From: Planctomycetia bacterium
GTDB lineage: Bacteria > Planctomycetota > Phycisphaerae > Phycisphaerales > SM1A02
Direction of reading: 5' to 3'
Assembly (NCBI GenBank): GCA_005799205.1
Contig: SYHM01000036.1
Coordinates: forward strand, 1-37,032
Length of the DNA: 37,032 bases
The notes under the pieces are model-generated. The model had not been told where the DNA came from. It ran no database searches and saw only the letters and a program-made list of their open reading frames with translations. Every line of letters begins with the position of its first letter. The first letter of the stretch is position 1. Positions 1 to 37,032 of this stretch are shown one piece after another. The translations under genes and the position numbers were made by a program.

Positions 1-50
1 AGCGGTGGCGTGTGCGACGCCGCGCGGCCGCGCTCGCGCGCTCACCTGAA

Positions 51-137
51 CGGACAGGGGGAGATTCGAACTCCCGATACGGTTACCCGTATACAGCATT
101 TCCAATGCTGCTCCTTCAACCGCTCGGACACCTGTCC
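51..137 (-). tRNA. tRNA-Ser (anticodon GGA)
   Basis: Reverse complement GGACAGGTGTCCGAGCGGTTGAAGGAGCAGCATTGGAAATGCTGTATACGGGTAACCGTATCGGGAGTTCGAATCTCCCCCTGTCCG: 7-bp acceptor stem, CAGCA-TTGGAAA-TGCTG anticodon arm, long variable arm (class II) and GTTCGAATC T-loop. Confidence 0.95.
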
Positions 138-158
138 AGGGAGGACTAGTCTAGCGAG

Positions 159-899
159 ATGGACGCACGACCGATCGGCGCGACAACTCTCGAAGGCATT
201 CTGCTGATCGACAAACCTGAAGGTCCCACCAGTATGCGCGTCGTCGAACGCGTCCGTCGCGCAGCGGGCGGTGTCCGCTGTGGACACGCGGGCACCCTTG
301 ATCCTCTTGCAACGGGGCTCCTCGTTGTCGCACTGGGTCGCTTCACCAAAGAGATCGACAAACTCATGGGTGGCGACAAGCGGTATGAAACCGTCATTGA
401 TCTCTCCGCGTTCACTGCCACCGATGACCGCGAGGGGGAACGCACTCACGTCGCGATCGACCACCCGCCAACGCAGCAACAGATTGAAGCGGCGCTCGAG
501 CGTTTTCGCGGATCGATCATGCAGACTCCGCCCGCGTTCAGCGCCGTCAAGATCGCTGGTCGCCGCTCCTATGACATTGCTCGGCGTGCAACGAAAGCCG
601 CTCAGTTCGATGACGCCTCCGTCCCTCCCCCACCAACTCGTTCCGCACCCCGCCCAGCACAGGTTCACGCACTCACCCTGCGCACATTCGCGTGGCCACT
701 CGTCACGCTCGACATCCACTGCGCGAAGGGGTTCTACGTTCGCAGTCTTGCACGCGAACTCGGCACTGCTCTGAAGACGGGAGGACATTGCATCTCGATT
801 CGCCGCACATGGAGCGCTCCGTTCTCGATCGAAAACTCGCGTGCGCTCGACTCACTCCCCGCCGTGCTCACCGCGAGCGATCTGATTCGTGTTCCGTGA
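159..899 (+). CDS. truB: tRNA pseudouridine(55) synthase TruB
   Basis: GILLIDKPEGPTSMRVVERVRR..RCGHAGTLDPLATGLLVVALGRFTK, KGFYVRSLARELG motifs. Confidence 0.95.
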   Translation: MDARPIGATTLEGILLIDKPEGPTSMRVVERVRRAAGGVRCGHAGTLDPLATGLLVVALGRFTKEIDKLMGGDKRYETVIDLSAFTATDDREGERTHVAIDHPPTQQQIEAALERFRGSIMQTPPAFSAVKIAGRRSYDIARRATKAAQFDDASVPPPPTRSAPRPAQVHALTLRTFAWPLVTLDIHCAKGFYVRSLARELGTALKTGGHCISIRRTWSAPFSIENSRALDSLPAVLTASDLIRVP

Positions 900-1517
900 C
901 TCCCCTGCGACCTGCTGCTTTCTCTGATCCTCTCGACGGGCATGCAGCACGAGAAGGGCCATGCCACAGAGCAGAAACATGTCGGCGCCATTGAAGATCC
1001 ACGGAAAGATCTCCCGACTTCCACCGGGCCACGCGAGATCGAAAGGCAGGTGGCGACGGGGAAACAAGTAGAGAAAGTCGCGCACCGCTCCATAGACGAT
1101 GCGGTCATAGAGATTTCCGATTCCTCCCGCGAGGATCAATCCAATGGCGACATGAGCCCAGGTCGCACCAGCGCGCGTCCACCATCCGAAGATGAAGACG
1201 CCGGCGACCACGGCGAGTGCAGTGAAGCTGATGAACAGTCCGCGCGCGCCTTGCCCGATTCCAAAGACCGCACCGTGATTCACGACAAGGTGGAAGTCCA
1301 AGAGATCTGGAGCAATCGCATGCACCCCCTCGTGCCACGGAAGCCGATACGAGGGCTCTGCAACCACCTCACGCGGCGAGAGAGTCACTGGCGATTGAGC
1401 AACGCGCTCGAACGCCTCCGATTTGCTCCACAGGTCGATCGAGAGTGCAACTCCCCACACCAGAAGCAGCGTGACCCACGCGCGCGGCGAACGCCACGCG
1501 GCATCAGCTTGGTTCAC
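852..1517 (-). CDS. lspA: Lipoprotein signal peptidase (signal peptidase II)
   Basis: NHGAVFGIGQG, LILAGGIGNLYDRIVYGAVRDFL, FNGADMFLLCG motifs with multiple TM segments; GTG start overlaps the upstream stop. Confidence 0.92.
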   Translation of the reverse strand: MNQADAAWRSPRAWVTLLLVWGVALSIDLWSKSEAFERVAQSPVTLSPREVVAEPSYRLPWHEGVHAIAPDLLDFHLVVNHGAVFGIGQGARGLFISFTALAVVAGVFIFGWWTRAGATWAHVAIGLILAGGIGNLYDRIVYGAVRDFLYLFPRRHLPFDLAWPGGSREIFPWIFNGADMFLLCGMALLVLHARREDQRKQQVAGESRNTNQIARGEHGGE

Positions 1518-2437
1518 ACGCGGCCTCGAGATCGCTCGTCCACGCGCTCTGCCTCAATGACGTAGCGAGCCCATGGCTTCGCGTCGAGGCGACCCTTGGG
1601 GATCGGCTTTCCTGTCTGCATGCAGAGTCCAAACGTCCGATCCTTCACACGCCCGAGTGCGTCATCGATCTCGCGCACCAGTTCGCGATCCTGCTGTGCG
1701 AACTCAAGCGCAAAGCTCTGCTCGAACGTGTCGGTACCGATGTCGGCCATGTGCAGCGGCATCGTCGAGAGATTGCCGTCGTTGCTCTTGAGCGCTTCCT
1801 TCTCAGTAATCTCGACGCGACCAACCAGCTCAGACCTCGCCTTCAACAGCATCTCGTGATATCGATCAAGATCTCGATCCGACATCTTGGACGATCCCGC
1901 CTTGATGATTCGAACTTCCGCATCCTGTGCTGCCGCCAGCGCCTTCTCTGCTTTCGAAGCCGGCTTTTTCTTCGGCACCTTGATGCCCTTTGTTGACATC
2001 ACTCGAACGCGTCGGCCATTGATAATCACGAACCCTGGAGAATGCTTCTGTGATGCAGCTGCCTGAACGGCGGCTGCGGAGACTGAAATCGCATTAGCGA
2101 AATCGATTTTCTTCTTCGCTTCCTTCGGTCGATCGCTTGGACGAACCGGCTTCGGCTTCATCTTGGGTTTTGCAATCACTGGCGGCGGGGCACCCTTTGA
2201 TCGCTTTGGAGGCGGAGGAGGCTCTCCCACGATGCTCTTGGGCATCACGTAGACAAGTTTCGGCGGCGGAAGCTTGGTCAACTGCGGGGCGGTCGGAGGA
2301 GCCTGCTTCTTCGTAGGCACTGTCGGAATGGGTTTTGATTGAGCCTTCCCCGATGGGCGCTTGACTTGGGAGGACTTCGCGACCCCCTTGGATACCTTGT
2401 CCTTCTTCTTAATCGTGGCTTTTGACTTCGCGGGCAT
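1514..2437 (-). CDS. DksA/TraR-like protein with long Lys/Pro/Ala-rich N-terminal extension
   Basis: C-terminal MSDRDLDRYHEMLLKARSELVGRV..ALGRVKDRTFGLCMQTGKPIPKGRLDAKPWARYVIEAE resembles the DksA/TraR coiled coil plus degenerate finger; ATG at 2437 preceded by GGGAGAGGAG. Confidence 0.8.
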   Translation of the reverse strand: MPAKSKATIKKKDKVSKGVAKSSQVKRPSGKAQSKPIPTVPTKKQAPPTAPQLTKLPPPKLVYVMPKSIVGEPPPPPKRSKGAPPPVIAKPKMKPKPVRPSDRPKEAKKKIDFANAISVSAAAVQAAASQKHSPGFVIINGRRVRVMSTKGIKVPKKKPASKAEKALAAAQDAEVRIIKAGSSKMSDRDLDRYHEMLLKARSELVGRVEITEKEALKSNDGNLSTMPLHMADIGTDTFEQSFALEFAQQDRELVREIDDALGRVKDRTFGLCMQTGKPIPKGRLDAKPWARYVIEAERVDERSRGRV

Positions 2438-2487
2438 CGTGGGCTCCTCTCCCAATACAGGTCACTGCGCCGAGGGTGAAACGGCAG

Positions 2488-2516
2488 ATTTTAGCCTGTT
2501 TTTCACAATCCGTCAA
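2488..2516 (-). promoter_or_regulatory. Candidate sigma70-type promoter for the dksA-like/lspA operon
   Basis: Minus strand TTGACG-17 nt-TAAAAT, about 50 nt upstream of ATG 2437, which also has an SD-like GGAGAGGAG. Confidence 0.6.
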
Positions 2517-2526
2517 CCCCACGCGT

Positions 2527-3507
2527 TCATCGTGACCTTGGCGAGGATGACCCAATGCGCCGAAACTTCTCATATCTGCACCTCACGAGCGTTTCGCTGT
2601 CGAGGCGAGTCAGCTCGCTGAGTTGCGAGAGGATCCATGACTGAACCGCCTGCGCAGTTCCCTTCGGGTCGCGGTGCGCGCCTCCGAGGGGCTCTGGAAT
2701 CACAGCGTCGATCAGTCCGTTGCGAAGGTTGTCGCGGGCGGTGAGAGCGAGTGCCTTTGCAGCGAGCGGATTCGTGCGCTCGTTCGCCTCCTTCCAGAGA
2801 ATCGCCGCACACCCCTCAGGCGAGATGACCGAGTACCACGAGTGTTCGAGCATTGCGACGCGATCTGCAACCGCGATCCCGAGGGCCCCACCAGACCCTC
2901 CTTCTCCGATCACGACCGAGACGATCGGCGTGCGAATTCGACTCATTTCGCGCAGGTTGACTGCGATCGCCTCTGCCTGCCCCCGCTCCTCACTATCAAT
3001 ACCCGGATACGCCCCTGGCGTATCGACAAGCGTCACGATTGGAAGCCCAAACTTCTCCGCCAACCGCATCTTGATGAGTGCCTTGCGATACCCCTCGGGG
3101 TTTGCACATCCGAAACGACATGAGATACGTTCGGCCGTCGTGCGCCCCTTCTGATGCCCCACCAGAAGCACCTTCCATGGACCAATCCTCGTGAAACCAG
3201 CGACCATCGCGGGGTCATCCGCAAAGCGCCGATCGCCGTGAAACTGGCTGAAATCGCGACACATCAAGTCGGTGTAGTCGAGGGTCTGAGGTCGCGCTGG
3301 GTGCCGAGCGACCCGCACCGTCTGCCACGGGGAGAGCTCTTTATATGCCTTCGCGAGCAGCGTTGATCGGGTCGCGCGAAGCGTGTTGAGTTCGTCGCAC
3401 TCCTGCAACTGCACCGTCGCTTCGAGCGCCGTGATCTGCCGTTCGATCTCGATGATCGGCTGTTCGAAATCTAGCATCGACACTGCGCCCGACATCGCTC
3501 TTGACAT
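2527..3507 (-). CDS. accA: Acetyl-CoA carboxylase carboxyltransferase subunit alpha
   Basis: MLDFEQPIIEIERQI, QFHGDRRFADDPAMVAG, VGHQKGR, GCANPEGYRKALIKMRLAEKFGLPIVTLVDTPGAYPG motifs. Start uncertain (3525, 3507 or 3477). Confidence 0.95.
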   Translation of the reverse strand: MSRAMSGAVSMLDFEQPIIEIERQITALEATVQLQECDELNTLRATRSTLLAKAYKELSPWQTVRVARHPARPQTLDYTDLMCRDFSQFHGDRRFADDPAMVAGFTRIGPWKVLLVGHQKGRTTAERISCRFGCANPEGYRKALIKMRLAEKFGLPIVTLVDTPGAYPGIDSEERGQAEAIAVNLREMSRIRTPIVSVVIGEGGSGGALGIAVADRVAMLEHSWYSVISPEGCAAILWKEANERTNPLAAKALALTARDNLRNGLIDAVIPEPLGGAHRDPKGTAQAVQSWILSQLSELTRLDSETLVRCRYEKFRRIGSSSPRSR

Positions 3508-3543
3508 AGTCCGAAATCGTACCAAGTCTGATAAGGTTTCAGG

Positions 3544-4392
3544 ATGAACGATGGCATCGCAGTCTTCGGCTTTGGCACGATGGGAAGCGCGCTCGTTGGA
3601 GGAATGATTCGATCCAATCTGGTTTCTCCCGAGTCCATTCTGGTTGTCGATCCCGAGCCACTCGCGCGAACACGTGCGGCGAACCTCGGCTGCCGTGTGT
3701 CGGAATCACCTTCCGACTCGGCGCACTGCACCCGAGTAATCATTGCCGTCAAGCCGCAAACATTTCCAGAACTTGCACTCGCTCTTGGTGCACTGCAGTC
3801 GCCCGCGCTCGTCCTCTCGTTGATGGCTGGTGTCTCAATTGCTCGGGTGCAATCAGCGCTCGGCGCGCACGCCCGATGTGCTCGATGCATGCCCAACATC
3901 GCTGCGCAGATTGGGCTCGCCGTCACGACCTACGCACTCGCTCCCAACTGCACAATCGCAGATCGCGATTTCGTCGAGCGGCTGCTGGGGTCCGTTGGAA
4001 CGACTGTCGAGATCGGCGAACCGCTCTTCAATGCTGCGACCGCTGCGGGCGGATCTGGACCCGCGTATCTCTTCTTTCTTGCCGAGACCATGATCGAAAG
4101 CGCCGTGCGCCTAGGGTTTGATCAGCCAACTGCAGATCGCATCGTTCGGCAGTCGTTGCTCGGGGCAGCAACATTGTTGGCACGGGGACCTCGCTCAGCG
4201 GCAGAACTGAGAGGAATGGTGACAAGTCAGGGAGGCACCACGAGCGCGGCCATGGCAATCTTCGACTCGTACGGTTTTCGAACGATGATGCATGATGCAC
4301 TGCGTGCCGCAAACGATCGAGGACGCGACCTCGCGCTGACTGCGGCATCGCAACAGAATTCCCACGCCAACGGTGCCTCGAGTTCGCACTGA
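3544..4392 (+). CDS. proC: Pyrroline-5-carboxylate reductase
   Basis: N-terminal FGFGTMGSALVGGMI, AVKPQTF, LMAGVSI, C-terminal SGPAYLFFLAETM..AAELRGMVTSQGGTTSAAM. Confidence 0.95.
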   Translation: MNDGIAVFGFGTMGSALVGGMIRSNLVSPESILVVDPEPLARTRAANLGCRVSESPSDSAHCTRVIIAVKPQTFPELALALGALQSPALVLSLMAGVSIARVQSALGAHARCARCMPNIAAQIGLAVTTYALAPNCTIADRDFVERLLGSVGTTVEIGEPLFNAATAAGGSGPAYLFFLAETMIESAVRLGFDQPTADRIVRQSLLGAATLLARGPRSAAELRGMVTSQGGTTSAAMAIFDSYGFRTMMHDALRAANDRGRDLALTAASQQNSHANGASSSH

Positions 4393-4406
4393 ACATTGGC
4401 GACTTG

Positions 4407-5393
4407 ATGCTTCACGAATCCCCAGAACTTGCCGTCAATCTGAGCGACGTCCGCAAGCGCTACGGACGGACGATCCATGCTTTGCGTGGGGTCTCGATTT
4501 GCGTGCGCCGCGGCGAGATTTTTGGATTGCTCGGACCAAACGGCGCGGGCAAGAGCACTCTTGTCAAGATCATGATGACGATCGTTCGGCCAGAGAGCGC
4601 ACTCGGCGAAGTGCTCGGCCGAGCCGTAGGAGATCCTGATGCACTCGCGCGCATCGGATACCTGCCCGAACATCATCGATTTCCAACTTATCTCACAGGA
4701 CGGCAGATTGTCGAATTCAGCGGCGCAATGTCGCGGGTCGATCGTCCAACACGCAAGCGACGCGCGAGCGAGTTGCTCGACCGCGTGGGAATGGGCGCGT
4801 GGAAGGACAGGCCGCTCGGGTCGTACTCGAAAGGAATGAGACAGCGCACTGGACTCGCGGCTGCACTCGTCAACGATCCACAGCTCGTGGTCCTTGACGA
4901 ACCGACCGACGGCGTCGACCCAGTTGGGAGGCGCGAGATTCGAGATCTCCTCGTTGGTTTCCGTGACGAAGGAAGAACGGTTCTCCTCAATTCACACTTG
5001 CTCTCTGAGATTGAAACGGTTTGTTCGCGCGTTGCAATCATGGTGCAGGGGCGCATGGTGGCACAAGGCACGATTGACGAACTCACAGCATCGAGCCGGC
5101 GGTACGAGATCATCGTCGAGGGTCCCCCCCCACCGTGGGGTTCGGATCATGCATCCGTGCAGGCAATTCCTGCGGGTCACTTGCTCGCTGCCGGAGTCGC
5201 ACAAGCATCGACGCGGCTCATCTTTCTCGGACTCGACGCGCAGGGGGCCCAGCCGATTCTCGATCGCCTCCGCGCAGAATCGCGAACCGTAGTTGCGGTG
5301 CAGACGGTGCGCGAGTCGCTCGAAGATCTCTTCATGCGCGCAGTAACCGATCCTGACACCGGCCTCATCTACCGACCAGGCGCCGCGACATGA
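4407..5393 (+). CDS. ABC transporter ATP-binding protein (ABC-2 type exporter)
   Basis: Walker A GPNGAGKST, signature SYSKGMRQR, Walker B LVVLDEPTDGVDP, H-loop NSHLLSE. Confidence 0.93.
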   Translation: MLHESPELAVNLSDVRKRYGRTIHALRGVSICVRRGEIFGLLGPNGAGKSTLVKIMMTIVRPESALGEVLGRAVGDPDALARIGYLPEHHRFPTYLTGRQIVEFSGAMSRVDRPTRKRRASELLDRVGMGAWKDRPLGSYSKGMRQRTGLAAALVNDPQLVVLDEPTDGVDPVGRREIRDLLVGFRDEGRTVLLNSHLLSEIETVCSRVAIMVQGRMVAQGTIDELTASSRRYEIIVEGPPPPWGSDHASVQAIPAGHLLAAGVAQASTRLIFLGLDAQGAQPILDRLRAESRTVVAVQTVRESLEDLFMRAVTDPDTGLIYRPGAAT

Positions 5394-6457
5394 TGCAAAC
5401 CATCGCCATCTTCGTCGCTGCGTACCGCGAACTCAGCGCGAGACGACTCTTCTGGCTTGCACTCGGAATCACGCTCGTTGTCGTTGGGCTCTTTGCCTGC
5501 CTGGGACTCAATGAAACCGGAATCAGCTTCCTCGGATGGACCTTCGACAGCCCTTTCTACAACACGACGACGACTTCTCCTGAGACCTTTTACAAGCAGC
5601 TCTTTGTGAGCCTTGGAGTCGAGTGGTGGCTTGGGCTCATCGCCACGCTTCTCGCGCTCGTGACCACCTGCGGGATCGTTCCCGACCTCGTTGCACCAGG
5701 GTCGGTTGACCTGCTGCTTGCGAAACCGATTACGCGATCTCGACTCTTCCTCACCAAGTACGCGAGCGGATTACTGTTTGCGGCACTTCAAGTATTGGTG
5801 TTCACGACGGCAAGCTTCATCGTCATCGGAATTCGAGGAGGCGCGTGGGAGATTTCACTCTTCGCTGCGGTCCCCATCGTGACTTTTTTCTACAGCCTGC
5901 TCTTCAGCATCTGCGCGCTCATCGGGGTTGTGACACGATCATCCGTTGCTTCATTGATCCTCACCCTGCTTGCGTGGGCAGTCATCTTCACGATCAACTT
6001 CGCAGAAATGATCGTCAGCCGCGGTCGACTCGCCAACGAAATGGAGGGGCGATCGATCGTCGCTTCGCTCGCGAGTACTGAAGATCCACCTGACGACGAG
6101 ACTCGTGAAGAGCTCGAGGCAGACCTCGCGCGTGTTCGAGAGCACGAACCGAATTGGAACACCGCACACGGCTGGCTCTTTGGAATCAAGACGTGCCTGC
6201 CGAAAACCACCGACACGTTGGCGCTGCTCGATCGGTGGCTCATCGATCCTGCAATGCTTCCACAGCGGGGCGAAGATTCAACTCGCGGTGCGGAAGGCGC
6301 ATTCGGCTCGCGCAGAGTTCGCGGCGGCGAGTTCGAACGCGCGGTGCGCGACGAACGTCGCGCTCATTCGCTCTGGTGGATTGTCGGCACGAGTCTGCTC
6401 CTTGAAGGATGCATCCTCGCGCTTGCAACGCTCATCTTTGCCAGACGCGACTACTAG
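5390..6457 (+). CDS. ABC-2 type transporter permease
   Basis: Multi-TM protein with DLVAPGSVDLLLAKPITRSRLFLTKYASGLL; ATGA overlap with the ATPase gene. Confidence 0.88.
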   Translation: MMQTIAIFVAAYRELSARRLFWLALGITLVVVGLFACLGLNETGISFLGWTFDSPFYNTTTTSPETFYKQLFVSLGVEWWLGLIATLLALVTTCGIVPDLVAPGSVDLLLAKPITRSRLFLTKYASGLLFAALQVLVFTTASFIVIGIRGGAWEISLFAAVPIVTFFYSLLFSICALIGVVTRSSVASLILTLLAWAVIFTINFAEMIVSRGRLANEMEGRSIVASLASTEDPPDDETREELEADLARVREHEPNWNTAHGWLFGIKTCLPKTTDTLALLDRWLIDPAMLPQRGEDSTRGAEGAFGSRRVRGGEFERAVRDERRAHSLWWIVGTSLLLEGCILALATLIFARRDY

Positions 6458-6478
6458 CGCCCACTCACCCGCCTCGAC

Positions 6479-7768
6479 TCACCCCGCGCTCGGCTTCGAC
6501 TTCGCTGCGGGCTTTCGTGCAGGAAGTGGATACTGCGAGACGTACTCGGGCTTCAAGAAGAAGTAGTAGAGCGTGCCTTCACAGTATTGGCCTCCAGCGA
6601 GAATCTCTGCCGAAGGCCCGATTCCCATGAAGATGTCCGCTCGGCCAGGGGCGCGAATGGCACCTCCAGTGTCCTGATCAAGCATGAATCGCGTGAAGGG
6701 TTGGCGCGATCCACCGTATGAACTCGACTGCGTGTTAACAAACATCACCCCGCCTGGCGGATAGACGCTCTTGTCGGTTGCGAGTGAAACCTTGTCTGTG
6801 ACCTTGACGCCCAGGCTTCCTGCAGGCCAAGTCTTTCCGTCGTACTGCTGAAAGAATGTGTAGCGGTTGTTGAGATTGATCGCCGCCAACACGGGTGCAG
6901 GATCCTTCTCATACAGCCGACGAATCGCCGAAAGATTCAGTTGATTCTCAGGGATCGCGCCGGCTGCGACGAGGCTTGTTCCCAGTCCCACATACTCGCC
7001 ATCGGTTGCTCCCGCGTAGCCAATGAACATGATCTTCCCATCGGGCAGCAGCAACTTTGCGCTCCCGTTGACTTGCACGATGTACGCGTCGAGCGCCGTG
7101 GGAAACCACGCGAGTTCTAGCCCGTTGAGCATTCCAGAGGTCTGAATCTGCTCTCTGTTTGGCCACGGAGCGATTTCGCTGGGCGAGATACGTCGACCAA
7201 GTGCCTTGCCAGTCGTTGGATCCGTTTCGAGTTCCTTCGGTCGCTTGTAAATCGGGAACTCGAATCCAGGAGCCTTGACCAGACTCGCCTTGAATTCGGG
7301 CGCGTAGTACCCCGTGAAGAGCACTCCACCCTTTCCGTTCCAGCCCTTCGTCTGCCAGCAATCGAACATCTGCATGAGCGCACTCGTGAATGCAGCGTGA
7401 TCGGCGCTCTCATTGAGAATCTGCCGAAACGCGATCACACTCGACGAGGCCTGATCCCACGTGCAGACTTCTGGAAATGGAAACATCTGTGGAAAGCGCG
7501 AACGACTCGATGGACTCTCGTACCACGTCTGATCCTGCGCGAGCGCTTCCGTGAGATAGGCGTCACGCGCGTTCCATGCTCCGGTCAAGTCAGGCCACGC
7601 TTCGCCTGGTTCGAGTTTTCGCAAAGCACACTCACCAGGAGCGAGCGGCCGCGCAAAGTCGGCGACTGGACCTGGTGCAGGTGGAGTCTCGCATCCAACG
7701 AGCGCGATGGTCGCGCAGCAGATGGTGACGCAGAAAGAAAGGCCGATAGTTTGTTTGCATCCTTGCAT
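6479..7768 (-). CDS. mltA: Murein transglycosylase A (MltA family) lipoprotein
   Basis: Lipobox ALVGC; GVLFTGYYAPEF, FIGYAGATDGEYVGLG, and 3D-domain region RFMLDQDTGGAIRAPGRADIFMGIG. Confidence 0.9.
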   Translation of the reverse strand: MQGCKQTIGLSFCVTICCATIALVGCETPPAPGPVADFARPLAPGECALRKLEPGEAWPDLTGAWNARDAYLTEALAQDQTWYESPSSRSRFPQMFPFPEVCTWDQASSSVIAFRQILNESADHAAFTSALMQMFDCWQTKGWNGKGGVLFTGYYAPEFKASLVKAPGFEFPIYKRPKELETDPTTGKALGRRISPSEIAPWPNREQIQTSGMLNGLELAWFPTALDAYIVQVNGSAKLLLPDGKIMFIGYAGATDGEYVGLGTSLVAAGAIPENQLNLSAIRRLYEKDPAPVLAAINLNNRYTFFQQYDGKTWPAGSLGVKVTDKVSLATDKSVYPPGGVMFVNTQSSSYGGSRQPFTRFMLDQDTGGAIRAPGRADIFMGIGPSAEILAGGQYCEGTLYYFFLKPEYVSQYPLPARKPAAKSKPSAG

Positions 7769-7854
7769 GGAATGCATCGTAGCGATTTGCGCGTCAAACT
7801 CCCATCATCAGTTGCGATCTGTGTATGATTTGCCGACAAATTCTCGGAGCAACC

Positions 7855-8175
7855 ATGACAACAACACAACAGACACTCCTCGCCTTTTTCAATTTTTCGG
7901 GATGGGAACTGGCGATCATCCTTGTCCTAGGACTCCTCATCTTCGGTCGGCGACTGCCTGAACTTGGCCGGTCAGTCGGAAAGACGATCGTCGAGTTCAA
8001 GAAGGGGCTCGCGGACGTCAATACCGAAGTACGGGATGCCACGAACCAGACCAATTCAGGGGCGCAGTCGACCCAATCGCTCCCGCCGAGTACTCCTTCT
8101 GGAAGCGGCGCAGGCCATGCGAGCCAAAAGTCAGACCCCTACGCTCAGGGGCAGTACCGGCCGCCGCAGTCCTGA
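7855..8175 (+). CDS. tatA: Sec-independent protein translocase TatA/E
   Basis: FNFSGWELAIILVLGLLIFGRRLPELGRSVGKTIVEFKKGL; GGAG SD-like upstream of ATG 7855. Confidence 0.92.
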   Translation: MTTTQQTLLAFFNFSGWELAIILVLGLLIFGRRLPELGRSVGKTIVEFKKGLADVNTEVRDATNQTNSGAQSTQSLPPSTPSGSGAGHASQKSDPYAQGQYRPPQS

Positions 8176-8195
8176 CGGCACGACTGCGGGATCGC

Positions 8196-9380
8196 ATGCC
8201 GCGAGTGCTTGTCTTAGGTTCGGGATTGGTTGGCAGCCTCATCGCTGCCGATCTGGCGCTGACTCCTGGGCTGCGGGTGTCACTCGTCGACGCTCATCAC
8301 GAGTCTCTTGCGAAGGCGCGCGAGCGAACGATGCTCTTGGCAAAGTCTCGCAAGCGCCCTCTCCCCCGCGTGACCGAGATAGTTGCCGATTGTTCATCGA
8401 AACATGAACTCACTCAACTTGCGAGTCGCGTCGATCTCGTCGTAGGAGCCCTCCCCTCGCGCTTTGGCTTCGAGACGCTCAAGACGCTGATCGAGTGCGG
8501 GGTTCCATGCGTTGACATCTCGTTCATGCCCGAAGATTTTCTCTCTCTCAACGCCCTCGCCAAACGAAAGCGCACCGTTGCAGTGGCCGACTGCGGAGTC
8601 GCCCCAGGGATGAGCAACATCCTCGCATCGGCAGCGGAACGGGCGCTCACTCCTTGTGAGCGAATCGAAATCATGGTTGGCGGACTTCCCGTCGATCGCC
8701 ACTGGCCATTCGAGTACAAGGCTGGGTTCTCCCCACTCGATGTGATCGAGGAGTACACACGCCCTTCGAGGGTTGTGGAGCATGGCAAGCAGGTCACGCG
8801 CGAAGCGCTGTGCGACCGCGAACTGATCTCGGTAGAAGGCCTTGGCACCCTCGAAGCGTTTCTCACCGATGGCCTGCGAAGCCTCGCGACAACGCTCGCT
8901 GTGCCCCACATGAGAGAGCGCACACTTCGATGGCCCGGCCATGTCGAACTCATGCGGGTCTTTCGGGAAACTGGGTTCTTCTCCACGACTCCAGTTGAAG
9001 TCAAGGGGGCCATGGTTCGGCCGCTCGATCTGACCGCTGCACTGCTCTTCCCGAAATGGAAGTTCAACAGTGGCGAGGTCGATCTGACCTATCTGCGGGT
9101 CGAAGGAGAGGGCATGGACAGGGGAAGGTCCGTCCGCATGCGATTCGAATTGCTCGATCGGGCCGACCTCGCAAACGCCTGTACAAGTATGGCTCGAACG
9201 ACCGCATTCCCAGCGACTTCGGTTGCACGGTCACTCGTTCAGGGAATGATCGCCGGGAGCGGAGTCTTCGCCCCAGAACAACTGCTCGGGCATCCTCGCG
9301 TGATGAAGAGGCTGTTCGCCGACCTCAAGGCGCGCGGAATCACCGTGAGCTGCGAAGTGGTCGAAGCAGCATCTCTCTGA
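8196..9380 (+). CDS. Saccharopine dehydrogenase family protein
   Basis: Rossmann MPRVLVLGSGLVGSLIAADLA; PGMSNILASAAE; GGLPVDRHWPFEYKAGFSPLDVIEEYTRPS; LRWPGHVELMRVFRETGFF. Confidence 0.88.
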   Translation: MPRVLVLGSGLVGSLIAADLALTPGLRVSLVDAHHESLAKARERTMLLAKSRKRPLPRVTEIVADCSSKHELTQLASRVDLVVGALPSRFGFETLKTLIECGVPCVDISFMPEDFLSLNALAKRKRTVAVADCGVAPGMSNILASAAERALTPCERIEIMVGGLPVDRHWPFEYKAGFSPLDVIEEYTRPSRVVEHGKQVTREALCDRELISVEGLGTLEAFLTDGLRSLATTLAVPHMRERTLRWPGHVELMRVFRETGFFSTTPVEVKGAMVRPLDLTAALLFPKWKFNSGEVDLTYLRVEGEGMDRGRSVRMRFELLDRADLANACTSMARTTAFPATSVARSLVQGMIAGSGVFAPEQLLGHPRVMKRLFADLKARGITVSCEVVEAASL

Positions 9381-9545
9381 ACACTCCCTTTCGGCTCGTC
9401 CTAGCGCGAGTGGATTTCCCGACGACTCAGCACGCATGAGAAATTCCGGTCGTTTTGCGAGGCAACGCAGGCGCGGCTCTAGGTTCGTCAGATGCCAATG
9501 CACGGAGCGGCGTCGCTCTGCTCTGGCGAAGCACTGGAGGACCTT

Positions 9546-10490
9546 ATGACACGAAGAATTCCATCCCCGACTTGGCAGTTGTTAAGTATTGCGCTGTGTG
9601 TGGCACTTGGACTGACCGCACGACCGACGATGGTCCTCGCGCAAGGCGGCGGATCGTCTGCAGATCCTCCACTGCCGTGCGAGTCCATCGAGTTGCTTTG
9701 TGGCGCACACGGACCTCGTGGCGACCCCGCCGAGGACCCAAACTGCGAGTGCGGCTTGGGAGAGTGGGTTCGCATTGACACTCCGCCAGACCTCGATCCA
9801 GAGATCCCGGTCAACATGCGAATCGCACGATCTGCTGACTTCGTTGATTGGAAACTGCAGTGCACCCGGAGGGCAACTGCATCTCTGGTCAGCGTTGAAG
9901 TGGACGCCTCTGCAGTGAGCCATTTTGGTGCGACTGGCAGCGATACAACCAAGGCGAAGGCGAGTTGTTCTGGAGGCTGGCGAGAATTGTGGCGAGGAAC
10001 CCTGCCGGCCTGTCCGCGTCGTGTCAGTCTCGCGGCGATTGGAAGCGGTTCGCTGTCGATCGCCGCGAGTTGTGCCGCAGAACCTGGCTGCACCGCGTCA
10101 GCTGCAACCTCTGCATCAGGCTCTGCGTCGAGTCGCGGCGATGCAAGCGCGTCGATCGACGGACTCCATCTCGACGGTACGGTCGGCTTTCAAGAATCAT
10201 CTCACAGCACTGAGCTCAGTGGCAACTTCGGCGCGACCGTGGACTTCATCGCTCCATCCATCGATGGTTCGTTGTCGAGTGAGCGGCGGTGGTCCGTGAA
10301 GGGTGATGGATCGGCGACTGGAACGCTCTCGTACACAGTCAAGCCCAATCGCACCTACTGCGCGTTGACGAATCTCCCGATTCATGCGCATTGGGACTTG
10401 AGCGCGGTCGCGACGACGGCACTCAGCGTCGATCGTGGCGGCACTGCCGCCGCGACAGCGGGTGCAACCATGTTGCTGAGGATCCAGTGA
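9546..10490 (+). CDS. Secreted hypothetical protein (Cys-containing)
   Basis: Signal peptide MTRRIPSPTWQLLSIALCVALGLTARPTMVLAQ; GGAGGA SD-like upstream of ATG 9546; no family recognised. Confidence 0.75.
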   Translation: MTRRIPSPTWQLLSIALCVALGLTARPTMVLAQGGGSSADPPLPCESIELLCGAHGPRGDPAEDPNCECGLGEWVRIDTPPDLDPEIPVNMRIARSADFVDWKLQCTRRATASLVSVEVDASAVSHFGATGSDTTKAKASCSGGWRELWRGTLPACPRRVSLAAIGSGSLSIAASCAAEPGCTASAATSASGSASSRGDASASIDGLHLDGTVGFQESSHSTELSGNFGATVDFIAPSIDGSLSSERRWSVKGDGSATGTLSYTVKPNRTYCALTNLPIHAHWDLSAVATTALSVDRGGTAAATAGATMLLRIQ

Positions 10491-12340
10491 TGGCTCGAAC
10501 GACGTTTGCGGCGTTCCTCCTTGCACTCAGCATGGCGGTGATCACACGGGCTCAGGTGCAGGAGGAGGGCGCGGGGGCGCGCTCCCTCCTGTATGGGGCC
10601 TTTGATGAGCTCGTCCGTTCGATGCGCGACCAGTTTGCAGCAGAGGATCACGCCTTGCTCGTGGGGAGAAAACTCTCAGTCGATTGGTCGCTCGCGCCTG
10701 CGCTCTTGATACGAGACATCATCGACGGCCAGCCGCCAAGTCATTGGTGCGCACACCTCGACGACGGATACGGATCGGCCGACCCGCTTTCTATCCAACC
10801 GCAATTCGTTCCTCCCGAGGTTGCGATGGGATGCGACCGATTGCGCTCGCACTTCCACGAGCTCGAAGTGGAGTATCTCGCCGAGCGCCAAGAAGGAACA
10901 GGAGCTGAGGTTCCACCAGCAATCTCATGGAGGTGCCTCTTCACATCGACGACAACGCGGATGCGCACAAGCTGGTACGAGCCGCAGGTCAGCCTGCGCG
11001 GCATCGACTTCCCACTTCCTGCTGATCGCACACTCCTCGAGTGGGACGCACGTTCGATGCGAGTTCGTGTGCTCGATGGTTCAGCCCACTTAGAAGCAGT
11101 GTGGCCACAGGCAGTGCCGACCTTGGACAACCTTGGAGACTGCTACGACCTCTTTGACACATTGCGCGCGTGGCACTGGTCGAAGCGACTCGATGCATCG
11201 GGCCACGAGGCACGCGCACTGGCGTGCACTCACGGCGAAGATCAGCACATCCCTCGGACGGCTACCTGGACCCGTCTTGGCGAGGGCGCGTGGCAGCTCT
11301 CGATCGCTCTGCGACCTGCGGTTGCTGAGAGGAGTGCGGGATTTACAGTGGAACAAGTTGGGATCGACCCCAACTCGCCTCGACCGGGACGCCTGACCGC
11401 GCGAGTGCCGATCGTCGAGGAGGGGACCCAGTTGCTCATTCGGTTTGAGGCGCCGAGCGAGCCCGACCCGCGCTCGCGAGAGAGCAACTTGAACGGGGCC
11501 TGCTTTCCCCAAAGGATGTCACTGCTGGTCGATCAACGAGAAATCGCGTCTGCGACTCTTGCGCCGATCCAATGTGGAGTCGTCCGCGATCACGCGGCTC
11601 CCGATCCCCTGCTGCCGACTGGTGCCTGGGCCGATGCGATCATGCGCACTCGACTCGCTCAAGAATCGCCAGCGGTGCCAGATCCCTACCCAGCAGCGCT
11701 GTTGACATCACGATGGCCAGTTGACGTTGTACGCGCTCGACTCACGGCGAATTCGTGGGTCTTCGCGATGCGCGGAGACGCAGCGGGGGTCATCGAGGCG
11801 CAGACCGCAGCACAAGTCCTCCGTCAACGAGCCGGCCTCGGCCACCACCAGCTTGCGGCGCTGCAGACTCTCGCTGAGTCTTTCACCCTCGCGGATGCCC
11901 CCGACAATGTCATCAGCACCGTTGCACTCCGACATGCACTTGCTGCGAGCGAACTTGCAGACGAGGCGCTTGTGCCAGCGTGTCTTGCTGCAACTGGCTC
12001 GGGACGATTCTGGGCTGCGCTCGACATCGCACGTGCTGCGCTTTCTCGGCTCGAGCACGGCGACACCACCGCTTCGCGATGGCACGCCGTCGAGGCAGAA
12101 TTGCTCCACTGGTGCGACGATCCAGCGTCGCACTGTGCACGCGGAGCCGACCCCGCTGTTCTCTTGTTCGCGGAGCGATACAGACTCGACCTCCCATCGA
12201 TCTCGCAGCGAGTTCAACCGCGCCAGCCCCTCTCGACAGTCGATGGGCGTGCCGCTGGGATTGCCTATCGAGTCGTCGATGCGTGTCTCAGTGCGCCCAT
12301 GCCCCCCATGCCACCCATGATTACTCACGACCATCGATGA
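10490..12340 (+). CDS. Secreted hypothetical protein, about 616 aa
   Basis: ATG 10490 overlaps the previous stop (TGATG); signal peptide MARTTFAAFLLALSMAVITRAQ; no family recognised. Confidence 0.75.
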   Translation: MARTTFAAFLLALSMAVITRAQVQEEGAGARSLLYGAFDELVRSMRDQFAAEDHALLVGRKLSVDWSLAPALLIRDIIDGQPPSHWCAHLDDGYGSADPLSIQPQFVPPEVAMGCDRLRSHFHELEVEYLAERQEGTGAEVPPAISWRCLFTSTTTRMRTSWYEPQVSLRGIDFPLPADRTLLEWDARSMRVRVLDGSAHLEAVWPQAVPTLDNLGDCYDLFDTLRAWHWSKRLDASGHEARALACTHGEDQHIPRTATWTRLGEGAWQLSIALRPAVAERSAGFTVEQVGIDPNSPRPGRLTARVPIVEEGTQLLIRFEAPSEPDPRSRESNLNGACFPQRMSLLVDQREIASATLAPIQCGVVRDHAAPDPLLPTGAWADAIMRTRLAQESPAVPDPYPAALLTSRWPVDVVRARLTANSWVFAMRGDAAGVIEAQTAAQVLRQRAGLGHHQLAALQTLAESFTLADAPDNVISTVALRHALAASELADEALVPACLAATGSGRFWAALDIARAALSRLEHGDTTASRWHAVEAELLHWCDDPASHCARGADPAVLLFAERYRLDLPSISQRVQPRQPLSTVDGRAAGIAYRVVDACLSAPMPPMPPMITHDHR

Positions 12341-13763
12341 CCTGCACATCAGGTCGACTCACACGAAATCGATCGACTCCCGCGGATGTGGTTGCACTCG
12401 ACCACAGGTAAAGCTTCTGGAGCGACTTGAGGTTCCGAAGCGAGTCGAGCCCTCGATCGGTCAGAGGAGTCGCCACGAAGTTGATCGACCGCAGATTCGG
12501 CAGCGTTGCGACAGCAGCCGCGACATTGTCTCCTGCCTCAGTGTGATCCAGCCGAAGAGCACGAAGGTGGTTGAGTTGAAGGAACGAACCTCCAACAAGG
12601 TCTCCGAACTCCCCGTGAGCAAGGTTCAGGATCACAAGAAACTCTGCGAGTGAAGTGATGCGCTCGAGGTCGTTCGCCGTCACTGGCGGGGTCGCGCGTG
12701 ACGCATCCACTTCGAAACTCGAGCTCCCAGCCGCCACTGGCGCGACCGAGATTCCTCGCTTCGCGAGCACGCGTGTCTCAGCCTGAATTCGCGCGAGTTC
12801 ATCCTGAGTAAGCGAGCGCTCTGGAATCGACCACCCCGAGTCACTGAGCGCACCAGGGGATGTGGTCGCCCCTCGCGGCGCTCCCTGCGAGATCCACTGC
12901 CGGATCAGTGCAATCTCGCCTTGCGGCACACGATCGCCTTCTGGAGGCATTGCGCCTTCGTCATCCGCGGGCAACTCGATGTAGTTCACCATCAAACTCG
13001 CCAGCACATCGCCAGGCTTCACAACCCACTCTCCCGCGCGCTCCGCGGTCATCCGGTCGTAGTCGTCGAGTCGGACGCCGCCCTTTTTCTTGCCGTTGCC
13101 GTGACACTCGTAGCAACGAGACTTCAGAATTGGCACGATCTGTGAATCAAAATCGATCACTGCATCACCATGAGCCACAACAACGGGGGCTGATTCACCG
13201 CTCGCAAGCACCACCTCCGGCGCGGAAGCGATACCGAGCCGCTCCTTCGCGGCACGGACTGCGTCATCGCGCTGAGCCCTTTCAGTCTGGTCAAGTGCGG
13301 CCCACACGGCGTCAGCGAGGTACGAATCTCCATACACCATCGATCCGCCAAAGTGGCCTGTGAGCGAGACCGCTCCAGCGGCAGCGATCAGAGTCATGCG
13401 CCACAACCCCACGCGGCCACCCAGTCGCCTCTGCTGGATCACTCCCCCGCCAACTGCGAGGGCGAGCAGGACCACGGCTGAGCCGACCCCAAGCCACCGA
13501 TGAAGAAAGAGGGTTCCTGAACTCGGGTGTGATTCATACTCAGCGCTACACCAGCCACTTGCCGCTGTCGCGAGCGACGCGATTGCCGCGAACCAAATCG
13601 CGACAAGCGCAAATGCTGAGAGTGCTTGATCGCGGCGAATCGCTCGCCAGCACTCAACGAGTGCCGCTGCGACGGCGAGTGCGATCGGAAAGTGCACAAA
13701 CACGGGATGCAGCCGACCCAGAACAGTCAGCCACGCATCAAGTGGAAAAGCTGCCACAACCAT
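12321..13763 (-). CDS. Membrane protein with DUF2231-like N-terminus, planctomycete cytochrome c (PSCyt1-like) domain and C-terminal leucine-rich repeats
   Basis: LHPVFVHFPIALAVAAALVECW; CYECH heme motif in ILKSRCYECHGNGKKKGGVRLDDYD; LNHLRALRLDHTEAGD..LPNLRSINFVATPLTDRGLDSLRNLKSLQKLYLWSS. Confidence 0.85.
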   Translation of the reverse strand: MVVAAFPLDAWLTVLGRLHPVFVHFPIALAVAAALVECWRAIRRDQALSAFALVAIWFAAIASLATAASGWCSAEYESHPSSGTLFLHRWLGVGSAVVLLALAVGGGVIQQRRLGGRVGLWRMTLIAAAGAVSLTGHFGGSMVYGDSYLADAVWAALDQTERAQRDDAVRAAKERLGIASAPEVVLASGESAPVVVAHGDAVIDFDSQIVPILKSRCYECHGNGKKKGGVRLDDYDRMTAERAGEWVVKPGDVLASLMVNYIELPADDEGAMPPEGDRVPQGEIALIRQWISQGAPRGATTSPGALSDSGWSIPERSLTQDELARIQAETRVLAKRGISVAPVAAGSSSFEVDASRATPPVTANDLERITSLAEFLVILNLAHGEFGDLVGGSFLQLNHLRALRLDHTEAGDNVAAAVATLPNLRSINFVATPLTDRGLDSLRNLKSLQKLYLWSSATTSAGVDRFRVSRPDVQVIDGRE

Positions 13764-13799
13764 CAGTTCAAGAATAGCGCAGCTCGCAGCCCACTCAGC

Positions 13800-15008
13800 C
13801 TATGCAGGGCTGCAGTGCGATCGAAACGCACTGCCGCGCAAAAGGAACTCGGCGATTTGTTCGGCGCTGTCAGGTGGCGGCAGCACTTGGAGTGCCTTGC
13901 GCATTGCGTAGCGCGCTTCGCCAGACCCCATCAACGCAAGAACGCGGGCGCCCAGCCCAGCCGCGTTCTTCTGTGGATCTACCGCGTCGAGCTCCATCGC
14001 CGCTGCCCCCGCGTTCACAAGTGGGAGCGCATTCTCGCGCTGATGCAAGTCGTGGTGGTACGGGTAGGGAGCGAAGACCGTGGGAGTTTGATTCGCCTGC
14101 GCCTCAGCGACTGAACTCGCCCCAGCCCGACTCAGTGCGAGATCAGCCGCTCCCCATGCAATTCCGATTCGGTGCATGAAGGGCACCACCGCCGCGCGGA
14201 CTCCCGACTCACGCCAAGCCCGTTCGTATCGCGTGACGCCCCCCACGGGGTTTGCGCCGCACAAGTGCAGCACCTGCCAGTTCGCGAAGCGATCCGCATG
14301 TACTCGCGCCAAGTACACAGCAAGTTCGTTCAGACTCTGCGCTCCCTGTGACGCCCCTGTGATCAAGAGCACGGGGACGGCCGGATCGAGTCCGAGTTCG
14401 GCGCGACAGAGTTCCTTCGACGCTGGTGCGATTGCGATCCTGCGAATTGGCATCCCAATGACGGCAGTGGCGAATCCAGGAATCCCTGGGACGGCAACAG
14501 CCGAAACCGTTTGCGTCGCAGATCGAGCCACCAGTCGATTGGCTCGGCCAGGCGTTGCATCGAGATTGACCAGCAAAACTCGTACACCGGCACGCCTCCC
14601 AGCACGCGCAACGACAGGAGTCACGAATCCGCCGAGAGAAACGATCCAGTCTGGCTTCGTACGAGCGATGAGCGCGCGCGCATCCGCCCTCCCGCGGGTG
14701 ATCCCGACAAGGAATCGAATGAACTTGCGCGGATCGGTCGAGAATGGCTGCGCGCGGATCGGCGCAAACTCGGCTCCAGCCTCTCGCAACATCGACGCAT
14801 CGATCGCTCTCGACGAACATGCGAAAATGGTTCGGGCGCTCGGATGAAGCGACCGGATGCGTTCAGCGATCGCCAGCCCTGGAGCGATGTGACCGCCAGT
14901 CCCGCCGCCAGCTAGGAGAATCACGGGGGCCCCACCATTCCCTGAGCTTGTGTTCAGTCGATTCGTGTGCCACCTCCCTGATTCGACGCCAACGACCGCC
15001 CCAGTCAT
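13800..15008 (-). CDS. murG: UDP-N-acetylglucosamine--N-acetylmuramyl-(pentapeptide) pyrophosphoryl-undecaprenol N-acetylglucosamine transferase
   Basis: VILLAGGGTGGHIAPGLAIAERI, ITGASQGAQSLNELA, ALSRAGASSVAEAQANQTPTVFAPYPYHHDLHQRENA. Confidence 0.94.
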   Translation of the reverse strand: MTGAVVGVESGRWHTNRLNTSSGNGGAPVILLAGGGTGGHIAPGLAIAERIRSLHPSARTIFACSSRAIDASMLREAGAEFAPIRAQPFSTDPRKFIRFLVGITRGRADARALIARTKPDWIVSLGGFVTPVVARAGRRAGVRVLLVNLDATPGRANRLVARSATQTVSAVAVPGIPGFATAVIGMPIRRIAIAPASKELCRAELGLDPAVPVLLITGASQGAQSLNELAVYLARVHADRFANWQVLHLCGANPVGGVTRYERAWRESGVRAAVVPFMHRIGIAWGAADLALSRAGASSVAEAQANQTPTVFAPYPYHHDLHQRENALPLVNAGAAAMELDAVDPQKNAAGLGARVLALMGSGEARYAMRKALQVLPPPDSAEQIAEFLLRGSAFRSHCSPA

Positions 15009-16222
15009 TGCGCGGCCCGTGCGTGGGAACCTACAACCAGCGGATCATCGCCCACTGAGTGGCTGTGGCTTTCAACTGCTTCCTCTCGCGCGAGCCTTCG
15101 GTCCATCGAGATGATGAGGCCGAGTGAAAAGCATGTCAGCATCCAGCCTGTGCCGCCTCGCGAAAGCAGTGGAAGCGCGATCCCCTTTGTTGGAGCGAGC
15201 CCGGTCACAACAAGGATGTTGATGAGCGCTTGAAACCCGATCGTCGCGAGCACACCGAGCCCAACCAATTGCGAGTATGGATCAAGTCTCGGCGACTGCA
15301 CAGTGCCGCGCACCCCACGGGCCGCGCCGATCACAGCCCATCCGCATCCGAGCAAGAGTGCGTAGAGCGCGATGACGAGGAACGCTCCGATGATTCCTGT
15401 CTCCTCACAGATAATCGCGTAGATGAAATCGGTTGTCCCCTCTGGCAAGTATCCAAACTTCTGGACGCTGTTGCCAAGCCCTCGACCAGTGAGTCCTCCG
15501 CCACTGATCGCCCCCATCGACTGAATGATGTGATACCCAATTCCCTGTGAGTCGGCGTACGGATCGAGATAGGCGATGATGCGATTCACGCGGTATGGGC
15601 TCACAATGATCAGCCCTATAAATCCGACGATCGCCACAGGGGCGAGCAGCGCGGCGTGCCACCAGCGACAGCCCGCAGCAACCACCACGATGAGGGCGAT
15701 CAACATCACAAGGGTGGCCGTCCCGAGGTCTTCGATTGCGATCCCCATCGCCACGAGCGCTGTGAATGCGATCGGAGGAAGGAATCCACCCCAGAATGAC
15801 TTCAGCCGCTCGCCTCGAGTGCAACACCACCACGCAAGAAGCAGCGGCATTCCCCACTTGGCAAGCTCGCTTGGTTGAAAAGTGATTGGCCCGATGCTGA
15901 TCCAACGGCTCGCTCCATTCACTTCGCGACCGATTCCTGGCACGTGCACGAGCACGATTCCCGCGAAGATCATCGCGATGATCGGCCAGACTGGATTCCA
16001 GATTCCGCGCGCGGCCCCCAACCTCTCGACAGAAATCCGCGCACCAATCAGCAGGCAGAACGCCGATGCGACGGCGAAGAGAGTTGAACGACCCAGGAGG
16101 ATCGCCTCAAAGGTCGTGCTGCCCTCTCCCGAGACGTCAAGGCTCGCCGAACTCACAAAGACCACCCCCATCACGAGGAGGCAGATCGCGCACAGACCGA
16201 TACCGTGACCAGCTCTCAGCAC
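15005..16222 (-). CDS. ftsW: Peptidoglycan polymerase FtsW (SEDS family)
   Basis: GREVNGASRWISIGPITFQPSELAKWG, DLGTATLVMLIALIVV, PEGTTDFIYAIICEETGIIG, LPLLSRGGTGW; ATGA overlap with murG. Confidence 0.93.
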   Translation of the reverse strand: MLRAGHGIGLCAICLLVMGVVFVSSASLDVSGEGSTTFEAILLGRSTLFAVASAFCLLIGARISVERLGAARGIWNPVWPIIAMIFAGIVLVHVPGIGREVNGASRWISIGPITFQPSELAKWGMPLLLAWWCCTRGERLKSFWGGFLPPIAFTALVAMGIAIEDLGTATLVMLIALIVVVAAGCRWWHAALLAPVAIVGFIGLIIVSPYRVNRIIAYLDPYADSQGIGYHIIQSMGAISGGGLTGRGLGNSVQKFGYLPEGTTDFIYAIICEETGIIGAFLVIALYALLLGCGWAVIGAARGVRGTVQSPRLDPYSQLVGLGVLATIGFQALINILVVTGLAPTKGIALPLLSRGGTGWMLTCFSLGLIISMDRRLAREEAVESHSHSVGDDPLVVGSHARAAQ

Positions 16223-16294
16223 CGTGCATCTATCGGCAACTCTGTGTCGCTTCCACCAAGATTGCCACGCTGGGTAGTACCCTCACCCCTCCGT

Positions 16295-17902
16295 ATGGTG
16301 CCTGTCTACCTCGAAACATTCGGATGCCAAATGAACGAACTCGACAGCGAACTTGTCGAGGGACAATTGATCGCGCTGGGGTACACGATGGTTCGGCACG
16401 TCGACGAAGCGTCCATCATTCTGTTCAATACATGCTCAGTTCGCGAGCAAGCCGAACAGAAGGCCTATAGCCGGATTGGCATCGTCGGAGCGCGAAAACG
16501 CGCGGGTGAAGAGCTCATTTTGGGAGTCATCGGCTGCATGGCTGAGCGGGACGGGCTCGACCTCTTTCGGCGCCATCCACAGGTGGACCTCATGTGCGGC
16601 CCTGGCGAACTCGATCGACTCCCACAACTCATCGACAATGTTCGGCGCACCCAGTCCATGCAGCGGCAGGGTGATGCAGACCCCCTTGCGCTTGCGGATC
16701 GCAGTGCGCTTGCAGGTAACCGGAGTCGCCGTTCGACGACGCTTGCTGCGGCTGAAGACAACCTTGAGTCCCTCGACCTCTCGAGGGCATTCACACCCAG
16801 GTCCCGCTCAACCAAAGAGCACAGCGCTTACGTGCGAATCACACGTGGATGCAACAAATTCTGCACGTACTGCGTCGTCCCCACAACGCGCGGCGCTGAG
16901 GTTCATCGCCCACCAGATCACATCGTTGAGGAATGCAAGCGACTCGTCGACGCGGGGGTGGTCGAGATCACGCTGCTCGGCCAAACGGTCAACCACTACC
17001 GATATCAACATGGCACAGCCGTGACCGTCGATGGTCGAGAGGCGCCTCAAGTGGGACCTGGACTCTCTGCCTTTCGAACCGCCTACTCAGGAACAGCGCG
17101 CATCACGACATTTGCTGCGCTTTTGCACAGAATCCACCATGAGATCCCCGCACTGCGTCGTTTGCGCTTCATCACGAGTTATCCGCGCGATTTCGGCGAC
17201 GACATCCTCGCAGTTCTGCGCGATTCACCGCGGATTTGCCGCTATCTGCACGCGCCAGCTCAGAGTGGATCCGACCGAATCTTACGACTCATGAACCGTG
17301 GATACACCGTGAGCGAGTACACCGAGTTCATCGATCGGTCACTGGGGATGCTGCCTGATCTTTCAATTGCTGGCGACTTCATCGTCGGATTCCCGACCGA
17401 GAGCGATGAAGACTTCGAAGCGACTTGCGCACTCGTGAAACGCATTCCGTACAAGAACAACTTTATCTTTAAGTATTCGCCGCGACCTGGAACCACCGCG
17501 TTCGAGCGACTCAAGGATGATGTGCCCGACGCAACCAAGCGGGCACGAAACAACCACCTCCTCGCACTTCAGACCGAGGTATCTCGGCAAGTGCATCAGC
17601 GAATGGTGGGTGCGACCGCGGAGGTTCTTTTCGACGAAGTACGAGTGCGTCGAAGCCCTCGCGCTAAGGCGATTTCGCCACAACTCACCCTGCGAGGAAA
17701 GCCTTTCCACGAGGCAACTGTCGGCCACACTGACGAAGGGCACGAGCAAGTGCAATGCGTCGGGCGAACCTCCGGCGATCTGATTTGCGCCATCACCTGT
17801 AAATCTGAGGAATCTGCCTCATTTTTGATTGGAAAAACTGCTTTTGTTGAGATCACGGCTGCCACTCCGCTCCTCCTCAGCGGAGCACTGACTCACTCGT
17901 AG
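16295..17902 (+). CDS. miaB: tRNA-2-methylthio-N6-dimethylallyladenosine synthase MiaB
   Basis: VYLETFGCQMNELDSELVEGQL, radical-SAM RGCNKFCTYCVVPTTRGAEVHRP, HAPAQSGSDRILRLMNRGYTVSEY, FIVGFPTESDEDFEAT. ATG 16295 chosen over the in-frame upstream extension. Confidence 0.95.
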   Translation: MVPVYLETFGCQMNELDSELVEGQLIALGYTMVRHVDEASIILFNTCSVREQAEQKAYSRIGIVGARKRAGEELILGVIGCMAERDGLDLFRRHPQVDLMCGPGELDRLPQLIDNVRRTQSMQRQGDADPLALADRSALAGNRSRRSTTLAAAEDNLESLDLSRAFTPRSRSTKEHSAYVRITRGCNKFCTYCVVPTTRGAEVHRPPDHIVEECKRLVDAGVVEITLLGQTVNHYRYQHGTAVTVDGREAPQVGPGLSAFRTAYSGTARITTFAALLHRIHHEIPALRRLRFITSYPRDFGDDILAVLRDSPRICRYLHAPAQSGSDRILRLMNRGYTVSEYTEFIDRSLGMLPDLSIAGDFIVGFPTESDEDFEATCALVKRIPYKNNFIFKYSPRPGTTAFERLKDDVPDATKRARNNHLLALQTEVSRQVHQRMVGATAEVLFDEVRVRRSPRAKAISPQLTLRGKPFHEATVGHTDEGHEQVQCVGRTSGDLICAITCKSEESASFLIGKTAFVEITAATPLLLSGALTHS

Positions 17903-18048
17903 CCCCCCCTAAGAGCGCTTTTTCGCGGTTATTTTGTCTCACAAAACTTGACTCAACCTAGATCGGGGTTAGGTTGCAGGTGGAGAGTCTGGAAAAGGGA
18001 TGTGTCGATCCTGTATCGCTTCCCCCTTTTTGGAAAGGTCTCGTCCCT

Positions 18049-18699
18049 ATGAAATCTTACGCAGTTCTTGGCGCAGTGGCGCTCATCTCGTCAGCCGCGA
18101 GCGCGACATTCACCGGCATCACGGTCACTGAAACGACCGTCGGTGGGCGCACCGTTTCGTCCATTTTCGCGAATTTCAGCGTCTCCACCGACCGAATCCT
18201 GAACGTCTTCGACTTCATGAATGTTTCGGGATCGATGAACGCCCTTCACACTGACACCGCCTTCGGTGACATCGATACCGACGGCGACGGCTATGCCGAC
18301 GTCTTTGGCGCAACTGGCGCTTGGTCACAAACATTCAACAGCACCGCTGGCATCCCATCGGACTCATTCGTCTCGATCGGTACGCCAGGACCAGTTGCTC
18401 TTGACCCTGGCTTCACTGGTCCATTCGTGAGTGGTTCGATTGCCAACCTCTCGGGTTGGTATGACAGCACCCCAGGTTCACAGAACCTCGCTGGTGCGAC
18501 CCTCAAGATCAAGATCATGCAGCTCGCACGTGCAGTCAATAGCGCCTACTACACCGCAAACTTCACAGTCGGCTACGCCGCTCTTGGAAGCACAACGGCT
18601 CAGTTCGGTGCGGGTACCTACACCGTTGGAACTCCAGCGCCAGGCGCAGTTGCTCTGCTCGGCCTTGCTGGCCTCGTCAGCCGCCGTCGTCGCGCCTAA
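18049..18699 (+). CDS. Secreted protein with PEP-CTERM-like C-terminal sorting signal
   Basis: Signal peptide MKSYAVLGAVALISSAASA; C-terminal PAPGAVALLGLAGLVSRRRRA (motif, TM segment, Arg cluster). Confidence 0.85.
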   Translation: MKSYAVLGAVALISSAASATFTGITVTETTVGGRTVSSIFANFSVSTDRILNVFDFMNVSGSMNALHTDTAFGDIDTDGDGYADVFGATGAWSQTFNSTAGIPSDSFVSIGTPGPVALDPGFTGPFVSGSIANLSGWYDSTPGSQNLAGATLKIKIMQLARAVNSAYYTANFTVGYAALGSTTAQFGAGTYTVGTPAPGAVALLGLAGLVSRRRRA

Positions 18700-18761
18700 G
18701 CGGCACGGCCTTCGGCGGGGCTCTCAGGTTCTGACCTGAGGACCCTTTGGGAAGCGATTTC

Positions 18762-18796
18762 AAACCACCACCTCTAAAAAAGGTGGTGGTTTTTTC
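18762..18796 (+). terminator. Rho-independent terminator
   Basis: AAACCACCACCT-CTAAAAA-AGGTGGTGGTTT followed by TTTTCC. Confidence 0.85.
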
Positions 18797-18936
18797 CTTT
18801 ATAATTTGCAATAGTCTGATCCTGTGGAATAGTCTCGGCGTTGCCAGATCGCCTCAGGGCATTGGCGGTTCGGAGTGGATGGGAAAGCGGACCGAAGCTG
18901 GGAGGCTTCGACCCGATCGAAAGGGAAGTGGAAAAG

Positions 18937-19581
18937 ATGAAACTGCAAACGATTGGTTTTTGGGGCGTTGCCGTGGTCAGTGTCGCAGTGGCGCAGTCCG
19001 CCAGCGCAGCCTTCATGGGAGTCTCTGTGGCTCCCGTGACGATCGCGAACGGTCGTTACGTCTACAGCGTCTACGCCAACTTTTCACTCGCAACCGATCA
19101 GATCGTCAAGGTCAAGAACTGGCAGGTCACAAGCGGCACGATGCAGAATGTCCAACATTCTGACACCGCACTTCCGCTTGGATCGTGGAATCCAAACTGG
19201 ACAACTGCCGAATCGGGCGCGGCGCTCAGCGACTCGTACGTCTCAATCACTGGACTCTGGAACGATCAAAGCACGCAATTGAACTGGACAAATGGTGGCC
19301 CCACAATCGCTGCGGGCGCAGCATGGGGACTTCCAGCTCTCAGTTCGGGTGGCGTGGTCGTTGGTTCAACTTTGAAAGTCAAGATCATGCAGATTGCGGG
19401 CACATATCTGCTGCCAACAGTCTTTCAGTTTTCAGCCTCGATGGAGGTTGAGTGGCGAGCGTCTTCGGCGACGCCTACCCAGTCTGGGGATTCGACTCTC
19501 ACCCTTCCAGCGCCACCAGCACTCGTGGTTGCTGCTCTGGGACTGCTTGTCAACCCAAGCCAGCGCAAGCGCCGCCAGTAA
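18937..19581 (+). CDS. Secreted protein, paralog of the upstream PEP-CTERM-like protein, with divergent C-terminal tail
   Basis: MKLQTIGFWGVAVVSVAVAQSASA signal; shared patterns with 18049..18699 (YANFS.ATDQI, SGTM..V.HSDTA, DSYVSI, GSTLKVKIMQIA); C-term LPAPPALVVAALGLLVNPSQRKRRQ. Confidence 0.82.
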   Translation: MKLQTIGFWGVAVVSVAVAQSASAAFMGVSVAPVTIANGRYVYSVYANFSLATDQIVKVKNWQVTSGTMQNVQHSDTALPLGSWNPNWTTAESGAALSDSYVSITGLWNDQSTQLNWTNGGPTIAAGAAWGLPALSSGGVVVGSTLKVKIMQIAGTYLLPTVFQFSASMEVEWRASSATPTQSGDSTLTLPAPPALVVAALGLLVNPSQRKRRQ

Positions 19582-19622
19582 CGACGACTTGTCGCAAATC
19601 CAAATTTCTCTGCACTCGCATG

Positions 19623-19656
19623 GCACCGGTGGCTACCCACCGGTGCTTTGGTTTTG
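19623..19656 (+). terminator. Rho-independent terminator
   Basis: GCACCGGTGG-CTAC-CCACCGGTGC followed by TTTGGTTTTG. Confidence 0.75.
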
Positions 19657-19846
19657 CACGAACACGGATTTCCTCTGATGCATGCGCCTAATTCATGCGT
19701 CCACGAATCGCCAAAACTTGCGCGGATTCTCTAGGAATTGTTGCCGCGGGGTGCTTTCGGGGTTATCGTGTTGCCGTGGTGGTGCTCGACTCTCGAACCG
19801 CGTCGCGTGACGCTGTTCTCGCATTCATTCATTGGAGAAACTAATC

Positions 19847-21277
19847 GTGAAGACTGGAACAATTGTGGGCGCACTTGGACTTGGAGGCTTGGCTGTCTTT
19901 CTTGGTCAACTCAATGCGACTGCATTGCCAGGCGGAAGCGGCGACGATGGAGGTGTGGCTGCTGGGCCCGACGTGATCGTCGGTGCGCTTCCAGACATCT
20001 CGGCATATGCGCCCGCGGTGTGGCAGGGAGTGACGTACTGCGCGTATGCGGTGGGTACGACGAGCTGCAACATTGGAAATCAACAGTTGCTCTGGGAACC
20101 AAATCCTGCGACGACGCATCCAGTCATGCCTCAGAATCTGTACCGCGTCAAGAATGGCGTCATCAAGCAGATCGGCCAGAGTTGGATCAAGCACGGATTC
20201 TGTGCGCTCCAAGGGACCCTCTGTGGAGCGTGCACCCCAGCTGGCGGTGGTTGTCCAACGGTTCTTGGAGTGGGATGCTCTGATCCCTATTCGTCGGGGC
20301 TGAACGGCGGACAGGGAGATTTGAAGAGCCGATACGGAGTCAATGCAGCGACTGGTGTCTATTCGGGCACCTACTCCGACCCTGCCATTCCTAGTGGATA
20401 TCCGAGTTCAATTCGTGAGCGCATCACCGTGCCGAAGAACGATCTTGATTCGACGATGAACGCTGGAGCCCAGTACTTCATCGAAGGCCAATATGTTCAG
20501 GTGCAAGATGCAGCCGCTGGAAACGACAACAACAACGCGTCGTACCGCAAGGTCACCGTTGGCACGACGTACTCGACCTCGACGGGTTACTCGCTCACGC
20601 TCACTGGGGCGACGTTCCAGCAGATTCCAGCGATCTACGCGTGGCAGTCTGTCCACAGTGATGTTGCGATTCGAGAGTACGACGTCGCTGGCGATGGCCG
20701 ATTTATCGTCGGCAGCCGAGTCACCCTCAACACAGATGGCACCTATCACTACTCATACAACGTCTTCAACCTCAACAGCGACCGAAACGGCGGCTCGTTC
20801 TCCGTGCCGATCGCGACCGGGGTCGTTCTGACGAACATCGCCTACAGCGCTCCATTCAATCACTCAGGAGACACCTACACCAATGTTCCGTGGACAGCGA
20901 CCCAAGCTGGCGGATCGATCACATGGGCGTGCGAGCCAAACACCAACGCCAATGCTCACGCCATTCGATGGTCAACGATGCACACATTCGAGTTCGATGC
21001 GAATTCGGCGCCAACGGACGCTTCGCAGATCCTCACGCTGGGCATTTGGAAGGCGCCTACCGCAAGCAGCACCGCGACATCAATTTCTGTCCAAGGAAAG
21101 AAGCCGCTGCCTGTCGCTCCTCCCTGCGCCGATGCTGACCTTGATTGCAACGGCAGCGTTGACGGAGCCGATCTCGCGGCCCTTCTGAGTTGCTGGGGAA
21201 TTGCATGCGGCGATGTCAATGGTGACAACCTCACCGACGGCGCTGACCTCGGCATCATGCTGTCGGCGTGGAACTGA
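19847..21277 (+). CDS. Secreted protein with dockerin-like C-terminal repeats
   Basis: GTG start at 19847 with GGAG 8-9 nt upstream; hydrophobic N-terminus; C-term CADADLDCNGSVDGADLAALLSCWGIACGDVNGDNLTDGADLGIMLSAWN (two DxNGDxxxDGxDL calcium-loop-like repeats). Confidence 0.85.
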   Translation: MKTGTIVGALGLGGLAVFLGQLNATALPGGSGDDGGVAAGPDVIVGALPDISAYAPAVWQGVTYCAYAVGTTSCNIGNQQLLWEPNPATTHPVMPQNLYRVKNGVIKQIGQSWIKHGFCALQGTLCGACTPAGGGCPTVLGVGCSDPYSSGLNGGQGDLKSRYGVNAATGVYSGTYSDPAIPSGYPSSIRERITVPKNDLDSTMNAGAQYFIEGQYVQVQDAAAGNDNNNASYRKVTVGTTYSTSTGYSLTLTGATFQQIPAIYAWQSVHSDVAIREYDVAGDGRFIVGSRVTLNTDGTYHYSYNVFNLNSDRNGGSFSVPIATGVVLTNIAYSAPFNHSGDTYTNVPWTATQAGGSITWACEPNTNANAHAIRWSTMHTFEFDANSAPTDASQILTLGIWKAPTASSTATSISVQGKKPLPVAPPCADADLDCNGSVDGADLAALLSCWGIACGDVNGDNLTDGADLGIMLSAWN

Positions 21278-21314
21278 TCTACGCCAACACTTCAATTCAA
21301 GGCAATGATTCTCA

Positions 21315-21344
21315 AACTGCCCAGCGCGAGCTGGGCAGTTTTTC
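21315..21344 (+). terminator. Rho-independent terminator
   Basis: AACTGCCCAGC-GCGA-GCTGGGCAGTT followed by TTTC. Confidence 0.85.
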
Positions 21345-21394
21345 ATTCGTCAATCTCGTTGTTTTTCAGAGTTCGGGTGGATGAACTGATCTCT

Positions 21395-21408
21395 CGAACT
21401 ATAGTTCG
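21395..21408. promoter_or_regulatory. 14-bp perfect palindrome CGAACTATAGTTCG containing TATAGT, immediately upstream of the metalloprotease ATG
   Basis: Sequence equals its own reverse complement; TATAGT (21400-21405) lies 6 nt before ATG 21412. Confidence 0.5.
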
Positions 21409-21411
21409 CGC

Positions 21412-23727
21412 ATGCAGACACCCCACATCGGACGCCCCGCTGGCGCCGCCGCTATGACCCTTGCCGCCCTCATCGCCTTTGTAGCGCTCAACGCAGGTGC
21501 TGAGGTCTCGAAAAAGAGTTCTCGGTTGAGCGCAGATGAACTCACGATTCGCGAGCTCTCGAGTTTTCATCTCTCGATCCCAGCCCTCCCAGAGGGTCTG
21601 CCAGCCCATGTCGAGTTCGCCCTTCCTGTTGGGCCAACCGCCGAAGTCGTGCTTCTCGACAAGGTGTCGATTCGCAGTGACAACTTCCGAGTCCTCGTCG
21701 ATTCAGGTGACGGCGCGCTCAACGAAGTCGCCGCCCCACCTGTTCGCACCTATCGCGGCTCGCTCGCAGGCCGTCCTGGGACGATCGTGACCGGGTCGCT
21801 TCTCTCAACCGGATTTAGCGGGATCGTCCACCTTGAAGATGAGTCGACGTGGGTGATTCAACCTCTGAGTGACTTCCGCGCAGACCTGCCTCGCCTGGGC
21901 CAACATGTTTCGTATGCAAGCTCCGACGCGATCCCTGATGGGCGGGGCTGTGCACTTGGACGCCCTGGGTTTCCTCTGGCGAAGTATCGGTCGCCGTTGT
22001 CGGCAGCGATCGAAGCTGGACAGGGTTCAGATCAGGGTGGACTCGCTGGAACCACCCCATCGCAAGTCGAGCTCGCTTGTGAGACCGACTACGAGTTTTT
22101 CCAAAAGAACTCGTCAAGCGTGCCGAACACGATCAATGACATCGAGCTCATCGTCTCTAATGTCAACACGATTTACGATCGGGACGTCAATATCACATTC
22201 GAGCTTGGAACGGTTGTCGTTCGATCTGCTACGACAGACCCCTACACGACCACCACCATCGACGGCAGGCTCGGTGAGTTCGGCGCCAAGTGGGGTACCG
22301 CTCCAGAATCGGGCATTTATCGCGATGTTTCACACATGTTTTCTGGGTACTCGTTCTCTGGCGGAACGATTGGACTGGCCTACCTTGGAGTCATCTGTCA
22401 GCCAGTCAGCGGGGCCCAATACGGAGTTGTTGAGAGTCGATACACGACAACTCTCGGATACCGAATCTCGCTCTCCGCCCACGAGCTTGGGCACAATTGG
22501 GATGCAACCCACTGTGATTCCCAAGGGGCGACCGCATGCCACATCATGTGCTCAGCGAATGGGGGATGCGGTGGCATCTCTGGATCAAATCTCAAGTTCG
22601 ATCCGCTGACGATCTCTGAGGTCACCACGTTTCTAGGCCAGGTCGGGTGCGACTTCGTGCGCCCAGCTCCCGCGGCTGTTCCATTCGCTGAGACCTTTGC
22701 TGCCACCACACTCGCAACTGCGCGCTGGACCTACAACGATGGTGGGGCCGTCAATGGAAACGCGTCCGCCGAACCTACAACCCCCTATTCACTCAATCTC
22801 AGCTCGGTCGGAGCGAATGCCTACGACGACGATGAAGTTCGAACGAACTACATTTTGCTGGGTGGAACTGCGGCAGCGACCGCGAGTTATAAAGTTGAAC
22901 GAAGCGGCGTCGAGGCTGGAGAGACCTTCATCGTCGAGTACCTCAACAGCTCGCTCGATTGGGTCTCGCTCAACACACTGACCTCGGATGGCACGAACCA
23001 AACAACTTTTACCACCTATACGCACGCTCTCCCAACGAACGCGCGACACAACCAGTTTCGCTTGCGCTTCCGGGTCGACGGAAATGACACTGGCGACAAT
23101 TGGTACCTCGACGATGTGAACGTGTACGTCGTGCAAGCTCCACCCCCGCCAGCGAACGACGAATGCGAAGCTGCCACCGCGATCTCGCTCGGATCAACCG
23201 CGTTCAATTCAACCGATGCCACCGACAGTCCCTACACGCTTCCCTCATCGTGCACCGCCAATGGCACAGGTGAGATCGTGAATGATGTGTGGTTTGACTA
23301 CCAAGCCACTTGCAGCGGACTGACAACCGTCTCCACGTGCGGCACCGCGCCATTCGACTCCCGTATCGTCGTGTACACCGCGAGTTCCCTCTGTCCGACC
23401 CAGTCATCTGCAGTCGCTGGATGCAACGACGATGCAGCAGGCTGCGCCAACGGCACCTCAACGGCGACCTTTAGCGCACTTGTCGGCAACCACTATCACA
23501 TCCGTGTCGGTGGAGCGAGCGCTGGCGGATCAGGGTCAGTGACCGTCTCATGTGTGGTGAACTGCCCAGCAGATCTCGATGGAGATCTGTATGTCGATGC
23601 GGCAGACCTCACGATCGTGCTCGCGGCGTGGGCCTCAACTGGCCCCTCGGGTGATGTCAACGGAAGTGGTCTGGTCGACGGGCTCGACCTGTCGATCATC
23701 CTCGCCGCATGGGGCGCCTGTCCATAA
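21412..23727 (+). CDS. Secreted reprolysin-like (M12B-type) zinc metalloprotease with dockerin-like C-terminus
   Basis: HELGHNWDATHC zinc site (HExxHxxxxxH) with downstream CHIMCSANGGC Met-turn-like segment; C-term CPADLDGDLYVDAADLTIVLAAWASTGPSGDVNGSGLVDGLDLSIILAAWGACP. Confidence 0.9.
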   Translation: MQTPHIGRPAGAAAMTLAALIAFVALNAGAEVSKKSSRLSADELTIRELSSFHLSIPALPEGLPAHVEFALPVGPTAEVVLLDKVSIRSDNFRVLVDSGDGALNEVAAPPVRTYRGSLAGRPGTIVTGSLLSTGFSGIVHLEDESTWVIQPLSDFRADLPRLGQHVSYASSDAIPDGRGCALGRPGFPLAKYRSPLSAAIEAGQGSDQGGLAGTTPSQVELACETDYEFFQKNSSSVPNTINDIELIVSNVNTIYDRDVNITFELGTVVVRSATTDPYTTTTIDGRLGEFGAKWGTAPESGIYRDVSHMFSGYSFSGGTIGLAYLGVICQPVSGAQYGVVESRYTTTLGYRISLSAHELGHNWDATHCDSQGATACHIMCSANGGCGGISGSNLKFDPLTISEVTTFLGQVGCDFVRPAPAAVPFAETFAATTLATARWTYNDGGAVNGNASAEPTTPYSLNLSSVGANAYDDDEVRTNYILLGGTAAATASYKVERSGVEAGETFIVEYLNSSLDWVSLNTLTSDGTNQTTFTTYTHALPTNARHNQFRLRFRVDGNDTGDNWYLDDVNVYVVQAPPPPANDECEAATAISLGSTAFNSTDATDSPYTLPSSCTANGTGEIVNDVWFDYQATCSGLTTVSTCGTAPFDSRIVVYTASSLCPTQSSAVAGCNDDAAGCANGTSTATFSALVGNHYHIRVGGASAGGSGSVTVSCVVNCPADLDGDLYVDAADLTIVLAAWASTGPSGDVNGSGLVDGLDLSIILAAWGACP

Positions 23728-23742
23728 GCGGACTTCACCCCC

Positions 23743-24372
23743 TTGCACACTCGACCTCGGATCGACCCACTCGCGTGCGTTGCGCTCGCTGGTGCGGCGC
23801 TTGCGTGCTGCCCTGCAGCCGCAATCGGCGGGTTGATTGCTGGAGTGATTTCACTCGCACGAGTTCGTGCGTCGCATGGTGCCCTCGCCGGACGCGGACT
23901 CGCCATCGGTTCGATGATCGCGTGCGTGGTGCTCGGCACGATCTCGTGGAGAGCAGGGACTCGATTTCAGGGTGCTGGCCAGACCGTGATGAGCGCCCAA
24001 GTGCGACAGGCCGTCGATCAGTTGCTGGCTTCAGAACTCGATCCGTCAGCGTGGTGGATCCAGAGCGACCCACGAGCGCTTCTTGACTTCCAGAGAGATG
24101 TGCGCCAGCGCCTTGGCCCGCTCAGCGCAGCGGGAGTCACTCAGGTCGAGCTGACCGCTGGATATCCCGCGCGCGCGCAGTACCGCGTACTCGTCGAGTC
24201 GCCGCATGTGCAGGCGTTTGCATCGGTCGAGGTCGACATTGGATCGGACTTTCAATCACTCCTTCCCACTGTTCGTCTTCGATCGATCTCGATTGCACCA
24301 CCAGATGAGGATTCGAGCGACAACTCTGTTCCCCCCCTGACCTTCTCAGTGCCGAGCGATCCTGGCTCCTGA
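23743..24372 (+). CDS. DUF4190-like membrane protein
   Basis: DPLACVALAGAALACCPAAAIGGLIAGVISLARVRASHGALAGRGLAIGSMIACVVL; TTG start inferred. Confidence 0.7.
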   Translation: MHTRPRIDPLACVALAGAALACCPAAAIGGLIAGVISLARVRASHGALAGRGLAIGSMIACVVLGTISWRAGTRFQGAGQTVMSAQVRQAVDQLLASELDPSAWWIQSDPRALLDFQRDVRQRLGPLSAAGVTQVELTAGYPARAQYRVLVESPHVQAFASVEVDIGSDFQSLLPTVRLRSISIAPPDEDSSDNSVPPLTFSVPSDPGS

Positions 24373-24387
24373 TACGCTCGGCCTCGA

Positions 24388-25071
24388 ATGAACAACGAAC
24401 TTCAAGTCGGAACCCCAACCTTCGGTTTCGACGAATCCGCTCGCGAGTCAACGCCTCAAGTCAGCAAGCTCGCGGTCGCGTCTCTCATTCTTTCGATCGT
24501 CGTGTGCTGTCCGTTCACCACCATCGCCGGCCTCGTGACGGGACTTCTCGCGCTGCGCGCCACATCCAAAGATCGCGCGCTCACAGGTCGCTGGCTTGCG
24601 ATCGTCGCGATCGTTGTCTCGCTGCTTGCAACGTTGGGGCAATTCGTGATGGCGTCCCAGGCGTACAACAACATCTTCGTGCCGATCTTCTCAGGCCCAC
24701 AGAGTGCGCTGCTCGCGGGCGCGCGAGGTGACGTCAGTGGGTTTCAGAGTGGTTTCATCGCGACCGCAGCCAATGGGAACACTCCAGAAACCGCCGAGGC
24801 CTTTCTTGCTGCCGTCAAGGAACGCTACGGCGAGTTCGAGAGTGCCAGCCTTGACACGACGACGGCACCTCAGCAACCGCCCGCTGCAGGGCAGGATCTC
24901 GTTGCCGAGTACCAGCTCGACTTTGCCAAGGGCCGAATGCGGGCGACCTGTGCAACCGAGATTGCAACCCAATCTGGAGCGTTCAGCATGCGGTTGCGGA
25001 GCCTCGTGATTCACGACGCAGCTCTTGGTGACCTTCGATACCCGCCTGCACCCACGAGCGAAACCCCCTGA
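24388..25071 (+). CDS. DUF4190-like membrane protein
   Basis: SKLAVASLILSIVVCCPFTTIAGLVTGLLALRATSKDRALTGRWLAIVAIVVSLLATLGQF. Confidence 0.75.
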   Translation: MNNELQVGTPTFGFDESARESTPQVSKLAVASLILSIVVCCPFTTIAGLVTGLLALRATSKDRALTGRWLAIVAIVVSLLATLGQFVMASQAYNNIFVPIFSGPQSALLAGARGDVSGFQSGFIATAANGNTPETAEAFLAAVKERYGEFESASLDTTTAPQQPPAAGQDLVAEYQLDFAKGRMRATCATEIATQSGAFSMRLRSLVIHDAALGDLRYPPAPTSETP

Positions 25072-25074
25072 ATC

Positions 25075-25968
25075 ATGCAAAGCGATGAAATTCGAATCTC
25101 TGTACGCGATTTGGTCAAGACATTCGGCTCCCAGACGGTGCTGACTGGTGTCAACCTAGATATTCGCGCTGGCGAGACGGTCGTCATCATGGGTGGCTCA
25201 GGGTGCGGAAAGACAACGCTGCTTCGTTTGCTCATCGGATCACACACCCCCACCAGCGGTTCAATCTCGCTGCTTGGAAAGGACATCTCAACACTCGACG
25301 CTCAGCAGTCAGACGCGCTCAAGCGGCAGTTCGGCATTCTCTTCCAGTCTGGGGCGCTCTTTCAGTCGATGACGATTGGCGAAAATGTGGCGCTTCCTTT
25401 GCAGGAACACACCGACCTTGCCCCAGAGATCATCGACATTCAAGTCAAGATGAAGCTCGAGCTCGTTGGACTTCGACCACACGCAAACAAGCTTCCTTCG
25501 CAAATCTCAGGAGGAATGATGAAGCGTGCTGGACTCGCGCGCGCGATGGCGATGGATCCAAAGATTCTCTTCTATGACGAGCCAAGCGCTGGACTCGATC
25601 CAGTGACGAGTGCCGAAATCGACCAACTCATCCTTGAACTCACGCGTAGTTTCGGAGTCACGAGTGTGGTGGTCACTCATGAAATGGATAGCGCCTTCAC
25701 GATCGCTGATCGCATGGTCATGCTCGACGGTGGGCGCGTGCTGAAAGTTGACACACGCGAGGCCTTTGATCGAATCCGAAAACTCAGCGAGGCAGACGCT
25801 GCGTTGCTCTCCGAGGATGAGCAGATCGTCTACCAGTTCCTTCGAGGTGCAGCGAATGGTCCGATCACGCGACGGCGCAGTGCAGACGACTATCGCGAGG
25901 ATCTCTTGGGAATTGATTCGCAAGGCAACGACCTAGCAAGCCAACGCGCTTCGGCCGCGCGTTTCTGA
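25075..25968 (+). CDS. ABC transporter ATP-binding protein, MlaF-like
   Basis: GGSGCGKTTLLRLLIG, LFQSGALFQSMTIGENVALPL, SQISGGMMKRAGLARAMAMDPKILFYDEPSAGLDPV. Confidence 0.9.
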   Translation: MQSDEIRISVRDLVKTFGSQTVLTGVNLDIRAGETVVIMGGSGCGKTTLLRLLIGSHTPTSGSISLLGKDISTLDAQQSDALKRQFGILFQSGALFQSMTIGENVALPLQEHTDLAPEIIDIQVKMKLELVGLRPHANKLPSQISGGMMKRAGLARAMAMDPKILFYDEPSAGLDPVTSAEIDQLILELTRSFGVTSVVVTHEMDSAFTIADRMVMLDGGRVLKVDTREAFDRIRKLSEADAALLSEDEQIVYQFLRGAANGPITRRRSADDYREDLLGIDSQGNDLASQRASAARF

Positions 25969-25974
25969 CCTGCG

Positions 25975-27387
25975 ATGAACGACACGGCGAACCCGATTGT
26001 GAACCCAACTCACTCGGACGAGTGGTTTTCGGGTCGGCGCATCACGCTGATGGGGCTGGGACAGTTCGGCGGAGGCCTCGGAGTAGCTCGATGGCTGCTT
26101 GCTCGCGGCGCTCGGGTGACCATCACGGACCTCGCGAGTGACGCGACACTCGCACCGTCCCTCACTCCCATTGCTGACGCTGTTGCTGATGGCCGAGTCG
26201 ACCTTCATCTTGGGTCACACGACACTCGGGATTTCGAAGGGGCAGACCTCGTGGTTGCAAACGCAGCGGTCCCAAGACCGTGGACCAACAAGTACCTCTG
26301 CGCAGCGCGTGACGCTGGAGTCCCAGTCACAACTGAGATCAGGCTCGCCATCGAGCGCCTCGGCACGGGTCGCATCGTTGGAATCACTGGAAGTTCCGGC
26401 AAGTCGACAACAACTGCGATGACGGCCTGCGCACTCGCGGGGTCTGGACGCGAGGTGCGCTGCGGAGGCAACATTGGGGGATCGCTCCTAGGCGCTTCTC
26501 CGCCATCTGTGCGAGAGTGGATCGTGCTCGAACTCTCGAGCGCTCAACTCTGGTGGCTCTCACGAGATGCTGGGGCTGCAGGATGGTCGCCTCGGGTCGC
26601 TGCACTCACAAACATCGCCGCGAATCATGTCGATTGGCATGGATCGCTCGAGCACTACATTGAATCAAAACGGCAGATCCGTCGCGAGCAACGAGAGGAC
26701 GGAGTCTTTGTGACCGCGTTCACGCGCGAAAACCGAGTCGAATCGGAGGCGTTCGCCCGCTCGACGGCTGGGGGAGGATGGTGGATCGGCGGGAACGATC
26801 CTGCATCGCTCGGAATGGAGGAGGTTGCGCTCGCGATCCCCGGCGAGCACCAACAGCGCAATGCGCAATTGGCGCTCGCAATCGCGGCAACCTGCGCGGA
26901 CATCGATGGAGAACCAGCAAACCTCAGCGGCGCGCGCGCTGCGCTGCGCTCATTCCAAGGGCTTGAACACCGACTTCAAGCAGTCGGAGTCGTGAACGGT
27001 GTTCGTTGCTTCAACGACTCAAAGGCGACGACTCCACAAGCAACTCACCTCGCCCTTGCATCGCTCGGCAACCTCTCTCGCATCCACCTGATCGCTGGTG
27101 GGTACGACAAGAAGATCGACCTCTCCTCGATTCGGGATCTCGCAGGCAAGGTCGCCGGGCTTTATGCCATTGGTGAGACCGCGCGAGCGATCGCACCCGC
27201 TCCCCCAGCGTTGCGATTCGACTCCTTGGCCGAGGCTGTCGCGAGCGCCTTCGCACATGCCAAGAGCGGAGACACGCTGCTGCTTTCGCCAAGTTGTGCG
27301 AGCTTCGATCAGTTCACGAATTATGAAGCGCGCGGACACGCCTTTATCAAACTCGTGCGAGATCGTGTGGCAGGCAGTCATTGCTAG
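25975..27387 (+). CDS. murD: UDP-N-acetylmuramoylalanine--D-glutamate ligase
   Basis: RIVGITGSSGKSTTTAMTA, CGGNIGGSLL, VLELSSAQL, NIAANHVDWHGSLEHYIESKRQI, FNDSKATTPQATHLAL, HLIAGGYDKKIDLSSI. Confidence 0.94.
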   Translation: MNDTANPIVNPTHSDEWFSGRRITLMGLGQFGGGLGVARWLLARGARVTITDLASDATLAPSLTPIADAVADGRVDLHLGSHDTRDFEGADLVVANAAVPRPWTNKYLCAARDAGVPVTTEIRLAIERLGTGRIVGITGSSGKSTTTAMTACALAGSGREVRCGGNIGGSLLGASPPSVREWIVLELSSAQLWWLSRDAGAAGWSPRVAALTNIAANHVDWHGSLEHYIESKRQIRREQREDGVFVTAFTRENRVESEAFARSTAGGGWWIGGNDPASLGMEEVALAIPGEHQQRNAQLALAIAATCADIDGEPANLSGARAALRSFQGLEHRLQAVGVVNGVRCFNDSKATTPQATHLALASLGNLSRIHLIAGGYDKKIDLSSIRDLAGKVAGLYAIGETARAIAPAPPALRFDSLAEAVASAFAHAKSGDTLLLSPSCASFDQFTNYEARGHAFIKLVRDRVAGSHC

Positions 27388-27422
27388 ACTCTCAGCGTGC
27401 GCTCTCGTTGCAGACTTCTCAC

Positions 27423-27920
27423 ATGAAATCACTCACATCCATCGCTCTCGCATCGCTCTGGGCTGTTGCTTTCTTCGCACTTCTCGTGGGTTGCTACACC
27501 CCAGCGGGCGGATTCAATCCTGGTACCGGCCGAGGGTTTGTCTACATTTCGACACCAACCCGTCCTGTGACGATCACGCTCGTGGACACTCGAAATGGTG
27601 AGGCGTTCTTCAAGTTGGACATTCCCGTTGGAGAGCAATTGACCTTCAAGTTTGTTGAGGGTTCTGGAACTGGTGCACGCATGGAGCCAACCAAGATGCT
27701 CTGGTCGGTGTGGGAGGCGAAGACCGAGTTTGGGTCGCTCAATAATCAACTCATCTGCCCTCCTGAGTCTTGCCGCAGAATCGACGTGACCTATCGACCG
27801 GCTCCCGAGGATCCACCGGTTGATCCAACCCTTTTGATCCCGCCCGACTCGGCCGCTCCAACGTCCGGTCCTGACACCCCCGCGGGTGGGGCTCAGCTTC
27901 CCAATCGCCCGAAGGACTGA
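27423..27920 (+). CDS. Hypothetical lipoprotein
   Basis: MKSLTSIALASLWAVAFFALLVGC lipobox; remainder unrecognised. Confidence 0.75.
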   Translation: MKSLTSIALASLWAVAFFALLVGCYTPAGGFNPGTGRGFVYISTPTRPVTITLVDTRNGEAFFKLDIPVGEQLTFKFVEGSGTGARMEPTKMLWSVWEAKTEFGSLNNQLICPPESCRRIDVTYRPAPEDPPVDPTLLIPPDSAAPTSGPDTPAGGAQLPNRPKD

Positions 27921-27927
27921 CCGAGCG

Positions 27928-28422
27928 ATGCGGGTTGGCCACGGGTACGACCTACACCGACTTGAACCGCACCCGCCTCGTGGGCAAGGGCGTCCATTCG
28001 TACTCGGCGGTGTTGCGTTCGATCATCCAACGGGACCCGTTGCGCACTCGGATGGCGATGCACTCTTGCACGCGCTCACGGATGCAATACTTGGAGCCAT
28101 CGGATCGGCTGATATCGGGCAACTCTTTCCAGACAGCGACCACGCCAACGAAGGAGCGAACTCTGCTCGGTTTCTTCGCGAGGCCATCACGCGCATGAGA
28201 GGTGCCGGATTCGAAGTGGGCAACATCGACTGCACTGTGATCTGTGAACGCCCCAAGATCGGACCTCGCCGCGGCGAGATCGTGAACCACCTCGCGCGAC
28301 TGCTCGGCTGCGATCCAGTGTGCATCAATGTGAAGGGCAAGTCTCATGAGCAAGTGGATGCAGTCGGTGAGGGGCGTGCAATCGAAGTGCACGTGGTCGC
28401 CCTCTTGCAACCATCGGGATGA
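27928..28422 (+). CDS. ispF: 2-C-methyl-D-erythritol 2,4-cyclodiphosphate synthase
   Basis: MRVGHGYDLHRLEP, LGGVAFDHPTGPVAHSDGDALLHALTDAILGAIGSADIGQLFPDSD. Confidence 0.95.
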   Translation: MRVGHGYDLHRLEPHPPRGQGRPFVLGGVAFDHPTGPVAHSDGDALLHALTDAILGAIGSADIGQLFPDSDHANEGANSARFLREAITRMRGAGFEVGNIDCTVICERPKIGPRRGEIVNHLARLLGCDPVCINVKGKSHEQVDAVGEGRAIEVHVVALLQPSG

Positions 28423-28449
28423 AATGAACCGAACCCTATACTCGCTTGC

Positions 28450-29583
28450 ATGAGAGCTGTCGTCACTGGGCAAGTTGGCATTGACAAAAAGCACTACCTG
28501 CAAGCAGTTGTCACAGCGGGCGGCGAGCGCGGTGACCGGATCGACCTCTTTAATATCGGCGACCGGATGTACGCCGAGGCGACCGATGTGCGCCCTGGAC
28601 GCATTCTTGACCTTCCGATTTCGCGCCTCGCGAGCCTGCGACGCGCCGCGTTCAAGGATGTGATCGCCGCGACCCAACCCAAACAGAGCCATCCACATCT
28701 GATGGTGAACACACACGCGACCTTTCGGTGGCGTCACGGCCTCTTCAGTGCGTTTGACTTTGACCAGTTACTCAAACTTGAGCCGAACTGTTTCATCTGT
28801 CTGGTTGACAATGTCGAGACGATTCACCATCGACTTCACCGGGACCACGTCATCGACGCAACGCTCAAGGATTGTATGGTTTGGCGCGAAGAGGAGATCC
28901 TCGCAACCGAACTCATGGCGCAGGCGCTTGGGTGCAGTAACAATTTCTATGTTCTCAGTCGTGGACGGCAGCAGGACACCGTCGAGACATGCCTGAGGCT
29001 TATCACGCGGCCTGAGATGCGCAAGGTCTACCCGTCGTTTCCGATGAGCCATGTGATGGACATGGCAGATGTGATGGCTGAAATCAATCACTTTCGAGCG
29101 GAACTCGCGAAGCACTTCATTACGTTCGATCCAGGCGATGTCGACGAGAAGTTGCTGCTCGATCGTGCGCTCGACGCTGCGCGCAAGGGCGAGGACTTTG
29201 TCGAAGTGCAGCCGCACTCCTTCGGTGGTCGCGAGGGGAATCCAACGATGCGGCTCCCGGTACGTGAAGTGCTCGACATTGCGGGAGATATCGATGGGCA
29301 GATCTACATGCGCGACTTCAAGCTCGTTGACCAAAGCGACATGATTGTTTCGCTCGTGCCAGAACTTGCCGGCGGAGTGCCTGGCCTCTCGAGCGGGGTC
29401 GAACGCGAACTGCATCATGCCTTCGAACACACGAAAGAGGTGTATGTCGTCTGGAAACCAAAGAAGAACCCAAGCCCGTTCATCACCGAAACTGCAACGC
29501 GCATCTTTCGCAGCGTCGATGAGGCTCTCGGGTTCTTCGATAGCGAGGGGATGCTCGCTCCGACATCCCTCTTCGGGCACTGA
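28450..29583 (+). CDS. Two-domain protein: archaeal adenylate-kinase-like NTPase domain plus nucleoside 2-deoxyribosyltransferase-like domain
   Basis: N-term MRAVVTGQVGIDKKHYLQAV (degenerate P-loop position) and HLMVNTHATFRWRHGLFSAFDFDQLLKLEPNCFICLVD; C-term RKVYPSFPMSHV..EINHFRAELAKHFITFDP and MRDFKLVDQSDMIVSLVPEL..LSSGVERELHHAFEHTKEVYVVW. Confidence 0.7.
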   Translation: MRAVVTGQVGIDKKHYLQAVVTAGGERGDRIDLFNIGDRMYAEATDVRPGRILDLPISRLASLRRAAFKDVIAATQPKQSHPHLMVNTHATFRWRHGLFSAFDFDQLLKLEPNCFICLVDNVETIHHRLHRDHVIDATLKDCMVWREEEILATELMAQALGCSNNFYVLSRGRQQDTVETCLRLITRPEMRKVYPSFPMSHVMDMADVMAEINHFRAELAKHFITFDPGDVDEKLLLDRALDAARKGEDFVEVQPHSFGGREGNPTMRLPVREVLDIAGDIDGQIYMRDFKLVDQSDMIVSLVPELAGGVPGLSSGVERELHHAFEHTKEVYVVWKPKKNPSPFITETATRIFRSVDEALGFFDSEGMLAPTSLFGH

Positions 29584-29604
29584 TGGCGCCCAGAACGCCG
29601 CGAA

Positions 29605-30405
29605 GTGCCACGATTCCATCTGCGAGTTGCATACGACGGCACTGACTTTCACGGCTGGCAGCGGCAAGAACCGCCCGACCTCGAACCACTGCGCACCGCA
29701 CAGGGAGTGTTGACCGACGCGATCGCGCACTTACTGCACGAGCGTGTCTCGGTCAATGGAGCGAGCCGGACCGATCGCGGCGTCCACGCGAGAGGCCAAG
29801 TCGCAGCTTTTTCGGCGACGCATTGCCGCGTGCCACTCGAGCGACTCCCAATGGCAATCAACTCGCGCCTTCCACCAGACATCGAAGTGCGTGAGGCCAA
29901 GCTGGTTCGTGACGAGTTTGATCCGGTGCGTGACTGCGTCAGCAAGAGCTACTCGTACCGCCTCAGACATGGATCTCTCGGGCGACCACCGCATGTGAAC
30001 GGGAGACCTGACCCATTCGACCGGGACATGACTGCAAGCTGCCACCAAGCACTCGATCTCGCCGCGATGCAGCGGGCGACTCACGCAATGACAGGCACCG
30101 CCGATTTCAAGTCGTTCGCTCACGCTCCTGAACAGCGTGAGACGACGGTGCGCACGGTCCACACATGCACGGTCAATGCGATAGGCCCTGGATTGCTGCG
30201 ATTTGATGTGGCAGGAAGCGGGTTTCTCTATCACATGGTGCGCATCATGGTTGGCACACTCGTCGATGTTGGGCGCGGCCGCCTTGATGCGAGCGCGATC
30301 CCACAGATCATCGCCTCGTGCGACCGCACACAGGCCGGTCAGACGATGCCTGCACAGGGCCTCTGCCTCGAGTGGATCCACTACGGCGGAAAGGACTGCC
30401 TGTGA
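29605..30405 (+). CDS. truA: tRNA pseudouridine(38-40) synthase TruA
   Basis: LRVAYDGTDFHGWQRQ, VNGASRTDRGVHARGQVAAF, FLYHMVRIMVGTLVDVGRGR; GTG start. Confidence 0.95.
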   Translation: MPRFHLRVAYDGTDFHGWQRQEPPDLEPLRTAQGVLTDAIAHLLHERVSVNGASRTDRGVHARGQVAAFSATHCRVPLERLPMAINSRLPPDIEVREAKLVRDEFDPVRDCVSKSYSYRLRHGSLGRPPHVNGRPDPFDRDMTASCHQALDLAAMQRATHAMTGTADFKSFAHAPEQRETTVRTVHTCTVNAIGPGLLRFDVAGSGFLYHMVRIMVGTLVDVGRGRLDASAIPQIIASCDRTQAGQTMPAQGLCLEWIHYGGKDCL

Positions 30406-31571
30406 GAATCCTGCACATTTCGACACGCCTCATCCTCGGAGGGTCGCAGGAGAACACCTTGCTCTCATGCACCATTAGCGCCGACCGTGGCCATGAAGTC
30501 GCGCTCGCGTTTGGTCCAATCCACGGACCTGAAGGATCTCTCCTACCACGCCTCGCCGCCGACACTCGCATTGAGCGGTTCGAGGTGCCAACGCTCACGC
30601 GCTCTGTCGACCCCATACGTGACTGGCAATGCGCGAGGCAACTGCGGGCACTGATTCGAGAGTGGAAGCCGGATGTCGTGCACACGCACTCGTCGAAAGC
30701 AGGAATTCTCGGGCGTGCGGCTGGGTGGGACGAAGGCGTGCCTGCAGTGGTGCACACGATTCACGGACTCCCTTTTCATCCATACCAGTCTTCGCTCAAG
30801 AATTGGGCGTTTGTTCGCGCCGAGCGGTGGGCTGCAAAGCGATGTCACGCAATTGTGAGCGTGGCGGATGCAATGACGGCGACCGCACGGTCGCATGGCA
30901 TCGGCCGGGCAGAACAGTTCGTGACGATTCGAAGTGGGATGGAGGTCGCCGCGTGGCAGAACTCCGCGAACGATCGAGCACGTACGCGCGCTCGGTTTGG
31001 GTGGGACGATCAGACGATCGTTCTTGGCACCGTTGCGCGACTCGACCGGCTCAAAGGCCATGATGACTTGATCGATGCCTTCGGTGGACTGCTCAGCCGC
31101 GAGACCGGAGGTCCGATCGCGATGCTGTGGGTCGGGGATGGGTGGTGGCGAGAGCGGCTCGAAGCGCGGCTCGCACGAAAGAACCTCTCGCACCGCGTGA
31201 CTCTGACTGGGCTCGTCGATCCAGCTGAAATCCCAGCGCTCGTCTCTGCGATGGATCTCGTCGTGCATCCCTCGTACCGAGAGGGACTCCCTCGTGCTGT
31301 CGTGCAGGGGCTCCTCGGGGGCAAGCCCGTGATCGCATACGACATCGACGGAGCCCGCGAAGTCTGCAAGCACGGTGAGACGGGATTGCTCGTCAAAGCA
31401 GGAGACCTCACTGGGCTACAAGCTTCCGCCGCACAACTCATCGCCGATCCAGCCCTTCGCGCAGCCATGGGATCGCGCGGCCGTGAGTTGGCTCAAACTG
31501 AGTTCGACGCCCAAACGATGGTCGATCAATTGCTCGCCCTTTACACGCGAATCCTCAGCCTGGGAAAGTAG
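30402..31571 (+). CDS. Glycosyltransferase family 4 protein
   Basis: VRILHISTRLILGGSQENTLL; DVVHTHSSKAGILGRAAG; VGDGWWRERLEA; VHPSYREGLPRAVVQGLLGGKPVIAYDIDGAREVC. GTG start overlaps the truA stop. Confidence 0.9.
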   Translation: MRILHISTRLILGGSQENTLLSCTISADRGHEVALAFGPIHGPEGSLLPRLAADTRIERFEVPTLTRSVDPIRDWQCARQLRALIREWKPDVVHTHSSKAGILGRAAGWDEGVPAVVHTIHGLPFHPYQSSLKNWAFVRAERWAAKRCHAIVSVADAMTATARSHGIGRAEQFVTIRSGMEVAAWQNSANDRARTRARFGWDDQTIVLGTVARLDRLKGHDDLIDAFGGLLSRETGGPIAMLWVGDGWWRERLEARLARKNLSHRVTLTGLVDPAEIPALVSAMDLVVHPSYREGLPRAVVQGLLGGKPVIAYDIDGAREVCKHGETGLLVKAGDLTGLQASAAQLIADPALRAAMGSRGRELAQTEFDAQTMVDQLLALYTRILSLGK

Positions 31572-31580
31572 AGTCACAAC

Positions 31581-32258
31581 ATGCGAATCGCAGTCTTCGG
31601 TCCCCACCCTGATGATCAAGAGCTCGGCATGGGAGGGACGATCGCGAAACTGGCGTCGCTTGGTCATTCCGTGACCCTCGTCGACATGACGGATGGCGAG
31701 CCGACTCCGCACGGATCTCGCGAGATTCGCGCACGTGAAGCTGCGGCAGCGGCAGCAATTTTGGGGGCAACTCGCGTGCAACTCGGTCTTGAGAATCGGT
31801 CACTCGTCAACGACCTCGAGTCGCGCGCACGAGTGGCGGGCGCCATTCGCTCACTGCAACCTGACATCATCTTCGCACCACACCCCGATGATGTGCACCC
31901 CGATCACATTGCCGCATGTGCTCTTGTCGAGGCGGGGCGATTTGCCGCGAAGTACACCAAGAGCGACCTCGCCGGAGCACCCTGGCACGCGCCGCTGCTC
32001 TTTCACTACTACGCGATTCACTTACGCTCGGTGCCGCAGCCATCGGTCGTGGCAGACACGACCGGCTTCGCAGCTGCCAAGAGTCGCGCGATCCTCGCGT
32101 ACGAGAGTCAGTTTGTTGTCAACGAGTCCAATCGCAAGGTGCCTCAGTGGATCGACGCGGCCGGCGTTTACTTTGGCAGTCGAATCGGAACCGATACCGC
32201 GGAACCATTCTTCACTCGCGCGTCTGTGGCATTCGACTTCTCATCGGTGCGGGTCTGA
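31581..32258 (+). CDS. PIG-L family deacetylase, BshB1-like
   Basis: RIAVFGPHPDDQELGMGGTIAKLASLGHSVTLVDMTDGE; IIFAPHPDDVHPDHIAAC; AILAYESQF. Confidence 0.88.
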   Translation: MRIAVFGPHPDDQELGMGGTIAKLASLGHSVTLVDMTDGEPTPHGSREIRAREAAAAAAILGATRVQLGLENRSLVNDLESRARVAGAIRSLQPDIIFAPHPDDVHPDHIAACALVEAGRFAAKYTKSDLAGAPWHAPLLFHYYAIHLRSVPQPSVVADTTGFAAAKSRAILAYESQFVVNESNRKVPQWIDAAGVYFGSRIGTDTAEPFFTRASVAFDFSSVRV

Positions 32259-32273
32259 GAACCGCGGCACCCA

Positions 32274-32717
32274 TCACCCGCCGGTTGAACCAAATCCACC
32301 ACTGCCGCGCACTGTCTCCGTCAGCGTCGCACACTCCACGATGCACGCTCTCGCCACTGGCGCAATGACCAGCTGAGCCACACGCATCGATGGCTCCACC
32401 GTGAACGCGCTGCGACCGTGATTGATGAGCGCGACCCTCATCTCACCGCGATAGTCACTATCGACGGTGCCAGGCGCATTCGGAATCGAAATGCCGAACT
32501 TCGACGCGAGCCCGCTGCGAGGACGCACCTGCCCCTCAAACCCATGGGGAATCTCGAGCGCAAACCCGCATGGAATCATCGCGATCGCGCCTGCCTCGAT
32601 CACGAGTGGTTGGTCGATCGCTGCGTGGAGGTCTAACCCAGCGGCGTGTTCGCTCTGGTAGGCAGGAATGACCGCGAGCGGACTCAGTCGACGAAACTTC
32701 AGTTCAACCTCGTGCAT
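32274..32717 (-). CDS. dut: dUTP diphosphatase
   Basis: [63 protein letters not shown]-terminal [10 protein letters not shown]. Confidence 0.95.
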
Positions 32718-32757
32718 CCCTCGAGTGTAGAGATCGACGCCAGCTAGCATCGATCTC

Positions 32758-33093
32758 ATGATCTGCGCCGTGATCGGGATTCTGCTCCTCGCAATCGTTG
32801 CGTGGCTCGCCGTGTCGGGACTGCGGATGCGAGACCTCGCTCGAGCGCCGGCAATTGCTTGCGGACGGTGTGGGCACTTTCTTGCACCCGATCAGCGGAG
32901 TTGCCCAGAATGCGGGACTGCGTGGGATGATGTATGGCTCGCACGACTTACGGCAGCCCGCGGCCGATCGGGGACTTATCGACTTGCTCTCGCGAGCGCA
33001 GTGTTGCTGCTCATCGCCGTCGGAATTGTCGCGGCGGTACTCCCGCTGATTACCTACCTCGATCGCGCGCCAACCGCGGCACCTCTTCGATAG
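32758..33093 (+). CDS. Small membrane protein with zinc-ribbon motif
   Basis: N- and C-terminal TM segments flanking [22 protein letters not shown]. Confidence 0.7.
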
Positions 33094-34280
33094 TCAAGGT
33101 CGGCGCGCGGCGATGGATGCGCTTCGATGTGCGCTGTACGCCAACAGCCGACCCAGCGACCAGGCTCGATCTCGTGAAGGGCGTACGCGTCCCGACCTGG
33201 AACGACAGCTGGACGCTCGGTGGTGGGCGTGAATGGCCACCACGGGATGACCCCCCGCTCGAATCCAGGCAACTTCTTGAACTCCTGCGGATCGTTGACG
33301 ACATCCTCGACGGTCGTCAACCGTGCGCGGTGGTCGCGCAACCCTGGGATCGACTTGAAGAGCCCCCGCGTGTAGGGATGCAGCGGGCGCGCAAAGAGTT
33401 CTTCGACGCGCGCGTATTCGACGACGCGTCCCGCATACATCACACAGACGACATCGGCATTCTCTGCGACGACTCCGAGGTTGTGAGTGATCAGCATCAC
33501 TCCCATCCCGCGCGCGTGCTGAATCTCACCAAGCAATTCAAGAATCTGCGCTTGGATTGTGACATCGAGCGCAGTGGTTGGCTCATCCGCGAGGAGCAAC
33601 TTCGGATGGCATGCGAGCGCCATTGCAATCATGACTCGCTGGCGCATGCCACCTGAATATCGGTGCGGATAATCCGAGAGCAACTGAAGGCGTGCTCGGC
33701 GCATCCGTTCGGGAAGCGCTCCCTCGGCTGTAAGCAGTTCAGTGGGAGTTCGGCGCTGCGCTTCGACGTCGACCTTGAGCGCCGCAAGTTCGCGGCTGAA
33801 CCGGCCATCGAGTGGCTGATACATGCCGACCTCATCAAGCGCGCGCATCGCAATCTCAACCGCCTCATCGGGGCTCGCCTTCTGATGCAGCAGGATCGCC
33901 TCGAGAATCTGATCGCCGATCGAGTACACGGGATAGAGGCTGGTCCTCGGCTCTTGGAAGATCATCGCAATGTCACGCCCTCGCACAGCGAGCATCTCGC
34001 GTTCACTGAGCGAGAGCAGATCGCGTCCGTTCAGCAGAATTGTCCCGCCGTCGATTCGTCCTGGAGGACATGGGACGAGCTGCATGGTCGTCATCGCAGT
34101 CACACTCTTGCCGCAACCAGACTCGCCAACCACCGCGAGGGTTTGGTTGGGATGGATCGTCATTCCAACTCCTGCGACCGCAGCGATGCGTGGCCCTCCT
34201 CCTGAGTTGTCGAATGAGACTGCCAGATCAGCAACTTCAAGCAACGGTCGGGAGCAACTTGTTGCGTGTTCATCTGTCAT
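33054..34280 (-). CDS. Peptide ABC transporter ATP-binding protein (OppD/DppD type)
   Basis: [91 protein letters not shown] at 34280 chosen because it overlaps the permease stop (TGATG). Confidence 0.92.
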
Positions 34281-35923
34281 CAGTGCGCTGCCTTCCGAAG
34301 TTTTGGATCGATCGCATCTCGCAGTGATCCACCGAGAATGTTGTACGCCAGGACCGAGAAGAAGATGGCTGCGCCTGGGAAGATCGCGAGCCACCAGACA
34401 AATGTCCCAGTCGTTCCAGTGGCACTCGACAACAGCTTGCCCCACGAAGCTTGGTTGTCGGGACCGAGCCCGAGATACGAAAGCGTTGCTTCCGCAATGA
34501 TCGCCCCGGCGATCGCAAAGCTCGCATCCACGAGCACGGGGGTGACTCCATTTGGAAGCATGTGGCGAAAGAGAATGGAGCGAAGTGGCAATCCAGAGGC
34601 GCGCGCACCCTGGACGAAGTCTTGGTGGCGCAGTTTCATGAACTCGGCACGCGTGAATCGCGCCGCACCTGTCCACGAGAGGCACCCAATGATTGCCATC
34701 ATCACGTAGGTGCTTCGCGGCAAGACTCCCGCTGCGACGATGAGCAAGAACAGCACAGGGACTGCCATGAAGATCTCGACCACGCGGAACAAGAGCAAGT
34801 CGACCTTTCCGCCGAAGTACCCCATGATCGATCCCATCGTGACACCGATGATGACGGCGATTCCCGTCGAGACAAACCCGACAGAAATCGAGAGCCTGCA
34901 CGCCCAGAGCAGTTGTGCAAGGACATCCGCGCCATTCGAATCGGTCCCGAGCAGAAACAGGTGCGCAGCAAATGGGCTCGCGAGGAGTGGCTTCCATTCG
35001 CGCTGCAATGACGCGCGCTGTCGCGCCACCTGCTCAACATCGCCACGCGCTCGTGCCGCGAGTTCTTCATTTCCGTCACGGTTCGCTTTCGCTACAGCCG
35101 CTGCGAAGCGATCAAACTCGCGCCCTGCGGCCGCGTCCTTCGCGACGTACGCGCGTGCCACACTCGTCATCGGAGGGACTGCGATCAACTCACTGCGCAA
35201 TCGATCCGGACTCCACGGAATCAGCGTGTAGACACAGCGAATCTTTCCAACAGCCTCATCGGTGACGTAACGGTCAAAGTCGACTGGCGACGACTGCCAG
35301 CGCGAACCAGCCGCGAGCGACACGGCGGCCAGCGCGAGCGTGACTGTCACAAGTCGCCCACGCGCTGAAAGCAGAAACGGAACCATGAATGCAAGCCCAG
35401 CAATCGGAAGCGCAATCACGGCTGCGCACATCACGCGCCGCCAGTGTCCCTGCGGATCTGCGATCCACCGTGCAAGCTCGCGCGTCCATCCTGTTCGTGT
35501 GGGTTCGTCGAGCCAGTCCGCGGCAACACTGGTGAGAACAATCGTGACGCCTGCGATGACTGCCATGACGACGAGCGCTCCGAGGCGCTCGCCGCGCGGC
35601 ATCGCCAAAGGAAGCGAAAGCCAAAGTCCTCCAGCGATCGCTCCGCAGAAGAGCAGAATGTCTGCGGCGGTCAGCGAGTCCCAGAGTGGCGATCGAGATG
35701 AAGTCACCGTTCCCCCTGGCCCAAGGACTTCAAGCCAGATTGGATTCGCATTCGCGATGAAGGGGGCGAACACCGCTCCCATCGCAACGAGACCGATCCA
35801 TGCGATCGCGAAGAGTGCTGGTCGACCCTTGAGAACTCTTGACCACGCATCAGCCCAAAAGCCGCGAGCCTCTGCCGCGCCGATCCCTCGCATCGCTTCG
35901 ACCCCTGAGATCGCGTCAGGCAT
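34280..35923 (-). CDS. Peptide ABC transporter permease (OppC/DppC type) with long N-terminal multi-TM insertion
   Basis: LGTDSNGADVLAQLLWACRLSISVGFVSTGIAVIIGVTMGSIMGYFGGKVD; ARASGLPLRSILFRHMLPNGVTPVLV (EAA-like loop); ATG 35923 overlaps the upstream stop (ATGCCTGA). Confidence 0.9.
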   Translation of the reverse strand: MPDAISGVEAMRGIGAAEARGFWADAWSRVLKGRPALFAIAWIGLVAMGAVFAPFIANANPIWLEVLGPGGTVTSSRSPLWDSLTAADILLFCGAIAGGLWLSLPLAMPRGERLGALVVMAVIAGVTIVLTSVAADWLDEPTRTGWTRELARWIADPQGHWRRVMCAAVIALPIAGLAFMVPFLLSARGRLVTVTLALAAVSLAAGSRWQSSPVDFDRYVTDEAVGKIRCVYTLIPWSPDRLRSELIAVPPMTSVARAYVAKDAAAGREFDRFAAAVAKANRDGNEELAARARGDVEQVARQRASLQREWKPLLASPFAAHLFLLGTDSNGADVLAQLLWACRLSISVGFVSTGIAVIIGVTMGSIMGYFGGKVDLLLFRVVEIFMAVPVLFLLIVAAGVLPRSTYVMMAIIGCLSWTGAARFTRAEFMKLRHQDFVQGARASGLPLRSILFRHMLPNGVTPVLVDASFAIAGAIIAEATLSYLGLGPDNQASWGKLLSSATGTTGTFVWWLAIFPGAAIFFSVLAYNILGGSLRDAIDPKLRKAAH

Positions 35924-37032
35924 ACGAGACTCTCGGATCTGCCAGGGCATAGAGGATGTCGGCAACGAGCAATGCGATCAAGCTGACGCAACCAACCATG
36001 ATGGTGTTCGCAAGCATGACCTCAGAATCATGCAGACTCACCGCCTCGAGCATGAGCGAACCCATTCCAGGAATGGAAAAAATCTTCTCGACAATCACGC
36101 TGCCAGAGAGCATCGCTGGAAAGATCGAGACAAACATTGTGATCAACGGCAGCAACGAGTTTCGAAAGACATGTCGCAGCACGATGTCGCGGCGCGAGAC
36201 TCCTTTGGCCTTTGCGGTGCGCACATAGTCCGCATTGAAGTTGTCGAGCATCGCCGCGCGCGTCTGACGCGAGAGGACCGCGAAGCCCGCATACACAAGG
36301 CAGACGACGGGAAGGACGAGATGCCATCCAAGATCGAGAATCCATCCAGGTTGAAAACCGCGATCGTCCCACCCAGGAAGGAATGCAATCGATGATGCGT
36401 TGGTCGCATGTAATCCTGCAACCGGAAAGAGACCGAGGTACTGCTGGTTCGCAAGGAACCCGACCGCGAGGACTCCAGCCCACACGACTGGAATCGACCA
36501 GAGCGCGATGAAGAGCCCGCCTGTCAGCACATCGAACCACGACCCACGCCGCGCGGCTGCGAGCATGCCAGTCGGAATCGCGACGAGGTAAATCAACGGG
36601 AACGCGATGAGGTTGATGAGCAGGGTGACTGGCAGCGCTTCCAGTATCAGGCTCGCCACGGGGCGATTCTTCGTGCGACTCCATCCCATGTCTGGAGCCC
36701 CGACTGAAAGCACTCCAGGAATCAGTGGAACACCCGCCTGCGCAAATGGAACAGCGCGAAAGCACAACGCGAGCGATGTCCGTGCAGTTGCGGCGGTGAC
36801 CTGCGCTGCAAGCGCTTCCTCTGCAGCAATCTGCACCACTCTCCATGCTGGAGCAGCGACATCGACGCGAAGTGCGCCCACGCTCGCTGCTGGAAGTTCT
36901 CCGCGTGCATCGACGAGTGCCGATTGATCTGTCGCTTCTGCGTACTTTGCGAGCGCAATTCGCAGTGTCGCGAGTGCGCCAACAAAACTTTCTCGTGCGG
37001 CACTGTTCTCTCGCGCAAGCATCCGATACTGC
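35916..37032 (-). CDS. Peptide ABC transporter permease (OppB/DppB type), truncated at its N-terminus by the window edge
   Basis: MGWSRTKNRPVASLILEALPVTLLINLIAFPLIYLVAIPTGMLAA; VRTAKAKGVSRRDIVLRHVFRNSLLPLIT; C-term LVADILYALADPRVSYA. Confidence 0.88.
   Translation of the reverse strand, partial: QYRMLARENSAARESFVGALATLRIALAKYAEATDQSALVDARGELPAASVGALRVDVAAPAWRVVQIAAEEALAAQVTAATARTSLALCFRAVPFAQAGVPLIPGVLSVGAPDMGWSRTKNRPVASLILEALPVTLLINLIAFPLIYLVAIPTGMLAAARRGSWFDVLTGGLFIALWSIPVVWAGVLAVGFLANQQYLGLFPVAGLHATNASSIAFLPGWDDRGFQPGWILDLGWHLVLPVVCLVYAGFAVLSRQTRAAMLDNFNADYVRTAKAKGVSRRDIVLRHVFRNSLLPLITMFVSIFPAMLSGSVIVEKIFSIPGMGSLMLEAVSLHDSEVMLANTIMVGCVSLIALLVADILYALADPRVSYA

Follow-up and report, generated by a model that had tools for sequence, protein, structure and literature searches.

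P-loop kinases bind the Mg2+ of their nucleoside triphosphate through the Ser or Thr that follows the conserved lysine and through the Asp at the Walker B position. In human DNPH1, the catalytic triad consists of Tyr24, Asp80 and Glu104, and Ser98, six residues before the glutamate, binds the 5'-phosphate; MilB keeps this phosphate-binding serine as Ser97 (PMC10603095, PMC10483697). Nucleoside 2'-deoxyribosyltransferases (NDTs) that act on nucleosides have an Asp or Asn that stabilizes the 5'-hydroxyl and is absent from the nucleotide enzymes (PMC12884076).

Here, we analyze a gene whose product joins a domain resembling the archaeal adenylate kinases (AdkA) to a domain of the NDT/DNPH1 type. 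It lies in a stretch of 37,032 nucleotides (the window; contig SYHM01000036.1 of assembly GCA_005799205.1) from a Phycisphaerales genome, a fragmented assembly of 2.0 Mb that is 81% complete. Our analysis shows the two folds, in predicted structures, together with the conservation of individual residues, the distribution of the family and the strong selection acting on it; catalysis, a preference for monophosphates, hydrolysis in place of transfer and a gating role are inferred. In the reading that we favor, with moderate confidence, the protein is a core nucleotide 5'-monophosphate N-glycosidase that carries a kinase-dead AdkA module as a clamp or sensor.

A conserved, apparently vertically inherited gene

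The gene is a complete open reading frame, stop codon included, at positions 28450–29583 of the forward strand, encoding 377 residues (Table 1); a check against the sequence showed that the earlier note on this DNA had located the frame and its motifs correctly. Homologues are present in 60 of the 61 nearest genomes, at identities from 100% down to 65% and at full length in nearly all, and the three closest comparisons gave a dN/dS of about 0.02, an approximate value because synonymous sites are close to saturation. In one comparison the protein was better conserved than its housekeeping neighbors, at 77% identity where ispF had 68% and truA 56%. It is beyond doubt a real gene under strong purifying selection. 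The AlphaFold model of the whole protein is confident (pLDDT 91.2, pTM 0.90).

Table 1. Positions in the window of the gene, its domains and motifs, and the candidate promoter element
Feature	Position	Strand	Basis
Two-domain protein gene	28450..29583	+	Open reading frame with stop; homologues in 60/61 relatives; dN/dS ~0.02
TATACT, candidate -10 element	28437..28442	+	7 nt 5' of ATG; kept in close relatives, enriched relative to shuffles
N-domain, residues 1–187, archaeal adenylate kinase (AdkA) fold	28450..29010	+	Pfam AAA_17, PDB profile matches, Foldseek 6ln3
Altered P-loop TGQVGIDKK, residues 6–14	28465..28491	+	Alignment of 99 members
NTHATFRWRHGLF, residues 87–99, Asn87 at the Walker B position	28708..28746	+	Asn in 99/99
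C-domain, residues 188–377, NDT/DNPH1-type fold with an insertion of ~50 residues	29011..29580	+	Model, Foldseek, BFVD, hhalign
YPSFPMSHV, residues 194–202, putative NDT Y-x-[AS]-x-P / DNPH1 Tyr24	29029..29055	+	Y194, S196, P198 and M199 invariant
FDPGD, residues 226–230, tentative DNPH1 E55/H56 position (water activation, base contact)	29125..29139	+	Conservation; equivalence tentative
D289, putative catalytic Asp equivalent (DNPH1 Asp80)	29314..29316	+	Invariant in 99/99; NDT-family alignment; placed by motif and spacing
SSGVERE, residues 314–320; S314 at the DNPH1 Ser98 position, E320 at that of the Glu104 nucleophile	29389..29409	+	Invariant in 99/99, hhalign

When 125 good Phycisphaerae genomes were searched with the family profile, 112 were positive, nearly always with a single match. 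The gene is missing from families f8, f102, f108, f110 and f116 and, since several lineages of the class do without it, it cannot be called essential to the class. The family is essentially absent from the remaining Planctomycetota: in a phylum-wide sample, the sole convincing match outside the class (L118, G274:C466; 63% identical) lies in genome G274, which belongs to another class, on a contig of 6.6 kb that may have been mis-binned or may reflect a transfer. Of the best 80 of 376 relatives, 72 are labelled Planctomycetota, seven have no phylum label and one carries a Bacteroidota label that looks mistaken; the nearest named relatives among these 80 are freshwater metagenome-assembled genomes (MAGs) such as Baikal-deep-G179 (95%). 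Several public MAG names (Chitinophaga, Kuenenia and Singulisphaera; loci L024, L063, L077 and others) also look wrong, as the contigs carry Phycisphaerales-type genes.

The protein tree follows the taxonomic families closely, with 14 label changes against a minimum of 13, and by this measure the family is apparently inherited vertically. We considered and rejected a mobile, phage or defense gene, because searches of plasmids, phages and viral contigs found no homologue and PADLOC gave no hits. A link to oxygen was likewise dropped: the gene occurs without COX1 (haem-copper oxidase) in families f9 and f115, and COX1 occurs without the gene in f108.

The N-terminal half: an AdkA fold with an altered P-loop

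Residues 7–132 match Pfam AAA_17 above its gathering score (E 1.5e-6), and alignment A1 shows this domain in each of its 59 members; the match to PRK04040, the NCBIfam equivalog for archaeal Adk, stays under its cut-off (23 versus 155 bits). Searched against the PDB, the family profile retrieved archaeal adenylate kinases, with 6ln3 at E 5e-10; the N-terminal half alone retrieved such kinases at 2e-10. With the AlphaFold model, Foldseek aligned the same structure, the A. pernix adenylate kinase, over 194 columns (TMt 0.81, E 2e-9), so that the AdkA-type fold suggested in the earlier note from the letters of the DNA is well founded.

The nucleotide-binding motifs depart from those of AdkA. The profile alignment sets VTGxPGVGKTT of AdkA opposite VTGQVGLDKKE, and IDTH opposite VNTH. 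In an alignment of 99 members drawn from the class as a whole, Gly7 and Gly10 are invariant and residue 13 is Lys in 97 and Arg in two. Position 12, the Gly of Walker A, is Asp in 91 and otherwise Glu, Asn or His, while position 14 is mostly Lys, also Gly, Arg or Gln, with Thr in three and otherwise neither Ser nor Thr. The family pattern is therefore GxxGx[D/E/N/H]K in place of GxxGxGK[ST], and the Walker B position holds Asn87 in 99/99 instead of the Asp of IDTH. What had been called a degenerate P-loop is indeed non-canonical, but the term degenerate does not hold: on the alignment, GQ[VI]GxDK is a motif fixed throughout the family, with no decay.

That both Mg2+-binding positions are altered family-wide argues against phosphoryl transfer; kinase activity has probably been lost, and the N-domain probably serves in binding or regulation, not as a second enzyme. 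With Lys13 and an otherwise invariant NMP-facing surface retained, it may still bind a phosphate-bearing ligand. A bifunctional enzyme, in which the N-domain would be a working nucleotide kinase that passes nucleotide to or from the C-domain, draws support from the same lysine (97/99, Arg in two), from the largely invariant NMP-binding face and from the complete AdkA fold; we nevertheless consider it quite unlikely, as Asp takes the place of the Gly at position 12, nearly all members lack the Mg-binding Ser/Thr, every member has Asn where Walker B has Asp, and canonical Adk and Tmk are already present. Ordinary Adk was found in 16 of 16 and Tmk in 20 of 20 genomes checked, so the fusion protein does not replace them, and the idea of a stand-in for a missing NMP kinase was rejected.

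The ordinary Adk genes themselves differ among lineages. Among the genomes checked, those of Phycisphaerales and f106 give a match of about 480 bases (for example, G000:C147:15451-15933) that scores much lower than the match of about 550 bases in f8, f9, f103 and f116; one Phycisphaerales genome (G056) holds both kinds. This suggests that the adenylate kinase of the lineages with the shorter match is of the short-LID type.

The C-terminal half: an NDT/DNPH1-like domain

Modelled alone, the C-domain was predicted with a pLDDT of 90.5. Its top PDB match in Foldseek was the 2'-deoxyribosyltransferase 7o62 (TMt 0.73–0.74), and the other leading matches were a YtoQ structure, a Chroococcidiopsis NDT and human DNPH1 (TMt 0.65–0.73). 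Among the top hits, 7o62, DNPH1 and 8pqr had a probability of 1.0; normalized to the query, the TM-scores are moderate, at about 0.5. Viral models named nucleoside 2-deoxyribosyltransferase are among the best C-domain matches in BFVD. Foldseek thus returns a P-loop kinase fold for the N-terminal half and a Rossmann-like NDT fold for the C-terminal half, the two assignments on which the earlier note had staked its proposal. At rank 25 in BFVD stands A0A6N1NX88, a Tupanvirus "adenylate kinase" of 602 residues that matches the NDT-like domain weakly and may be an independent fusion of adenylate kinase and NDT carried by a giant virus.

At the sequence level, Pfam Nuc_deoxyrib_tr (PF05014) matched eight of 59 members, none significantly (best E 0.072), and the C-domain sequence, searched by itself against the PDB, gave no relevant match. 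Because the Pfam model is marginal, the assignment of this half rests on fold and residues. Compared by hhalign with 31 NDT-family sequences taken from the phylum, IYMRDFKLVDQSDM...LSSGVERELHHAF lies opposite IF..CV..ID.ADVVVA.LDG..DSGTAFEVGYA (E 0.0012, with a probability of only 20%), an alignment that puts Glu320 on the nucleophile and Asp297 on the NDT-family motif. The candidate glutamate that sequence inspection had picked out within SSGVERE is thereby strengthened, all the more as it is invariant. The glutamate was placed by hhalign, and the Tyr and Asp by motif and spacing.

Tyr194, Asp289, Ser314, Ser315, Gly316, Glu318, Arg319, Glu320 and His323 are each identical in 99 of 99 aligned C-domains, whose identity to that of the 377-residue protein falls as low as ~46%. 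A catalytically idle protein, with two nucleotide-binding folds kept for regulation or protein binding, would suit an N-domain that clearly lacks catalytic positions, but this invariance of every C-domain catalytic residue down to such identities makes it very unlikely. The C-terminal half appears instead to possess a complete chemistry, and it resembles the nucleotide branch. At the position six places ahead of the nucleophile, Asp occurs in most of the NDT-family proteins used for comparison, and Ser314 in the fusion protein; the resemblance to the nucleotide 5'-phosphate branch (DNPH1/MilB) at this position is suggestive, not proof. The loop after residue 255 is variable, and one homologue (L129 in G027, 5542-6774, + strand) has an insertion of ~35 residues there.

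The same position bears on the choice between hydrolysis and transfer. A base-exchanging transferase with nucleosides or nucleotides as substrates, either a true NDT or a DmtZ-like enzyme serving salvage or the synthesis of an unusual nucleotide, would have the catalytic residues that the protein indeed has in common with NDTs, and DmtZ sets a precedent for transfer of deoxyribose phosphate within this fold (PMC12884076). Against it, residue 314 is Ser and the nucleoside-type Asp is missing, and we regard it as unlikely. We also know of no unusual nucleotide in Phycisphaerae. Given the phosphate-type serine, hydrolysis of nucleotides is more likely than salvage of nucleosides; in our best reading of these residues the C-domain would be a sanitizer, with a transferase less likely and the kinase half probably not adding a second enzyme.

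Besides nucleotide salvage and sanitization, the note had suggested a nucleotide-signal enzyme. In such a switch, a ligand of the N-domain would trigger a TIR- or SLOG-like C-domain that cleaves NAD+ or makes a base or ribose signal. The architecture of a binding domain joined to a glycosidase fits, and TIR (EcThsB2) and Sir2 structures are among the weaker Foldseek matches; by TM-score, however, NDT and DNPH1 rank ahead of both the Sir2 and TIR folds. Defense and signal enzymes of the TIR/SLOG-like kind are usually patchy in distribution, and this gene is single-copy, vertical and near-universal, with neither a class-wide neighborhood nor PADLOC hits. We judge a signal switch quite improbable, and the N-glycosidase with a kinase-dead module remains our preferred reading.

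Genomic neighborhood and promoter

The neighboring ispF and truA are kept mainly inside the family of the source genome and partly in its order, and a survey based on crude ORF calling found no class-wide gene neighbor; an operon clue to function was therefore dropped. Upstream lie a Mur-ligase-like protein with a MurD-like N-domain (25975-27387), kept with ispF in close relatives, and a small lipoprotein-like protein (27381-27920), which has no Pfam match, adjoins ispF across the family and overlaps the listed ispF start.

Close relatives have the TATACT hexamer at -12/-13 as well (CGTATACTCG). A TATAAT-like hexamer is present in the tested window of 52 of 159 distinct upstream regions, compared with a mean of 8.4 and a maximum of 18 in shuffles, an enrichment given without a formal P-value because the upstream rows are related by descent. 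The proposal that the gene has its own leaderless promoter gains support from this excess, and for this genus and its near relatives a leaderless transcript is plausible; many distant family members lack such a site.

Discussion

The nucleotide-handling fusion first proposed from the sequence stands, as both fold assignments pass with a confident model. We propose that the protein is a cytoplasmic core enzyme of the class, which would cut a (deoxy)nucleotide 5'-monophosphate at its N-glycosidic bond. Glu320, positioned by Tyr194, would attack C1', giving a phospho-(deoxy)ribosyl-enzyme in a retaining mechanism, with Asp289 protonating the leaving base and Ser314, together with the YPSFPMS loop, holding the 5'-phosphate; water would then release the sugar phosphate. 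The AdkA-like N-domain would bind nucleotide or phosphate that it no longer transfers, and might select the substrate or sense the nucleotide pool, thus gating the C-domain.

Genes that are single-copy, highly conserved, near-universal in a class and essentially missing elsewhere in their phylum usually have a core role. The bolder claim, that this is a class-defining and previously undescribed core protein, its kinase-dead adenylate kinase having turned into the nucleotide sensor or substrate clamp of a nucleotide N-glycosidase, is possible but somewhat doubtful. If it is true, nearly all Phycisphaerae have a nucleotide-handling step directed at a damaged or unusual nucleotide or at a nucleotide signal, and a pseudo-adenylate-kinase joins the known pseudo-enzymes. 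An N-glycosidase controlled by a dead kinase would amount to a sanitation or signaling step in a poorly studied class and would offer a direct assay target, in which the single residue Glu320 would divide active from dead.

We found no description of such an AdkA-like/NDT-like fusion in the open-access literature that we searched; within that literature, the architecture and the lineage-core family appear to be new, and the superfamilies are already known. AdkA (PRK04040/NF003122; 6ln3, 1nks, 6pjw and OdinAK 7owe) has the fold in common with the N-domain over ~190 residues, with the VTG start, the G-x-M and THA motifs and the NMP-binding face in register. It differs in having GxPGxGK[ST] and the Asp of IDTH where the fusion protein has GxxGxDK and Asn, and the fusion protein, unlike AdkA, has a second domain attached and scores far below the NCBIfam cut-off. 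The nucleotide 5'-monophosphate N-hydrolases DNPH1/Rcl and MilB/BcmB have the fold of the C-domain (TMt 0.65–0.73 for DNPH1 and 0.54 for BcmB), and the fusion protein has, at matching spacing, their Tyr/Asp/Glu triad and the phosphate-binding Ser that stands six residues ahead of the nucleophile. Identity to them is ~12–14%, however, and the fusion protein, encoded by a bacterial core gene, adds the ~50-residue insertion and the AdkA-like domain. The nucleoside 2'-deoxyribosyltransferases (PF05014; 7o62, 8pqr and 6evs) provide the best Foldseek match (TMt 0.74) and align at the [DS]SG-xxxE motif, but the fusion protein is without their nucleoside-type Asp, at Ser314, and the members tested gave no significant Pfam match. 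The phage NDT-Dut fusion (Wayne; DmtZ-DutZ, PMC12884076) likewise combines an NDT/DNPH1-type domain with another nucleotide-handling domain; there, the partner is a working dUTPase-like pyrophosphatase in a phage-borne protein, whereas here it is AdkA-like.
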